Of a stretch of DNA of 64,000 nt, positions 1 through 64,000 are shown piece by piece. The position numbers were made by a program, and so were the translations under genes. The DNA is taken from contig JAGYJZ010000005.1 of NCBI GenBank assembly GCA_018401875.1, forward strand, positions 1 through 64,000. Reading direction: 5' to 3'. Under the pieces are notes generated by a model. It was not told the origin of the DNA. It made no database searches and saw nothing but the letters and a program-made list of their open reading frames with translations. Every line of letters begins with the position of its first letter. The first letter of the stretch is position 1. The DNA is from Salibacteraceae bacterium. GTDB taxonomy: Bacteria > Bacteroidota > Bacteroidia > Flavobacteriales_G > Salibacteraceae.

Positions 1-315
1 TGTCAATTGAGACATACTGAATCTAAAGAAATGAAAACAACAATTAAAGAAAATTACAAAACTTTAGCAGGACATTTAGAAAAAATAATTGAATTGGTTC
101 AACCTAAAATTATTTTCATATTCAATGCTTCTTTAGCTACTTTATTAAAGGAGAATAACTTTTTTTCATCCACTAATTTAGATGCTGAGCTAGGTTGTTA
201 TTTTTATAAAGACATTCCTGTAGTTTTAGCTAATCAACTTTCTGGAGGTGCAACTTCTTCTGTATACAGAGAGATGTTAATTTGGAATACAAAAAGAATA
301 TTAAATAAATTTTGA
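1..315 (+). CDS. C-terminal part of an unknown protein, cut by the window edge
   Basis: The frame is already open at base 1 and stops at 313-315, so this is the 3' part of a gene that begins outside the window. About 104 codons are visible. They are AT-rich, with a hydrophobic strand (PKIIFIFNASLATLL) and a conserved-looking tail containing ANQLSGGATS and a W-rich end (LIWNTKRIL). A second, isolated copy of this tail occurs at 3099-3194, so the family was duplicated locally. The strand-loop pattern faintly recalls the C-terminal half of uracil-DNA-glycosylase-like folds, but that is only an impression and I assign no function. Confidence 0.6.
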   Translation, partial: CQLRHTESKEMKTTIKENYKTLAGHLEKIIELVQPKIIFIFNASLATLLKENNFFSSTNLDAELGCYFYKDIPVVLANQLSGGATSSVYREMLIWNTKRILNKF

Positions 316-317
316 AA

Positions 318-370
318 CAAACTGAAAATCAACATAAAAAGGGAGTAAGTAAAATCTAAATATAATTATT
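318..370 (+). repeat. Shared leader, copy A (before the small broken gene)
   Basis: This AT-rich leader ends directly at an ATG. It contains CAACATAAAAAGGGAGTAAG followed by TAAA and a short AT stretch. A near-identical block lies at 2252-2300 before a different small gene. The two copies are followed by unrelated coding sequences, so the leader looks like a common expression or recombination segment. GGGAG/GGAG could act as a ribosome-binding site, but it is about 25 bases from the ATG, which is too far for a normal one. Confidence 0.5.
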
Positions 371-560
371 ATGCCAAATTACAGAATTACAGTATTAAAT
401 GATTTATGCAACGGAAAATTAAAAAAGGGAACTATCAGGAATTGTCACAACAATAAGTGATAAACCAGATTTTACAAAATTCAAGAAAGCTATTGGGTTT
501 GAATCAAGTCTATCTTATAATTTATATGGGAGTAACTTCTTAGTAGAGAAAATAAGTTAA
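371..560 (+). pseudogene. Small frameshifted hypothetical gene
   Basis: An ATG at 371 opens a frame (MPNYRITVLNDLCNGKLKK...) that hits TGA after about 30 codons. From about base 427 the neighbouring frame continues without a stop (ELSGIVTTISDKPDF...) to TAA at 558-560. Joined, they would make one protein of about 62 residues. This suggests a one-base frameshift near 420-430. It directly follows leader copy A and sits 6 bases before the next gene. The product is unknown. Confidence 0.45.
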
Positions 561-566
561 AAATTT

Positions 567-968
567 ATGAATTACTGTTCAAACTGTGGAAATAAATGTT
601 TGCCAGATGCATCTTTTTGTTCGTCATGTGGGTTTTCGTTACAATATGAAGAAAGTTATGAGGATAATAACAATAAGTCATTTTCACATGAATTTTCATC
701 AAATATTTTACTAGGAGGTAATATTCTTACACCTGATAAGATTATAATTAATGAATCAGGCGTAACCTTTATTAAAAGAAACAAATATCTGATTGGAAAA
801 GACAGAGTTCATATTTCTTTTAAAAATATTGCCTCAGTTAGTGTAGACCGAAAATTAATTGATGCAAATATTATTATTTCTAGTAAAGGATTTGGAGAAA
901 TCATCGGAAAAAATTTCTCCATTTCTGCCGCAAAAAAAATAGAAAAGTTAATTAATGAAAATGTTTGA
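567..968 (+). CDS. Zinc-ribbon plus PH-like domain protein (intact copy)
   Basis: This 133-residue protein has two parts. Residues 4-22 form a zinc ribbon with two CxxC pairs (CSNC and CSSC). Residues about 40-130 alternate strands and end in a helix (AAKKIEKLI), in the manner of bacterial PH-like domains. The pattern GVTFIKRNKYLIGKDR, then a strand ending in DRKLIDANIIISS, supports that fold. A diverged and broken paralog lies at 2659-3098. No signal peptide or membrane segment is seen, so it should be cytoplasmic. The fold call is from pattern only, and the role is unknown. It may bind a partner or nucleic acid through the zinc ribbon. Confidence 0.7.
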   Translation: MNYCSNCGNKCLPDASFCSSCGFSLQYEESYEDNNNKSFSHEFSSNILLGGNILTPDKIIINESGVTFIKRNKYLIGKDRVHISFKNIASVSVDRKLIDANIIISSKGFGEIIGKNFSISAAKKIEKLINENV

Positions 969-990
969 AAAAAACTAAAAAAAATAAATC

Positions 991-2229
991 ATGGCAAAAA
1001 ATTATACAAAATACACAGTAGCAGGTTTAGGCGAAAACTTGAACAAGCGAAAATTGGTTTTTGAAATCGTAAAAGATTATGCAGCCAAAAACAATCCTAG
1101 TTTTGAAGAATTGCAAAAAGTTTTCCCAGATGAAATTCAAGGTTCTTTAGGATTTATTAGAAAAAAATCTGATGTGAAAGATTTTAAACGTTTTAACATG
1201 AATGAACCACTTTCTGTAAAAAATGAAAGTAATGTAGTGGTTTCTAATCAGTGGGGAGAAAACATAGCTAATTTTCTAGAAGTAGCCGAAAATTTAGGAT
1301 ATAAAATTTCTTCCAAGATTCAAGAAGAAGAAAATACTATCGAAGCACCTGCTCCGGGTATCGAAAATGAAGTCAATATCAACATCAGTGGGCGAATATC
1401 AAATTACATGTTTGGTATTTTAGGAAATGAAGCTTATGCTGAATGTGAAAAAGCGTTGTCTTATGCATCAGATGACATTACAACAATGGCCGATTTTGTT
1501 AAGATGTACTATGAAACTACACTTTATGATGGCGATGGCATGGAAATTTTTCTAGAAAATATGGATATGGAACAATTTAATTCAAACTGTCCATTATTAT
1601 CAGAATTTTTAGAGCAAGTAAAAGAAGGTAATGCAAGTCATCTTCAGTTTTATGAAGATATTTTGGACATGTCTTGGGAACAAGTAAATATCATAGAAGA
1701 TGATGCATTAATAACAATTACAGTTGACGAAAAAGAAATTGTATCTGCTCAACCCTTGAAAGACTTTTTAGTAGAAATAGAACAGATTTTTGATGAAGAA
1801 GATGACCCTAAAGCTTTTGCAATGGCAAGGGAATTCTGGTCAAAAAATGGTGGTGATTTCAATATGGAAGATAGTGAGGAATTCCAAGTTAGTAAAGCTG
1901 CAAATGGCGTTTTATTATTTAACGAATGGATACAGCCCACTCGATTATTAGATTATCAAACACGCGAACGCAACATAACAGTTGAGCATGATAACATCGT
2001 AGATTTTGATTATTACTTTGATGCTGTAGATTTTGATGTTTCAAAATTAGCCTTTTTAAAATTTGCAAATGCAACGGATTTTCACGAATCAGGTCCTGAT
2101 TATGTAGGAAGTTATTTAGCTTACGACAATAACATAATAGAACCCGATCAAAATATTCATCGCGATAAAGGATTTACAATACATTATGAACCTACTTTTA
2201 AATCGTGTGATTTTCTTTTATTAGGGTAA
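991..2229 (+). CDS. Unknown acidic 412-residue protein
   Basis: The frame is long, intact and AT-rich, and begins at ATG 991, 22 bases after the zinc-ribbon gene. Residues 1-110 form a basic, helix-rich unit (KRKLVFEIVKDY, then FPDEIQGSLGFIRK, later VVVSNQWGENIANFLEVA). I recognise this as a recurring N-terminal module of accessory-gene proteins in Bacteroidota, without a firm function. Residues 110-412 are strongly acidic and match nothing I know. There is no signal peptide, membrane helix or catalytic motif. Its position among duplicated small genes and near defence genes suggests a mobile, conflict-related cargo. That is context only. Confidence 0.65.
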   Translation: MAKNYTKYTVAGLGENLNKRKLVFEIVKDYAAKNNPSFEELQKVFPDEIQGSLGFIRKKSDVKDFKRFNMNEPLSVKNESNVVVSNQWGENIANFLEVAENLGYKISSKIQEEENTIEAPAPGIENEVNINISGRISNYMFGILGNEAYAECEKALSYASDDITTMADFVKMYYETTLYDGDGMEIFLENMDMEQFNSNCPLLSEFLEQVKEGNASHLQFYEDILDMSWEQVNIIEDDALITITVDEKEIVSAQPLKDFLVEIEQIFDEEDDPKAFAMAREFWSKNGGDFNMEDSEEFQVSKAANGVLLFNEWIQPTRLLDYQTRERNITVEHDNIVDFDYYFDAVDFDVSKLAFLKFANATDFHESGPDYVGSYLAYDNNIIEPDQNIHRDKGFTIHYEPTFKSCDFLLLG

Positions 2230-2251
2230 ATTCGATATAACGAAAACTGTT

Positions 2252-2300
2252 GGAACAAGCCGAAAAACAACATTAAAAAGGAGTAGGTAAATTTAATATT
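2252..2300 (+). repeat. Shared leader, copy B
   Basis: This block matches leader copy A at 318-370. It contains CAACATTAAAAAGGAGTAGG then TAAA and an AT-rich run into ATG 2301, with a few substitutions and short indels relative to copy A. The genes after the two leaders are not visibly related, so the similarity is not just part of one duplicated gene. Confidence 0.5.
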
Positions 2301-2507
2301 ATGATGTTTAAAGTTAAAGTAAGAGTAGACGTTCACAGACGAGGTTTTACTAAAATGGAAGAATTTGAAACTATGATGGATTCAGATACGATTAGCAATT
2401 GTTCATCTAGTGGCAAAGGCAGAGAAGCAGTAGAGGCCGCATGGTGTAATTCTATGTTTCCTGGAGCTGACAAAGTAAGAATTATGAGTTGTCACAAAAT
2501 AGATTGA
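2301..2507 (+). CDS. Small hypothetical protein (68 aa)
   Basis: A 68-residue protein starts at ATG 2301 directly after leader copy B. It begins with a strand-like segment (MFKVKVRVDVH), has a Gly/Ser stretch (CSSSGKGREA) and ends MSCHKID. No known family is recognised. Its stop codon overlaps the TTG start of the next fragment (2504), which is tight operon-like packing. It may be a small single-domain accessory or immunity-type protein, but nothing in the sequence proves that. Confidence 0.5.
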   Translation: MMFKVKVRVDVHRRGFTKMEEFETMMDSDTISNCSSSGKGREAVEAAWCNSMFPGADKVRIMSCHKID

Positions 2508-2644
2508 AAAAACTTCTTTATATTGACCTTGATGGAGTCGTTGCCGATTTTATATCGGCAATGCATTCCCATCCCTTACGAGAAATTACTACTTTTGATG
2601 AACATCCAGATACCATACCGCATATTTTCAGATATTTCGTATAA
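2504..2644 (+). pseudogene. Stub of a HAD-type 5'-nucleotidase (N-terminus only, copy 1)
   Basis: A frame from TTG 2504, overlapping the previous stop, encodes KKLLYIDLDGVVADF. This is HAD motif I (DxDGV) in the form typical of bacterial 5'(3')-deoxyribonucleotidase (NT5C-like) proteins. It continues for about 30 residues (DEHPDTIPHIFR...) and stops at 2642-2644. A full enzyme has about 180 residues, so motifs II and III are missing and it cannot be active. A second N-terminal stub occurs at 4036. The truncation probably arose by deletion. Confidence 0.6.
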
Positions 2645-2658
2645 CAAATTTAACGATT

Positions 2659-3098
2659 ATGAACTATTGTCCTAATTGTGGGTACTAACAGAACTAGAGG
2701 ATTTATTTTGTTCTTCTTGTGGTTTTGGGTTAAAGTCCCAAAACGTGTCTAGTCAAAAAATTCAAGATAGTTTTTCACATGAATTTTCATCAAATATCTT
2801 ACTCGGGGGTAACATTCTTACCCCTGATAAGTTATATATTGATGAAATAGGTGTAACATATACTAAGCGCAACAAATATTTGATAGGCAAAGACCGTGTT
2901 TTTTTGTCGTTTCAAAATATATCATCGATTAGGATTGATCGAAAGTTAATTGATGCAAATATTATTATATCGAGTAAGGGGGCTATAGAAATTATTGCAA
3001 AAGATTTTTCAATTGGAGATTCAAAGAAAATCTTAAGAATTAATATTCTGAAATTACTATACATAGGCCTAGATAAAGGTAATGCCCATTTTATTTAA
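2659..3098 (+). pseudogene. Frameshifted paralog of the zinc-ribbon/PH-like gene
   Basis: An ATG at 2659 begins MNYCPNCG, like the intact gene at 567 (MNYCSNCG), then hits TAA and TAG. The neighbouring frame resumes with FCSSCGFGLK and runs to 3096-3098. It keeps the same signature as the intact copy (SHEFSSNILLGGNILTPDK, KRNKYLIGKDRV, DRKLIDANIIISSKG). The break lies at about 2683-2700, between the two CxxC pairs. The C-terminus also differs from copy 1 after GDSKK. This is a decayed or recombined duplicate. Confidence 0.75.
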
Positions 3099-3194
3099 GC
3101 AAATCAACTTTCAGGAGGAGCAACTTCTAAAGTGCATAGAAAATTTCTGATTTGGCATAGTAAGAAACTTATAAATAATTTAACAGGTGAATGA
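3099..3194 (+). pseudogene. Orphan C-terminal tail, second copy of the gene at 1-315
   Basis: Immediately after the stop of the previous pseudogene, and in the same frame, the translation reads ANQLSGGATS, a basic helix, LIWHSKKL, then a stop at 3192-3194. This matches the tail of the gene at 1-315 (ANQLSGGATS ... LIWNTKRIL). No start codon or upstream part of that gene is present. It is therefore a rearranged fragment, and it overlaps the start of the next gene by a few bases. Confidence 0.7.
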
Positions 3195-4029
3195 AGAATT
3201 GTTTTCTCAATCATTAACCTATATAGAGGGATTGCACAACAAACTCTTTGGGATGCGCTATAGTAAAGATGACTTTGAGCAACTCAATGCCTTTTACAGT
3301 TCTAGTGGTCTCGAAAAAAACATAGACCTTCAGCCAATTTATGAAAAGGTAGAAGTGCTCACTATGCATGTCACGCAAAAACTGGTTGATGACGTTGAAC
3401 AAGAAGCAAGTGAGCTTATTGAGGAGTATTTAGTATATCATACGTCTATTTTTTTAGTGGATAGTTTTGCTTATGCCTCCCTTTCGGAAGCTTTAAAGCA
3501 TGCTTTAACCGTTTATCATGTTGTTCAAGAAAAGCGTATAGACCACAAATTATTTACAGCCTATCCAAAATTAGAACGCATATTATCTAAAAAAAAGATA
3601 AGCGATAGCATCATAGATGGTTGGTATTTCAATAATTATTTTTTCGCCATCAATCACTCTATATTTGAGCATCTAGGAGTAAACTTTGAAATCGTAAAAA
3701 CTACTGATAAAGCTTTTTGCGTAAGCGCTATAAATTTTTTAGAGCACGTTAATAGTTATAAGAAGGGTGAACGAATAAGTAAAATTTCCTCAAATTGGAC
3801 CCCTACCCGGAGTGGAAAAAAACGCTGGCGAGGAACTTGGCTTGACATGGTTGTAGAAGGTGAAAAAGGTGAATCAACACACGGTTTTGACTGGATTTCA
3901 GATAACGAGGTAATCTATCAAACTGCTTACGGTATTGGATTATCAGGAGGAAGCGAAACCTATTTGTATCATAAAGATTCACAAGGCAGTTGGCAAAAGG
4001 AGAAAACACTCCAAAAGTTAATCCGTTAA
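3187..4029 (+). CDS. Hypothetical protein, 280 aa
   Basis: An intact frame starts at GTG 3187 and stops at 4027-4029. The first 190 residues are predicted mostly helical (ELFSQSLTYIEGLHNKLFG..., then ALKHALTVYHVVQ). The last 85 are aromatic and basic (GKKRWRGTWLDM, GLSGGSETYLYHKDSQGSW), which suggests a small beta domain. No signal peptide or membrane helix is seen. I do not recognise the family. It is the last intact gene of the AT-rich cassette region and is followed by a truncated HAD stub. Confidence 0.6.
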   Translation: MNEELFSQSLTYIEGLHNKLFGMRYSKDDFEQLNAFYSSSGLEKNIDLQPIYEKVEVLTMHVTQKLVDDVEQEASELIEEYLVYHTSIFLVDSFAYASLSEALKHALTVYHVVQEKRIDHKLFTAYPKLERILSKKKISDSIIDGWYFNNYFFAINHSIFEHLGVNFEIVKTTDKAFCVSAINFLEHVNSYKKGERISKISSNWTPTRSGKKRWRGTWLDMVVEGEKGESTHGFDWISDNEVIYQTAYGIGLSGGSETYLYHKDSQGSWQKEKTLQKLIR

Positions 4030-4035
4030 TAGTAT

Positions 4036-4104
4036 ATGAATAAACCCATTATTTACATTGATATGGATGGGGTAATTGCTGATTTTTCAAAAGCGATTAA
4101 AAAG
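4036..4104 (+). pseudogene. Stub of a HAD-type 5'-nucleotidase (copy 2), fused into the abiEii 3' end
   Basis: ATG 4036 begins MNKPIIYIDMDGVIADFSK, a clear HAD motif I (DMDGV). After about 23 codons the sequence changes abruptly into the antisense of the AbiEii C-terminus. The true gene is therefore cut at about 4095-4105. It parallels the stub at 2504-2644. The AT-rich island ends at this junction. Confidence 0.65.
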
Positions 4105-4934
4105 CCTTCAAACCTGCGTATTCCGGTGGTGAGTTCAGTGAATATCGTTTTGTCCGGCTCTTCGGTATTTTTGGTTCGTTTGGCAATTAGTAAAGAAGTG
4201 GTGAAAATATCATCCAGTATATCCGACAAGCCAATTTCAAGTTCACGGTATTTGATTTCCTTAGCTCCAATTTTCTCAAAACTCAATGCAATTTCTTCTA
4301 CGCTTTTCACTTCATCAAACAGGCAGCCAATATCAAAGAGTTGCTTAATGATTTCCTGTTCTTTGTCCTTGCCATAAAGGATTCCAACGGTATTTGGAGC
4401 AAAAGCCGTGAGTTTGTCTCCTAAAATAGATTCAATAGAGGGAACAGCTACTTCCAATACTTCTTCTGATTCAATCCACTCCGATTGAATAGGAGCTGAT
4501 AATAGTCTTGAATAATCGGTCTGCTCAAACAAAATGTCCAACAACACAAAATGAGCACTTTGATTCAGACTCGATTCATAATCAAATTCGTAATGAGCTT
4601 TGGGAACACCTTCTTTGTAGCTTCTTCTATCTTGCAGATCCCATTTATTGAAATGTGAGTTAGCCACCACTTTGTCCAGGATAGCTTCAACTTCCTCTCT
4701 GCTTTGAGTAGTAATTATGTCAATATCTACCGAAAATCGTCTCGATTTGGAAAGCAACAATACCAAACTCGTTCCACCTTTAAAGGTGAAATCTAAACCA
4801 TTAGCTTTGAGTTGCTGCAATAAGGAAAGAGCATGTATCATTTTCTCCAGTATTGGAGGATTGATACGCTTCAAATGCTTTTGCTGCTTAAAGCCGTTGA
4901 TCCATTCTTTGGTAAAACAATGTGCTTTTATCAT
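4053..4934 (-). CDS. abiEii: AbiEii/AbiGii-family nucleotidyltransferase toxin
   Basis: A 293-residue toxin of the type IV AbiE toxin/antitoxin and phage-abortive-infection systems. Residues about 52-75 hold the nucleotidyltransferase signature FKGGTSL followed by RFSVDIDI (GG/S, then DxD), which binds nucleotide and metal. The rest is the helical region typical of the family. It overlaps the upstream antitoxin by 4 bases (ATGA), so the two are translationally coupled. The last 15 or so residues are antisense to the HAD stub at 4036, so the natural C-terminus was replaced by a rearrangement. It may still be functional, since the active site is intact. Confidence 0.85.
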   Translation of the reverse strand: MIKAHCFTKEWINGFKQQKHLKRINPPILEKMIHALSLLQQLKANGLDFTFKGGTSLVLLLSKSRRFSVDIDIITTQSREEVEAILDKVVANSHFNKWDLQDRRSYKEGVPKAHYEFDYESSLNQSAHFVLLDILFEQTDYSRLLSAPIQSEWIESEEVLEVAVPSIESILGDKLTAFAPNTVGILYGKDKEQEIIKQLFDIGCLFDEVKSVEEIALSFEKIGAKEIKYRELEIGLSDILDDIFTTSLLIAKRTKNTEEPDKTIFTELTTGIRRFEGFLIAFEKSAITPSISM

Positions 4935-5701
4935 TCTAAAATATCTTTTACAAAGTCACCAAAGTTGTTCTCTAAGTAACTTTTAATTTGTTCTTCTTTA
5001 TTTCTTCTTCTAGCGTAGCTAATGAGCTTGGTGAAGTTTACTTGATATCGTTTCAAAGCATTTTCAAACAGTGTATCCATTTCACTTCCCTGAATGGCAT
5101 AAAAGGTTACTGCATCGCTGTACACATCAATTAGTATTTTCTCTAAGGTCGGCACATAGACCTTATCCTTGGATTTTTCCTTGATGGCAATTTTCTGTAT
5201 TGGCGATCGGGTTATGAGTGGTTTGATAATGATAGAAATTTCACTTTCCACATACCTTTCCATGATGTCCTCTTTTGGATCGAGGTACACCCGGTACTGT
5301 TTAGATTCGGAATACGCATTGAATACTTCCTCTACAAAATCTTTTTCCACCTCCAGTATATAAAAAAAGGTTCCCAATTGATGTCGGGTAAAATCATTCA
5401 GCCATTCGGTACTCCACAGGCAGTAATCTAATTCATCAAATTCCTTTGCTACAATCTTGGATAATCGTGCCAGTTTATCTGATACAAATGGCTGGTAAGC
5501 TACTTTGTCGGAAATCGTGTAAACACCCATTTTCACTTGGTCAATCACTTTGCGTTTCACCAAATCATGAATTCTCCAGGTTAAAACACTTTCTGTGATT
5601 TCCGGATCCAAATCGGTTAAAAAGGAACTGAGGGTATCTCGGTTGAAATGCCCTTTGCCTTTAAAATGCTTCGATATTTGACGGTCAATGATTTTAGACA
5701 T
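4931..5701 (-). CDS. abiEi: AbiEi-type antitoxin (winged-helix N-terminus)
   Basis: This 256-residue protein sits directly upstream of the AbiEii toxin and overlaps it by 4 bases. Residues 1-65 look like a winged helix (KGHFNRDTLSSFL, LTWRIHDLVKRKVI, GVYTIS). The remainder is the C-terminal domain, with a basic tail (YARRRNKEEQIKSYL). In known AbiE systems this protein neutralises the toxin and represses its own promoter by binding repeats. The upstream sequence here contains three direct and one inverted copy of a 16-base motif (see 5704-5836), consistent with that mode of control. Confidence 0.75.
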   Translation of the reverse strand: MSKIIDRQISKHFKGKGHFNRDTLSSFLTDLDPEITESVLTWRIHDLVKRKVIDQVKMGVYTISDKVAYQPFVSDKLARLSKIVAKEFDELDYCLWSTEWLNDFTRHQLGTFFYILEVEKDFVEEVFNAYSESKQYRVYLDPKEDIMERYVESEISIIIKPLITRSPIQKIAIKEKSKDKVYVPTLEKILIDVYSDAVTFYAIQGSEMDTLFENALKRYQVNFTKLISYARRRNKEEQIKSYLENNFGDFVKDILE

Positions 5702-5703
5702 AG

Positions 5704-5836
5704 CTCAATTTTGCCAGTATTTAACTTTTTTGGCATATTTTGGATTTACTCATTTTTGCCAATAGTGCAAATATAATGACATTTTTTAGAAATACTCATT
5801 TTTGCCAGTAAAATGTATTTACTGGCATTTTTGAGT
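5704..5836 (-). promoter_or_regulatory. Repeated operator-like motif and promoter of the AbiE pair
   Basis: The motif CTCATTTTTGCCAGTA occurs at 5795-5810, with one mismatch at 5704-5719 and one at 5749-5764. These copies are about 45 bases apart. An inverted copy (TTTACTGGC ... GAGTA) lies at 5818-5836 and forms a 9-base perfect palindrome with 5804-5812. A minus-strand TAnnTTTG element (TATATTTG) lies at 5768-5775, between repeats. The repeats flank the -7 element and reach the antitoxin start codon, as expected for autorepression. Confidence 0.6.
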
Positions 5837-5883
5837 AAATTTTTAAGTACCTGAATTTATCCCCTACATAAATTCCAATACCC

Positions 5884-5912
5884 ATTTAATTTATACCTAG
5901 GATAAATTAAAT
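5884..5912. repeat. Perfect 11-base inverted repeat
   Basis: ATTTAATTTAT and its exact reverse complement flank a 7-base centre (ACCTAGG). No T-run typical of an intrinsic terminator follows on the plus strand. It lies exactly where coding similarity to the PtuA-like C-terminus begins, so it may be a regulator site or mark a rearrangement boundary. Confidence 0.5.
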
Positions 5913-5924
5913 CACTTCCTTTTT

Positions 5925-6242
5925 TGTACCGCTCTATATCCGGTTTTTGCCAACAAGTTTTTTCTCAACTCTACCATTGGTGCTTTTGCTGCTGATAAGA
6001 TCCAGAGTCTTTCAAACACCATCCTGGAGTTCACGGGATCAGCCGAGGAAGCAAAGCAATTGACCCAACAAATTGACATGATTGGAGAACCTGTAATCCG
6101 AGAAACGTTAAGACAGCAACTACAGGAGAAACTACAACCGCGTTCTGAGGCCGATCAAAAATTGCAGGAAGAGATTATGCGTCTTCGTAAGATAATAAAA
6201 AACAATAATCTACTTGACGATGATCTCTCTGGAAAGTCATAA
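5925..6242 (+). pseudogene. C-terminal remnant of a Septu PtuA-like ATPase
   Basis: The plus-strand frame is open from 5901 to TAA 6240-6242, but no plausible start codon or ATPase motifs precede it. From about 5949 it reads FLNSTIGAFAADKIQ, then ILEFTGSAEEAKQ, IDMIGEPVIRETL and a charged helix. I recognise this STIG.FA..KI and IGEP.I pattern as the C-terminal end of AAA/ABC-like ATPases in Septu and related defence systems. The Walker A, signature and Walker B regions are missing. It overlaps the HNH gene start by 23 bases, the usual ptuA-ptuB arrangement. Most of the gene has been deleted. Confidence 0.65.
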
Positions 6243-7220
6243 AAACTCCTTATTGGCACGAGGTATGGCTGCTAACCTTGACGATGCCAAACAGGCTTAT
6301 GGAATTGCGATGCATCCGTGGGTTCAGGCCAATATCAACAAATGGCTGGGGGTAAACCCTGCACATGAGCTCGCGCCTGTCTTTCGTATTTTGAGACACA
6401 ACTTATATGATGTTCTCACAGGTTCATTGGACTATTTTTTGAACACTCTGAATCCCAACCTAAGGCTTCGTCATCAGGTTCAACTCTTTTCGCCAGCTGA
6501 AAATAAGTTGATTTTGGGAGTGTTTGGGTATAAAAAATTTCGTGACAACAGCCTTAGCGAGCAATGGGCCGCATCGATAGGAGTGCGCACCTGTGTGTAT
6601 TGTAATGCGAGCTATGCCCTAAAATTGGGTAAGTCACACCGATCCAAACTGAAATTTACCATCGATCATTTTTTGCCCGAAAGCAGATACCCTCATTTGT
6701 GTCTATCGTTCTTCAATATGGTATCCTGCTGTTCGAATTGCAATACCACCAAGTCTTCTCGAACGCCCATTTATCCATTCAGGTATTATCCATTTGACAA
6801 GGCATTAGATGACTTTGCCGTTTTCCGTGTTGACCGTTCTTCTGTTTTAGAATTTCTGGTTAGCGGAGATGAAAACAAACTGAATCTTGGCCTAGAGTTA
6901 CGGCCAGACGTTAATCCAATCACATACTTACCCACATTGGAGGAATACGATGCGTTTTTTGATGTGCGAGGCTTGTATGCGCTTTTAAGATCGAGGTTGC
7001 TGCTCTGATTGCCAAGCTCATTCACTATGATAGAACACGAATGAATTCATTGCGAAATATACAGCTCGGAGTTGAGGATATGGACTCTCGTCTCGATCGC
7101 TACTTGCAAGGGGAATATCTGATAAAAGAGGATATCCTGATCCGTCCGTTAAGCAAACTTTACCGCGATATACGAACCGATCCCGCCATCCTGAGTATCA
7201 TTCAATCTATCACGAAATAA
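6220..7220 (+). pseudogene. Septu PtuB-like HNH endonuclease with one frameshift
   Basis: From ATG 6220 the protein has CVYC (residues 125-128), DHFLP (149-153), SFFN and CSNC (171-174). This is the zinc-stapled HNH nuclease of the PtuB type. The frame stops at 7008. The +1 frame then continues smoothly (FKIEVAALIAKL ... YLIKEDILIRPL ... SIIQSITK) to TAA 7218-7220. One extra T in the TTTT run at 6983-6986 would restore a single protein of about 334 residues. The HNH core lies before the break, so a truncated nuclease could be made. Without its PtuA partner it is unlikely to work as a defence system. The start overlaps the PtuA remnant. Confidence 0.7.
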
Positions 7221-7307
7221 ACTTGCTTTATTACCTTAGACTTAAAACCCTATGTTTTTTTGGGGTCATAAGGGCACAATTTCAAAACCTCTTTAGCACA
7301 GAAGAGT

Positions 7308-8549
7308 TTATTTACCTTCACCTACTTCCCCAACAATCCAGCGCACAATCTGCATACTAGCACCCTTTTGACTTTCAAAGAATTCATGTGTGCTGGCTTT
7401 GACCTTCGTTTGATATTCCGTGTCAATCAGTGCTTTATTCATCGCACTTGAAAGCTGAGTCAGTGAATTGATTTCGCTGCCTGCTTCCAGTTGTTTCAAT
7501 AGTTGAATTTCTTGAAACCGATTATTCTGTGGACCGAAAATCACTGGAATCCCATAAACCGCTGCCTCCAGCGTATTGTGAACAGCCTTGCCAAAACCCC
7601 CTCCGATGTAGGCTGCAGAAGCATAGCGATACAGCTTTGAAAGAAGCCCAACGCGATTCACGAATAATACTCGCTGATTATTGAAATCGCCTGAATCTAC
7701 CTCATCAATTAATACGAACTCCTCTTGAAATGCCTTCTTCCAATTCAACATTTGATCATCATGTAACTCATGAGGAACTACAATAACTTTTAAACTTGGA
7801 TAGCTCTGAATAGCTGGAATCAAGTACCGATCGTCAGCAGGCCAATTGCTCCCGACAATGAACACTTCTTCGCTTTCGGCCAAAAAGCGTTGTATGGACT
7901 CCATCGCCCATTTCTCATTCTTGACTTCCAAAACACGATCAACTCGTGTATCGCCAGCGCACTTTGTATTGTCAATCATTACGCTTGCCAACACATTACA
8001 ACTCATTTCATCTTGCGTATAAATCACATCAAACTGAGAAAGTCGTTCTCCCAATAATATTCCTGGCCACTGAATTGTCCAGTGTTTGTCCGGAAAGTAT
8101 GCACTTATCAACGCCATCGGAATCTTCAACTTGACAAGCGCATCCATAACGTTGAACCAGAACTCATACTTTACAAAAACGGCTACATCCGGAGCAAGTA
8201 TTCGAAGAAATGGCTCGACATTCTCTGGAAGATCTGCAGGTAAGTAGGTGATCAGATCGGCATGGCCGTAATCGTGTTTCGCTTCGTAACCCGAGGAAGA
8301 AAAAAAAGTAATCGCAATTTCAAATTCGCCTTTTGATTTCAACTGTTCAATCACCGGTCCGGCCTGTTCAAATTCTCCTACAGAAGCACAATGAAACCAA
8401 ATCAACTTTTTTGTCTTCTTGAATCCAGCCAAATCTACTTTCCACTTATCTCTTGCAGCGAGCCATTTGCGCACTTTTGTATTGCGTCTTCCAAAAACCG
8501 AGACGAAGAAAAGTCCAATTCTCAGAAGCAGGGTGTAGAGTTTGAGCAT
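7308..8549 (-). CDS. waaA: 3-deoxy-D-manno-octulosonic acid (Kdo) transferase WaaA
   Basis: WaaA (KdtA, family GT30) transfers Kdo from CMP-Kdo to lipid IVA at the cytoplasmic face of the inner membrane, starting the LPS core. The 413-residue length is normal. A hydrophobic N-terminal segment (residues 3-20) anchors it. HCASVGE at 53-59 holds the catalytic Glu59. YEFW and GGGFGKAVHNTLEAAVYGIPVIFGP in the C-terminal Rossmann half match the sugar-nucleotide site. It follows the defence island directly and marks the return to core genes. It is read together with the outer-membrane protein gene at 8558, which lies 8 bases upstream. Confidence 0.93.
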   Translation of the reverse strand: MLKLYTLLLRIGLFFVSVFGRRNTKVRKWLAARDKWKVDLAGFKKTKKLIWFHCASVGEFEQAGPVIEQLKSKGEFEIAITFFSSSGYEAKHDYGHADLITYLPADLPENVEPFLRILAPDVAVFVKYEFWFNVMDALVKLKIPMALISAYFPDKHWTIQWPGILLGERLSQFDVIYTQDEMSCNVLASVMIDNTKCAGDTRVDRVLEVKNEKWAMESIQRFLAESEEVFIVGSNWPADDRYLIPAIQSYPSLKVIVVPHELHDDQMLNWKKAFQEEFVLIDEVDSGDFNNQRVLFVNRVGLLSKLYRYASAAYIGGGFGKAVHNTLEAAVYGIPVIFGPQNNRFQEIQLLKQLEAGSEINSLTQLSSAMNKALIDTEYQTKVKASTHEFFESQKGASMQIVRWIVGEVGEGK

Positions 8550-8557
8550 GACAGGGG

Positions 8558-9310
8558 TTAATAGAAATAATAATCACTAGGCTTGCGCTTATACAAAGGG
8601 AAATACCAGCGTAAAACAAAATTCGCGAGCACATCAATCCGCTGCCTAGGATCGGCAGACATCGTGTTAAAATTCATCGTTCTGCGGTTTCGGGTAAATC
8701 CCTCGTACACTTCTACTCCAATGTAAAAGTTAAATAACCTATAGTTGCTAAAATGCTGATAACCTAAATTTTGACTCAATGTGAAGCCGTAAGTTAGTTG
8801 ATCGTAACCCTTTTTATACTCGCCAATCAACTGCGGCACTTGCTCTGCCACTTCTATGATTTTAATTTTATGTTGCATCACTCCTCCCCCGAAAGCCACG
8901 TGAATTCCTGAATTTGGATTAGGGCCAACGATAGGAAAAACTTTCCCGACTCGAGCTGTTGCTACAAACCCTCGTTGGTATAAAAACACATCAGCTGGAC
9001 CTCCATCGCGTCCGATGATATCACCGTTTTGAGTTTGCAACGAAGAAAGCACAGAGTCTTCCCTCACTTGATTGCCAAAAAAATGACCATAGTTGGCTTC
9101 CAACGTAACATTTGAAGCCGATTTAAATAAAAAAGACCCCCCAGCAATTCCGCCATATCCAAAGCGATCACCCAAATCACCAAAACCCGACTGAAGGCCC
9201 AATTCTCCCGAAATTGCGAAAAATCGAATGGCAGTATCTTGGATACTTTTTTGCGCCATACTATAAGCACTGACAAACAACATTGAAGTCAACAACACCA
9301 TTCGGATCAT
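8558..9310 (-). CDS. Outer-membrane beta-barrel-like protein of unknown function
   Basis: The start at ATG 9310 is chosen because it puts a clear signal peptide (MIRMVLLTSMLFVSAYSMAQ) at the N-terminus. An in-frame ATG at 9331 would add seven residues. The mature part of about 230 residues alternates aromatic and polar residues, has Gly-rich turns (GDLGDRFGYGGIAGGS, AFGGGVMQ) and ends in aromatics (SDYYFY). These fit a small outer-membrane barrel. No specific family is recognised. Being 8 bases upstream of waaA and on the same strand, it is probably co-transcribed with the LPS gene. Confidence 0.65.
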   Translation of the reverse strand: MIRMVLLTSMLFVSAYSMAQKSIQDTAIRFFAISGELGLQSGFGDLGDRFGYGGIAGGSFLFKSASNVTLEANYGHFFGNQVREDSVLSSLQTQNGDIIGRDGGPADVFLYQRGFVATARVGKVFPIVGPNPNSGIHVAFGGGVMQHKIKIIEVAEQVPQLIGEYKKGYDQLTYGFTLSQNLGYQHFSNYRLFNFYIGVEVYEGFTRNRRTMNFNTMSADPRQRIDVLANFVLRWYFPLYKRKPSDYYFY

Positions 9311-9404
9311 ACTGCGAAAATAGCAAAGCAATCAGGTAGACCGTGTATCGAATTATTCTTTTGAGAATACGGAATTCAAACTAAAAATAAGTGCCCTAAA
9401 AGAA

Positions 9405-9412
9405 TATCTTTG
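9405..9412 (+). promoter_or_regulatory. Candidate -7 element before the nucleotide-sugar operon
   Basis: TATCTTTG matches the Bacteroidota -7 consensus TAnnTTTG exactly, 20 bases before ATG 9433. No TTG is present at the expected -33 position, so the evidence is partial. Confidence 0.45.
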
Positions 9413-9432
9413 CGCCTCATTTTTAGGACTGA

Positions 9433-10563
9433 ATGAATCAAATTCAATTAGTAGATCTGCATACGCAGTATCTTAAAATCAAAAAAGAAATAGATGCTGC
9501 TGTGCTAAGAGTAATAGACAGTACAGCATTTATAAATGGCCCAGAGGTTAAAGATTTCGCTTCTGAATTAGAGGCTTACTTAAATGTGAAACACGTCATT
9601 CCGTGTGCCAATGGCACTGACGCGCTTCAAATCGCATTGATGGCTATTGACGTAAAACCAGGCGATGAAATTTTAACCCCGAGCTTTACATACATCGCTA
9701 CGGCTGAGGTTATCGCGTTATTGCAGTTGAAACCCGTTTTTGTGGAGGTAGACACCGACACATTTACAATCGATGTAGCAGACGCGAAATCAAAAATCAC
9801 TTCAAAAACCAAGGCGATTATTCCTGTGCACCTCTACGGTCAATGTGCCAACATGGATGCCGTAATGGAGCTGGCAAAGGATTCAGGCATTTATGTTATT
9901 GAAGATACAGCACAAGCCATTGGCAGCGACTATACCTCGTCAACTGGTCAAAAACAAAAGGCAGGTTGCATTGGGCACATTGGAACAACATCCTTTTTCC
10001 CTTCTAAAAACCTAGGCTGCTATGGCGATGGTGGTGCGATGATGACCAATGATGACGCACTTGCTGATCAATTGAGAATGATTGCCAATCACGGCCAAAG
10101 CGTTAAGTATCACCATGATATTATTGGATGCAACTCACGCCTCGACTCAATACAAGCGGCTGTGCTGCGCATTAAACTCAGGCATTTAGACGCATATACC
10201 GCGGCAAGAAATCAGGCCGCAGCTTTTTATAATGAAGCTTTCGATGCAATTGAGGAAATCACAACACCTTTCATCGCGCCTTATTCTAACCATGGATTTC
10301 ATCAGTACACGATCAAGTTGCATAATGTTGATCGCGATGCATTACAGGCGTATTTAAATGAGCAAGGTATTCCAGCAAATATTTACTATCCCGTTCCTGT
10401 ACACTTGCAAAAAGGATATGCACAATATGGAGCAAAGCCAGGTGATATGCCAAAAACAGAAAGTTTGACTTCGCAAGTTCTAAGTCTGCCAATGCATACC
10501 GAACTCACTGAAGATCAATTAAACTATATAGTTGAACACGTCATTAGATTTATTAAAGGATGA
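9433..10563 (+). CDS. wbpE: DegT/DnrJ-type sugar aminotransferase (WbpE/WlbC-like)
   Basis: A 376-residue PLP enzyme of the DegT/DnrJ/EryC1/StrS family. The N-terminus (QLVDLHTQY, then FINGPEVKDF) is the form seen in WbpE/WlbC, which aminate the 3-keto group of UDP-GlcNAc-uronate. EDTAQA (Asp158) and FFPSKNLGCYGDGG, with the Schiff-base Lys192, are intact. It opens a plus-strand operon, and its stop overlaps the next start by 4 bases. The WbpD-like acetyltransferase and the UDP-HexNAc dehydrogenase in the operon would act before or after it, making a 2,3-diamino uronic acid. The exact substrate is inferred from this context. Confidence 0.8.
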   Translation: MNQIQLVDLHTQYLKIKKEIDAAVLRVIDSTAFINGPEVKDFASELEAYLNVKHVIPCANGTDALQIALMAIDVKPGDEILTPSFTYIATAEVIALLQLKPVFVEVDTDTFTIDVADAKSKITSKTKAIIPVHLYGQCANMDAVMELAKDSGIYVIEDTAQAIGSDYTSSTGQKQKAGCIGHIGTTSFFPSKNLGCYGDGGAMMTNDDALADQLRMIANHGQSVKYHHDIIGCNSRLDSIQAAVLRIKLRHLDAYTAARNQAAAFYNEAFDAIEEITTPFIAPYSNHGFHQYTIKLHNVDRDALQAYLNEQGIPANIYYPVPVHLQKGYAQYGAKPGDMPKTESLTSQVLSLPMHTELTEDQLNYIVEHVIRFIKG

Positions 10564-11873
10564 ACATTGCGGTAGTTGGAACAGGATATGTTGGTTTGGT
10601 AACAGGCACTTGCTTGGCCGAAACTGGAAATCACGTAGTATGCGTAGACATCGATGAGGACAAGGTTAACAAGATGAAAAATGGTGTGATTCCTATCTAC
10701 GAACCACATCTGGATAATTTATTCGAGCGAAACATTAAGCAAAAAAGACTGTCATTCACTACAAAACTGGAAGACGCAGTTAAACATGCCAACGTTATTT
10801 TTCTTGCACTACCAACGCCTCCAGGAGCAGACGGATCAGCTGATCTTCAATACATTCTGAAAGTGGCTGATGATTTAGGGAAAATGCTTTCGGAATATTC
10901 TATTATTATAGATAAGAGTACCGTCCCGGTTGGAACTGCGGATAAAGTGCATGCTGCTATTGCGGCAAACTACAACGGTGAATTTGACGTTGTTTCAAAT
11001 CCTGAATTTTTACGAGAAGGATTTGCCGTTGACGACTTCATGAAACCAGACCGAGTGGTAATTGGCACCAACTCATCAAGGGCTCAAGAAATTCTTGAAG
11101 AGTTATTTAAACCATTCGTAAGGCAAGGAAACCCAATCATTTTCATGGATGAAAAGTCAGCGGAAATGACAAAGTATGCAGCCAACGCATTTTTAGCCAC
11201 TAAAATTTCATTCATGAACGAAATTGCTAATCTATGCGAGATTGTTGGTGCAGATGTAGACAAGGTGAGGGTGGGCATTGGTTCAGATACAAGAATCGGC
11301 AACCGGTTCCTATTCCCAGGAATTGGCTACGGTGGAAGCTGTTTCCCAAAAGACGTTCAGGCCATCGTTAAAACTGCGAAAGACCATAATTATAGCCTAG
11401 AAATTCTAGAATCTGTAATGAAGGTAAACGAAACCCAAAAGACAATTTTACTTCCTTCAATTTTAAACGCATACAATGGGGATTTGAAAGGAAAACACTT
11501 CGCAATTTGGGGATTGGCATTCAAGCCAGACACTGACGACATTAGAGAAGCGCCTGCTTTGTACATTATTGACCAACTTCTAGAAAGAGGCGCTACAGTG
11601 AAAGCTTATGACCCAGAGGCAATGAGCAATGTTCAAAAACAAATCGGTGATAAGATTGACTATGCGTTGAATGAATACGATGCCTTAGATCATGCTGATG
11701 CACTCATCATTTGCACGGAATGGTCTGTTTTTAGAACTCCAGATTTCAAAGAGTTAGAGTCGAGGCTAAAATCAAAGACTATTTTTGATGGAAGAAACCT
11801 CTACGAGGTAAAGAAAATGCAAGAAAAAGGATACTACTATAAAAGTATTGGTAGGGCAACTGTAAATCAATAA
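10560..11873 (+). CDS. ugd: UDP-glucose 6-dehydrogenase
   Basis: Oxidises UDP-glucose to UDP-glucuronate with two NAD+. The 437-residue protein has the N-terminal Rossmann motif GTGYVG (7-12), a [10 protein letters not shown] loop, the central EFLREG and the catalytic Cys261 in [10 protein letters not shown]. The C-terminal UDP-binding domain includes [15 protein letters not shown], diagnostic of UGDH. It overlaps the aminotransferase by 4 bases. The UXS-like decarboxylase next to it would use its product to make UDP-xylose. Confidence 0.92.
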
Positions 11874-11877
11874 ATCG

Positions 11878-12861
11878 GTGAAAAGCGTATTAATAACAGG
11901 TGCTGCAGGTTTTCTAGGTTCACATTTATGTGATAGATTCATCCGTGAAGGATACCGTGTAATAGGCATGGACAATTTAATTACTGGTGACCTAAAGAAT
12001 ATTGAGCACCTCTTTTCGAATGAGTTTTTTACGTTCTATCACCACGATGTAAGTTCTTTTATCCATGTACCAGGCGAGCTAGACTATATCTTGCACTTCG
12101 CATCTCCTGCGAGCCCGATCGACTATCTAAAAATCCCTATCCAAACCCTCAAAGTGAGTTCTTTAGGAACGCACAACCTATTGGGATTGGCCCGCGCAAA
12201 AAAGGCACGCATTCTGGTAGCCTCAACTTCTGAGGTGTACGGAAATCCGCTTGAACATCCTCAAACGGAAGAATATTGGGGCAACGTTAACCCTGTAGGT
12301 CCGCGTGGAGTGTATGATGAAGCGAAGCGTTTTCAAGAAGCGATGACAATGGCCTACAATAGGATCCACAACCTCGAAACCCGCATTGTTCGGATTTTTA
12401 ATACGTATGGCCCTCGAATGAGGCTAAATGATGGAAGAGTGTTGCCCGCCTTTATTGGACAAGTATTGCGCGGTGAAGACATCACCATTTTTGGTGATGG
12501 AAGCCAAACAAGATCCTTTTGCTTCATGGACGATCTTATTGAAGGGATTTACCGACTGCTATTGAGCGATTATTCGCTTCCCATGAACATCGGCAATCCG
12601 GACGAGATTTCGATCAAAGACTTTGCAGAAGAGATTATCAAACTCACTGGCACAAAGCAAAAAATAGTATACAAAGATTTGCCAGAAGGCGATCCAGAGA
12701 AACGCAGACCAGATATTACAAAGGCAAAAGAAATACTGGGTTGGGAACCTAAAGTGCATCGCAGCGAAGGCTTGAAAATAACGTATGAGTATTTCAAGCA
12801 GCTTTCTCAAGAAGATCTGCGCAAAAATGAACATAAGAACTTCGATGCCTACTTCAGATAA
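11878..12861 (+). CDS. UDP-glucuronate decarboxylase (UXS-type SDR)
   Basis: An extended short-chain dehydrogenase of 327 residues starting at GTG 11878. GAAGFLG (8-14) binds NAD. STSEVYG and Tyr146-xxx-Lys150 (YDEAK) form the catalytic set. [13 protein letters not shown] and [10 protein letters not shown] are typical of UDP-xylose synthase. It converts UDP-glucuronate to UDP-xylose in the cytoplasm. Four bases separate it from ugd, which makes its substrate, so the pair is a coherent UDP-xylose module. A UDP-galacturonate or other uronate epimerase is less likely given the motif set. Confidence 0.88.
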
Positions 12862-12862
12862 A

Positions 12863-13432
12863 ATGAACTACTTCGCACACGATACAGCGATTATTGACGA
12901 AGGATGCATAATTGGTGACGGCACCAAAATTTGGCACTTCAGTCACGTGATGCCAAAATGTACCATTGGTGAAAACTGTAATATTGGTCAAAATTGTGTG
13001 ATTTCGGCAGAAGTGATCTTAGGAAACAATGTTAAGATTCAAAATAACGTCTCTGTGTACACAGGCGTGATTTGCGAAGATGATGTGTTTCTAGGCCCGA
13101 GTATGGTTTTCACAAATGTTGTAAACCCAAGAAGTGGCGTCAATCGCAGAGGTCAGTACACGAAGACTATTGTTAAAAAGGGAGTTTCTATTGGTGCCAA
13201 CGCCACTATAGTTTGCGGACACGATATTGGAGAGTACGCTTTTATTGGCGCTGGCGCAGTAGTTACGAAAGAGGTATTGGCTTACGCGCTTGTTGTAGGT
13301 AATCCAGCCAAACAAATCGGCTGGATGAGTGAATTTGGACATCGACTTAATTTTAATTCTGAGGGCATAGCAATTTGCCCTGAATCATCATCAACTTACA
13401 GACTCGAAAACGGAAGGGTCTCAAAACTATAA
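12863..13432 (+). CDS. wbpD: Hexapeptide-repeat sugar N-acetyltransferase (WbpD/WlbB-like)
   Basis: The start at ATG 12863 ([20 protein letters not shown]) is chosen one base after the preceding stop. Upstream in-frame ATGs would overlap the decarboxylase gene. The 189-residue protein is a left-handed beta-helix of hexapeptide repeats ([35 protein letters not shown]) and ends [14 protein letters not shown]. That ending is characteristic of WbpD/WlbB, which acetylate the 3-amino group of UDP-GlcNAc3NA using acetyl-CoA. With the WbpE-like aminotransferase it indicates a di-N-acetylated uronic acid in a surface glycan. Confidence 0.82.
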
Positions 13433-13441
13433 ATCTTAGAT

Positions 13442-14743
13442 ATGAGTAATCTATTTGATCAAATTTTAAAAAAGGAAGCTAAAATCGGTGTAATCGGATT
13501 GGGGTATGTTGGCCTTCCTATCGCTCTCGCTTTCGCAAAGAAAGTATCTGTTGTTGGATTCGACATCAACGCAGAACGAGTGAAAATGATGAATGACCAC
13601 ATCGATCCGAGTGATGAACTTGACTCAAGCGATTTCGAAAACAGTGACATTACCTTCACTGCCGACACCAATGATCTAAAGGACGTGAATTTCTTTATCG
13701 TTGCTGTGCCTACGCCCATTGATGACTGCAACAAACCTGACCTTCGCCCACTGCTCGGTGCTTCAAAAACGGTGGGCAGTGTATTGAAAAAAGGAGATTA
13801 TGTAGTTTTTGAATCAACCGTTTACCCCGGTTGTACGGAAGATGACTGCGTGCCTGTCTTAGAGGAACATTCCGGATTAACCTTCATAAAAGACTTTAAA
13901 GTTGGTTATTCACCAGAGCGTATTAATCCAGGCGATAAAGAACACACGATCACGAAGATTCTAAAAGTAGTGTCAGGTTGTGATGATGAGTCATCAGAAA
14001 TTATTGCTGACACTTACAAAATAATCGTTGAGCCAGGCGTTCACAAAGCATCAAGCATCAAAGTAGCAGAAGCTGCGAAGATTATTGAAAACACCCAGCG
14101 CGATGTGAACATCGCCTTGATGAATGAATTGTCGATCATTTTCAACAGGATCGGTATCAATACATTCGAAGTATTAGAAGCCGCTGGAACAAAATGGAAT
14201 TTCTTAAAATTCTCACCCGGTTTAGTGGGCGGACATTGTATTGGTGTTGACCCATACTACCTCACCTACAAGGCCGAGAAATTAGGGTATCACGCTCGTA
14301 TCATCAACTCTGGTCGCTATGTAAACGACAGCATGGGAAACTACATCGCTAAAACAACTGTTAAGAAAATTCTTGCACAAGGTAAAAACGTTGCGGGGGC
14401 AAAGGTGCTCGTGATGGGCGCTACATTCAAAGAAAATGTCAGTGATATTCGTAACTCAAAAGTGGCCGATGTGGTGAAAGAACTACGATCATTTATGGTA
14501 GATGTAGAGGTTGCCGATCCTTATGCAAGCAGCAAAGAACTTATTCATGAATACGGTTTTGGTTTATCGGAGATAAAAGCTAAGTCATATGATGCAGTGA
14601 TTGTAGCCGTCAACCACGATAAGTACGTAACCATGGAAGAAGCTGATTTTCAAAACCTAATGGTTGATGAAAAAGGAATCTTTGTTGATGTTAAGGGTGT
14701 TTTCAAATCTAAAGTGAAAACTCTTAATTATTGGAGTCTCTAA
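13442..14743 (+). CDS. UDP-N-acetylhexosamine 6-dehydrogenase (WbpA/TviB/WecC family)
   Basis: The 433-residue nucleotide-sugar dehydrogenase has GLGYVGLP (19-26) for NAD, ESTVYPGCTE in the middle and the catalytic Cys266 in GGHCIGVDPYYL. GATFKENVSDIRNSK marks the C-terminal domain. These versions separate it from ugd and place it with enzymes oxidising UDP-GlcNAc, UDP-GalNAc or UDP-ManNAc to the uronate. In this operon it most plausibly supplies UDP-GlcNAc-uronate for the aminotransferase/acetyltransferase pair. An NAD-dependent 3-oxidase (WbpB-like), needed between them, is not in the window. Confidence 0.85.
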   Translation: MSNLFDQILKKEAKIGVIGLGYVGLPIALAFAKKVSVVGFDINAERVKMMNDHIDPSDELDSSDFENSDITFTADTNDLKDVNFFIVAVPTPIDDCNKPDLRPLLGASKTVGSVLKKGDYVVFESTVYPGCTEDDCVPVLEEHSGLTFIKDFKVGYSPERINPGDKEHTITKILKVVSGCDDESSEIIADTYKIIVEPGVHKASSIKVAEAAKIIENTQRDVNIALMNELSIIFNRIGINTFEVLEAAGTKWNFLKFSPGLVGGHCIGVDPYYLTYKAEKLGYHARIINSGRYVNDSMGNYIAKTTVKKILAQGKNVAGAKVLVMGATFKENVSDIRNSKVADVVKELRSFMVDVEVADPYASSKELIHEYGFGLSEIKAKSYDAVIVAVNHDKYVTMEEADFQNLMVDEKGIFVDVKGVFKSKVKTLNYWSL

Positions 14744-14755
14744 AAATTCGCACAA

Positions 14756-15817
14756 ATGAGTTTTAAGAAACGGATCATTGTTACTGGAGGCGCTGGTTTT
14801 ATCGGATCGCATGTAGTGAGAAGATTGGTGTTGAAATACCCAGAGTATTTAATTATCAATGTCGACAAGCTCACATACGCAGGCAACCTTGAGAATCTAA
14901 GAGATATCGATTCCGCTAACAATTATCGATTCGAAAAAAGCGATATCTGCGATCAAGACGCAATAACGACAATATTCGAAAAATACGATGTGAATGGTGT
15001 AATTCACTTGGCAGCCGAATCGCATGTTGATCGATCGATTACAGAACCATTAGAATTTATCCAAACCAATATTGTTGGAACTGCCAACTTGCTCAACTGC
15101 GCTCTTACTTTTTGGAAAAAAGACTTTAAAGGAACTCGTTTTTACCATGTTTCAACGGACGAAGTTTATGGTTCACTCGGAGATGAGGGATTCTTTTTAG
15201 AAAGTACTCCATACGACCCTAAAAGCCCCTATTCTGCGTCAAAAGCAAGTTCTGATCATTTGGTTCGCGCGTTTGGGCACACGTATGAACTTCCAACCGT
15301 TATCTCAAACTGCAGTAATAATTACGGCCCCAATCAATTTCCTGAAAAATTAATTCCACTCTTCATTAGCAACATCGTTGAAAAGAAGGCCTTACCCGTT
15401 TACGGTAAAGGTGAAAACGTGCGTGATTGGCTCTATGTGGAAGATCATGCCGAAGCAATCGACTTGATTTATCATAAAGGCAAAGACCAAGAGACATATA
15501 ACATCGGTGGTGAAAACGAATGGAGTAACATCAATTTGATCAAACTCCTTTGTGCGGACATGGATGAAAAATTGAACCGAAGCAATGGCGAAAGTGAGAA
15601 CCTAATTTCGTACGTAAAAGACAGAGCTGGCCACGATTTTAGGTACGCCATCGACTGCTCAAAAATTAAAAATGACTTAGGCTGGTCGCCTAAAACCACG
15701 TTTAAAGCAGGGCTGCGCAAAACCATTGATTGGTATTTAACCAATGACATTTGGATCCAAAACATTAAAACCGGCAGCTACCAAGAATACTACAAGGCCC
15801 AATACGAGAAACGTTAG
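14756..15817 (+). CDS. rmlB: dTDP-glucose 4,6-dehydratase
   Basis: RmlB converts dTDP-glucose to the 4-keto-6-deoxy intermediate for rhamnose and other deoxysugars. The 353-residue protein has GGAGFIGSH (11-19), HLAAESHVDRS, the triad Thr134-Asp135-Glu136 (STDEVYG) and Tyr159-xxx-Lys163 (YSASK). NNYGPNQFPEKLIP and GENVRDWLYVEDH are RmlB hallmarks. It is 12 bases from the preceding dehydrogenase and ends the operon. The partner genes rmlA, rmlC and rmlD are absent here and must be elsewhere. It overlaps the convergent GldN paralog by 4 bases. Confidence 0.93.
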   Translation: MSFKKRIIVTGGAGFIGSHVVRRLVLKYPEYLIINVDKLTYAGNLENLRDIDSANNYRFEKSDICDQDAITTIFEKYDVNGVIHLAAESHVDRSITEPLEFIQTNIVGTANLLNCALTFWKKDFKGTRFYHVSTDEVYGSLGDEGFFLESTPYDPKSPYSASKASSDHLVRAFGHTYELPTVISNCSNNYGPNQFPEKLIPLFISNIVEKKALPVYGKGENVRDWLYVEDHAEAIDLIYHKGKDQETYNIGGENEWSNINLIKLLCADMDEKLNRSNGESENLISYVKDRAGHDFRYAIDCSKIKNDLGWSPKTTFKAGLRKTIDWYLTNDIWIQNIKTGSYQEYYKAQYEKR

Positions 15818-16659
15818 TAATTCCACATATCCAATTCAATGTTTCGGATGTGCTCGTTTTGATTTTCACTTTCCAGCAAAGCTTGCACAGGTGTTAGATA
15901 CTCGGCTAAGCTTCGGTCATATACATTGGAAATTTTAATTATTCGACTTGAAAAGCGTCTTTGGTTAAACGCGTCATCGTAAGAATAAACCTGCAAATCG
16001 TTCGCTCGGGTGAAGAATGGCCATGAAGCCATTAAATTCCTTGCTTCGGGATAGTAAATCCAAAACAACCTTTTCTTTCCTCTGAAGTTTCCTTCTCCAT
16101 CGTATATAGCTTCAAGAGGGCAATATCCAATAATCCGAATATTCAGCACTGAACGTTCTTTATCAATGAACCAATGCTCTTTGATTTCATAGCCGATGAT
16201 ATCGCTCGATGACAATTCGGTTACAACTTCCACGTTGATCAGTGTGTCAGCTACTAAATCAATGGTTTTCACCATCTCTTTTCGAAACAATATGCTATCT
16301 AGAGCCTCGCGACTTAGGGCATCATTGAACATATCATCTTGCCCCAACACACCTGCAGAATAAGCCTTTAAACCTGATTCACTAAGCAACGACAATTTGA
16401 TATTATCAAAGAGAGAAGATCGATTCTGAGTTGGATTTGAAGGAAAAAACAGAGGATGGTTCATCTTCTCTCTGAGGTCAATTTCACGCCAAACGGTGGT
16501 CATCCATGCCACATCACTATTCCGCACATGATCATAAGCCATAGGATGACTATCAAAGGAAGAAACTGAGTTGCGTGTGCCAATTTGCGCTACACAAAAA
16601 GATGACATAAAAACAACTGCTAATAGGGGTGCTTTCTTGATTAAAGGAAAGCGTTGCAT
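15814..16659 (-). CDS. GldN paralog (GldO-like T9SS protein)
   Basis: This 281-residue exported protein is clearly related to GldN at 16741. Both contain WREIDLREKMNHP/WRRVDLREKINHP, a KRLFWIYYPEAR-type block, a KISNVYDR-type block and a C-terminal DMWNY/DLWSY. The N-terminus (KKAPLLAVVFMSSFCVAQ) is a signal peptide. GldN forms the periplasmic ring with GldK under the T9SS translocon, and in some gliding bacteria a second copy (GldO) can partly replace it. Here the paralog follows gldN but is separated by a strong terminator, so it has its own transcription. Sequence divergence suggests an old duplication. Confidence 0.8.
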   Translation of the reverse strand: MQRFPLIKKAPLLAVVFMSSFCVAQIGTRNSVSSFDSHPMAYDHVRNSDVAWMTTVWREIDLREKMNHPLFFPSNPTQNRSSLFDNIKLSLLSESGLKAYSAGVLGQDDMFNDALSREALDSILFRKEMVKTIDLVADTLINVEVVTELSSSDIIGYEIKEHWFIDKERSVLNIRIIGYCPLEAIYDGEGNFRGKKRLFWIYYPEARNLMASWPFFTRANDLQVYSYDDAFNQRRFSSRIIKISNVYDRSLAEYLTPVQALLESENQNEHIRNIELDMWNY

Positions 16660-16694
16660 TTAGAATGAACGAATTCAAGTACATTTCATTGTAC

Positions 16695-16725
16695 AAAAAA
16701 AAGGGGCAAGAGCCCCTTTTTTTTT
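16695..16725. terminator. Bidirectional intrinsic terminator after gldN
   Basis: GGGGC and GCCCC form a short G+C stem with an AAGA loop, extended by A-run and T-run pairing. Runs of 8-9 A/T on both sides make it work in either direction. It ends the gldKLMN transcript and isolates the downstream GldN paralog. Confidence 0.8.
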
Positions 16726-16740
16726 AACTTTTATGATTGA

Positions 16741-17589
16741 TCAATAACTCCAAAGGTCATGCTCCATGTTTGTGATCTTGGCCTTTATTGCCTCAGCCTC
16801 AATCAACGCGTTGAGCCCTCGCTTATATTGTGCAATTCCTCGGTCATAGACATTGGAAGTTTTAATGATAAAGCTTCCAAACTGACGCTTCCAAAAAATG
16901 TCCTCATACGTTCTTCGTTCCACATCGTTACCTCGGTTATAGACTTCTGATTTCACAAAAACATAGCGTGCTTCAGGATAATATATCCAAAACAATGGTT
17001 TTAAACCTCGATACTGTCCAGCGTCATCTTTCTTCGCAACCATCGGACAAATTCCGATAATTCGAACATCCATTACCGAACGTTGACGATCAAAAAACCA
17101 TTCTTCTTTTATCTCGTACCACTTTACATCGGTTGACTTCACATCTATGTTCACAATTATGGGTTCCATTTCTCCAGTCATCAGATTCTCGGTGTAGCTG
17201 GTATCCCTGCTCGAAAGCAAACTTCGCACTTCATCGGTAGTCATTCGTTTTGTGAACATATCATCATCACCAAGAGCACCTGGATCGTATGCGGTGAGGG
17301 TTCCATCATTCAAAATGGCATCCTTAACCACATCAAACAAGGACTTTCGACCTTGTGCTGGCTTCTCTGGAAAATACATTGGATGATTGATTTTTTCACG
17401 TAAATCGACTCTTCTCCATACACGCTGCAACCACATAATGTCGGCTTCGCGCAATGGTGGATAAGCAATTACTTTGCGTTCAAGGGTGTGCTCTGGTCTG
17501 TAAATTCCATCAAGTACATCCTGAGCCATTAGCTGAGATGAACTGAGAATCGCAAAAAGAACAACAGTCGAAAAAATCAATCGTTTCAT
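16741..17589 (-). CDS. gldN: Gliding motility/T9SS protein GldN
   Basis: GldN (PorN) is a periplasmic component that pairs with GldK in the ring linking the GldLM motor to the type IX translocon. The 282-residue protein has a signal peptide (LIFSTVVLFAILSSSQLMAQ). Its family blocks include WLQRVWRRVDLREKINHP, MDVRIIGICPM, LFWIYYPEARYV and TSNVYDRGIAQYKRG. Its place at the end of gldK-gldL-gldM-gldN, 17 bases after gldM, is the standard order. A terminator follows at 16695-16725. Confidence 0.92.
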   Translation of the reverse strand: MKRLIFSTVVLFAILSSSQLMAQDVLDGIYRPEHTLERKVIAYPPLREADIMWLQRVWRRVDLREKINHPMYFPEKPAQGRKSLFDVVKDAILNDGTLTAYDPGALGDDDMFTKRMTTDEVRSLLSSRDTSYTENLMTGEMEPIIVNIDVKSTDVKWYEIKEEWFFDRQRSVMDVRIIGICPMVAKKDDAGQYRGLKPLFWIYYPEARYVFVKSEVYNRGNDVERRTYEDIFWKRQFGSFIIKTSNVYDRGIAQYKRGLNALIEAEAIKAKITNMEHDLWSY

Positions 17590-17606
17590 AACCTATAGTT
17601 TTAAAC

Positions 17607-19253
17607 TTAAATCACTTTTAAAGAAACCGTTCCAAGGTCTCGCACAGTACCATCAGGACCTTTAGCTTTAATCTTCTCGATATAAATCTTTTGACCTGAT
17701 TTCATCTCGGCTCTAATTTTCTTGGCATCTGGCGACAAAGCAGGACCACTGCAAGCAGCTTCAACCACCTTACCTTTGATCGTAGCAGACACTACGTAAC
17801 TTACAATTTCAAATCTTAAGTCGAACTCAAAATTTTCCATTTTAGCAATAACACCACCCGCTGCAAGGAAGTCTTTCATTTGAATATTATCTGACCCAGT
17901 AGCACCACCAAAGAATGGTTTTGGATCTGGAACATTCTTCACGCGAAATTCCTTTTTACCGAAATTTTGCTTTTTACCATTAATCTCAGCACTAACTGAA
18001 ACTTCGCACGTTTGGCCGTTACCTGGCTTCACCATGAAGTTTCCATTTGAACCACTCTTACTAGCGTTCGCAATCGCAATCTCTAATTTATCTGTTGGCA
18101 CTCCAGGTACTGAAACCTCAACAGGATTCTCAAGACCGCGATAAAACACGTTCATCGCTGTTGGAGATACAACGAGTGCCGGCTTAGCAACAGTGTACGT
18201 TTGTTTTGGAACCATGAATGAACGATACTTCCCATCAGGTCCTTTTATTTGAATCACACCGCCCCATTCTTGCACTCCTTCAGATGTTGCCGCAACAGCA
18301 TAGCGCGCAGCACCATTTACAAGGCTAATGTTTGTTGAACTGTCTAAATCTTCAAACTTGTCGTAAATAGGCATATCATTGGAATCACTAAACTGCTTTA
18401 CCAGTCTCATTCGAGGAGGTTGAGTAGTGCTGAAAGCTGCTACAATCACCTCTGCAATGAAGCTATCTCCTTGAATCACATAGGTTGATCGAGGTATAAC
18501 TTTAGCTGCCAACGTGTCAAACTTGAAGTCATCAGCACTAATATTCCTGTATAGGGCTTTAATGATGTCAGCTTCTGCATTTCGAATATCAGCTTGCATC
18601 TTTGATAAATTAGTCACTACTGCTGCGAGTGGTAAGTGATAGAAATTTGCCGTCACCCACGTTTGTGGAACACCATCTTCTTTGCCAAAATCTCCTTCAG
18701 TAGCCAAACCTAATTGAAGTGCTGCACGCTCCTCTTCATTATCAAAAAGGTAGAGCATTTCTGACTTAAAGTTCTCAATTTTTGATTTCAACTCTAAAGC
18801 TGACCACTCGGCTTCTTTCGGAGCCTGCGGATCTGACCCTACTAACCAAAGTGTAGGAATATCATAGTTGTCTTTTGAGTCTACATTTCTCAAGTTAAAA
18901 AGTGAGTCATCTTCCACTTCTTCAATTCCAGCTTTTCCAGCTGTAACTGCAATAAGATACTTCTTCAGTTCTTCAATATGAAGATATATTTCATCAGACA
19001 GCCCTTTGGCCCTCATGGCTTTGTTGTAAAAGTCTGTCACTTTAGCAGGATCATTCGCTTTTGCTTTTTCAAATTGAGCATAAGTGAATTCATTCTTCGC
19101 CATGAAATTCTGATTGGTCACTTGTAATCCTTCATTAATGATCACAAATGCGTTAAGAATATCTTTTGATACGTTCATTGCCAGAAGAGCGGTAAGTACG
19201 AGGTACATCATACCGATCATCTTCTGCCTTGGGGATTCTTTACCGCCTGCCAT
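17607..19253 (-). CDS. gldM: T9SS motor protein GldM
   Basis: GldM (PorM) is the inner-membrane and periplasmic half of the proton-driven motor. It has one transmembrane helix near residues 12-32 (MIGMMYLVLTALLAMNVS), preceded by a short basic segment. A long periplasmic part of about 515 residues forms stacked beta domains reaching GldKN. MAGGKESPRQKMIGMMYLVL is the family's highly conserved N-terminus. At 548 residues it has the usual length. It lies between gldL (32 bases upstream) and gldN. Confidence 0.94.
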   Translation of the reverse strand: MAGGKESPRQKMIGMMYLVLTALLAMNVSKDILNAFVIINEGLQVTNQNFMAKNEFTYAQFEKAKANDPAKVTDFYNKAMRAKGLSDEIYLHIEELKKYLIAVTAGKAGIEEVEDDSLFNLRNVDSKDNYDIPTLWLVGSDPQAPKEAEWSALELKSKIENFKSEMLYLFDNEEERAALQLGLATEGDFGKEDGVPQTWVTANFYHLPLAAVVTNLSKMQADIRNAEADIIKALYRNISADDFKFDTLAAKVIPRSTYVIQGDSFIAEVIVAAFSTTQPPRMRLVKQFSDSNDMPIYDKFEDLDSSTNISLVNGAARYAVAATSEGVQEWGGVIQIKGPDGKYRSFMVPKQTYTVAKPALVVSPTAMNVFYRGLENPVEVSVPGVPTDKLEIAIANASKSGSNGNFMVKPGNGQTCEVSVSAEINGKKQNFGKKEFRVKNVPDPKPFFGGATGSDNIQMKDFLAAGGVIAKMENFEFDLRFEIVSYVVSATIKGKVVEAACSGPALSPDAKKIRAEMKSGQKIYIEKIKAKGPDGTVRDLGTVSLKVI

Positions 19254-19285
19254 AGTTTCTTATTTACTATTGAGTTAAAAAAATA

Positions 19286-20140
19286 CTATGAATTATTACC
19301 TGCACCCACATTCATTGCGGCTAACATATTACCATACACTCGGTTCAGAGCAGTTAAGTTATTCGAAAGCTCCGAAATACTCTCTTTGTAGCGCTTGGTA
19401 TCTTCAACAGAGGACTGAAGGTTAGACATCAATTCTGAAATACCATTGTAAAATTGGTTGGTAGTTTCCATTTGCTCTTTGCTTCCTTGCAGCTGAGCAT
19501 CGTAAACACCACCTAACTCTTGAAGCTTGGATGTTACTGATCTAAGGCTGTCTGCATATGAATTACCATCATCAGATGTCATACTAATGCTAGCGAGGCT
19601 TTCAGAGGCTTTAGAGTAGGTTTGTGAAAGCGTAGTAACATTAGAAGCTGCACTTCTTACACTGTCAACGTATTCGTTGGTAGCTAAAGATGCATCAGAG
19701 ATATTGCTCAATTTGTTTGCATTATCAGAAAGAGAACGCAAACCACTACCAAGGCTTTCAATTAGCTCAGGACCAATCTTGGCTTCTTCGAGCATATTAT
19801 CCAATTGTTCAGTGATGGGAAGCTCTTCTTTTGAATGATCGTGAGACGACTCCTCCAACGCATCGTGTTCATGCACTTCATCATCATCATGAGCCATAGC
19901 CAATTCAGGATATACTAATTCCCATTTCGGTTCGTCATGCATTGGTTCAAAAGCTGAGAAAAAGAAAATCACTGCTTCAGTTGTAAGTCCAACTACGAGT
20001 AATGGACCTGAAAATGGCCAGTGCATAATTTTAAACAGGGCTCCTACGATTACTACTGCAGCTCCAATTCCGTAGAGCTTAGCCATAAAGTTCTTCCAAC
20101 TTTTACTTCCAGGTCTGAATCCTTTGACTTCTTGAGACAT
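19286..20140 (-). CDS. gldL: T9SS motor protein GldL
   Basis: GldL (PorL) forms the cytoplasmic-membrane ring that uses proton flow to drive GldM. The 284-residue protein has two adjacent membrane helices (about 22-38 and 44-63). The KIMHWPFSGPLL turn lies between them, and a membrane-buried Glu56 (TTEAVIFF) matches the conserved protonatable Glu of the family. The cytoplasmic tail is rich in His/Asp/Glu (84-106) and then heptad-like Ser/Leu coiled coil. It sits between gldK and gldM, with short gaps. Confidence 0.93.
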   Translation of the reverse strand: MSQEVKGFRPGSKSWKNFMAKLYGIGAAVVIVGALFKIMHWPFSGPLLVVGLTTEAVIFFFSAFEPMHDEPKWELVYPELAMAHDDDEVHEHDALEESSHDHSKEELPITEQLDNMLEEAKIGPELIESLGSGLRSLSDNANKLSNISDASLATNEYVDSVRSAASNVTTLSQTYSKASESLASISMTSDDGNSYADSLRSVTSKLQELGGVYDAQLQGSKEQMETTNQFYNGISELMSNLQSSVEDTKRYKESISELSNNLTALNRVYGNMLAAMNVGAGNNS

Positions 20141-20185
20141 AATTGAATTTATTAGGTATTTGTGATTAAGTTAAATTTATTAAGA

Positions 20186-21511
20186 TTAAATATCATCGCC
20201 TTTAGCCCGTCCAAGAAATGACATTACATTTCTAAAACCGATGTAGCTTTTGGCTGTGTCTTGGTATTCGTACGTTCTAGTTCCTGTTTGAAGATAATAT
20301 CCGATATCCTTCCAGCTTCCTCCGCGCGTAACTTTTCGTTTCAGAACGGGTGGATCATCATCCTTCGCCTCATATACATAATCCATGTTCAGGTCATGGG
20401 CAAAATCGAACGATGACTCATCGAATGCATTGCTCGTCCACTCGGCAACGTTACCTGACATGCAATAAAGTCCGTAATCATTCGGTGAATATGAAGTTAC
20501 AGGGACAGTATGAAAACCACCATCATCCACATAGTTTCCTCTCATTGGCTTAAAGTTAGCTAAGAAACAACCACGTGTATTTCGTATATAAGGTCCTCCC
20601 CATGGGTAAGGATCCAAATCTAGACCACCTCTTGCAGCATATTCCCATTCAGACTCGGTTGGAAGTCTAAAATCCTGAACTACCCCGCCACCAATTTCTT
20701 TTAAGAAACTGTTCAGAAGCTCAGTTCTCCAAATCCCAAAGGCTCTGGCTTGTTTCCAAGTAACTCCTACAACAGGATACTCATCATAAGCTGGGTGGCT
20801 GAAATACATTTTGGTCATGGGTTCGTTGAACGAGTATGTAAAGTCATGAACCCAACAAAGCGTATCCGGATAAACATTGATTACATCACGCTTGATGAAA
20901 ATCGATCTATCAGTCATACCCCTTTGTCTCAGCGGAGCACCCGGCCCACCTTTGCGGGCAGCATCCTTGTAATCTATCCAAAAATATTCGTAATCCAATT
21001 TTCTAGAATCTATCTCTCTTCTACCACGAAATCTCTCGAACTCTGGATAATACATTACTTCTAATGCTTCTCTTTGATCGGGGTCGTACCAATCAATCCG
21101 TGAGTTCCAATTAATATGAGGAGGATCAATATCTTCATCATAGTCATTTATAGAAATGAGGTATTCTTCTTCATCTACTTCCTCACCAAGGATTCTTCGG
21201 GCGATGCTATCACGCACCCAAAAAACAAATTGACGATACTCGTTATTGGTAATTTCAGTTTCATCCATATAGAATGCCTGAACAGACACTGTTTTCGATT
21301 TCGCTGTAGAAGCGTAAGGCACGTCTTGATCGCTGGGACCCATATTGTAGGAGCCCATTGGCAGGTAGAGCATCCCGTAAGGATCTGGCTGGTACCACGC
21401 AATTCTATTTTGAACACCAATAAGCTGTCCATTTCCAGAGCTGCCGCAACTGCTCAGGAAGATCGGCAATGCTGCAAGCACTACCATGGCATATTTGAGC
21501 GAGTTTTTCAT
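20186..21511 (-). CDS. gldK: Gliding motility lipoprotein GldK
   Basis: GldK (PorK) is an outer-membrane lipoprotein that builds the periplasmic T9SS ring with GldN. The N-terminus has a lipobox ending in Cys22 (IFLSSC). The body is a formylglycine-generating-enzyme-like (SUMF1) fold: MGPSDQD, FYMDETEITNNEYRQF, YPVVGVTWKQARAF, FRLPTESEWEYAARGG and SGNVAEWT. It has the insertion of about 100 residues usual in GldK/GldJ (residues 105-210). At 441 residues it fits the family, and it is not expected to be catalytic. It opens the gldKLMN set, 73 bases downstream of the PorP/SprF gene. Confidence 0.93.
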   Translation of the reverse strand: MKNSLKYAMVVLAALPIFLSSCGSSGNGQLIGVQNRIAWYQPDPYGMLYLPMGSYNMGPSDQDVPYASTAKSKTVSVQAFYMDETEITNNEYRQFVFWVRDSIARRILGEEVDEEEYLISINDYDEDIDPPHINWNSRIDWYDPDQREALEVMYYPEFERFRGRREIDSRKLDYEYFWIDYKDAARKGGPGAPLRQRGMTDRSIFIKRDVINVYPDTLCWVHDFTYSFNEPMTKMYFSHPAYDEYPVVGVTWKQARAFGIWRTELLNSFLKEIGGGVVQDFRLPTESEWEYAARGGLDLDPYPWGGPYIRNTRGCFLANFKPMRGNYVDDGGFHTVPVTSYSPNDYGLYCMSGNVAEWTSNAFDESSFDFAHDLNMDYVYEAKDDDPPVLKRKVTRGGSWKDIGYYLQTGTRTYEYQDTAKSYIGFRNVMSFLGRAKGDDI

Positions 21512-21584
21512 ATTATCTCCTTTATTTATTAATTGTCTTTTAGGGGCTGCTTTCTAACGAAAAGTTACAAAAGTAATCTATTTA

Positions 21585-22592
21585 CTATAAGAATCTTACG
21601 CTCTTATGTCTTGACACTGGGGATTTCTGCTTTAGCTTCAAGCAATACTGCACGAATATTTCATGAGAACCACTACTACCAGATGCTAGTTTATTTGTTG
21701 TGACGTCATAAGCGTAGCCTGTTCTAAGCGTTCCTGGAATAGTTCCTGGCTCCCAATTTACACCTGCCATTAAAACCACTGCATCAATGTATCTATATGT
21801 TAACCCACCCCAAATAAAATTATTGTATTCTACCAGCGCATTAACATCTACTTGAGCGGAAACAAGGTCAGATTTCACGAAAACGGATGGCTTTAAAACA
21901 AACAAAGGATTTGGTAAAGGGAAGTCATACCCCCCCATCACAAATAAATGTGACTTCATCCTGAAAGTCGTATTGTAAGGTAATGCCCCAATATTTGGAT
22001 CACCTGGTCCTTCATCGGAAAAGGAAGAACCAGTCAGATGTGTCATTGAAGCACCTATGAACATGCGATTGGTTTTATAAAAAAGACCGAAGTCCATGTC
22101 AAAAGCACTGGCCTGAAAACCACCATCTGGTATGGAAGGGTCTATAAAGTAAGAATCTGTGCTTCTCCAGTTATTTCCTAAACCAAATTGCAAGAAACCC
22201 GCGCTTACTCCAATTCCAAGGTAGCCAGGGTCGCTGCCAATGATATTTAGAGGAATGTGAGCGCTATACGAACCTTTGACCGATGTGAAGTGCATCTGCC
22301 CTAAGGCGTCTCCCGTGATTACTAGACCACCTCCACTTCTTAGATTGATGCCTGGTATAATAAATGTGCCGTGTCCTCCCAACAAATACGTCTCAGGACG
22401 TCCTTCAAACCCCACCCACTGCTGACGTGCGATAGAATAAACACAAATACCATCATTCATGCCAGCATAAGCTGGATTAAAGAACAGCTTATTGTGCATA
22501 TTCTGACTAAACTGAGGATCTTGCTGTGCATTAGATTCAAACACTAATGACACCATCAATATCAAAGAAGCTATTCCAAATTTTAATTTCAT
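21585..22592 (-). CDS. PorP/SprF-family T9SS outer-membrane protein
   Basis: This 335-residue protein has a signal peptide (LKFGIASLILMVSLVFESNAQ) and then QDPQFSQNMHNKLFFNPAYAGM, the diagnostic opening of PorP/SprF proteins. The remainder is a Gly- and aromatic-rich membrane barrel. PorP works with the T9SS translocon and often anchors modules to it, and SprF helps secrete the SprB adhesin. It lies just upstream of gldK on the same strand, the usual neighbourhood. A well-spaced promoter precedes it at 22625-22654. Confidence 0.9.
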   Translation of the reverse strand: MKLKFGIASLILMVSLVFESNAQQDPQFSQNMHNKLFFNPAYAGMNDGICVYSIARQQWVGFEGRPETYLLGGHGTFIIPGINLRSGGGLVITGDALGQMHFTSVKGSYSAHIPLNIIGSDPGYLGIGVSAGFLQFGLGNNWRSTDSYFIDPSIPDGGFQASAFDMDFGLFYKTNRMFIGASMTHLTGSSFSDEGPGDPNIGALPYNTTFRMKSHLFVMGGYDFPLPNPLFVLKPSVFVKSDLVSAQVDVNALVEYNNFIWGGLTYRYIDAVVLMAGVNWEPGTIPGTLRTGYAYDVTTNKLASGSSGSHEIFVQYCLKLKQKSPVSRHKSVRFL

Positions 22593-22624
22593 ATATAGAT
22601 AGTAGATCTAGACGTTGAGACTTG

Positions 22625-22654
22625 CTAAATTACTTAAATTTCAAATCGAGTCAA
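22625..22654 (-). promoter_or_regulatory. Promoter of the PorP/SprF-gldKLMN unit
   Basis: On the minus strand a TTG (complement of 22652-22654) is followed after exactly 19 bases by TAATTTAG (complement of 22625-22632). The latter is one mismatch from the Bacteroidota -7 consensus TAnnTTTG. The start codon is 33 bases downstream. Confidence 0.55.
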
Positions 22655-22718
22655 GAAATTTCCACGAACGTACCTCTTTTTCAACACCAATTGTTGAACA
22701 AGCCCGACCAATTTTTAT

Positions 22719-23855
22719 TTAGAGCATTTTTTTATACGCTTTCCACCACCTTTCAGGAAGATCATCGCGCGTTGCGATCAAGTAATCATCGTAAGAACAG
22801 GGTATCAAGTGATGTTTCCGATACTTATTGGCAAACTGCGGTGGCACTGGCACCTCCATCCACCAGCGGTCAGTAAATAAGCTTTTGTAAAAAATGAGTT
22901 GGAATTCATCGTTCCTTAAAGGAACACGATATTTCAGAAATCCTTCTCGTTTTGAAGTTGGAATCTCTGATTTACGATTGTAGAACCCATCGATGTGACA
23001 CCAAATCATTTCAGCAATTAAAATAATATCGCTCGAGTATACCTTCGATAGGTTTAGGTCAGAAATCAAGACTACTTTGTTTTTTTCAGCCAATCCAGCA
23101 TACTTCATGATTTGGCAAATTTCCTCTGCATAAAGGCCATTTGGTTGAGGATTTATCGAGCTTTTGAAGTCGCTAGACTTGACAACCTCAAGCGAACACG
23201 CCACAATCTCTGCATTTCGAATGACAGGCTCAACACTACTCACCTCACCTCTAACGGCTCCTAATCTGTAGGCGTCAAAAAACAATTCATCAGCAATCTC
23301 GAGTTCTTCAGGAGAAACAAAGTAGGTCTGAAAACCGATATTTGAGTAATTGAAAAGGAAATTTGGTTGTTCTTTAATGATCCGTCCTACGTAATTGTGG
23401 TCACACGACTCATCTAAGTTGAGGTAATTATCAATGGAAGTCAAATTGACAATTTGCTCGTCTTTCTCAAATGCTTTGTATGCCGTGTAAGTAAGGTTGC
23501 GCCCTCCACCAATAATGATTGGCACTACTTTTTGCCGAATTAAGAATTGGATTACATCAGAAAGCCCCGCTTCGGTATCGGAAATTTCACTGCCCAACTT
23601 AAAAATTCCCAGGTTAAGAATTTTAGGTTCACTATCGTGGGCGTAGAGATTGCCTATCGACCGATTGATTTGATTAAAAATTTGCGAAGCATCATTTTGC
23701 TCAGTCGCCTCCCATCGGTTTTCAGGGACGTACATAATAGCCAGATCATATTCTTTTACATCTAATGAATCAGAATAAGCAACAATTTGAGAAGAAAGGG
23801 TCGCTTTCTCCGACTCAAAATCAGCCAAACGATCAAAATAACTGGCTATTTCCAT
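22719..23855 (-). CDS. Arginase/formimidoylglutamase-fold protein lacking metal ligands
   Basis: The 378-residue protein aligns by pattern with the ureohydrolase superfamily: VVPIIIGGGRNLTY, VNLTSIDNYLNL, then VACSLEVVKSSDF. The manganese ligands are mostly lost. GGGH became GGGR (Arg119), DxHxD became D142-N-Y144-L-N146, and the C-terminal DxD became E223-V-V225. Automatic annotation would call it formimidoylglutamase, but catalysis is unlikely. An extra C-terminal part (about 250-378) is typical of the bacteroidete version. It lies 4 bases after topA and may share its transcript. The role is unknown; a scaffold or regulator is possible. Confidence 0.75.
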   Translation of the reverse strand: MEIASYFDRLADFESEKATLSSQIVAYSDSLDVKEYDLAIMYVPENRWEATEQNDASQIFNQINRSIGNLYAHDSEPKILNLGIFKLGSEISDTEAGLSDVIQFLIRQKVVPIIIGGGRNLTYTAYKAFEKDEQIVNLTSIDNYLNLDESCDHNYVGRIIKEQPNFLFNYSNIGFQTYFVSPEELEIADELFFDAYRLGAVRGEVSSVEPVIRNAEIVACSLEVVKSSDFKSSINPQPNGLYAEEICQIMKYAGLAEKNKVVLISDLNLSKVYSSDIILIAEMIWCHIDGFYNRKSEIPTSKREGFLKYRVPLRNDEFQLIFYKSLFTDRWWMEVPVPPQFANKYRKHHLIPCSYDDYLIATRDDLPERWWKAYKKML

Positions 23856-23859
23856 AAAA

Positions 23860-26166
23860 CTACTTTTTAGAAGTTTTTCGCTTTTTACCCTTATTGGTCG
23901 GATTTGTGGTATTCATAATTTCCAGGCATCGCTCTAATGTTAGCGCCTCTGGATCCTCGGTCTTTGGCAATTTATAATTGTCTTTACCTACAGTCATGTA
24001 TGGCCCATATCGACCTTTCAAAACTTTAATCTCTGGGTCATGGTCAAACACGTGAATGATTGCCTTGAGGGCCTCTTCTTTTTTCTTCTTGATTACCTCA
24101 ATAGATTGCTCGAGTGTGACTTCCAATGGATCTAAATCGCCTAAATTAAAAAACCCGCCATCGTATTTTACAAATGGTCCAAACCTACCAGCTGAGGCAA
24201 CAACATCCTTTCCTTCCCACTCACCCAGTTTTCGGGGAAGCTTGAACAGCTCCATCGCATCTTCAAAGTTTATGTTTTGAATACTTTGGCCATCACGAAG
24301 TTTGGCAAATTGCGGCTTTTCGTCATCTGACACATCACCAATTTGAACCATTGGACCGTATCGACCTAACCTTGCAACTACTGGTTTCCCTGTTTTCGGA
24401 TCGGTACCGAGTATTCGTTCACCTGTCGCACGATCAGAATTCTCTAACGTATGTTCAACCGATTCGTGAAATGGCTTATAAAACTTAGCGAGCATATTGG
24501 TCCAAACCAACTCTCCTCGTGAAATGTGATCAAATTCTTCTTCCACAGAGGCTGTGAAATGATAATCCATGATCGATTCAAAGTTCTCTTTCAAAAAGTC
24601 ATTTACCACGACACCTATATCGGTTGGAAACAACTTATTTCTTTCAACACCCGTATTCTCGGTTTTTAATTCTTCCTTGATTTCTGAGCCATCCAGCGTA
24701 AAGACCTTGTAATCTCTTGCATGACCGTCACGGTCTTCCTTCACCACATAGCCTCTTTTCTGCACCGTGCTGATGGTTGGAGCATATGTAGACGGCCTTC
24801 CAATTCCTAGCTCTTCTAATTTCTTCACCAGACTTGCTTCGCTGTAACGAGGAGGATGTTGGGTGAATTTTTGAGTGGCTTCCACTGATCGTTGTGTCAA
24901 GAGGTCACCATCTGCAACATCAGGCAGGTTGGTGTTGTTTTCTTCGTCTTGCTCATCGTCTGTACTTTCAAGGTACACCTTCAAGAAACCTTCGAATGTG
25001 ATGATCTCACCTTTCACCTCAAACTTTTCTTCAATCTCATTCGCGCCAATCTTAATGGTTGTGCGCATCAATTTAGCATCGCTCATTTGCGAAGCAATCG
25101 CACGTTTCCAAATCAGCTCATATAGTTTTTGTTCTCGCGCATCAGACGAGCCGTTTTTCTGATTGAAATATGTTGGCCTGATGGCTTCGTGTGCTTCTTG
25201 TGCGTTGGCTGTTTTGGTTGAATATTTTCTTGGGTTCAAGTAATCATCACCATATTGGTCTAAAATTTCGGCTGTGGCACCATCAACTGCAGTTTTACTC
25301 AGATTTACACTATCTGTTCTCATGTAGGTAATCTTACCTGCTTCATAAAGGCTTTGAGCAAGGCGCATGGTTTGCGCTACAGAATAACCAAGTTTACGCG
25401 CTGCTTCTTGCTGCAATGTTGACGTTGTAAAAGGCGCTGATGGCGTTTTTTTACCTGGTTTTTTCTCTATTGCTTCAACCGAGAACTTGGCACCCGAACA
25501 CGCCTTTAAGAATGCCTGCACTTCATCTTCGGTCTTCAATCGTTTATTGAGGTCAGCAGAAAAGCTCTTTCCTTCGGCTTCAAAAATACCTTTAACTCTG
25601 TAGTAAGGTTCTGAAGTGAATGCTTCAATTTCTTTCTCGCGTTCGACAATTAATCGAACGGTAACGCTTTGAACTCGACCAGCTGAAAGTGATGGTTTTA
25701 CTTTTTTCCAAAGTACCGGACTGAGTTCAAATCCAACAATTCGGTCGAGTACTCGCCTCGCTTGTTGGGCATCCACTAAATTTTTATCAATTGTTCGAGG
25801 GCTTTCGATAGCCTTCAAAATGGCTGGTTTTGTGATTTCGTGAAAAACAATTCGCTTTGTCTTGTCTTCTTTTAGTCCGAGGGCTTCAAATAAGTGCCAA
25901 CTAATGGCTTCTCCTTCGCGGTCCTCATCCGTTGCTAACCAAACTATATCCGCTTCTTTGCTCAGCTTTTTCAGCTCAGTGATAATCTTTTTCTTGTCAG
26001 CCATTACCACATAATCAGGCTTAAACTGATTCTCTAAATCAACCGAAAGTCCTTTAGTAGGTAGGTCTCTGACGTGACCATAACTAGATTTAACAACGTA
26101 ATCTTTTCCAAGATAACCTTCGATCGTTTTTGCCTTTGCAGGAGACTCTACTATCACCAAATTCAT
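23860..26166 (-). CDS. topA: DNA topoisomerase I
   Basis: Type IA topoisomerase that relaxes negative supercoils. ATG 26166 (MNLVIVESPAKAKTIEGYLG) is taken as start; an in-frame TTG two codons upstream is less likely. The Toprim region has VESPAKA, ATDEDREGEAISWH (metal-binding DxD and Glu) and SAGRVQSVTVRLI. The catalytic Tyr281 lies in KITYMRTDS. The C-terminus has three GRYGP/GRFGP repeats followed by a Lys-rich tail (NKGKKRKTSKK) instead of zinc fingers, the usual bacteroidete form. At 768 residues it is a normal length. Confidence 0.95.
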   Translation of the reverse strand: MNLVIVESPAKAKTIEGYLGKDYVVKSSYGHVRDLPTKGLSVDLENQFKPDYVVMADKKKIITELKKLSKEADIVWLATDEDREGEAISWHLFEALGLKEDKTKRIVFHEITKPAILKAIESPRTIDKNLVDAQQARRVLDRIVGFELSPVLWKKVKPSLSAGRVQSVTVRLIVEREKEIEAFTSEPYYRVKGIFEAEGKSFSADLNKRLKTEDEVQAFLKACSGAKFSVEAIEKKPGKKTPSAPFTTSTLQQEAARKLGYSVAQTMRLAQSLYEAGKITYMRTDSVNLSKTAVDGATAEILDQYGDDYLNPRKYSTKTANAQEAHEAIRPTYFNQKNGSSDAREQKLYELIWKRAIASQMSDAKLMRTTIKIGANEIEEKFEVKGEIITFEGFLKVYLESTDDEQDEENNTNLPDVADGDLLTQRSVEATQKFTQHPPRYSEASLVKKLEELGIGRPSTYAPTISTVQKRGYVVKEDRDGHARDYKVFTLDGSEIKEELKTENTGVERNKLFPTDIGVVVNDFLKENFESIMDYHFTASVEEEFDHISRGELVWTNMLAKFYKPFHESVEHTLENSDRATGERILGTDPKTGKPVVARLGRYGPMVQIGDVSDDEKPQFAKLRDGQSIQNINFEDAMELFKLPRKLGEWEGKDVVASAGRFGPFVKYDGGFFNLGDLDPLEVTLEQSIEVIKKKKEEALKAIIHVFDHDPEIKVLKGRYGPYMTVGKDNYKLPKTEDPEALTLERCLEIMNTTNPTNKGKKRKTSKK

Positions 26167-26274
26167 AATCAACAGCGCTTTTCAATGAGTGCAAATAAAA
26201 CGCAAAATAATGTGGTGTGCACGAAACCTTCGTTTTGTTGTGAGGAATAAATCTAGAAATCGACACCTGACATT

Positions 26275-26303
26275 TTTGCAGACGACCCTATTCCGTACCT
26301 TTG
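26275..26303 (+). promoter_or_regulatory. Candidate promoter of miaB
   Basis: TTTG at 26275-26278 and TACCTTTG at 26296-26303 match the Bacteroidota -33 and -7 elements, with 17 bases between (19 is usual). The miaB ATG follows 25 bases later. This is the divergent intergenic region with topA. Confidence 0.45.
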
Positions 26304-26327
26304 CTGCCCTTTTATATGTGAGGTTAG

Positions 26328-27752
26328 ATGGAAGAAAAATTATTAAAAGAAGAGCGCCAAGGTGAAGTGTTGGTCATAGACCAAAAGACACCATTTTTAA
26401 ACGGCAAGAAGCTCTATGTGGAAAGTTACGGCTGTCAAATGAATTTTTCAGACAGTGAGATCGTGGCTTCAATAATGGGCGATGCAGGTTACGAAACCAC
26501 CAATAATGCGAACGAAGCGGATGTGATTTTGATCAATACATGCTCGATTCGAGACAATGCAGAGCAGCGTGTAAGAAATCGGTTGAAACAATTTCAAAAA
26601 GAGAAGAAAGACAACCCTGATAAGGTGATCGGCATTCTTGGATGCATGGCCGAGCGATTGAAATCACAGTTGTTGGAAGAAGAGAAACTGGTTGACTTGG
26701 TTGCAGGCCCTGACGCCTACCGAGAATTACCTGGATTAATAACTGAAGTAGAATCAGGCCAAAAAGCGGTGAATGTCTTGCTCTCGAGAGAAGAAACATA
26801 TGCCGAAATATCACCTGTAAGGCTCGACACGAATGGCGTTAGTGCATTCATTTCGATCATGCGCGGTTGCGACAATATGTGCAGCTTTTGTGTTGTGCCT
26901 TTTACGCGAGGCCGAGAGAGAAGCAGAGACCCAAAGAGCATTGTTGCCGAAGCTGCAGATCTATTTAGCAAAGGTTATCGGGAAGTCACATTGCTCGGAC
27001 AAAACGTGGATAGTTATCGCTGGAATTTGTCGAAAAAAGGTGAGGTGCTAAACGCAGAAGAAGAAACGGTAAACTTTGCCCAACTGCTCGAAAAAGTAGC
27101 ACTTGTAAACTCAGGTCTGCGGGTACGTTTTTCCACTTCGCATCCGAAAGACATGACAGACGAAGTGCTTTATGCCATGGCCAAGCACGAGAACATTTGC
27201 GAGTACATTCACTTGCCTGTTCAATCGGGAAATTCGGAAGTTTTGCAAAAGATGAACAGAGGCTACTCGCGCGAGTGGTATTTTGATCGCATTGACGCCA
27301 TCCGAAGAATCATGCCCGATTGCGGAATTTCTACCGATGTAATTGCAGGATTTTGCGGAGAAACTGAAGAACAACATCAAGAAACATTATCGCTTATGGA
27401 AGCGGTGAACTATGATTTCGCCTATATGTTTTATTACTCTGAGCGCCCGAAGACCTTGGCGGAAAGAAAGTATGAAGACGATGTGCCATTGGAAGTTAAA
27501 AAGCGAAGACTCAACGAAATCATCGACCTTCAAATGAAGCACTCATTAGAGAGTAATAAAAAAGCTGTGGGCAAGACATTTAAGGTGCTAATTGAAGGAC
27601 ACTCAAAGCGCAGCAAAGTGCATTTCTGCGGTAGAAACACTCAGAATGTAATGTGTGTCTTCCCTGTGAAAAACTATGCGATTGGCGATTATGTGTATGT
27701 GAACATCACAGAATGTACTGCTGCTACGTTAATGGGAGAAATTGTAGATTAA
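26328..27752 (+). CDS. miaB: tRNA-2-methylthio-N6-isopentenyladenosine synthase MiaB
   Basis: Radical-SAM methylthiotransferase that modifies A37 of tRNAs reading UNN codons. The 474-residue protein has the N-terminal UPF0004 domain with three cluster cysteines (Cys36 in YGCQMN, Cys72 in NTCSIRDNA, Cys106 in GCMAE). The radical-SAM CxxxCxxC is at Cys181-185-188 ([10 protein letters not shown]), and a C-terminal TRAM domain starts at about 410. It heads a plus-strand set continuing into the sigma-54 activator 2 bases later, a conserved bacteroidete order. Confidence 0.95.
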
Positions 27753-27754
27753 GT

Positions 27755-28990
27755 ATGACCATTCAGCAAGCAAAGCAGCGATTTGGAATCATTGGAGTAA
27801 GTCCAATTTTAGATCGCGCTATTGAAACTGCGCTCAGGGTTTCACCGACTGACCTTTCCGTTTTGATCACGGGCGAAAGTGGTGTTGGCAAGGAGCGTAT
27901 GCCTCAAATTATACACCACAACTCTACGCGCAAACACAACGGTTATATCGCTGTGAATTGCGGTGCGATTCCAGAAGGAACGATCGACTCTGAGTTATTC
28001 GGGCATGAAAAAGGGTCGTTTACCGGAGCGCATGAAACCCGAAAAGGATACTTCGAAGTGGCTGATGGAGGCACCATCTTTTTGGATGAAGTAGCCGAAC
28101 TTCCTATTTCAACGCAAGTGCGCTTGCTTCGTGTGCTGGAAAGCGGTGAGTTTTTAAAAGTTGGATCGAGCAAGTCTCAAAAAACGGATGTTAGGATCGT
28201 TGCGGCCACCAACATCAACATTCCTGAGGCCATCAAAAAAGGCAAGTTTAGAGAAGACCTTTATTATCGGTTAAACACCGTTCCGATTCACCTTCCTCCG
28301 TTGCGCGAGCGAAAAGAAGATGTTCATCTGTTATTCCGAAAATTCGCCTCTGATTTTGGCGAGAAGTATCGCATGCCACCTGTGCGATTATCACCTGACG
28401 CAGTGGCTATGCTTGAAAGCTACCGCTGGCCGGGAAACATTCGTCAATTGAAGAATGTGGCAGAGCAAGTTTCTGTGATTGAAAGTGAGCGCAACATCAA
28501 CGGACCTAAATTAGCTACGTATCTGCCCGATTCTCAAACGAGTAAATTACCGATGGTGATTGAAAAAGAGAATCAATCAGACATGTCAGAACGTGAGATT
28601 TTGTACAAGATCATTTTTGACATGCGCAACGAAATGCACGATCTCAAAAAGCTCGTTTCAAGCATGGTTGCAAACGATGATCACTCATTTGATGAAGATG
28701 CGTACAAACGACTTTACTCAGTGATTAAACCATCGAGTGAAACCCCACAACAGAATCGACAAGAAACCTATGAATATGAGATTTCGCGAGCCGAACCGGT
28801 TTATCATCAAGAAGATGCTATTTACGACCCCGAAGTGGTAGAAGAATCATTGAGCATTGAGGAAAAGGAGAAAGAGTTGATTCAAAAAGCCTTGGAAAAG
28901 CACCGCGGACGAAGAAAAAATGCCGCGCAAGAACTCGGTATTTCTGAGCGCACTTTATATCGAAAAATCAAAGAATATGAGCTCAATTAA
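27755..28990 (+). CDS. Sigma-54-dependent transcriptional activator, no receiver domain
   Basis: ATG 27755, two bases after miaB, is chosen because the AAA+ domain begins almost at once. The 411-residue protein has Walker A GESGVGKE (40-47), the sigma-54-contacting loop GSFTGA (87-92; the usual form is GAFTGA) and Walker B GGTIFLDE (105-112). LYYRLNTVPIHLPPLRER and YRWPGNIRQLKN also match. A linker (about 265-360) leads to a Fis-type helix-turn-helix at the end (RRKNAAQELGISERTLYRKI). There is no phosphorylation or ligand domain, so activity is probably set by level or a partner. It overlaps lptE by 14 bases. Confidence 0.92.
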   Translation: MTIQQAKQRFGIIGVSPILDRAIETALRVSPTDLSVLITGESGVGKERMPQIIHHNSTRKHNGYIAVNCGAIPEGTIDSELFGHEKGSFTGAHETRKGYFEVADGGTIFLDEVAELPISTQVRLLRVLESGEFLKVGSSKSQKTDVRIVAATNINIPEAIKKGKFREDLYYRLNTVPIHLPPLRERKEDVHLLFRKFASDFGEKYRMPPVRLSPDAVAMLESYRWPGNIRQLKNVAEQVSVIESERNINGPKLATYLPDSQTSKLPMVIEKENQSDMSEREILYKIIFDMRNEMHDLKKLVSSMVANDDHSFDEDAYKRLYSVIKPSSETPQQNRQETYEYEISRAEPVYHQEDAIYDPEVVEESLSIEEKEKELIQKALEKHRGRRKNAAQELGISERTLYRKIKEYELN

Positions 28991-29489
28991 GACCAGCTCT
29001 GTTATATTTCTACTATTAATATTGGCCGTTGGGTGCAAAGTAAGCTACTCGTTTACTGGAGCCAGTGTTTCGCCAGACACGAAAACAATTTCCATCGCTA
29101 CATTTCCGTCTTACCAAGCTCCGTTAGCGCCACCATCGTTAAGTCAGACATTTTCTGAATCATTGAAGGATATCTTTTTGAGACAAACAAACCTTACGCT
29201 GGTTAAAAACAATGGCGACATCATTGTAGAAGGCGATATTGTGAACTATATATCTATTGACGAAGCTGTAACTGGAGGTGCCGTAACTTCCATCAGTCGA
29301 TTAACTATCACCGTAAAGGTGCGCTACACCGACACGAAGAACGAAGAGAATAGCTACGAGCAAACATTTGCCAACTTTGCGCAATATGATTCGAAGCAAA
29401 CATTAGCCGAGGTGGAAACCCAATTGATTGATGAGGTCAATGAAAAGCTCGCACAAGACATTTTCAACAAATCGTTAGGCAATTGGTAA
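28977..29489 (+). CDS. lptE: LPS-assembly lipoprotein LptE
   Basis: ATG 28977 starts a 170-residue protein, and longer in-frame starts lie inside the previous gene. A lipobox ends at Cys20 (LILAVGC). The mature part (YSFTGASVSPDTKTISIATF, then SLSQTFSESLKDIFLRQTNL) matches the bacteroidete LptE pattern. It should sit as a plug in the LptD barrel that inserts LPS in the outer membrane. It overlaps the activator gene at its start and the TPR gene at its stop (TAATG). LptE is short and variable, so the call rests on pattern plus conserved position. Confidence 0.8.
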   Translation: MSSIKTSSVIFLLLILAVGCKVSYSFTGASVSPDTKTISIATFPSYQAPLAPPSLSQTFSESLKDIFLRQTNLTLVKNNGDIIVEGDIVNYISIDEAVTGGAVTSISRLTITVKVRYTDTKNEENSYEQTFANFAQYDSKQTLAEVETQLIDEVNEKLAQDIFNKSLGNW

Positions 29490-30448
29490 TGCAAAACGTT
29501 GTAGAAGAAATATTATCAGGTACAAAGGTTAGCCGTGAGGGGCTTCAAAGTTTGGAAAACTCGTTTGCAGAACACCCGTATTCATCGAGCATTGCCATTT
29601 TATTAGCGAAGGCGTATTCTTTAAACAACGACATCCGGTTCGAGCATCACATTCGCAAGACAGCGATGCTCGCTAACAACCGTAAAAACCTACACGACTT
29701 TTTATTCCTTGAAGGCAATAGTAATTCGCTTGAAGATAAAATTGTAGACGAGAAAATAGGCGAAGAACGAGAAGAAATAGAAGCTAAAAAAGAAGGTGTC
29801 ATCACTCCACCTTCTGAGGTGAGTAAAAGCATCGAACCAGAGGAAAAAAAGGAAAAAGACCCGTTCTTGAATCAGTTCATCACTGAAGCACTTAATGCTG
29901 GAGCTGCCATCGATCTTTTGGTAGATAGCAAACAAATTGACAACGCAGAAGCTGAAACTCAGAAAGAGAAAATCGAGAAGGAGAACAACAACGAAACGGT
30001 TGAAAAGCCAGAGGAAACTGTTTCAATTCAAAAACCTATCGCACCTTCTAAGCAAAGTTTTTCGCATTGGATGAATTATTTAGCCGATGAACAGCTGGCA
30101 AAAAAAGTGGAAGTTCGGTCCAAAGAAGGTTTAAAAACCATCTTCCCTCGAGATCCAGAGGAGAAGAAAAAAGTTATTTCTATCATTGATAATTTTATCG
30201 AGAAAGAAGACAGTTTAGTGCCAAAGCGGGCAGAATTCTTCTCTCCGAGCAAAGCAGCCAAGGCCAGTTTAGAGGATAATGATTCGCTCGTAACTGAAAC
30301 ATTAGCTAGTATTTACGCGGCTCAGGGCAACATTAACAAGGCAATTTCCACTTATAACAAACTGAGCTTGTTACATCCTGAAAAAAGCAGTTATTTTGCC
30401 GCCCTCATAGAAAAACTGAAAACAGAGAAAAAAGACAATAAATCATGA
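29489..30448 (+). CDS. TPR-like protein of unknown function
   Basis: ATG 29489 overlaps the lptE stop by one base. The 319-residue protein has TPR-like helices at residues 20-65 (SFAEHPYSSSIAILLAKAYSL) and about 270-310 (LASIYAAQGNINKAISTYNKL). Between them is a long Glu/Lys-rich low-complexity linker (about 75-175). There is no signal peptide. Homologs in this lptE-TPR-secG position are common in Bacteroidota but uncharacterised as far as I know. The last bases overlap secG (ATGA). A chaperone or scaffold role is a guess. Confidence 0.7.
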   Translation: MQNVVEEILSGTKVSREGLQSLENSFAEHPYSSSIAILLAKAYSLNNDIRFEHHIRKTAMLANNRKNLHDFLFLEGNSNSLEDKIVDEKIGEEREEIEAKKEGVITPPSEVSKSIEPEEKKEKDPFLNQFITEALNAGAAIDLLVDSKQIDNAEAETQKEKIEKENNNETVEKPEETVSIQKPIAPSKQSFSHWMNYLADEQLAKKVEVRSKEGLKTIFPRDPEEKKKVISIIDNFIEKEDSLVPKRAEFFSPSKAAKASLEDNDSLVTETLASIYAAQGNINKAISTYNKLSLLHPEKSSYFAALIEKLKTEKKDNKS

Positions 30449-30768
30449 TTATCATTTCTATCCTCATATTACTCGTTAGCTTATTGTTGATGGGTATTGT
30501 ATTGATTCAAAACTCAAAAGGTGGCGGACTTGCGTCAGGCTTTTCATCATCAAATCAAATTGCAGGAGTTCAGAGAACTACTGACTTTTTAGAAAAAGGC
30601 ACATGGATACTTGCCATTTCATTGTTGGCGTTGTGTTTAATTTCAACAGCATTTATCGGTGGAGAAACGGTGGTTGAATCATCCAGTCAATTAGAGTCAG
30701 TAATTGACCAAGAGGCCATTGCTCCGGTGCAGGGATTAGATGAAAACACTGTTCCCTTGCCTGAATAG
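30445..30768 (+). CDS. secG: Preprotein translocase subunit SecG
   Basis: SecG is the small SecYEG subunit that aids SecA-driven export. The 107-residue protein has two membrane helices (about 1-22 and 53-73). Between them is the conserved loop LIQNSKGGGLASGF. The periplasmic tail is acidic (VESSSQLESVIDQEAIAP). It overlaps the TPR gene by 4 bases and is followed by a strong terminator at 30792-30829. Confidence 0.92.
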   Translation: MIIISILILLVSLLLMGIVLIQNSKGGGLASGFSSSNQIAGVQRTTDFLEKGTWILAISLLALCLISTAFIGGETVVESSSQLESVIDQEAIAPVQGLDENTVPLPE

Positions 30769-30791
30769 TAAAAGACACATCAGAATAAATC

Positions 30792-30829
30792 AAATGTCAG
30801 CTTGTCACGAACGGGCTGACATTTTTTTT
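30792..30829 (+). terminator. Intrinsic terminator after secG
   Basis: AAATGTCAGC and GCTGACATTT form a perfect 10-base stem around a 13-base loop, followed by a run of T. It separates the miaB-secG unit from groESL. Confidence 0.8.
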
Positions 30830-30909
30830 GCTCCCTGACAAAAGCAACCTAAAACACTCGTTGGCACAGAAAATGACTAGAGGCGTTCATATTATAAAAC
30901 ATTCTTAAA

Positions 30910-31191
30910 ATGGCAAAAGTGAATTTTAAACCAAACGAAGATCGAGTGCTCGTTGAAGCTGCTCGAGCAGAAGAAAAGACTGCAGGAGGAATTATCATTC
31001 CTGATACTGCGAAAGAAAAACCTCAACGAGGAACTGTAGTTGCTGTAGGTCCGGGTACAAAAGATGAGCCAATAACCCTAAAAGCTGGTGATACCGTGTT
31101 TTACGGAAAGTATTCTGGAACCGAGATCATCATCGAAGGGAAGGACTATTTGATTATGAAAGCATCCGATATTCTAGGAAGCTTAAGCTAA
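30910..31191 (+). CDS. groES: Co-chaperonin GroES
   Basis: GroES caps the GroEL ring during ATP-driven protein folding. At 93 residues it has normal length. [12 protein letters not shown], then the mobile loop [20 protein letters not shown] and VVAVGPG, match the family. It is 32 bases upstream of groEL. The 80 bases between the secG terminator and ATG must hold the promoter. No CIRCE inverted repeat is seen there, and a TTGGCAC hexamer-like block lies at 30861-30867. Confidence 0.96.
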
Positions 31192-31205
31192 AAACCAATT
31201 ATTAA

Positions 31206-32858
<1,653 letters not shown>

Positions 32859-32882
32859 TTCCCCAATCACAACTAAAATCAT

Positions 32883-32917
32883 AAACCCGAAGCATATGTT
32901 TTGCTTCGGGTTTTTTT
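32883..32917 (+). terminator. Intrinsic terminator after groEL
   Basis: AAACCCGAAGCA and TGCTTCGGGTTT form a perfect 12-base stem with a 7-base loop, followed by a T-run. It lies between convergent genes. Confidence 0.88.
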
Positions 32918-32922
32918 ATCAC

Positions 32923-33972
32923 TTATTGTTGCTCTTTCAGCAAGCGTTCGTCATTTTGCCTTGAACGAAGCACGGCAACATAGTTTCGGGCTTCCATATT
33001 TCCATAAATGGTATACGCGTCTTGCGCGAATTTTATTGCCGTTTCTAAATCACCAAATACTTCGTAAGCAATAGCAGTGTTGTAGCAGAGAAACCCTGCT
33101 CGTTTCATATCTGCCGAGTTAATCGCATCTTCCCACGTTTGCCTTGCCTCTTTCCATTGATTTACATCGGCAAAGCGTGTTCCGATTTCAATGGCTGGAG
33201 CTTTCTTGTGCTTGCGATAAAACATGCGACTGATACGAATAGGCATCGGTGCAATGCGGTGCACATAATCGTCAGCAATGGCCTCGCACAACCGAGCTGT
33301 TGCTTCAGATTTGCCGATCAGCTTTACGATGGCTTCGGCTTTTGATGCTGCCGCACCTTCAAACGTATTTGTTCGTCTGAATACTTGTTCGTCAATAATT
33401 CTGTGATTCACTTGATCATATACGCGGAGCCCAAAAACCACATTTGAAATTCCCTTTGCGTACCATTCATCCACTTCAATTTCGCGTTTCTGCTCGCCTT
33501 CTCCGACAGTTCGTTTTGTTTTCCTCTTTCCGTCAGTGATAATAAAGTCCGTATCAAACAGCTCTACTGCAATGATCGCTTGAGCATCATAGTTGGCGCA
33601 CAATTCATCAACCTGCTTCCAGTCGAGTTGCTGAGGCAATGCCGGGGTAAAATTATTGCCTTTGAGCCGTTCGCTAGCAATGGTAGCCGTGAATCGAGGG
33701 GTAGTTTGAAACCCCGCATTGAAGGTGCTCAAGGCTCTCTGAACCGCGGCTTTATCTTCTTGAGGCAATTCGCCAGTCAATACACTTTCAATTATATCAA
33801 CATGCGATTTTTTGTCCGACTCGGTTCGGTCGAGCAACACAAAATGCTCGATGCTTGACGGCAACGTAATTTGAGCTGGACGCATCGCGTTCATTGTCAC
33901 ACGCCCGGTTTTTGTGCATGAAAACAGGGTTAGTGCAAAAACAGAGAGTGCAATGAAAAGGGCATTTTTCAT
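32923..33972 (-). CDS. Lipoprotein of the DUF6340 type, with TPR-like tail
   Basis: ATG 33972 is preferred because it places the lipoprotein signal (MKNALFIALSVFALTLFSC, lipobox Cys19) at the N-terminus. ATG 33996 would add eight residues. The 349-residue protein has a central alpha/beta part (ITLPSSIEHFVLLDRTE; YDAQAIIAVELFDTDFI; GLRVYDQVNHRIIDEQ) and a C-terminal pair of TPR-like helices (WKEARQTWEDAI, AIKFAQDAYTIY). I recognise this as the uncharacterised DUF6340-like lipoprotein family of Bacteroidota. It stands alone, convergent with groEL. Confidence 0.7.
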   Translation of the reverse strand: MKNALFIALSVFALTLFSCTKTGRVTMNAMRPAQITLPSSIEHFVLLDRTESDKKSHVDIIESVLTGELPQEDKAAVQRALSTFNAGFQTTPRFTATIASERLKGNNFTPALPQQLDWKQVDELCANYDAQAIIAVELFDTDFIITDGKRKTKRTVGEGEQKREIEVDEWYAKGISNVVFGLRVYDQVNHRIIDEQVFRRTNTFEGAAASKAEAIVKLIGKSEATARLCEAIADDYVHRIAPMPIRISRMFYRKHKKAPAIEIGTRFADVNQWKEARQTWEDAINSADMKRAGFLCYNTAIAYEVFGDLETAIKFAQDAYTIYGNMEARNYVAVLRSRQNDERLLKEQQ

Positions 33973-34019
33973 AATGAGACGTTTAGGGATTGCCATGAGT
34001 GAAAGTCGCGCTTTGGGTT

Positions 34020-34472
34020 CTATAGCTTACCAAGTTCTTCTTTCACGAGTTGAGAGATCAACTTCCCATCGGCCTTGCCTTTTAGCTGGCTAGAAAGTGG
34101 ACCCATAACCTTGCCCATGTCTTGCGGTCCGGTGGCCGAAACTGCCGCTATTTTATCAATCACCATTGCGCGAATTTCTTCTTCGCCCATCATCTCTGGC
34201 AAATATTCTCCAATCACTGATGCTTGAAATTCTTCATCTTCAGCCATGTCTGCTCTTCCTTGCTCGTGGTAAATTGAAGCGGAATCCTTGCGTTGTTTTA
34301 CCAACTTTTGCATTGCTGTTATTGCATCTTCATCGCTTACCTCACTCCCAGCCTTTTCGGAAGCGATAAGAAGGATTGCGCTTTTAATTGCCCTCAGCGC
34401 CTCCAGCCTTTTTTTGTCTTTGGCAAGCATTGCTTTTTTGATGTCGTCATTGATTTGGGTAGATATGCTCAT
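34020..34472 (-). CDS. GatB/YqeY domain protein
   Basis: This 150-residue YqeY-family protein resembles the helical tail domains of the amidotransferase subunit GatB. Its blocks RLEALRAIKSAI, KLVKQRKDSASIYHEQGR, GEYLPEMMGEEEI and DMGKVMGPLSSQLKGKADGKLIS are typical. The stand-alone form may bind tRNA or act as a translation-related factor, but its role is not settled. A minus-strand TAACTTTG element (34498-34505) precedes it. Confidence 0.9.
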   Translation of the reverse strand: MSISTQINDDIKKAMLAKDKKRLEALRAIKSAILLIASEKAGSEVSDEDAITAMQKLVKQRKDSASIYHEQGRADMAEDEEFQASVIGEYLPEMMGEEEIRAMVIDKIAAVSATGPQDMGKVMGPLSSQLKGKADGKLISQLVKEELGKL

Positions 34473-34497
34473 CTTCTTTTGGTTTTAATTTGATGCG

Positions 34498-34505
34498 CAA
34501 AGTTA
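34498..34505 (-). promoter_or_regulatory. Candidate -7 element of the YqeY gene
   Basis: TAACTTTG on the minus strand matches TAnnTTTG exactly, 25 bases before the start codon at 34472. No TTG occurs at the expected -33 spacing. Confidence 0.4.
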
Positions 34506-34535
34506 TCCTTACCTTGCAGGAATAGAACATTCAAC

Positions 34536-35015
34536 ATGAAAAACATCCTTAGTTCAGCTCTCTTTTTATTGGTTTTTGCTTCGTGCAGTTTGCTTTGGGA
34601 ATACCGAGAAATTCATGAAATTGATGGAATGCAATGGAAACAATCAGACGTTCAAACCTTCAATTATTCGACAAACAAGGATGTTGAATTGGATGTGATT
34701 CTCATGATTCGGCACGTCTATGGATTTGCTTATTCAACCCTTCCAATCGAGCTAACCATCAAACAAAATGGCGAAACGCTGTTGACGGAAACAAAGGACA
34801 TTCAAGTGAAAAACGAAGACGATGAATATGTAGGTGAAGGATCTGTGGATTTATGGGATTTGCATAACCGCATTCTCACCAAGCAAAGTCTACCTAGCGG
34901 GGGTTATACTATTGAAGTAAGACACACCGCAAAACAAGAAGTGTTCCCGTTGATTATGGAAGTGGGGATTCAATTGGAAAAGAGTGAAACAAAAAAGGGG
35001 CACACGGCCCCTTAA
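34536..35015 (+). CDS. gldH: GldH-like gliding motility lipoprotein
   Basis: The 159-residue protein has a lipoprotein signal ending at Cys17 (ALFLLVFASC). The body reads as a small beta sandwich. DVELDVILMIRHVYGFAYSTLPIELTI, then VGEGSVDLWDLHNRIL, and a terminal GYTIEVRHTAKQE...GIQLEK follow the GldH layout: a paired strand of the 'LR..N.YPY.NL' type and a G.G..D..D... turn. GldH is required for gliding in flavobacteria, and its mechanism is unclear. It stands divergent from the YqeY gene. The ftsZ terminator lies within its last codons. Confidence 0.6.
   Translation: MKNILSSALFLLVFASCSLLWEYREIHEIDGMQWKQSDVQTFNYSTNKDVELDVILMIRHVYGFAYSTLPIELTIKQNGETLLTETKDIQVKNEDDEYVGEGSVDLWDLHNRILTKQSLPSGGYTIEVRHTAKQEVFPLIMEVGIQLEKSETKKGHTAP
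34991..35013 (-). terminator. ftsZ terminator inside the gldH 3' end
   Basis: AGGGGC and GCCCCT form a stem with a short loop. On the minus strand it is followed by TTTTTT (complement of 34991-34996), so it stops transcription coming from ftsZ. The same bases encode the last residues of the convergent gldH gene. Confidence 0.65.
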
Positions 35016-35033
35016 GTAATTGTTGTTTGAGGT

Positions 35034-36788
35034 TTAGTCTACATTATCATGCAGAAAACCATTGTTTGGTCTCAACTTACCTCTTTTTTCTCCGTCTTCC
35101 GATTCCTCTTCACCCAGGGTGAATCGGCTGGTTGAAGATTCTGAAGAATGCGGCACATCATCTAAGTTGATTTGCTTTCGCTTAAACGCGGGTTCGTTTT
35201 CTAAGTCAGACATCCCTGAAGGAGTGCGCAGTCTCATGCTTAACTCTCTCAATCGAGAAAGACGCGCGTTTGCTCGCTCAGCTTGCTCTTCACGTGAGGG
35301 CCGGTCATCATTGCCGTGCTGGGCCTTAGGTGAAGGAGTTGTAGTTTTAAAAATTGGTTTCTTTTCTACAATAGGCTCTTTGTTCTCTTCACTTTGCTGC
35401 GCATTTTTTCTGATGAAAGGCTCCCACTCTGGGTGCTCGTCTTGGCGTTCTGTTTGCTCTTGAGCCTTTATTGATAACGCATCATTATTGGATTCTGACT
35501 TCTCTTCGTCTTGATCATCATCAGCTGATTCAATGGAGCTGCCCATGTCAAACTCAAAAATTCGCTGCGATTGTGACGTTTGTTCCTTCTTATCATCTTG
35601 ATCTTCCGTTGCATCTTCGGTAAGTGTGAAAATATTTCGTTCTTCCGAGACGGGTTTTTCAACCTCCACAGCCTTTTCTTCTTCTTTGTTTTCTGAAATT
35701 TTCAAAAACGGTTCAGCTACATCCTTTTTCTCAGCGGGTATAGGAGCAGTCACGATTTGTTCTTCTTGCTCTTCTTCCAAATTTATTCTGCGCTTCTCAG
35801 GTTTCTTTTCGAAGTTATTGGAGGCAGACGAATTCTGATGAAATCCTGTTGCGATGATGGTTACTGACAATGAATCGCCCAAACTTTCATCCATGCCATA
35901 ACCCCAAATCACATCGGCACTTGCACCGGCTTCTTCTTGAATGTAGTCAGTAATGTCACTGATTTCGTCCATCAGCACTTCTTGATTGCCGAATGTAATG
36001 TTGAGTAACACATAGCGCGCACCTTCAATGTTGTTATCATTAAGCAATGGTGACGCCAACGCTTTTTCTACAGCCTTGGTTGCTCTGTCTTCGCCTTCAG
36101 CGGCAGCCGAACCCATAATTGCCACGCCTGAGTCGCACATAACGGTGCGCACATCTTCAAAATCAACGTTGATATAGCCTGTACGCGTAATGATTTCAGC
36201 GATGCCTTTTGCCGCTGTTGTCAATACATTATCTGCCATTGCAAACGCCTGAGCGATGGGCAGATTTCCGCACATTTCGCGCAGTTTTTCATTATTGATA
36301 ATGAGCAGCGTATCCACATGTTCTCTGATTTCTTCTATACCAGCTTCAGCTTGTTGACGTCTTTTTCGCCCTTCGAAAAAGAACGGCATGGTAACGATAC
36401 CCACCGTCAATACGCCCATTTCTTTGGCCGCTTTTGCAATTACTGGAGCTGCGCCCGTTCCGGTGCCACCGCCCATTCCAGCTGTGATGAACACCATTTT
36501 GGTATTCTTATTAATGATGTCTTTGATATCATCAATGTTTTCGATGGCAGCATTTTTCCCTACTTCAGGCAGCGATCCAGCACCTCTTCCTTCGGTAAGT
36601 GTGGCACCGAGTTGCACCTTGAATGGGATTGGACTAATATCCAATGCTTGTTGATCGGTATTGCATACAAGGAAATCTACTCCGTTGATTCCTTGACGGT
36701 ACATGTGGTTAACAGCATTGCTGCCTCCACCGCCCACACCAAGAACCTTGATTATGCTTGAGTTTTCTTTTGGTAAGTCGAATTTCAT
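35034..36788 (-). CDS. ftsZ: Cell division GTPase FtsZ
   Basis: Tubulin-like protein that forms the Z ring. VGGGGSNAV (18-26) and the tubulin signature GGGTGTGAAP (106-115) bind GTP. NVDFEDVRTVM is the synergy (T7) loop. The GTPase core ends near residue 325. An acidic, Lys/Glu/Gln-rich linker of about 240 residues follows, and then a conserved tip (KLRPNNGFLHDNVD). The long tail makes 584 residues, as in other Bacteroidota versus about 380 in E. coli. It is the last gene of the dcw cluster and has a terminator in the convergent gldH. Confidence 0.97.
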   Translation of the reverse strand: MKFDLPKENSSIIKVLGVGGGGSNAVNHMYRQGINGVDFLVCNTDQQALDISPIPFKVQLGATLTEGRGAGSLPEVGKNAAIENIDDIKDIINKNTKMVFITAGMGGGTGTGAAPVIAKAAKEMGVLTVGIVTMPFFFEGRKRRQQAEAGIEEIREHVDTLLIINNEKLREMCGNLPIAQAFAMADNVLTTAAKGIAEIITRTGYINVDFEDVRTVMCDSGVAIMGSAAAEGEDRATKAVEKALASPLLNDNNIEGARYVLLNITFGNQEVLMDEISDITDYIQEEAGASADVIWGYGMDESLGDSLSVTIIATGFHQNSSASNNFEKKPEKRRINLEEEQEEQIVTAPIPAEKKDVAEPFLKISENKEEEKAVEVEKPVSEERNIFTLTEDATEDQDDKKEQTSQSQRIFEFDMGSSIESADDDQDEEKSESNNDALSIKAQEQTERQDEHPEWEPFIRKNAQQSEENKEPIVEKKPIFKTTTPSPKAQHGNDDRPSREEQAERANARLSRLRELSMRLRTPSGMSDLENEPAFKRKQINLDDVPHSSESSTSRFTLGEEESEDGEKRGKLRPNNGFLHDNVD

Positions 36789-36822
36789 ATCAGTATGTTT
36801 TCAGCGATTGATATTCCTTTAA

Positions 36823-38100
36823 TTAAATGTTATCGTCTTCTTCGAACCACTCTTTTCCCTTGTTCAAGAGTTTGTCAAACAAGCCTGAAGTTGTTTTCTT
36901 CTTTGGTTTGCGTGATGACATGGTTGATTCCTTTCGATTGTTTCGTTCAGCGTATTCAAATCCTTTTAGCACAAGTCCAACACCTGTGGCATACATTGGG
37001 CTAGCCACCTTGTCGTTGCCTGAGGCGAGGTGCTCGGTAGGATACCCAATACGCGTATCCATTCCTGTGAGGTATTCAAACAATTGAGGTAAATGCTTAA
37101 GTTGAGCGCCACCACCGGTGATTACGATTCCTGCGATGAGTTTTCGCTCAAAACCTGAATTGCGGATCTCAAAATAAACTTGTTCGATGATCTCCTCCAT
37201 TCTGGCTTGAATGATGTGCGCTAGATTCTTGACACTGATTTCCTTCGGCTCACGTCCGCTCAAACCGGGAATCACCACGATATCATTGGCTTGATTCTCA
37301 CTGGCGAGCGCTGATCCAAATTTTACTTTGAGCAACTCGGCTTGTTTGCGAATGATGGTGCACCCTTCTTTAATGTCGTCCGTAATAATGTTGCCGCCAA
37401 ATGGAATGACGGAGGTGTGGCGGATGATTCCATCTTGAAAGATGGCTACATCGGTCGTGCCACCGCCTATGTCTACCAGCACAACACCAGCTTCGCGTTC
37501 TTCATCACTGAGCACTGATGCCGCAGAAGCCAATGGCTCAAGGGTCAGATCAGCGATCTCTAAATCAGATTTTTCCACGCACTTAAATATGTTCTGAATC
37601 GCAGTGACCAAACCGGTGATGATGTGGAAGTTTGCTTCGAGGCGAATGCCACTCATTCCTACAGGATCTTTGATTCCCGACTCGTTGTCGACAATAAAGT
37701 CTTGCGGAAGCACATGAATAATCGACTCACCGGGAGGCAAAACCAACTTATGCATGTCAGCAATCAATGCATCCACGTCTTTGATTGAAATTTCATCTTC
37801 GAGGTTATCGAGGGTGATTACTCCGCGGTGTTGTAAACTCTTGATATGCTGACCGGCAATACCAACATTCACCACCTTGATTTCACATCCTGAATTGAGG
37901 CCTGCTTTTTCAACGGCCTTCTTGATGGCTTCAACGGCAGGAGTAATGTGTGAAACCACACCGCGTCTTACGCCCACTGATTCGGCTTTGCCCATTCCCA
38001 ACAATTCCAATTTTCCGTACTCGTTTTTCTTTCCTACGAGGCAGGCAATTTTCGTTGTTCCGATGTCTAATCCAACAATGATTTGTTCGCTAGATTCCAT
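36823..38100 (-). CDS. ftsA: Cell division protein FtsA
   Basis: Actin-like ATPase that tethers FtsZ to the membrane. The 425-residue protein has GLDIGTTKIACLVG (phosphate 1), VLVDIGGGTTDVAIF (phosphate 2) and AGIVITGGGAQLKHLPQL (adenosine). The SHS2/1C domain lies at about 85-165. The C-terminal end is basic, then amphipathic (SGLFDKLLNKGKEWFEEDD), serving as the membrane-targeting helix. It is 34 bases upstream of ftsZ. Confidence 0.96.
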   Translation of the reverse strand: MESSEQIIVGLDIGTTKIACLVGKKNEYGKLELLGMGKAESVGVRRGVVSHITPAVEAIKKAVEKAGLNSGCEIKVVNVGIAGQHIKSLQHRGVITLDNLEDEISIKDVDALIADMHKLVLPPGESIIHVLPQDFIVDNESGIKDPVGMSGIRLEANFHIITGLVTAIQNIFKCVEKSDLEIADLTLEPLASAASVLSDEEREAGVVLVDIGGGTTDVAIFQDGIIRHTSVIPFGGNIITDDIKEGCTIIRKQAELLKVKFGSALASENQANDIVVIPGLSGREPKEISVKNLAHIIQARMEEIIEQVYFEIRNSGFERKLIAGIVITGGGAQLKHLPQLFEYLTGMDTRIGYPTEHLASGNDKVASPMYATGVGLVLKGFEYAERNNRKESTMSSRKPKKKTTSGLFDKLLNKGKEWFEEDDNI

Positions 38101-38103
38101 AGA

Positions 38104-38901
38104 TTAACTTTTAGTACAAACCACTTGGTTTGCATACTTTAGATTGATAATTTTATATTCATTCCAGCCCGTTTTATTGAGGCCTTCACTGTAGAAATAC
38201 TTTAACTTATTCAGCTTCTTATCCAAATCAATGGAGTTGCCAATTAGGATATGATGATCGCCCACCCTTGGTATCAACTCGATTTCTTTCTGTCTGTTGA
38301 TGTAGAGTTGATTGATTTGAGATGACCAGAACTCACTCTTACTGCAGGTGCTGGCCACATTGTAAATATGCTCTAGCAATTTCGCGTCAGGATGATCGGT
38401 TACCCCCGCCAATTCACTAATGTTTTTACCGATGTATTGATGAAGCATGAGGGTGATATTGCCACTTGCAATGGGTACACTCGCGGTATATTTCGATGAC
38501 AATGGCATGATTGCTCCTTCGTGATCGATGTAAACGCTGATTCCTAAATCGTTGTAAACACGCACAATCGGTTTACGTGCTGTGACATCGAGGTGGAGCG
38601 TACCATTGAGTTCTGAGTACACTTCGGCCGCTTCAATAAACGCATTGTTCTCGATCAATAATTCGAGGTTACTAGGATTTATTTCAATCAATCGGGTCGA
38701 ATCAATACGGTAACCCAAGTCAAAAACATTCTCCTCGATCTCTTTCTGATCGATGAAAAAATTCTCGCCAACGAAGTCAATTTTCACGACAACTTGCTTT
38801 AATCGCGTATCGTTGGTTGTGGAAACAGCCGCAACCAAGAGCACGAAAAGGGCAACTACGCCCAAAACAGCACCTGATATTTTAAATAGCCTACTCCACA
38901 T
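38104..38901 (-). CDS. ftsQ: Cell division protein FtsQ
   Basis: The 265-residue bitopic protein has one membrane helix at about residues 9-29 (SGAVLGVVALFVLLVAAVS). A POTRA-like segment follows (VDFVGENFFIDQKEIEENVF; ARKPIVRVYNDLGISVYID). It then has the FtsQ/DivIB beta domain. It links early and late divisome proteins. FtsQ is weakly conserved, but the position between murC and ftsA (overlap of 11 bases with murC) makes the call firm. Confidence 0.88.
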   Translation of the reverse strand: MWSRLFKISGAVLGVVALFVLLVAAVSTTNDTRLKQVVVKIDFVGENFFIDQKEIEENVFDLGYRIDSTRLIEINPSNLELLIENNAFIEAAEVYSELNGTLHLDVTARKPIVRVYNDLGISVYIDHEGAIMPLSSKYTASVPIASGNITLMLHQYIGKNISELAGVTDHPDAKLLEHIYNVASTCSKSEFWSSQINQLYINRQKEIELIPRVGDHHILIGNSIDLDKKLNKLKYFYSEGLNKTGWNEYKIINLKYANQVVCTKS

Positions 38902-40234
38902 TGGGTTTAGTTTTTACAGCATTTACAATAGGTTTGACAAAACGATCGATATCACCAGCGCCTAAAATCAACACTACATCTGCTGTTAACGATAATACAG
39001 CTATTACCAAGTCTGATTTTTGCACCAACTGCTTAGTTTTCAACGTGAGTTTATTCAAAAGATTCGCGCTTGAAACGCCCTCAATCGGTCGCTCTCGGGC
39101 GGGATAAATGGGCAATAAAATCACCTCATCAGCCTCAGATAAACTTTCTACAAATCCTTCCTCAAGATCGCGTGTTCGAGAAAATAAATGGGGCTGAAAA
39201 ACCACCGCAACGGTCTTTCCTGCATACAGCGTGCGTGCGGCATTGAGTGCCGCTTTGATTTCTTCGGGATGATGTGCGTAATCGTCAATCACCACCCGCG
39301 AAGGTGTTTCCAACACCCGTTCAAACCTTCGCTTTATTCCGCCAAAGGAATTAACTGACTTGACAATTTTATCTAAACCAACACCCAATTCTTGCGCTAC
39401 TGCGATGGCGGCAGTGGCGTTTTCTACATTGTGTTCACCGGCCAACTTCAGCTTGAAACCAGAATGATCATGCACTGAAAACTCGAATGCACCATCTACC
39501 ACTTTGACACTGCTATACTTGATTTCGGCCGAAGTACCTTTCCCGTAAATCTTCTTCTGAGGGTGATCGAATAACTCAGCTATGCTTTCGTGAACGATTA
39601 ATAATTCTGCTCGGCTTGCAAACGTTTGATAGTCCTTTTTCATCTCTTCGAACGTGCCGTAGATGTCTAAATGATCTGGATCTAAGCTAGTGATCACTGC
39701 GATATTGGGATGAAGTCGCAAGAAAGAACGGTCGTATTCATCTGCTTCAACTACTACATAATTTGGTTTCCGAGTGGTAATCAAGTTCGAATTATAATCC
39801 GTCAATACGCCACCAATAAAAGCCGCAATATCTCCTCGTGTTTCGTGCAGCAAATGTGCTGTAATTCCAGTGGTCGTGGTTTTTCCGTGGGTACCTGCAA
39901 TGGCGATGGTTTTGGTTTCTTTGGTGATCCATTCGAGCACCTCAGAGCGTTTAAACCACTGCTTGCCCGTGGCTTCAACATATCCAAACGCGATGTGATC
40001 AATAGGCACCGCGGGCGTGTAAATGAACAAATCGGCTTGATCGAGGCCTTCCGAACTTTCGTCAAATCGCACTTCTATTCCTTCCGCAATGAGTTGCTCG
40101 GTTAACGCGCTTGGTGTTTTATCGTATCCTGAAACCTTGGCACCTTTCCCTTTAAAATAGCGAGCCAAAGCACTCATGCCGATGCCCCCTATTCCGAGTA
40201 AATAAACCTTTTTTACATCCTTTAAATCTATCAT
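38891..40234 (-). CDS. murC: UDP-N-acetylmuramate--L-alanine ligase MurC
   Basis: ATP-dependent ligase adding L-Ala to UDP-MurNAc. LLGIGGIGMSALA (12-24) binds UDP. AGTHGKTTTTG (113-123) is the P-loop, and DEYDRSFLRLHP is the central motif. DDYAHHPEEIKAAL marks the C-terminal domain and identifies MurC rather than MurD or MurE. At 447 residues it is a standard length. It overlaps murG by 4 and ftsQ by 11 bases. Confidence 0.96.
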   Translation of the reverse strand: MIDLKDVKKVYLLGIGGIGMSALARYFKGKGAKVSGYDKTPSALTEQLIAEGIEVRFDESSEGLDQADLFIYTPAVPIDHIAFGYVEATGKQWFKRSEVLEWITKETKTIAIAGTHGKTTTTGITAHLLHETRGDIAAFIGGVLTDYNSNLITTRKPNYVVVEADEYDRSFLRLHPNIAVITSLDPDHLDIYGTFEEMKKDYQTFASRAELLIVHESIAELFDHPQKKIYGKGTSAEIKYSSVKVVDGAFEFSVHDHSGFKLKLAGEHNVENATAAIAVAQELGVGLDKIVKSVNSFGGIKRRFERVLETPSRVVIDDYAHHPEEIKAALNAARTLYAGKTVAVVFQPHLFSRTRDLEEGFVESLSEADEVILLPIYPARERPIEGVSSANLLNKLTLKTKQLVQKSDLVIAVLSLTADVVLILGAGDIDRFVKPIVNAVKTKPNVE

Positions 40235-41328
40235 TTGGCAAGGTTTATTACGTATTGAGCAATGTGTTGAGCAGCGTTGGGGAGGGCGTGTTTTCTAATA
40301 TTCAATGAGAGCGAGTTTCGTTTTGGATGATCGGCAACCAAGCGAATAATTTCTGGAATCAACAATTTGGAGACGTCACGATCAGCAATCATAAATGCAG
40401 CGTCTGTTTTCACGAGTGCTTCAGCATTCTTTGTTTGATGATCTTCAGCAGCAAAAGGAAACGGAACCAAAATGGTGGGCTTGCCGATGATGCATAGCTC
40501 ACTCACGGCAATTGCACCGGCACGAGATATCACAACATCTGCAGCAGCATATGCCGCGTCCATATCATGAATGAATTCGGTGATCACGAGCGGTTGTTGT
40601 TTTCTTTCTCCGAGGATTTGTGCAGCCTCCTCGCTAAACAATTTTCCTGTTTGCCATATGACCTGAATTCCGGCATCTAGAATGTGATCGATGCCCTCTT
40701 TTAAAGCGAGGTTGATTGAGCGCGCACCAAGACTTCCTCCCACTGCGAGGAGCACTGGTTTAGATGAATCAAAGCCGTAACTTTTCATTGCGAGTTCTCT
40801 TTTGCCCTCGATGTCGACCACATTTTTGCGCACTGGGTTTCCAGTTTTCTCGATTCGTTCTTTGGGAAAGAATTTTTCCATTCCATCATACGCTACACAC
40901 ACCTTGCTTACGGATGATGCAACCCAACGATTGGTAATTCCTGCAAACGAATTTTGTTCTTGAATAAGGGTTGGGATGTTCATCCATGTTGCCATGCGAA
41001 GCACTGGTCCGCTGGCAAAACCACCCACGCCTACCACCACATTCGGCTGAAAATTTTTAATAATTGATCGGGCTTTAAGCAAGCTTATGAGCAATTTGAA
41101 AGGAAACAAAAAATTGCTAATACTCAATTTACGTTGAATTCCCGTGATGTTCAGTCCGATGATTTTGTAGCCTGCTGCGGGCACTTTCTCCATTTCCATT
41201 TTACCGATGGCACCGACAAATAAAAATTCAGTTTCGGGTTGCAATTCTTTAATGGTATTGGCAATCGCAATAGCCGGAAATATATGTCCGCCAGTACCTC
41301 CTCCGCTGATGAGTATTTTAAGAGGCAT
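40231..41328 (-). CDS. murG: Lipid II synthase MurG
   Basis: Transfers GlcNAc from UDP-GlcNAc to lipid I on the inner face of the membrane. The 365-residue GT28 protein has GGGTGGHIFPAIAIA (9-23), VVGVGGFASGPVL, EQNSFAGITNRW and GGSLGARSIN. SRAGAIAVSEL is the donor-binding site. It overlaps ftsW by 11 bases and murC by 4. Confidence 0.96.
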   Translation of the reverse strand: MPLKILISGGGTGGHIFPAIAIANTIKELQPETEFLFVGAIGKMEMEKVPAAGYKIIGLNITGIQRKLSISNFLFPFKLLISLLKARSIIKNFQPNVVVGVGGFASGPVLRMATWMNIPTLIQEQNSFAGITNRWVASSVSKVCVAYDGMEKFFPKERIEKTGNPVRKNVVDIEGKRELAMKSYGFDSSKPVLLAVGGSLGARSINLALKEGIDHILDAGIQVIWQTGKLFSEEAAQILGERKQQPLVITEFIHDMDAAYAAADVVISRAGAIAVSELCIIGKPTILVPFPFAAEDHQTKNAEALVKTDAAFMIADRDVSKLLIPEIIRLVADHPKRNSLSLNIRKHALPNAAQHIAQYVINLAK

Positions 41329-42493
41329 GGGCCAAAGGTTTATTGGTGAAACTCATATCCTCTTTTTCAGCGCCAGCGCTCACGCTCAAAATTATGCCCA
41401 CCGCAAAGCAAGTAAACCATATAGATGTTCCTCCCATAGAGACCATGGGCAGCGACTGGCCTGTAACTGGAACCAAATTAACGGCCACGGCCATGTTTAT
41501 CATTGCTTGAAAGACCAGGCTGAATCCAATTCCGATTGACAGCAACGAACCGAAAGTGCGCGGACAATTCAGTCCAATTTTTATCGCGCGAAACAGAAGA
41601 ACCAGATAGAGGAGCAGGATAAAAACTCCTCCGATTAATCCATACTCTTCCAATACAATCGAATAAATAAAGTCGGAATACGGATGGGGAAGAAAATTTC
41701 GCTGCGTGCTTTTGCCGGGCATTTTACCTACAATTCCTCCTGTGGCAATGGCAATCTTTGATTGATCGCTTTGATAACTCTGATTTAAGCTCGACTCATT
41801 GGGAGAGACAAACGACTCAACACGGCTGATCCACGTATCCAAACGCCCGAACGAACCGGGCAATGCTTTTCCAGTCATGTAGACCATCCCGAGTGCAAAA
41901 ACGCCCGAAAGCATGAGCACACCCAAATGTTTTAACTGCACCCTACCAATAAACATCAGCACTAAGCAATTGACAAAGAGCATGGCTGCGGTAGATAAAT
42001 CGGCAGGAAGAATGAGACCGCAGACGATGAAAACAGGAATCAACAAAGGCAAGAAGCCCCGTTTAAAATCCTTGATCTCATCTTGGCGAACGGCTAAGAA
42101 GCGGGCCACAAACATGATCAGCGCCACCTTAGCTAAATCCGATGTTTGAAAGGTTTGGTTGATCACAGGAATGGTCAACCAACGATTTGCGCTGTTGATG
42201 CTCGTACCCATGAGTAAGGTTAAGAGAAGAAGAGGAATGCTCACATACAACGCCAATTGTGCAATCTTGGAATAGTAGGTATATTTTACGCGATGTGCCA
42301 GGTACATTAACCCAAGTCCGGCAACAAGAATAAAACCATGTCTAAACAAGTAGTAAAACGTATTGCCATCGTGGTGACGATAGGCCAAGGTGACAATACT
42401 ACTGTAAACCAACAACAAGCTCAGCACTGAAAGCAGCAGCATGATCAACCACACGGGTCGATCGCCTTTGATGTATTTGAGCAGTGATTCCAA
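41318..42493 (-). CDS. ftsW: Peptidoglycan glycosyltransferase FtsW
   Basis: SEDS-family septal polymerase with about ten membrane helices, 391 residues. SANRWLTIP, RQDEIKDFKRGF, ARAIKIGLNCPR-type loops and the periplasmic QSYQSDQSKIAIATGGIVGKMPGKS match FtsW. The end MVSMGGTSIWFTCFAVGIIL is typical. The start is unusual. A TTG at 42491-42493 directly follows the TAA of the upstream gene in the same frame, and the next ATG lies inside the first membrane helix. Confidence 0.93.
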   Translation of the reverse strand: MESLLKYIKGDRPVWLIMLLLSVLSLLLVYSSIVTLAYRHHDGNTFYYLFRHGFILVAGLGLMYLAHRVKYTYYSKIAQLALYVSIPLLLLTLLMGTSINSANRWLTIPVINQTFQTSDLAKVALIMFVARFLAVRQDEIKDFKRGFLPLLIPVFIVCGLILPADLSTAAMLFVNCLVLMFIGRVQLKHLGVLMLSGVFALGMVYMTGKALPGSFGRLDTWISRVESFVSPNESSLNQSYQSDQSKIAIATGGIVGKMPGKSTQRNFLPHPYSDFIYSIVLEEYGLIGGVFILLLYLVLLFRAIKIGLNCPRTFGSLLSIGIGFSLVFQAMINMAVAVNLVPVTGQSLPMVSMGGTSIWFTCFAVGIILSVSAGAEKEDMSFTNKPLAHAS

Positions 42494-43009
42494 TTATCGT
42501 AAGCGCATTTCTCTGACAGCCTTTCTAAATGCCTGTCCTTGTTCTTTGAAGTGAGTGAAATTTTCTAAATCACTAAACCCTGGTGAATAAAGCACCACGT
42601 CACCGCTATTCGCAATTTCTTTTGCCGCTATTGCAGCATCGAGGATTGAACCGCATTGAATGCATGGCTGCTTGACGTTTTGAAGTGATGCGCGCACTTT
42701 TTCGTGGTGTTGGCCCGTGATCACAAATGCCTTAATGTTGTTTGTGGCAACTTCATTCATAAGGTCATAATCTCGGTCGTCTGATGACGAGCCCATGATC
42801 CAAATCACCGATTGATCCATGCATTCGAGTGAATACCATGTTGAATTGAGGTCGGTGGCTTTGGCATCGTTCACGTATTCTACTCCATCCACAACATCTA
42901 CAAACTCGAGGCGGTGCTCGATCTCGCCAAGCCTTCGTATATTCTGTTTTTGTTGGCTTGCAAGTCGCTCGTTAACCTTTGCTAGAAGATGTGATGTGTG
43001 CGATTTCAT
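42494..43009 (-). CDS. Stand-alone MurD C-terminal domain (paralog of the adjacent MurD)
   Basis: This 171-residue protein corresponds only to the C-terminal Mur-ligase domain. It aligns by eye with the adjacent full MurD: EHRLEFVDVVDG, NDAKATDLNSTWYSLEC, VWIMGSS, VVLYSPGFSD and FKEQGQAFRKAVREM have direct counterparts. There is no P-loop or UDP-binding domain, so it cannot be a ligase alone. The MurD motif SPACASFD is changed to SPGFSDLEN and GGVDKGNDY to GSSSDDRDY, so substrate contacts have diverged, while the KAT block is kept. It sits 11 bases after murD and abuts ftsW in frame. Possibly a regulator or scaffold; I know no described function. Confidence 0.85.
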   Translation of the reverse strand: MKSHTSHLLAKVNERLASQQKQNIRRLGEIEHRLEFVDVVDGVEYVNDAKATDLNSTWYSLECMDQSVIWIMGSSSDDRDYDLMNEVATNNIKAFVITGQHHEKVRASLQNVKQPCIQCGSILDAAIAAKEIANSGDVVLYSPGFSDLENFTHFKEQGQAFRKAVREMRLR

Positions 43010-43020
43010 AGAATGAGTGA

Positions 43021-44361
43021 TTAAAGATTTCTAACTGCTTCTTTGAACTGACGACCGCGATCTTCGTAATCGTCAAACAAATCAAAACTGGCACACGCAG
43101 GACTCAACAACACCGCATCGCCTTTAACACCAGCCTTATACGCTTGGTAAACTGCATCGCGCATTGTTTCTACTTCGATTACATTCTCCACATAATCGCC
43201 AAATGCTGCGATCAGCTTTGCGTTATCTTTTCCGAGGCAAACAAGGGTTTTCACTTTTGCCTTTACCATGCCTTCAAGTTGCGTGTAATCGTTTCCTTTA
43301 TCAACACCTCCAGCGATCCAAACCACTGGTTTTGTCATGCTTTCGAGGGCATACCATGTCGAATTTACATTGGTAGCTTTCGAGTCGTTGATGAATGAAA
43401 TGCCGTACACATCATTCACGAGCTCAAGGCGGTGTTCGATATTCTGAAAATCAGACAAACACTCTCTAATAATATCTTTTCTTACCTCTAAGATTCTAGC
43501 TGCGATGCCAGAAGCCATCGAGTTGTAGAGGTTGTGTTTGCCCTGCAGGGCTAATTCTTGCATCGTCATAACTAATTGGTTTTTATTTGGGTTAATGGTT
43601 AATTCATTTTCGTTTGCGAAAGCCGCGAGGCCTTCATGATTCTGTTCTATTGAGAAAGGCGCTTTTGTTGCCTTCGTTTCTATTGTCTTCATCACTTCGC
43701 GCGTTACTGGATCATCTGCGTTGTAGATGAGCCAATCGCTGTCGGTTTGATTTTGTGTGATGCGCATTTTAGACTTGGCGTACTTCATCAAGTCATACTC
43801 GTAGCGATCTAAGTGATCTTCAGTGATGTTGAGCAGCATTGCGATGTCGCACTTAAAATCATACATGCCATCCAGCTGAAAACTGCTGATTTCGAGTACA
43901 ATCCAATCGTATTGATCGCCCTCAGCCACAATGGCTGCGAGACTTTTGCCGATGTTTCCACCGAGACCAACATTGATTCCTGCGCGCTGCAAAATGTGAT
44001 GCGTTAGCAATGTGGTTGTCGTTTTACCATTGCTTCCCGTGATGCCGATAAACTTTGCCTTGGAATAACGGCCTGCAAACTCGATTTCGCTAATCACTGG
44101 CACACCCTTCGCCCTTAACTGCACAACCAATGCTGCGCTATCAGGGATGCCAGGGCTTTTCACCACTTCATCCGCTTCTAAGATTCGATCGACCGAATGG
44201 CCTTTCTCTTCAAACAGAATGTCATTATTTAAAAGAACGTTCTTATACTTTTCCTTCAGTGCACCAGCGTCACTTACAAATACTTCCCAGCCTTTTTGCT
44301 TTGCCAACAGCGCTGCTCCTACTCCACTTTCTCCACCACCGAGCACTACCAGCTTTTTCAT
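43021..44361 (-). CDS. murD: UDP-N-acetylmuramoylalanine--D-glutamate ligase MurD
   Basis: Adds D-Glu to UDP-MurNAc-L-Ala. ATG 44361, overlapping the mraY stop by one base, gives a 446-residue protein starting [18 protein letters not shown] further in-frame upstream start lies inside mraY and is rejected. ITGSNGKTTTT (107-117) is the P-loop. NITEDHLDRY, NDSKATNVNSTWYALES and VLLSPACASFDLFDDYEDRG are MurD hallmarks. Its C-terminal domain is duplicated in the next gene. Confidence 0.95.
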   Translation of the reverse strand: MKKLVVLGGGESGVGAALLAKQKGWEVFVSDAGALKEKYKNVLLNNDILFEEKGHSVDRILEADEVVKSPGIPDSAALVVQLRAKGVPVISEIEFAGRYSKAKFIGITGSNGKTTTTLLTHHILQRAGINVGLGGNIGKSLAAIVAEGDQYDWIVLEISSFQLDGMYDFKCDIAMLLNITEDHLDRYEYDLMKYAKSKMRITQNQTDSDWLIYNADDPVTREVMKTIETKATKAPFSIEQNHEGLAAFANENELTINPNKNQLVMTMQELALQGKHNLYNSMASGIAARILEVRKDIIRECLSDFQNIEHRLELVNDVYGISFINDSKATNVNSTWYALESMTKPVVWIAGGVDKGNDYTQLEGMVKAKVKTLVCLGKDNAKLIAAFGDYVENVIEVETMRDAVYQAYKAGVKGDAVLLSPACASFDLFDDYEDRGRQFKEAVRNL

Positions 44362-45608
44362 TACCTCAGTTTTAAAGTGATAATGCTGATAACTGCAAGC
44401 ATTACCCCTACAATCCAAAAGCGCGATACGATCTTGCTTTCGTGCATTCCCTTCTTTTGGTAATGATGATGGAGCGGTGCCATGAGAAATATCCTTCTGC
44501 CTTCACCATACTTGTTTTTGGTGTATTTGAAATAAGCCACTTGCAAAACCACAGAAAGGTTTTCGACTAAAAACACTCCGCAAAAAATGGGGATAAGCAA
44601 TTCCTTTTTTATCGCCAGCGCAAACACAGCGATGATTCCACCAATGGCTAAACTTCCAGTATCGCCCATGAAAACTTGGGCTGGATAAGAGTTATACCAC
44701 AAGAAGCCGATGCACGCCCCACCAAACGCACCCATGAAAATCACCAACTCCTCAGAGTTTGGAATGAACATGATGTTGAGGTAGTCAGCGAAAATTAAGT
44801 TTGAAGACAAGTAGGCTAAAATGGCCAACGTGAGGCCGATGATCGCTGAAGTTCCTCCCGCCAATCCATCCAATCCATCAGTCATGTTGGCGCCATTTGA
44901 AACAGCGGTAATCACAAAAATCACGATGATGATGTAGATGATCCACGCGTATTTGGCGACAGATTCTCCGAGCCAATCGAGTAGCCAGCGGTAGTCAAAT
45001 TCATTGTTCTTAACAAAAGGAATAGTGGTTTTTGTAACTCCCGTTTCTACCCACTGAGGGCGATTTACGGTGTCGCCATTGCCATCAACTACAGTCTCGG
45101 TAATTACAACTCCGTTTTCATCGTATACCTTGTGCTTGATGGTGACATCACCATTGAAATAGAGAATTGCACCAGCGATGATTCCGAGGCCAACTTGACC
45201 TACCACTTTGAATTTGCCCGCCAGGCCTTTTTTGTCTTTTTTGAATACTTTGATGTAGTCATCTGTGAAACCTATTGCTCCGAGCCAAACGGTAGAAATG
45301 AGCATCAGCCATATGTATGTGTTGTGAAGTTTGGCAAAAAGAAGGGTAGGAATGATGATGGCCGAGAGAATGATTAAACCACCCATAGTTGGTGTGCCTT
45401 GCTTCTGCATCTGACCTTCGAGGCCGAGGTCGCGAACCGTTTCGCCCACCTGCAATTTTCTGAGGTAGTCAATGATGCGCTTTCCAAACAGCATGCTGAT
45501 GATGAGCGATGTAATTACGGCCATTGCTGTGCGAAACGTAATGTATTCAAACACTCCCGCTCCGGGCACGTCTAGTTCATTCAGGTATTGAAACAAATAA
45601 TAGAGCAT
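44361..45608 (-). CDS. mraY: Phospho-N-acetylmuramoyl-pentapeptide-transferase MraY
   Basis: Integral membrane enzyme that makes lipid I from UDP-MurNAc-pentapeptide and undecaprenyl phosphate. The 415-residue protein has about ten helices. [26 protein letters not shown] and the terminal [11 protein letters not shown] form the active site. An insertion of about 40 residues near residues 165-205 ([20 protein letters not shown]) is usual for Bacteroidota and lies in an extramembrane loop. It overlaps murE and murD by one base each. Confidence 0.96.
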
Positions 45609-47068
45609 CAGCTTACTAGTTTGATCATTTCGGATAGAATCTTCATGTCGTCAAAGTCGAAGCGCTCACCTTTGATTTCTTGATAGGTTTCGTGACCTTT
45701 TCCTGCCACGAGAATGATATCGCCAGGATCAGCCATCGATGCTGCAGCCTTTATCGCTTCCTTGCGGTCGGTGATTGCCAGGGATTTTTTTTGCTGTACG
45801 ATTTCGAGACCTGCTTGCATATCGCGAATGATAGCTTCAGGCTCTTCGGTACGTGGATTGTCGCTTGTAAGTAACACGCGATCGCTCAAGTCAGCAGCAA
45901 TTTTCGCCATTTCAGGTCGCTTTGTTTTGTCGCGATCACCACCGCAGCCAACCACTGTAATCACGCGTTCGTTCCCACCTCTTATTTCCTGAATGGTAGA
46001 CAGCACATTCTTAAGCGCATCAGGAGTGTGTGCGTAATCTACAATGCCAATGATTCCATTCTCAGAGCGGATGTATTGAAAGCGGCCCGTTGGAGGATTA
46101 AGGTTAGACAACATGGTTAGCACCTCCATTTTATCTTCACCTAAAAGAAACGCTGTGGCGTAAGTAGCCAGCAGGTTGTAGGCATTAAACCGTCCGATCA
46201 GCTTGCTCCAAATTTCTCGATCATCGAGGATGAGATTGAGTCCTTGGAAATGGTTTTCTAAAATCTTGGCTTTGAAATCTGCACCGGTTTTTAGCGCGTA
46301 GTGGTATACTTTAGACCGGGTGTTTTGGACCATTATTTCCCCGTGTATATCGTCCACATTTACCAATGAAAATGCATCAGCAGGCAAGCCGTCAAAGAAT
46401 TGCTTCTTGGCTTTTATATAATTGTCAAACGTTTTGTGGTAATCGAGGTGATCGTGTGTAATATTGGTAAAGATTCCACCTTTAAACACCAACCCCGCGA
46501 TGCGTCTTTGGTGGATCGCATGCGAACTCACCTCCATGAAACAGTATTTACACCCTTCTTCAACCATTTGCTGCAACAAGCGATTGAGTTGAACGGGATC
46601 TGGTGTGGTGTGCGAAGCTGGAATTTCTTTGGTTCCGATCAAGTTTACAACCGTACTGATTAGGCCCGGCTTGTTTCCAAGTGCTCGGTATAAGCGATGC
46701 AGCAGCGTAGCAACCGTGGTTTTTCCGTTTGTACCGGTTACACCAACGAGCTTCAGTTTCTCTGATGGATTGTCGAAAAAATTAGAAGCCATTACTCCTA
46801 AAGCTTCTGCCGAATCCTTCACTTTTACGTAAGTAACCCCCTCACCTAACTCTGTTGGCAATTCCTCGCAAACGATGATTTTGGAGCCCTGTGCGATGGC
46901 TTTATCAATGAAAAGATGTCCATCGGTCTGTGTTCCACGCACAGCGACAAAGGCGCTCATTTTTTCAGCCTTTCGACTATCGAAACAGATGGTTTCTACC
47001 GCCAAATGGGTATTTCCAATCACATCATCGATGCCCGCTTTATACAGTATGTCTTTTAGCAGTTTCAC
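45608..47068 (-). CDS. murE: UDP-MurNAc-tripeptide synthetase MurE
   Basis: Adds the third stem-peptide residue. The start is GTG 47068, overlapping the ftsI stop (GTGA). [15 protein letters not shown] (109-123) is the P-loop, and THDHLDYH and [14 protein letters not shown] follow. The specificity loop SDNPRTEEP carries the DNPR motif, which indicates meso-diaminopimelate rather than lysine. At 486 residues it has normal length. It overlaps mraY by one base. Confidence 0.96.
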
Positions 47069-49179
47069 GATAATTCAAGCATTATTTCTTGTCCTCTTTG
47101 AATATTTGAACCGGGCATTATGGATTGATTTTTAATCATTCCACTTCCGCGAAGCCTCACTTTTAGTCCAGCGTTCTCGAGGATATACACCGCATCTTGT
47201 GCTGACATCCCTTTCACATTCGGCACCAGGTTTTCAACGATATTCCGCCTTCCCATTTCCACTTTATCCTTGCCGGTTTGCGTAATAACCCACTTGTTTT
47301 CTGTGTTGGATGAGGTCACTTCCACGTTCAACTCTTCGAATACTTTGTGCAGGTCTTTTTGCAATCCGCTTTTTGAAACTGGAAGTTTGGTGAGAGAAGT
47401 AAAGTCATCAGATGGCTTTAATTCTTCATGGATGTTGATGCTGGTAGCATATACCTTATCAGCAATTTCTGCGAAAATTGGCCCAGCCACATGGCTTGCG
47501 TAATACACGCTTCTGTTTGGCGCATTCACCACTACAATGCAGCTGTACTTTGGATTATCGGCAGGGAAATAGCCCGCAAACGAAGCTTGGTAGGTAATTT
47601 TTGTGCCGTATCCAGCACTTGAATTCGCTACGCGAGCAGTGCCTGTTTTTCCTGCAATGGTGTAGTTAGGATTCTTCAGGTTGGTTGCCGTCCCCTCTTG
47701 AACAACGGCTTCTAATAGTTTTTGCGCCTGTTTCGCAGTTTTCTCAGAGCATATATGCGGATTGATCACCACTGGATCTATCTCTCGCACCACCGAGCTT
47801 TTGTCGGTTATTTTCCTGACGAAAATGGGCTTCATCATCTTGCCATCATTGGCGATGGCATTGTAGAATGTCAGAATTTGAAGGGGAGTCATTTTTACCT
47901 CATAGCCGATGCTCGTCCACAGGTATGAAATGAGCGACCAACTTTTATCTGAAGGATCTTTAATGAGTGGAGATCCCTCACCTGCAATTTCAATACCCAT
48001 TGAATCACCCAAATTCATTCTGCGCAAACCCTTTATGAATTTGGCGGGCTCATTGGCGTAGTATTTTTCAATAATGCGCATCACACCGATGTTTGACGAC
48101 ACTGCAAACGCCTCCTCAACGGAAATTTTACCGTATCCGTCTTCCTTCGAATCGCGCATGGTTTCTCCGTGAAAATCAGCTTTGCCATTGCCGGCATCGA
48201 TGCTGTCGTTCAACTTTACATATCCATCTTCGAGCGCCACAACCAATGAAGGAAGTTTAAATGTTGAGCCCGGCTCGGCACTTTCACCGATCGCGTAGTT
48301 GTAGTATTCGTAATAATCGCCATCATCATCCTTACTCAAGTTTGCTATGGCTTTGATTTCGCCTGTTTCCACCTCCATCAAGATGACGCAACCGTGGTGT
48401 GCATCGTGCCGCTTTAACTGATCGAGCAGTGCATTCTCGGCTACATCTTGAATATTGAGGTTGATGGTTGTATGGATGTCATATCCATCCATGGGCTCGA
48501 TTTCATTTTCATCGTTGATCGGCATCCAAATGCCACCAGAAATCTTTTGCATCAAACGCTTGCCACTCACCCCAGCCAGCTCTTTTCTGTATGCACCTTC
48601 TAATCCTACTGGCGCAACACCCTCACGATCGTAACCAATGGTGCGCGCAGCGAGCATTCTAAACGGCCGCTCTCTTCGATTTTGCTGCAGCACGATTAAT
48701 CCACCTTTAAATTTTCCGCGTTCGAAAATTGGAAACTCGCGAAGCTGTTTCATTTGGTGGAACTTCACCCTGCGTTTGATGAGGTGATAGCGATCACCAT
48801 TTTGCCTTCCCACGATCAACTGACGCTTCCACTCCACCGGTGATTGATCCTCAAAAAGCTGGGAAAGATGTATTGATAGCGAGTCGATGTTTTCGTTGAA
48901 CACTTCATCCGTTAATCCGTCAGCATTCAAATCCATGCGCACTTCGTAGATTGGAACCGAAGTGGCGAGCATGCTTTCATCGTCCGAATAAATATTACCC
49001 CTCACTGCATCGATGTCGCGATACACTGTAGTGAGGTTTTCAGCTTTCTCGCGCCAATAAGAACCTTCAACAAACTGAATGAACAAGACCTTTGCAATCA
49101 CGGCCACGCCCACTAAAGCAATGGCGAAATAGACCACATAAGATCTATTCATCATTTCTTTATTGGAGATATTGGCCAT
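47065..49179 (-). CDS. ftsI: Division transpeptidase FtsI (PBP3-like) with PASTA domain
   Basis: Class B penicillin-binding protein that cross-links septal peptidoglycan. One membrane helix lies at about 14-34. The pedestal domain follows, then the transpeptidase with SxxK at Ser305-Lys308 (GSTFK), SxN at 361-363 (SSN) and KTG at 511-513. A PASTA domain (about 645-704, VPNVKGMSAQDAVYILENAGLKV-type) ends the 704 residues, which is normal in Bacteroidota but absent in E. coli. It overlaps ftsL by one base and murE by four. Confidence 0.95.
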   Translation of the reverse strand: MANISNKEMMNRSYVVYFAIALVGVAVIAKVLFIQFVEGSYWREKAENLTTVYRDIDAVRGNIYSDDESMLATSVPIYEVRMDLNADGLTDEVFNENIDSLSIHLSQLFEDQSPVEWKRQLIVGRQNGDRYHLIKRRVKFHQMKQLREFPIFERGKFKGGLIVLQQNRRERPFRMLAARTIGYDREGVAPVGLEGAYRKELAGVSGKRLMQKISGGIWMPINDENEIEPMDGYDIHTTINLNIQDVAENALLDQLKRHDAHHGCVILMEVETGEIKAIANLSKDDDGDYYEYYNYAIGESAEPGSTFKLPSLVVALEDGYVKLNDSIDAGNGKADFHGETMRDSKEDGYGKISVEEAFAVSSNIGVMRIIEKYYANEPAKFIKGLRRMNLGDSMGIEIAGEGSPLIKDPSDKSWSLISYLWTSIGYEVKMTPLQILTFYNAIANDGKMMKPIFVRKITDKSSVVREIDPVVINPHICSEKTAKQAQKLLEAVVQEGTATNLKNPNYTIAGKTGTARVANSSAGYGTKITYQASFAGYFPADNPKYSCIVVVNAPNRSVYYASHVAGPIFAEIADKVYATSINIHEELKPSDDFTSLTKLPVSKSGLQKDLHKVFEELNVEVTSSNTENKWVITQTGKDKVEMGRRNIVENLVPNVKGMSAQDAVYILENAGLKVRLRGSGMIKNQSIMPGSNIQRGQEIMLELS

Positions 49180-49547
49180 TAGTTAATTTCTTCTAGTTGA
49201 GATGATTCGAGTACAATTTTCTTTGGCGGGTCGTAGGATTCATCTAAACCCATGTTGCGCTGCTGGATAATCTTCATCAGTTCTGATTCGATGATGGTAT
49301 TGTTCAGCTCGCTCTTCATACTTATTTGTTCTGAGCGCAATTCTTTTATCTCTTGTTGGGTGCGATTTATCTTCCTAACTGAAGATTCAGCCAAGTAACC
49401 ATTGGCGATATAAATCAATCCGATAAAAGCCATGAAAAGCAAATAAGGCAGGTGTTTGATCACCGCATCTTGCGTCAAAAGCCTTCCAGACAGCAGCGCT
49501 GCTATCGGGTTTCCTTTTGATTCGCTTTTCTTTTCTTTCTGACTCAT
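49179..49547 (-). CDS. ftsL: FtsL-like cell division protein
   Basis: A 122-residue bitopic protein with one membrane helix at about 34-50 (YLLFMAFIGLIYIANGYLA). A coiled coil follows (RKINRTQQEIKELRSEQISMKSELNNT). It occupies the slot between rsmH and ftsI where FtsL is always found, with one-base overlaps on both sides. Sequence identity to FtsL is low, as usual, so topology and position carry the call. It should join FtsQ and FtsB in the divisome. Confidence 0.85.
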   Translation of the reverse strand: MSQKEKKSESKGNPIAALLSGRLLTQDAVIKHLPYLLFMAFIGLIYIANGYLAESSVRKINRTQQEIKELRSEQISMKSELNNTIIESELMKIIQQRNMGLDESYDPPKKIVLESSQLEEIN

Positions 49548-50443
49548 TATCGTTTTACTGCTATTCGCATTTTGGCGCTTCGCGCTCTTGGGTTTAATTC
49601 TATTTCTTCCGCTGAAGGCGTCACCACTTTTCCTTTTGGATCGAGCGGACGATTGATGTTTCCAAACACATCTTTATCGAGTACATCGTCAAAATTTCCA
49701 GACCTGACATAGTGCTTCACCATTCTATCTTCAAGCGAATGATAGCTAAGTACCACGAGCAAACCACCAGGCTTGAGCACTTGCGGCACTTGATCTAAAA
49801 ACTCCTGCAGCACCGTCAGCTCTTCATTGACTTCAATGCGAATGGCTTGAAATATGTGCGCCAATTCACCTTTGGATTTTCGCTCTGGAACGATAGCTTC
49901 AACGATAGAAACAAGGTCACCGGTAGACTTTATTGGATTTTCCATTCTAGCCTGCTCAATCTTTCGGGCGATTGGTTTAGCAAACGATGACTCTCCATAC
50001 CGCTTAAAAATTCGAATGAGCGCATCAACCTCATACTCGTTGACTACTTCGAATGCACTTTTCTCTTGTGAAACATTCATTCGCATATCCAATGGCGCAT
50101 CAAAACGGAAAGAAAATCCGCGTGTGGCTTCATCAAAATGATGACCCGAAACACCTAGATCAGCGATAATTCCATCTACAGCCGACACTCCTTTTGCGAG
50201 AAGAAACTGTTTGAGAAATCTGAAGTTGCCAAAACACAACTCAAAACGATCATCGCTCGGTGCGTTGTTCACGGCATCAGCGTCTTGGTCAAAACCAAAA
50301 AGGCGACCATCAGGACCCAATCGATTCAGAATTTCCTTGCTATGACCTCCCGCTCCCAGCGTAGCGTCCACGTAGATTCCTGCGGGCACCACTTCCAACG
50401 CATCAACACCCTCATGTAAAAGAACTGTTGTGTGATAAGTCAT
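49547..50443 (-). CDS. rsmH: 16S rRNA (cytosine-1402-N4) methyltransferase RsmH
   Basis: SAM-dependent methylase (MraW) acting on C1402 of 16S rRNA. YHTTVLLHEGVDAL, YVDATLGAGGHSKEIL (SAM site), ADLGVSGHHFDEATRGFSFR and LDMRMN match. VVLSYHSLEDRMVKHY and the closing NPRARSAKMRIAVKR also match. At 298 residues it has normal length. It lies 2 bases after mraZ and overlaps ftsL by one. Confidence 0.96.
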   Translation of the reverse strand: MTYHTTVLLHEGVDALEVVPAGIYVDATLGAGGHSKEILNRLGPDGRLFGFDQDADAVNNAPSDDRFELCFGNFRFLKQFLLAKGVSAVDGIIADLGVSGHHFDEATRGFSFRFDAPLDMRMNVSQEKSAFEVVNEYEVDALIRIFKRYGESSFAKPIARKIEQARMENPIKSTGDLVSIVEAIVPERKSKGELAHIFQAIRIEVNEELTVLQEFLDQVPQVLKPGGLLVVLSYHSLEDRMVKHYVRSGNFDDVLDKDVFGNINRPLDPKGKVVTPSAEEIELNPRARSAKMRIAVKR

Positions 50444-50445
50444 GG

Positions 50446-50907
50446 CTATGAATCAGAATCTTCAAGTCCGCCCATCACATCCTCAGCAAGCTCTGCGAAT
50501 GCATCAGCATCCTGATTCATAACTTCTTCATACTTATCCTTTGCCCACACTTCTATTCGATCAGCGTATGCAAACAGCACCGCTTCTTTATCAATTCTTG
50601 CGTAATTCATTAGGGATTTTGGCACCAACACTCGCGCATTGGAGTCCAGCGAAATGGCAGTAGCACCATTATGAAATTGCCTATAAAACGATCTGTTCTT
50701 CGCGACAAAGAGATTGAGGTTTTTGAGTTTTGATGTGATTTTCTCCCACTCATTCAGCGGATACAGCACCAAGCAACCCTCAAAACCTCTATTCAAAACG
50801 AACTGCTCCTTTGCTGAAGGGTCAATCTGTTTGCGCAAACCAGCGGGTAGTAAGAAGCGAGACTTACTATCCAATTTACACTCAAATTCACCTAAAAAGC
50901 TTGTCAT
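50446..50907 (-). CDS. mraZ: Transcriptional regulator MraZ
   Basis: MraZ contains two SpoVT/AbrB DNA-binding halves and controls the dcw operon it heads. The 153-residue protein shows the first half at 4-50 (GEFECKLDSKSRFLLPAGLRK) and the second at about 75-120 (ISLDSNARVLVPKSLMNYARI). It binds tandem GTGG-type boxes in its promoter in other bacteria. Matching boxes with a 10-base period lie upstream (50949-50964 and 51046-51060), pointing to autoregulation. Confidence 0.95.
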   Translation of the reverse strand: MTSFLGEFECKLDSKSRFLLPAGLRKQIDPSAKEQFVLNRGFEGCLVLYPLNEWEKITSKLKNLNLFVAKNRSFYRQFHNGATAISLDSNARVLVPKSLMNYARIDKEAVLFAYADRIEVWAKDKYEEVMNQDADAFAELAEDVMGGLEDSDS

Positions 50908-50948
50908 GAAATCGTTTCAATAATGAAAGCGTAAAAGTATACAATAAT

Positions 50949-50964
50949 TACCACATTTTACCAC
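50949..50964 (-). promoter_or_regulatory. MraZ-box pair upstream of mraZ
   Basis: On the minus strand GTGGTAAAAT is directly followed by GTGGTAATTA, two GTGGT boxes with a 10-base period. This is the arrangement recognised by MraZ in other bacteria. They sit about 42-57 bases before the mraZ start. A further GTGGTGG lies at 50990-50997. Confidence 0.6.
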
Positions 50965-51045
50965 TATATAGCAAATTGTTGATAAAAACCACCACAACTC
51001 ATTGAACAAAACATCATAACCCTCATTATTAAAAGCATTTAATAT

Positions 51046-51060
51046 GTGGGAAATTGTGGA
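51046..51060 (+). promoter_or_regulatory. Second, oppositely oriented GTGG box pair
   Basis: GTGGGAAATT is followed by GTGGA on the plus strand, again with a 10-base period. It points toward the divergent hydrolase gene at 51191, so MraZ may also act on that promoter, or a DNA loop could form between the two pairs. Confidence 0.45.
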
Positions 51061-51158
51061 AGCATAAATCAATACCTCTCCAACAATTGACAGGTCACTG
51101 TTAACATTGGGGTGTTTACATACTCAGTATTAATCCCGCTCACTAACATCTAAATCTT

Positions 51159-51166
51159 TATTTTTG
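51159..51166 (+). promoter_or_regulatory. Candidate -7 element before the hydrolase gene
   Basis: TATTTTTG matches TAnnTTTG, 24 bases before ATG 51191. No clear -33 TTG is found. Confidence 0.4.
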
Positions 51167-51190
51167 GAAACTTGCAACACTGCAATTACC

Positions 51191-51961
51191 ATGGAGGTTA
51201 ACATCATCGAAGAAGGCGGATTTCGCTACATTGAGGAAGGTCAAGGAGAAACCATTGTGGTGCTTCACGGACTGTTTGGCGCATTGAGTAACTTCAAGGG
51301 TGTTTTTGAATACTTCACCAAACGATTTAGGGTGATCATTCCGATCATGCCGCTCTATACCATGCCAATCATTGACACGAACGTGAAAAACCTATCGCGG
51401 TTTCTTGCTGATTTCATGGATTACAAGAAAATCGATAAAGCCCACTTACTTGGAAATAGCCTTGGCGGTCATGTGGCGTTGATTTATGCTTCGAAGCACT
51501 TAAACCGAGTGAAGAGTTTAATATTAACTGGCAGCAGCGGTTTGTACGAAAACTCGCTTGGCGGATCTTTTCCAAAACGCGGTAATTACGACTTTGTGAA
51601 AGAAAAGGTGGCTGTTACATTTTACGATCCTCGGCATGCTACGAAAGACTTGGTTGATGAGTGCTTTGACATTGTCAATGACAAAGGGAAAACGGTTAGA
51701 ATTATTTCATTAGCCAAGTCGGCCATACGTCATAACATGGCCCCAGAATTACCCAAAATGAATGTGCCAACTTGCCTCATTTGGGGGAAAAACGACACGA
51801 TTACGCCCCCCGATGTGGCTGAAGAATTTGCTGAATTACTTCCCGATGCCTCGTTGTTTTGGATTGATCAGTGCGGACACGCACCAATGATGGAACACCC
51901 TACGGAGTTTAATGACACGTTGAACGCCTTTTTCAAAGATCGATTTGACTACGCTGCCTGA
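51191..51961 (+). CDS. Alpha/beta-fold hydrolase
   Basis: ATG 51191 is chosen because an upstream in-frame TTG overlaps the promoter element. The 256-residue protein has the oxyanion motif VLHGLFG (24-30) and the nucleophile Ser90 in GNSLGG. It has the acid in WGKNDTITP and the His in QCGHAPMMEHP, a complete catalytic triad. No signal peptide is seen, so it is cytoplasmic. The substrate cannot be told from sequence. It overlaps the EngB gene by one base (TGATG), so the two are co-translated, an arrangement frequent in Bacteroidota. Confidence 0.88.
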   Translation: MEVNIIEEGGFRYIEEGQGETIVVLHGLFGALSNFKGVFEYFTKRFRVIIPIMPLYTMPIIDTNVKNLSRFLADFMDYKKIDKAHLLGNSLGGHVALIYASKHLNRVKSLILTGSSGLYENSLGGSFPKRGNYDFVKEKVAVTFYDPRHATKDLVDECFDIVNDKGKTVRIISLAKSAIRHNMAPELPKMNVPTCLIWGKNDTITPPDVAEEFAELLPDASLFWIDQCGHAPMMEHPTEFNDTLNAFFKDRFDYAA

Positions 51962-52575
51962 TGATTATTCACTCAGCAGACTTCGAAAAAAGCTCTTCGA
52001 AAATTAAAGAATGTCCGGAAACAACCCTTCCTGAGTTTGCGTTCATCGGTAGGTCAAACGTTGGCAAGTCGAGTTTGATCAACATGCTCATGCAGCGAAA
52101 AGACTTAGCGAAAACATCTGGAGCACCTGGGAAAACGCGATTGATCAATCATTTTAAAATCAACGAGTCGTGGTACTTGGTAGACCTTCCTGGCTATGGC
52201 TACGCCAAAGTATCAAAGACAGACCGCGCATCGTTTATGAAGATGATTTACGATTACTTCGAAAATCGTGACAACATGGTCAACGCGTTTGTTTTGATCG
52301 ACTCGAGGCACGCACCGTTGAAAAGCGATTTAGAGTTTATGGTTTGGCTGGGTGAACACGGAATTCCATTCAGCATCATCATGACCAAACTCGATAAATT
52401 ATCGAGTTCTGAATTGATGAAAAACAAAGAGGCGTACCATAAAAAAATGCTCTTAGAATGGGAAACGCTTCCTCCCTTTTTCTATACATCATCGTCTTCA
52501 CGCGTAGGCAGAGAAGAAACCCTTGGATACATTGAGCATTGTGTGAAAGTTTACCAAGAGTCCCAGATGATTTAG
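51961..52575 (+). CDS. engB: Ribosome-biogenesis GTPase EngB (YihA/YsxC)
   Basis: Essential GTPase needed for late 50S assembly. The 204-residue protein has the P-loop FIGRSNVGKSSLI (28-40), the G2 region TSGAPGKTRLI, G3 DLPGYGYA and G4 TKLDKL. The SSSSRVGREE stretch near the end is the G5 region. It has normal length and is coupled to the upstream hydrolase. Confidence 0.96.
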   Translation: MIIHSADFEKSSSKIKECPETTLPEFAFIGRSNVGKSSLINMLMQRKDLAKTSGAPGKTRLINHFKINESWYLVDLPGYGYAKVSKTDRASFMKMIYDYFENRDNMVNAFVLIDSRHAPLKSDLEFMVWLGEHGIPFSIIMTKLDKLSSSELMKNKEAYHKKMLLEWETLPPFFYTSSSSRVGREETLGYIEHCVKVYQESQMI

Positions 52576-52598
52576 CTTGTATTGATTCGTAACAACCA

Positions 52599-54701
52599 TT
52601 GAATAAAGCACTTTTTATTTTTTTCATCGTTAGTGGTTTTGTTTTTCAGAATTGTCAACCTCAGTCGAAAACATCTTCAACAATGAGTACACCCCACACC
52701 AACGACTTAATCCACGAGTCGAGTCCTTACTTACTGCAGCACGCGCACAACCCTGTTAACTGGATGCCATGGGGCGAAAAGGCTTTGCAGAAAGCAAAAG
52801 ACGAAAACAAACCCATGCTCATCAGTATTGGCTATAGTGCCTGCCATTGGTGTCATGTGATGGAACATGAAAGTTTTGAAGACACGGCTGTGGCTGCGGT
52901 GATGAACGAATACTTTGTATGCATTAAAGTAGATCGAGAAGAGCGGCCAGACATTGACCAGGTGTATATGGATGCTGTGCAGCTTATGACGGGCAGCGGT
53001 GGATGGCCCTTGAACTGCTTTGCTCTGCCCGATGGAAGGCCATTTTTTGGAGGAACATATTTTCCAAAAGACCAATGGTTGAAAGTGCTCCATAGCGTGC
53101 ATGAAACATATATTTCTGACCCAGAAAAAGTAGAAGACTACGCCACCAAACTCACTGAGGGCATCAATCAAATGGATGAAATGCCAATACAACCAATTCC
53201 TGCAGAGTTTTCTGACGAGTCAGTAGACGCGGCAGTCGGGAGGTGGCGAAAACGATTCGACAACGCAGAAGGTGGAGCACAAGGCGCGCCTAAATTCCCG
53301 CTTCCTAACAACTACCTATTTCTGCTTCACTACACAACAGCAGAAGATGACCGTGAAGTTCTCGACCATGTAAATCTCACATTGACGAAAATGGCCATGG
53401 GCGGAATTTACGACCAATTGGGTGGTGGATTCGCACGTTACTCCACCGATGAAATTTGGAAAGCCCCGCATTTTGAGAAAATGCTCTACGATAACGGTCA
53501 GCTGCTTTCACTATACGCTGAGGCTTATAAATTGAGCAAAAACCCGCTTTACAAACAGGTGATTGATGAAACTACAGCTTTTATAGCACGAGAACTGACA
53601 GCCGAAAATGGCGCGTTCTTTTCTGCGCTCGATGCCGATAGTGAAGGTGAGGAAGGGAAGTTTTATGTGTGGACGTTTGAAGAAGTAAAAGCCTTATCTG
53701 GTGACGATTTTGAACTCATAAAAGCATATTATAATATCAACAAAAAAGGCCTTTGGGAGCACGGCAACTATATTCTGCTTCGAGATAAAAGCGACACTGA
53801 AATTCAAAAACAATTTGGCCTAAATGCGGAAGACTTGCAAGCAACAATCGAAGGATTCAAGCAACGTGCAATGGCTTTAAGAGACACCCGCACAAGACCT
53901 GGCCTTGACGACAAAACGCTCACCAGTTGGAATGCCATGACAACAAAAGGGCTGATTAACGCTTACACAGCCACAGGCGAAAAAAAGCACTTAAATCTCG
54001 CGAAAAAAAACCTAGACTTTTTGCTACAACAGCAGGTTCGGGCAGATGGAAGTTTGTTCCATTCCTACAAAAACGGAACATCTACCATTGATGGGTTCTT
54101 GGAAGACTACGCCCACCTTATCGATGCGCTAATGGGCTATTATGAAGCAACCTTTGAGGTGGAATACCTCAATAAAGCCAACTCTCTTACTCAGTTTGTC
54201 GTTGACAATTTTGATCGCAATCAATCAGGATTCTTCTATTTCAAATCAAGAAACGATCAACAGCTGGTGGCTCAAAAGGCCGAAATTACCGATAATGTGA
54301 TTCCAGCTTCCAACTCAATATTTGCCACCTGCTTATTTAAACTTGGTTTGTTGTTTGAAAACGAAACGTACACATCCATCTCCAAAACAATGGCCGCTTC
54401 AGTAGAGCCGAATTTCAGTCGTTACCCCGCAGGTTACAGTCAGTGGATGAGCTTGATGCTTTACCTCGCTAAACCTTATTACGAAATAGCCATTGTTGGT
54501 GAAGATTGTGAAGAAAAAAGCCTAGCCTTTAGCAATCTGTACTTGCCTAACGCATTGATTTGTGGCGGAAAAAAATCCGGCCAATTGCCGATACTTCAAA
54601 ATAGAACCGTTGAAGGAAAAACCCTCATTTACGTTTGCCAAAATGGAGCATGCAAACTCCCCGTTTCTGAATTTACTGAGGCGATGGAGCTTATTCGCTA
54701 G
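52599..54701 (+). CDS. DUF255 thioredoxin-like lipoprotein (YyaL/SSP411 family)
   Basis: The start is TTG 52599, because it gives a lipoprotein signal ([18 protein letters not shown], Cys19). ATG 52683 would give a cytoplasmic form. Residues about 35-200 are the DUF255 thioredoxin-like domain, with [33 protein letters not shown] (CxxC) and [13 protein letters not shown]. The rest is an (alpha/alpha) barrel like N-acylglucosamine 2-epimerases ([29 protein letters not shown]). At 700 residues it has the family length. The function is unknown; it is probably periplasmic, on the membrane side. A CxxC reductase or sugar-related role is possible. Confidence 0.9.
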
Positions 54702-55554
54702 TCTATTTTTTATTGGCACATTGAATGGTTTATCGCAAGTAATTCTACCTGCGCAATTCATCGATGAGCGCTATCCGTTGTTTAATGACGACAGCATTGC
54801 TCGACAAAATATTGAACGCATCACGATCAGAATTATGCGCAAGCCATCGAGTAAACCTATCTACGATGATGGACGCAGAATCATCTATCACTTCAACGAG
54901 TTGGGAAGGCTTGTTTCATTTCAAAAACTCTATCCGACTAGGCTTGGACAAATAGACACCAGCAGCCACACATTCATTTACCGCAACGATATTATTCAAG
55001 CCAGATCTGAGAAAATTGGGAAATACCGTAAACGTGTTTCCATCGATCACATCAATACGCACCACACCATTGAAACGATAAAAGTGAAGCGTGGCGCTAT
55101 GGAATGGGATGAACTGGGTAAAGAAGAAATTCACCGCAGTGAAACGGCTGATGAAGAACGTATCATAGAAACCACACTGCGGGGTGGGATAAATGAAAAA
55201 GCGTACGAAAGCCGCATCAAAATTTATGATCTCGATAAGCGACTACTGAAAAAAGAAGTCTATCATGGCGTTCGAATAATTAGTACTGAATCACTGGAAT
55301 ATATGGATGGCAAGGTTTCACGCTATGTCAGCTCCAATTTCTCTAAAGGAAGCACTGTGGACGTGGTTTACACTACTTCAACATTTCCGCAAGATGAAGG
55401 AACATGGTGTGAAAACAGCACATGCCAAACTTGGAGCATAGTTTATCATGACAATGGTTTGCCTAAGGCATTCATCCTGATGACACCTGAAAGTCAGGAC
55501 ATGGAGATTTGGGAGTATCGGTATAGCTATCGTGAGGCTATTCAATCACAATGA
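54643..55554 (+). CDS. Exported protein of unknown function
   Basis: ATG 54643 lies inside the end of the DUF255 gene (59-base overlap). It is chosen because it starts a signal peptide ([20 protein letters not shown]). The mature part of about 270 residues is rich in charged strands of the type seen in RHS-like or 'YD'-type outer-surface repeats ([48 protein letters not shown]). A CENSTC pair lies near the end. No family is recognised. It overlaps the convergent lipoprotein gene by 17 bases. Confidence 0.65.
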
Positions 55555-56023
55555 ACCTGCATTGCGTTGCACCTATTGACACGGTTCCTGAGAACACCAA
55601 ATCACCACCTACAGTTGTTCCCACTGGTCGTTCAAAAGCTTCGTAGCTGTAGGTGCCCGGTTGTAAATTAAGAATATCAATCGAGGGACAACCAGACTCG
55701 CAACCGGATACACCGCCATTACAAGGATCAAAAAAACCGCCAACAAACTCATCCTCCCAATACACTTCTATTTGAAATCCTTCTTGAATATCGAGCTTAT
55801 TAAAGAAATAAACATCACTCGCATAGAGGCATGATCCATTATCCTCTTTGGCCCGCGACCAATAATTTGAAGCTTCAGGATCGGTGCATCCGAGGTATTC
55901 GCAGCTTCCATCATCGGATGTCGCTGTGTCGTCATAATTGGATGCAGAAAAGTCAGTGCATCCTTTATTGCACGAAGAAGTGAGCACCGCCAAGGCAAAT
56001 AGAATCAATAAAATATCCCTCAT
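55538..56023 (-). CDS. Small lipoprotein with GCTDxxAxNY...DDGSC repeats
   Basis: The 161-residue protein has a lipobox at Cys18 (FALAVLTSSC). Two tandem repeats of about 24 residues begin GCTDFSASNYDD and GCTDPEASNYWS. Each ends in D(D/N)GSC, with an acidic loop and two cysteines. This repeat is common in secreted and surface proteins of marine Bacteroidota and resembles a calcium-binding disulfide knot. The C-terminal 80 residues form a separate domain with a Cys-rich loop (CNGGVSGCESGC). The function is unknown. It lies 2 bases downstream of tsaB. Confidence 0.7.
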   Translation of the reverse strand: MRDILLILFALAVLTSSCNKGCTDFSASNYDDTATSDDGSCEYLGCTDPEASNYWSRAKEDNGSCLYASDVYFFNKLDIQEGFQIEVYWEDEFVGGFFDPCNGGVSGCESGCPSIDILNLQPGTYSYEAFERPVGTTVGGDLVFSGTVSIGATQCRFIVIE

Positions 56024-56025
56024 TA

Positions 56026-56718
56026 TTATCCTTTTTTAGGGGTAGTGGCCTGAAATTCCTTTAAATAAAAAGGTTCGAAGTAAGCCACATCCTCATAGTT
56101 TTCAGCAAGATAGGCTTTCTCTGAAAGTGATACCATCTGAGACGCTGAAGGCCATATATCATTTAGAAAATGGGCGTTTTGATGAAGACTAAGGGGTTCA
56201 AACTTGACTGCTCCGTTGCCAAAAAACAACACATGGTGCTTCGTGAGTTCCTCTGCAAATGACAGTTCATCTAAAATCACGGGCATCACCGCTTCTACTG
56301 TGCCGAGTTTAGAATCAAACATTGCGGCATAAACCTCCATTCGTCTTGCATCTAGCATCGGACAAAGCATCAGGTTATTATACTTCCTCAAGTGATCTTG
56401 AACCGTTGAATGCAGACACATTGCTCGCAGTGTATCAACCGCAATCAATGGTTTCTGTGCGCCAAAACAAAGGCCTTTTGCCAAGCTAACACCGATGCGC
56501 AAGCCTGTGTAACTGCCTGGACCTTTGCTCACCGCAATGGCATCTAAATCTGCCATCTCAACGCCATTTCGTTTCAGGATTTGATCAGCAAATACAGCGA
56601 GTTTCTCTGCATGAGAATAACCATCATTCAGTTCTAGAATATCAAGGCAATCTCCATCTTTCCCAAGAGAGACTGAGCACATGGTTGTAGCTGATTCGAT
56701 ATTGAGTATGAGTGCCAT
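56026..56718 (-). CDS. tsaB: tRNA threonylcarbamoyladenosine protein TsaB
   Basis: TsaB (YeaZ) forms a complex with TsaD and TsaE to make t6A37 in ANN-decoding tRNAs. The 230-residue ASKHA-fold protein has ILNIESATTMCSVSLG, AVSKGPGSYTGLRIGVSLAKGLC (the hallmark) and MLCPMLDARRMEVYAAMFD. Length and motifs are normal. It is in a minus-strand run downstream of the TolC-family gene. Confidence 0.93.
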   Translation of the reverse strand: MALILNIESATTMCSVSLGKDGDCLDILELNDGYSHAEKLAVFADQILKRNGVEMADLDAIAVSKGPGSYTGLRIGVSLAKGLCFGAQKPLIAVDTLRAMCLHSTVQDHLRKYNNLMLCPMLDARRMEVYAAMFDSKLGTVEAVMPVILDELSFAEELTKHHVLFFGNGAVKFEPLSLHQNAHFLNDIWPSASQMVSLSEKAYLAENYEDVAYFEPFYLKEFQATTPKKG

Positions 56719-56769
56719 CGCTGAACCGCGAATTACATCAAAATTTATGAAAGAAGCTGCCTTGCAGTT

Positions 56770-58185
56770 TTATCCTTCAAAGCCGAGTGGCTTGCCCATG
56801 TAAAAATCGAGCACCTTCGTTTTGAAGATAAAGTCATACCGAGTGCGAGAAAGTTCGGCCTGAGCAATTAGCAAGTTGTTCTTTGCCGTATTGAACTCTG
56901 TTACATTCATTGCACCGGCCTCAAAACGCGCTTGCGCAAACTCAAACGCCTTTTGCGAAGACTTCAACGATTCGGTATTTGCTTTATACAATTCGCGGGC
57001 GGCTGCAGCGTCCAGTCGAGCGGTCTCGATTCGTTGTCGCAAACCCAACTTCTCTTGTTCCAATTGCAGTTCAGCAATCGACTGATTCACTTTCGCTTGA
57101 TTGACAGAATTCTTTATGGCATAGCGATTAAAGATGGGAACATTTAAACTAACGCCAACGAACTGATTAAAGTTGTCGTTCAATTGAGTGGTAAACGGCA
57201 CACGTATCATGGATGCATCAAAAGCCGGGGCGAAAACGGTTTCGCCATTGGCTGTAAAACCAATTTCTTGGTTGGGTAGTCGCGTGATTGACTCTATTTG
57301 AGTGCGCAATCCTGAATAACCACTGCCGATTGATCCACTTAATACGAGCGAAGGATAATAGCCGCTTTTCGCTGCGTTCAACTGACGATCCCAACTCAAT
57401 AATGAATATTTGGCACTTTTTATCTCTGGCATTTCAGCCTCAGCATACGTATAAACGGTAGCAGCATTCTCAAGACGCATGGCACTATCGGCATCTATCT
57501 GTGGGCGTATCAAATTGATCGATTCATCGGCTGAAATGAGCATCAATTGTTTCAGTTGAAGTTTAGCAAACTGATAGTCGTTTCTGCGTTGAGTAAGCGT
57601 TGACCGATCTCGACCCAATTGTGCTTCGAGCTCGTATTGGGTTCCTAAATTGATCGCTCCGGCATCGACCAATTTTTTAACGCGCTCTAATTGCTGACTA
57701 GTAATCACTACTTGCTGCTCAGCTGAAATAATTAACTCTTCGATGAGGACAACCTGCAAGTAAGCCTCGGAAACATTGAGGGCGATGTTGTTTTTTTGGG
57801 TTTCTAAATCATACTTCACCGACTCCAATCCAGCCTGCTGCGCCTTGATGTTTTCTTGATTTTGAAACCCATTAAAGAGCGTAACATTGGATGAAAGTCC
57901 GAATGAATTACTCTGAACACGCGTAGTGGCAAATTGATTTGTAAAAGGGTCGATGCGCTGTCCCCAGTTGTAATTGTGCGAAGCAAAACCATTTACATTC
58001 GGCAAGACATTCGCTCGACTAGCATCCAACTGCGACTCGCTAGAACTGAGGCTGAGCTCGGCCTGTTTCACTTGCAGGTTGTTCTGCCAAGCTAAATCAA
58101 TGCATTGTGCCAATGAATATACTTGTTGCGCATGAATTTTGGTCCACCCAAAAAAACAGAGCACAATGAAAAAGACGTACCTCAT
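56770..58185 (-). CDS. TolC-family outer-membrane efflux channel
   Basis: The 471-residue protein has a signal peptide (MRYVFFIVLCFFGWTKIHAQ). Two outer-membrane-efflux repeats follow, each with the QAELSLSSSESQLDASRANVLPNVNG-like and YYPSLVLSGSIGSGYSG-like segments that define TolC proteins. Long amphipathic helices (NIALNVSEAYLQVVLIEEL) build the periplasmic tunnel. No inner-membrane pump or adaptor gene is adjacent, so the partner is encoded elsewhere or it serves several pumps. Confidence 0.9.
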   Translation of the reverse strand: MRYVFFIVLCFFGWTKIHAQQVYSLAQCIDLAWQNNLQVKQAELSLSSSESQLDASRANVLPNVNGFASHNYNWGQRIDPFTNQFATTRVQSNSFGLSSNVTLFNGFQNQENIKAQQAGLESVKYDLETQKNNIALNVSEAYLQVVLIEELIISAEQQVVITSQQLERVKKLVDAGAINLGTQYELEAQLGRDRSTLTQRRNDYQFAKLQLKQLMLISADESINLIRPQIDADSAMRLENAATVYTYAEAEMPEIKSAKYSLLSWDRQLNAAKSGYYPSLVLSGSIGSGYSGLRTQIESITRLPNQEIGFTANGETVFAPAFDASMIRVPFTTQLNDNFNQFVGVSLNVPIFNRYAIKNSVNQAKVNQSIAELQLEQEKLGLRQRIETARLDAAAARELYKANTESLKSSQKAFEFAQARFEAGAMNVTEFNTAKNNLLIAQAELSRTRYDFIFKTKVLDFYMGKPLGFEG

Positions 58186-58258
58186 GCAACAAATGTAAAA
58201 ACGCTCTCAAGCGGAATGCTAAAAATCATACGAGCGGCAGGAAAAGGTGATAAACGTG

Positions 58259-58498
58259 TTAAGATTGGGATTCCGAAGAATTTTGGTTGAGTCGCCTAAA
58301 AAGTATGATACCCATTCCGATGAGCAGTGCGTAGGGAATTCCCATTAAATAAAGAATTCCAGCATTTAAGCCTTGGGCCAGCTCACCTCCGGTTTTTAGA
58401 TTGGATTCAACTACAGCGCTGCACATGCTGCATTGCGCATTGGCATCTACCGATGCTATAACCAAAACAAGTACAACGATGATTAATCTTTTAGCCAT
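58259..58498 (-). CDS. Small membrane protein with CSMC motif, near oxidase genes
   Basis: A 79-residue protein with a signal-like N-terminus (LIIVVLVLVIASVDANAQ) followed by CSMC, and one C-terminal membrane helix (GILYLMGIPYALLIGMGIILF). I have seen this form beside cytochrome oxidase genes in Bacteroidota, but it has no assigned role. The CxxC facing the periplasm may bind copper or form a disulfide. It is 31 bases downstream of the DUF420 gene. Confidence 0.65.
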   Translation of the reverse strand: MAKRLIIVVLVLVIASVDANAQCSMCSAVVESNLKTGGELAQGLNAGILYLMGIPYALLIGMGIILFRRLNQNSSESQS

Positions 58499-58529
58499 AA
58501 TTCAATAACAAAGGTAATGATCTGATGGT

Positions 58530-59057
58530 TCAATAATAGGGCGAAATCATGAGGTAAACAATCACACCCGTTACCGAAACGTAGAGCCATATCGGAAATG
58601 TAATTCGAGCAATTTTTTTGTGCTTATCAAACTTGTTGGTCAACGCCCTTGAGAAGGTAATGAGTACCAGCGGCACAATGACAATAGCGAGCACGATGTG
58701 TGTCAGTAGAATAAACAGATAGATCGTTCTTACTATTCCTTCTCCTCCAAAAGCAGTGCTTTCATGCGTGGTGTGGTAAAGCACATAACTAACCAAAAAC
58801 AACGCACTCAAAACGAGGTTCGTGGTCATCAAACGTTGGTGAGCTATTCTTTTTCCCTGCTTGATCATAATCACTGCCAACACCAGCAGCACACTCACTG
58901 TGGCATTAATGCTCGCGTTCAATGCGGGAAGAAAGTCGAGGCTTCCTTCTGCGACTTCGAATTTTGGAGTGACGTATATAATCCCCACAGCTGAAGCAAG
59001 CACTCCAGCCACGATGTAAATCCACTTATTGATATTTACTTCTTTACTTCCTTCCAT
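58530..59057 (-). CDS. DUF420-family membrane protein (oxidase-associated)
   Basis: A 175-residue protein with about five membrane helices. The blocks FLPALNASINATVSVLLVLAVIMI, HQRLMTTNLVLSALFLVSYVLYH and HIVLAIVIVPLVLITFSRAL are typical of DUF420 (CtaM/YozB-like) proteins linked to cytochrome oxidase assembly. Conserved His residues lie at helix ends and may hold metal. It overlaps the SCO gene by 22 bases, so it is part of the assembly cluster. Confidence 0.88.
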   Translation of the reverse strand: MEGSKEVNINKWIYIVAGVLASAVGIIYVTPKFEVAEGSLDFLPALNASINATVSVLLVLAVIMIKQGKRIAHQRLMTTNLVLSALFLVSYVLYHTTHESTAFGGEGIVRTIYLFILLTHIVLAIVIVPLVLITFSRALTNKFDKHKKIARITFPIWLYVSVTGVIVYLMISPYY

Positions 59058-59686
59058 GTCATGAATGGTTCTTTCAACAAGAGCTTGATGGCATCTTGCA
59101 ATTTTTTATTTTCCTTATGAATCCTTGAGTCAAAGTATTCGCGAATGACGCCTTGTTGATCGATCAGCATAAAGTCTTTTGACGGAATCTGACTCAGGCT
59201 TTCGAGCCGCTGAGTATTGACGAACGCATATTGTAAAAACGCCTCGAGCTCCTTTTGATTCTTTGCAGAAACAAACTTCCAGCTCTGCATCTCTGGCAAG
59301 TGATCGTTCTTCAGCTGCTTCACATCGGATTGGGAAACAGCGCTATCAACACACACACTAAGCACCATCCACTTTTCTTTCTCCGCAACATCATTCAGGT
59401 AATTCACCAGCGTAACTCCTTTCTTCCTGCATGCTTCATCACAGGGAAACGTATAAAAATCAAACAACACAGGTTTTCCACGAAGACCTTCCATGCTCAA
59501 CTCATTTCCATCGTGATCAACCAACACCAAATCAGGCACAGGTTTATAGATGGTATCTCCATTTTCCTGCACTTGGTATGAGCCGTAGGAACCCATTTTT
59601 GTAACGTGATGTTCGCCCAACGAAAAAATCAGGAAGATGATTGACGGAAAAAGAAGAATCAATATGAGGTAGAATCCTTTGCGCAT
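59036..59686 (-). CDS. SCO1/SenC-like thioredoxin protein lacking the usual copper His
   Basis: A 216-residue membrane-anchored protein (helix at about 4-22) with a thioredoxin fold: GLRGKPVLFDFYTFPCDEAC (the CxxxC) and MVLSVCVDSAVSQSD. SCO proteins deliver copper to the CuA site of oxidase subunit II. In typical members a conserved His lies just before the last strand (IHT/DHS-x-x-x-x-LID). Here that stretch reads IPSKDFMLIDQQG, without His. It may work as a thiol reductase rather than a copper carrier. It lies between oxidase subunit IV and DUF420 genes. Confidence 0.82.
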   Translation of the reverse strand: MRKGFYLILILLFPSIIFLIFSLGEHHVTKMGSYGSYQVQENGDTIYKPVPDLVLVDHDGNELSMEGLRGKPVLFDFYTFPCDEACRKKGVTLVNYLNDVAEKEKWMVLSVCVDSAVSQSDVKQLKNDHLPEMQSWKFVSAKNQKELEAFLQYAFVNTQRLESLSQIPSKDFMLIDQQGVIREYFDSRIHKENKKLQDAIKLLLKEPFMTWKEVKK

Positions 59687-59693
59687 AAGTCAT

Positions 59694-59725
59694 AAAAAAG
59701 GCCCTTGAATAACAATCAAAGGCCT
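59694..59725 (-). terminator. Hairpin terminator between coxIV and the SCO gene
   Basis: On the minus strand AGGCCTTTGA and TTCAAGGGCCT pair with one G-T wobble, then TTTTTT follows. It lies 22 bases after the subunit IV stop and 8 bases before the SCO start, so it could end or attenuate the oxidase transcript before the assembly genes. Confidence 0.65.
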
Positions 59726-59747
59726 CGTTTTGTTGATTTTTAGATTA

Positions 59748-60134
59748 TTAAACCCAACCTATAAATTCTTTCACTTGAAAAATGAATGAAGATTCTGAAA
59801 GCAGAATAAACAACAAATATCCAATGAAAAGGAAATAAGGAACGAGTATGATGTTTCGCAACGACTTGCGTTCGTCACCCAAGTGCATGAATACCATTAC
59901 GATGTATCCTGCTTTGAGTAATGTTAAAATGATGAAGATAGCCTTGATGGTCAACCATCCCATTCCGTCTACATCGATGTGGGCTTTACCCCAAATTATT
60001 CCCATTGCCACTTCTATTGCTGTTACAATAGAAAGCAGCGCTGTTACGAAATAGATTTTCTTTCTAATCTTTTTTCCTGACTCTTCATCGTGATGAGCGT
60101 GAAGCGAATATTCTATGATGTCGTCTCTTTCCAT
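59748..60134 (-). CDS. Cytochrome c oxidase subunit IV family protein
   Basis: A 128-residue protein with three membrane helices (about 27-45, 58-80, 92-112). IYFVTALLSIVTAIEVAMG and KAGYIVMVFMHLGDERKSLRNIILVPYFLF match the small subunit IV (CoxD/CaaD-like) of bacterial aa3/caa3 oxidases. It lies 19 bases after the subunit III gene. It is probably a stabilising subunit. Confidence 0.88.
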   Translation of the reverse strand: MERDDIIEYSLHAHHDEESGKKIRKKIYFVTALLSIVTAIEVAMGIIWGKAHIDVDGMGWLTIKAIFIILTLLKAGYIVMVFMHLGDERKSLRNIILVPYFLFIGYLLFILLSESSFIFQVKEFIGWV

Positions 60135-60153
60135 GTTTTGAAAATTGAGGAAG

Positions 60154-60975
60154 TTATATCAAGTAGAAGAATGTAAATACAAATACCCATACAAGGTCTA
60201 TGAAGTGCCAGTAAAGCCCAACTTTTTCAACCATTTCGTAGTGGCCACGCTTATCGTACCAACCTTGTGCTGACCTTATGAGTATTAACAAGTTTATGAT
60301 CACACCTGACAAAACGTGTGTTCCATGAAAGCCAGTAACGAAGAAGAAGAAATTAGCATAAAGCTGCGGTCCGTATTCGTTGCGATCCAAATTTGCGCCC
60401 TTCACGAGCGTGTTGTTCTCTTTAATCTGATCGATCACGTTTTGATCTGTAATCTCAAGACCAGAATGCAGATTAACTAGGGTTTCAGAATGCGTATGGT
60501 GATCGATATCCAAACGAGCCATTGTGCCATCGGCCATAACATAAGCACCATGCTCTGACCCTGAAATGAACGTACTCCATTCCCAAGCTTGTGAGCCCAA
60601 GAAAATAGCTCCACCAACAACAGTCCATGCCATCCACTTTACGACTGCTTTTTGGTCCATTCTGTGGCCTGCTTCAACAGCAAGAACCATGGTTACCGAA
60701 CTGATAATCAAAATGAAGGTCATCAACGCTACGTAAAGCAGCGGAAGGTGCGCGTGTGTAAAAGGAAAGTGAAAGAATATACTCTCTGTAACTGGCCACA
60801 CATCTTCCAAGTGATGTCTTGCAAATGCCAGGGCTGAAAGGAATCCTCCGAAGGTAAGCGCATCTGAGATAAGGAAAAACCACATCATCATTTTACCATA
60901 ACTTACACTAAATGGAGAACGTCCGCCTCCCCAAAGTTCTGCTTTGTCGATTGCTTGTGTTGCTTCTCCTGCCAT
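60154..60975 (-). CDS. Cytochrome c oxidase subunit III (longer copy)
   Basis: A 273-residue protein with about six membrane helices. KMMMWFFLISDALTFGGFLSALAF, the long mid-region loop (LDIDHHTHSETL) and LYANFFFFVTGFHGTHVLSGV, GLYWHFIDLVWVFVFTFFYLI match subunit III. Its insertion between helices 3 and 4 is typical of the bacteroidete oxidase cluster. Subunit III supports the proton path into subunit I. It follows a shorter subunit III gene at 61017. Confidence 0.92.
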   Translation of the reverse strand: MAGEATQAIDKAELWGGGRSPFSVSYGKMMMWFFLISDALTFGGFLSALAFARHHLEDVWPVTESIFFHFPFTHAHLPLLYVALMTFILIISSVTMVLAVEAGHRMDQKAVVKWMAWTVVGGAIFLGSQAWEWSTFISGSEHGAYVMADGTMARLDIDHHTHSETLVNLHSGLEITDQNVIDQIKENNTLVKGANLDRNEYGPQLYANFFFFVTGFHGTHVLSGVIINLLILIRSAQGWYDKRGHYEMVEKVGLYWHFIDLVWVFVFTFFYLI

Positions 60976-61016
60976 GATAGGTTAAAAAAAAGATTGTTTA
61001 GGATTTCGGTGCAATG

Positions 61017-61601
61017 TTAACGAATAAAGACTAAAAACAGCAGCAAGTATATCCAAAGGATATCAAGAAAATGCCAATAAGTAGCAGCAACCCCGATACC
61101 AACGTGATCTTCAGCTGAATATTTTTTCAAAATCGACTTCACCGAAGTGAAGGTTAATGCGAACAAACCACCTGCTAAGTGGGCCAGGTGAAGGCCTGAA
61201 AGCGCATATAAAAACGAACCTGACGCATTGCTTTCACGACCGGCAAAAAACACACCCATATCTACCAATTCGCCCCAGGCTTTGAACTGAAACAATGTGA
61301 ACACAATCCCTAAAACGAGGGTTGTAATGAGCATTGAGGTGGTCAAACGCAGGTTGTTTCGTTTAATCGCATACTGAGCCATCCACATTGTGACGCTGCT
61401 CAACACAATGATGGCTGTGCTCACGTAAAATGTTTCAGGAAGGTCGAAATACAACCAATTTCCTTCGGCCTGACGCACGATGTATGCGCTGGTCATACCC
61501 GCAAACAACATCACCATGCCCACGATGCCCACCCAAAGCAGCGGTTTTGCTGTGCGGTTTCTAATGTCTTTTAATTCTTCTTCTGAAATGTAAGTTGCCA
61601 T
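61017..61601 (-). CDS. Cytochrome c oxidase subunit III (shorter copy)
   Basis: A 194-residue five-helix protein. LLWVGIVGMVMLFAGMTSAYIVRQAEGNW, SGLHLAHLAGGLFALTF and TYWHFLDILWIYLLLFLVFI match subunit III or the related NorE/CoxIII fold. Two adjacent subunit III genes, short then long, are usual in Bacteroidota. It lies 10 bases after ctaB. Confidence 0.9.
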   Translation of the reverse strand: MATYISEEELKDIRNRTAKPLLWVGIVGMVMLFAGMTSAYIVRQAEGNWLYFDLPETFYVSTAIIVLSSVTMWMAQYAIKRNNLRLTTSMLITTLVLGIVFTLFQFKAWGELVDMGVFFAGRESNASGSFLYALSGLHLAHLAGGLFALTFTSVKSILKKYSAEDHVGIGVAATYWHFLDILWIYLLLFLVFIR

Positions 61602-61611
61602 CTTCTTTTGT

Positions 61612-62496
61612 TTAAATGAGGTATAATAACTGAACTACTGGGAGATAAACAAACGAAGCGAACATGAGTTTAAGTGCAGCTTTATCATTTAAGTCATTAA
61701 ACAATTTCACCGCATACCAAGCAAATCCAATACCTGATAATGCCACTAATGCTAGTACGATTGAATTCCCTGTGGTGAAGATGATCGGGAATAGACTGAT
61801 GGGAATCAAAAACAAGGAATAAATCAAAATGTAAAAGGCAGAAGTCTTGCTCTTGCCTTTTGATGATGGCATGAGTTTAAAACCAGCTTTTGAATAATCA
61901 TCGTCTGCCTTCCAAGCGATGGCCCAAAAATGAGGAAACTGCCATATAAACTGTGTTGCAAACAACACTCCCGGAATCAAACCAAAATCATTGGTTGCCG
62001 CCACATAGCCCAGCATCGGAGGAATGGCTCCAGGAAAAGCGCCTACAAATACAGCAATCGGACCTACTCTTTTGAGTGGTGTATACACCGCCACGTAAAG
62101 AAACAATGCCAATGTGCCGAGCAGCCCGCTGAGCGGATTCAATCCAAACCACAAGATCAGCACTCCAACAATTCCTAGTGCGGATGCCACAACAAATGCC
62201 TCCATAGGATCCATGCGACCATCAGGTATTGGACGATCGGCTGTGCGCTTCATCAGTTTATCTAAATCGCGCTCTATAATCTGATTGAATGCGTTGGAAG
62301 AGCCCGTCACCATGAAACCTCCTACGATCAAAAACATGATCTCAAGTAGATTTACTTGGTGCATGTCTATGGCGAAGAAATATCCTGTAAGTGCGCTAAA
62401 CACAACCAATGTAGCAAGACGCATTTTGGTCAACTGTGCGTAGTCGGAGACTTTGGCTTTCAGGGAAATGGCTATCGGGGCTGTTCGCACTTTCAT
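61612..62496 (-). CDS. ctaB: Protoheme IX farnesyltransferase (heme O synthase)
   Basis: UbiA-family membrane enzyme converting heme B to heme O for oxidase. ATG 62496 (MKVRTAPIAI) is used; a TTG five codons upstream is less likely. The 294-residue protein has SSNAFNQIIERDLDKLMKRTADRPIPDGR with the NxxxDxxxD metal site. A second site is in KADDDYSKAGFKLMP, and about eight membrane helices follow. It opens the oxidase cluster. Confidence 0.94.
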   Translation of the reverse strand: MKVRTAPIAISLKAKVSDYAQLTKMRLATLVVFSALTGYFFAIDMHQVNLLEIMFLIVGGFMVTGSSNAFNQIIERDLDKLMKRTADRPIPDGRMDPMEAFVVASALGIVGVLILWFGLNPLSGLLGTLALFLYVAVYTPLKRVGPIAVFVGAFPGAIPPMLGYVAATNDFGLIPGVLFATQFIWQFPHFWAIAWKADDDYSKAGFKLMPSSKGKSKTSAFYILIYSLFLIPISLFPIIFTTGNSIVLALVALSGIGFAWYAVKLFNDLNDKAALKLMFASFVYLPVVQLLYLI

Positions 62497-62837
62497 TTTA
62501 AAGAGCTGCAAATGTATTAAGCATGTCGAATTTATGACGCAGAAACCGTCTAATTTTCATCTTTAACAAAACACTTCTTTTCCTATAAGGTTTGTTTATC
62601 GAGCCAGAGAATTTGCAAAAAGGCGATCATTAGAGAAACTGAGATGTTCGAGTATCGATACGGCATCCAATGTTGGAACGTTACAGGTTAAATCTGATTT
62701 TACGTGCGACACACGCGCATCGGGTTTCTAAAAAACAAAAATTTGCCATCTCAGCTTGCTTGGCTTTGAAACCAAACGCACCATGACGGCAAATCATGAA
62801 AACTAACCAGTTAACGTTTTAAAAAAGCGCTTGCCCC
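62497..62837. other. Gene-free stretch upstream of ctaB
   Basis: No convincing coding frame is present. Two features stand out. A minus-strand TACATTTG (-7-like) at 62509-62516 lies 13 bases from the ctaB ATG. A 7-base inverted repeat ATTTGCC/GGCAAAT spans about 62739-62797, with an inner TTGG...CCAA pair. The latter could be a structured RNA or operator, but nothing supports a specific call. Confidence 0.4.
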
Positions 62838-63083
62838 TTATTGAATTTGGCAATTGATGCTGTAGTCTCCGAAAATATCACTTCCTGTTTCCGCATTGTC
62901 ATTGCAACGGTCTTCCGCTCTTTTTCTATTCTCGTTGTACGTGTACGTTGAATAGTCTGAGGTTACAGAACCTGATCCACCTGTGTAAGTTTTTGAACAT
63001 TCACATACATAATCCTTCTTGCAAGATGTTGTTGTAGCTGCTGCAAAAAATAATGCAATCCCTAAAAAAATAGTAGTCTTCAT
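62838..63083 (-). CDS. Tiny Cys-rich lipoprotein
   Basis: ATG 63083 gives an 81-residue protein with a lipobox (FLGIALFFAAATTTSC, Cys20). Longer in-frame starts upstream lack a signal at the N-terminus and are rejected. The mature part of about 61 residues has Lys-Lys-Asp, then CECSKTYTGGSGSV and a C-terminal Cys (SINCQIQ), with Asn/Asp-rich turns. This small exported pattern is frequent in Bacteroidota and has no known function. Confidence 0.6.
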   Translation of the reverse strand: MKTTIFLGIALFFAAATTTSCKKDYVCECSKTYTGGSGSVTSDYSTYTYNENRKRAEDRCNDNAETGSDIFGDYSINCQIQ

Positions 63084-63474
63084 AATGTTTAATTTAATGT
63101 TTTCACACCCTTGATTTAAAGAAGCAAATGTGACCCAAGCACATGCCAATATCATTACACAGAAAGAGATTTTACTTTCAAAATTCACATGTCGAGTGCT
63201 GGTAGAGGAATGGATGAGTTGATACAGGCAGCAATCGGGAGAGAAGAGTTTAAGAGTGATGGTGATGGGCGGTATGTTCATGCGTACTGAAATAGCAAGC
63301 CATTTTTTTTGCTGATCGATGTATTTCAGATCTTAAGACTCCTCTGGAGTGCTACCTTTCGGTGAAATGTGATTTTGCAAATCGTCCCGCAACTGCAGAT
63401 GACCTTCACGCTTGAAATTGTCGCTATTTTTGTGAGGTGCAGTGCGAATTCCCACACACGTAAAAACAACGAGA
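63084..63474. other. Gene-free stretch before the SUMF1-like gene
   Basis: No reliable coding frame is seen. It should hold the divergent promoters of the small lipoprotein and the right-edge gene. A plus-strand TATTTTTG (TAnnTTTG) lies at 63425-63432, 43 bases before ATG 63475, without a -33 TTG at proper spacing. Confidence 0.4.
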
Positions 63475-64000
63475 ATGAAATACCTATCACTTTCAGCAGC
63501 GTTTGTCTGCTTCGGGCTGTTGGCTCAAGGACAACCGACTGAATTAGACATCAAAGCGACTCAAACAGCACTTGCTAAAATTAACGACAGTTTATTCGCC
63601 TCAAAATTTGAGGTAACAAACGACCAATACTTGAATTTTTTGAGCTTTCTAAAGCACAACGGACAGAGCGATAAGTATGCGATTGCAAAGATTGACAGCG
63701 CACAATGGAAAGACCAACTAACCTACAACGAACCCTACGTGAAGTATTATCATACCCATGCCGCTTATACGCAATATCCTGTTGTCAATATTAGCTACGA
63801 AGGCGCTACCCTGTTTTGCGAATGGATGACACAACAATACAACTCCAACGGAAAAAGAAAGTACAACAAGGTTGCGTTTCGCTTGCCCACAAAAGATGAG
63901 TGGATTACAGCAGCGAAAGCCGATAATTCTTCTGCAACCTACCCATGGGAGGGAAACGACTTGCAAACCAAAAAAGGACTGTATCGCTGCAATTTCAAAC
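63475..64000 (+). CDS. SUMF1/GldK-like protein, cut by the window edge
   Basis: ATG 63475 starts a signal peptide (KYLSLSAAFVCFGLLAQGQ), and the frame is open to the end (175 codons seen). The body shows the formylglycine-generating-enzyme-like fold: ASKFEVTNDQYLNFL, YPVVNISYEGATLFCEWM, then FRLPTKDEWITAAKA and YPWEGND. The signal ends with no lipobox Cys, unlike GldK. The catalytic cysteines of true formylglycine enzymes lie in the missing part. It could be an extra GldJ/GldK-type protein or a substrate-modifying enzyme. Confidence 0.75.
   Translation, partial: MKYLSLSAAFVCFGLLAQGQPTELDIKATQTALAKINDSLFASKFEVTNDQYLNFLSFLKHNGQSDKYAIAKIDSAQWKDQLTYNEPYVKYYHTHAAYTQYPVVNISYEGATLFCEWMTQQYNSNGKRKYNKVAFRLPTKDEWITAAKADNSSATYPWEGNDLQTKKGLYRCNFK

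Follow-up and report, generated by a model that had tools for sequence, protein, structure and literature searches.

Mur ligases are usually viewed as soluble enzymes in which the third domain merely closes the active site. In E. coli MurD, the residues Lys348, Thr321, and Ser415 touch the D-Glu part of the ligands (PMC3527612). MurG binds MurD in Thermotoga maritima (PMC6420597). In M. tuberculosis, a fragment-complementation assay detected interactions of the Mur synthetases with FtsW, FtsQ, and FtsZ (PMC3605390), and in the plastid RNA polymerase a plant MurE makes contacts through its C-terminal domain (PMC12681378). The taxa listed for MurL comprise Gamma- and Alphaproteobacteria and actinobacteria, with no Bacteroidota among them (PMC8788868). 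Literature searches of open-access papers found no published description of a truncated or stand-alone MurD domain, in agreement with the initial annotation of the gene discussed here, and the passages on MurD and Bacteroidetes in a survey of dcw evolution mention no such domain. The fold family of the protein described below is known; its architecture and its two-fold occurrence are not.

The window, the whole stretch of 64,000 nucleotides from a Salibacteraceae bacterium, contains a dcw cluster in the order murE, mraY, murD, domain-3 gene, ftsW, murG, and murC, with ftsQ-, ftsA-, and ftsZ-like genes downstream. The gene of interest, annotated beforehand as a stand-alone MurD domain between murD and ftsW, coincides exactly with an open reading frame of 171 residues at 42494..43009 on the minus strand, starting with ATG; the plus strand of the same interval contains many stops. 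Full-length murD (43021..44361, minus strand; 446 residues), identified by the TIGR01087 profile and a motif check, has intact catalytic motifs and ends 11 bp ahead of the frame, and ftsW (41318..42493, minus strand), assigned from its reading frame and by locus comparison, lies directly downstream, bearing out the description of the gene as intact and tightly packed. The mraY gene (44361..45608, minus strand), directly upstream of murD, and murG (40231..41328, minus strand) were identified from sequence and gene order; gene starts are predicted throughout. We refer to this arrangement, a stand-alone MurD domain 3 between an intact murD and ftsW, as class A. A split murD or a frameshift artefact was rejected as its origin, because a full-length murD with intact motifs lies alongside.

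The 171-residue protein matches the MurD profile TIGR01087 only at positions 291-440/441 (E 1.8e-32) and Pfam Mur_ligase_C (PF02875) with an E value of 5e-9 (37.5 bits; cut-off 28.4). It shares 32% identity with residues 281-446 of the adjoining MurD. A Pfam search gave no match to Mur_ligase_M (PF08245), which holds the P-loop GxxGKT ATP site of domain 2, and domain 1 with its UDP-MurNAc-L-Ala site is absent, as judged from the profile match confined to positions 291-440 and the one-domain predicted fold. The AlphaFold model (28 sequences in the alignment; pLDDT 83, pTM 0.76) begins with a long N-terminal helix and continues into the domain-3 fold, with a low-confidence join at residues 21-31 (pLDDT < 50). 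Comparison of the DSSP assignment with the MurD alignment equates the helix (model residues 2-29; 42921..43006, minus strand) with the one leading into MurD domain 3. The best Foldseek matches of the model are MurD structures (top 4buc, E 2e-9), aligned over ~140 residues of ~430-residue targets, indicating one domain only.

In the active-site region (MurD residues in E. coli numbering), the NDSKAT motif is kept as NDAKAT, and the GGVDKG and SPACASFD motifs read GSSSDD and SPGFSDLE, as had been noted when the gene was annotated. Two contacts to D-Glu are lost, with Asp77 (codon 42779..42781, minus strand) at the position of Lys348 and Asp147 (codon 42569..42571, minus strand) at that of Ser415. 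The retained residues include Asp48-Ala49-Lys50 (codons 42860..42868, minus strand; MurD Asp317-Ser318-Lys319), and Thr52 and Arg33 are equivalent to Thr321 and Arg302. The combination of a missing P-loop, a missing UDP-sugar domain, and a broken acceptor site means that the protein, judged from its sequence, is a domain-3-only, non-ligating one, as the annotation had concluded.

The gene is conserved well beyond the window, to an extent far exceeding chance. Within the genus it occurs in 12 of 13 genomes (the window's included), open and in place each time at 39-71% identity; the thirteenth, G010 (86% complete), has no domain-3 gene but no MurD match either. Five of the 18 genera of the order carry it, and among 346 genomes of the same Bacteroidota class many further families have a second MurD match. 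In the representatives fetched, this match adjoins murD and/or ftsW in a total of 19 GTDB-level families, all of one class (f1, f3, f6, f10, f11, f13, f14, f22, f26, f29, f31, f33, f38, f42, f43, f45, f47, f56, and f74). In close relatives the gene is not decayed, contrary to what the annotation had named as refuting a functional gene. The survey genomes are mostly MAGs; named carriers belong to Flavobacteriales and other Bacteroidota and include the MAGs SI074_bin77, UBA1993, UBA6057, NORP27, and NORP312. A profile scan of genome contigs returned mostly full-length MurD, with the stand-alone gene in 9 of 80 loci, all MAGs. Directly downstream of the stand-alone frame lies ftsW in 65 of 73 cases, the exceptions being contig ends or unlinked extra paralogues, and in relatives lacking the domain-3 gene murD joins ftsW directly (e.g. 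L027 and L028). Further arrangements were seen in single genomes or small groups. G323 has two tandem, strongly diverged domains between murD and ftsW (L165:1834-2376 and L165:2366-2941), and in G015 alone (L033:4514-5236) one or two small reading frames separate the domain from ftsW. Extra stand-alone MurD-domain genes lie outside dcw in L195, L196, L197, L198, and L203; those of L195-L197 adjoin an aldehyde-dehydrogenase-like gene, and a MerR-type regulator is nearby in L196 and L197.

Rooting the domain-3 tree on two proteobacterial MurDs places 46 class A proteins in a single clade (support 99/95), although the inner order is uncertain with ~166 columns and long branches; two fragments and one MurD-like sequence (L067, L043, and L188) had been taken out of the alignment. 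This single clade indicates one old duplication followed by losses, or by spread of the cluster, rather than repeated local copying. Repeated duplication of the host MurD was rejected for class A on the same grounds, with class A proteins grouping together and not with their neighbouring MurDs. Pairwise dN/dS is mostly 0.02-0.13, with some pairs saturated, and somewhat above that of the neighbouring MurD domain 3. A recent duplicate or pseudogene was likewise rejected, given 12 of 13 genus genomes with an open frame, the old clade, and dN/dS values not near 1.

Residues were tallied over 73 class A or unlinked stand-alone rows and 78 MurD rows. The most pronounced loss is that of Lys348, kept in 10% of stand-alone rows versus 97% of MurDs, followed by Gly345 (46% versus 100%), Arg302 (64% versus 100%), Lys319 (64% versus 98%), Ser415 (67% versus 100%), and Thr321 (68% versus 97-100% in neighbouring MurDs). 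Other positions are retained in the stand-alone rows, namely His301 (90%), Glu304 (97%), Asn316 (95%), Asp317 (87%), Ser410 and Pro411 (98 and 100%), Gly426 (97%), and Phe429 (94%). The neighbouring MurDs are intact, indicating that the catalytic residues of MurD are independent of the extra domain.

The association of the domain with ftsW is independent of murD, as seen in genome G081 and in a second group of loci. The dcw cluster of G081 is split, with mraZ to murD (mraY included) on contig C1 and the stand-alone domain together with ftsW on contig C2. On the latter (L199:5493-7289) the pair is located among unrelated genes, beside an HPt-like and a ferritin-like gene. The second group, class B, has only domain 3 at the murD position of dcw, in the order mraY-D3-ftsW, and encodes proteins of ~180-220 residues. 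It was sampled in the order of G297 (60 families, one genome each) and occurs in 11 of the 60 families; most dcw clusters of the order have an ordinary MurD and no extra domain. All 20 loci fetched for family f73, which come from many genera, have the class B arrangement, counting one that a contig end truncates on the ftsW side. It recurs in ten further families of the order, with the mraY side truncated in one (L239). Class B dN/dS is 0.02-0.16, indicating purifying selection. The domain thus persists where its ligase of origin is gone. Positions 348-350, 414, and 423 are lost in both classes alike, and positions 301, 304, 316, 317, 410-411, 426, and 429 are kept in both; the residues common to the two classes may determine the fold rather than an interface.

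Class B could have originated in two ways. We suggest that dcw MurD was trimmed in place; the alternative, which we consider rather unlikely, is that both classes descend from one ancestral gene and that class B lost the adjoining dcw murD. A single clade for both is not rejected by the AU test (p 0.285) and several changes are shared, e.g. 409 L to F and 414 A to P, but the free tree places class B (f73) in a clade of its own (100/99) outside class A (99/82), and in none of the 60 families of G297's order does a full dcw MurD occur together with a separate domain. The class B N-termini also keep the MurD stretch LALQGK..SMA just ahead of domain 3, as expected for trimming in place. Under either origin the domain outlives the ligase.

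The ligation step in class B genomes appears to have an alternative route. In G297's order, 19 of the 60 genomes encode a MurL-type epimerase, detected by NF041275 hits below the Xanthomonadales cut-off of that profile. A dcw cluster with domain 3 only is present in 10 of 17 judgeable genomes with MurL and in 1 of 41 without (Fisher p 4e-6, which overstates the evidence because it ignores shared ancestry and the families are not independent). The epimerase is thus present in 10 of the 11 genomes with domain 3 only, and 8 of the 11 encode a full-length MurD-like ligase elsewhere; a contig end truncates this ligase in G461, and none was found in G457 or G424. In G424 (L248; 98% complete) the dcw domain-3 protein is very diverged, and neither MurL nor a full-length MurD-like ligase was detected. 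MurL and the MurD-like ligase form a single protein of 876 residues in G297, and they are neighbours in other genomes. Neighbouring or fused pairs in this order were recorded at L202:5764-8394 (minus strand), L233, L236, L238, L232, and L235, with MurL/MurD-like ligase proteins of ~885-1138 residues. The pairing with MurL suggests that the MurD-like ligase is MurD2. A full dcw MurD whose P-loop is intact persists in seven genomes with MurL, as an earlier stage would predict.

Retention of the domain after the rest of dcw MurD was lost suggests a second job in wall building. Both classes have lost catalytic and acceptor residues and retain the fold, which indicates that this job is probably protein docking. 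We tentatively favour, at somewhat less than an even chance, a non-catalytic docking or adaptor domain of a membrane-side peptidoglycan complex, this being a second job of MurD domain 3. Such a subunit would sit on the cytoplasmic face with FtsW as its most likely partner, or possibly MurG or MraY; the partner's identity we infer from genome context and from the interactions published for other bacteria. Of the roles proposed in the initial annotation, that of a scaffold with FtsW or MurG as partner fits best, on the analogy of those MurD-MurG and Mur-FtsW contacts. In bacteria without the extra gene, intact MurD alone would perform both ligation and docking. In class A the domain would have been duplicated once, long ago, and set free beside an intact MurD, whereas in class B a MurL/MurD2-type pathway would first have taken over ligation and dcw MurD would then have been cut back to domain 3, leaving only the second job at dcw. 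That the domain was freed twice independently in Bacteroidota, pointing to a general FtsW-side organising function of MurD domain 3 separable from ligation, is plausible but falls a little short of probable. Several observations temper the docking reading. The dcw gene order is conserved anyway, which makes adjacency to ftsW weak evidence for contact with FtsW; genome context in general bears on interaction indirectly. Most Bacteroidota manage without a separate domain. Mean column entropy of domain 3 is 0.98 in MurDs with a class A partner compared with 1.15 in those without, and thus shows no loosening, which a handing over of the job might predict. A search for interface positions, kept in class A, class B, and partnerless MurDs and relaxed in class A-partnered MurDs, gave only conservative or noisy positions.

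Regulation of MurD by mimicry, also proposed when the gene was annotated, would have the free domain compete with the third domain of MurD for the ATP-loaded middle domain and so lower ligation. Arg33, Asp48, and Lys50 (Arg302, Asp317, and Lys319) are invariant in the genus of the window while acceptor residues are lost, and class A is always near an intact murD. Across the 73 proteins, however, retention of Arg302 and of Lys319 is just 64%, the G081 domain stays with ftsW while murD is elsewhere, and class B retains domain 3 with no ligase in dcw, where the sole detected MurD-like ligase is distant or none was found. These observations weaken the proposal and we regard it as unlikely, although the class B domain could possibly regulate the second, MurD-like ligase. 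A ligand sensor, binding a nucleotide or a glutamate-like compound and reporting precursor supply to the divisome, is improbable. Conservation of the Asp317 equivalent (87% in class A, 100% in class B) and of Asn316 (97% in class A, 75% in class B) would suit it, but the P-loop and UDP-sugar sites belong to the missing domains, and the D-Glu contacts Lys348, Thr321, and Ser415 (PMC3527612) are degraded. The related suggestion that the protein binds peptidoglycan precursors for FtsW or MurG finds no support, with the UDP-sugar-binding domain 1 absent and the acceptor residues lost. A relic or operon filler, kept merely to couple ftsW translation to the upstream genes, or a pseudogene, would agree with the very close spacing of the genes (in most loci the gap to the ftsW frame is 0-14 bp, or the two overlap). 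This is highly improbable, since the protein is under strong purifying selection in class A and class B alike, fold residues are retained, G323 has a tandem duplication, and relatives without the domain (e.g. L027) have clean murD-ftsW junctions.

If the domain does act in docking, a protein of 170 residues offers a test of a long-standing question, namely how the Mur enzymes of the cytoplasm connect with the machinery in the membrane. Class B genomes provide a natural experiment, in which ligation and the extra job would lie on separate, separately deletable genes.

Compared with full-length MurD, the stand-alone domain has the same fold, sequence ancestry, and chromosomal place beside ftsW in dcw. 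It differs in lacking domains 1 and 2 with their UDP-sugar and ATP sites, in losing Lys348, Gly349, Asn350, and often Ser415, and in being a separate gene with its own start rather than the C terminus of a ligase. The MurD2/MurL pathway of Xanthomonas (PMC8788868) is matched in nearly all class B genomes by a MurL-type epimerase and a MurD-like ligase, separate or fused, which adds much of Bacteroidota to the range of the MurL-type route; no residual domain-3 gene is mentioned for that pathway, and the genome of the window is class A with an ordinary MurD. MurG as a scaffold for Mur ligases (PMC6420597) represents the kind of membrane-side complex proposed for the domain, but MurG is an enzyme with a scaffold role of its own, and no stand-alone MurD domain is described there. 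The plant plastid protein PAP11/MurE (PMC12681378) similarly uses a Mur-ligase C-terminal domain for protein contacts outside ligation, which are proposed contacts in our case. In PAP11 the whole of MurE is present, as part of an RNA-polymerase complex, whereas here domain 3 occurs alone in a bacterial division operon.
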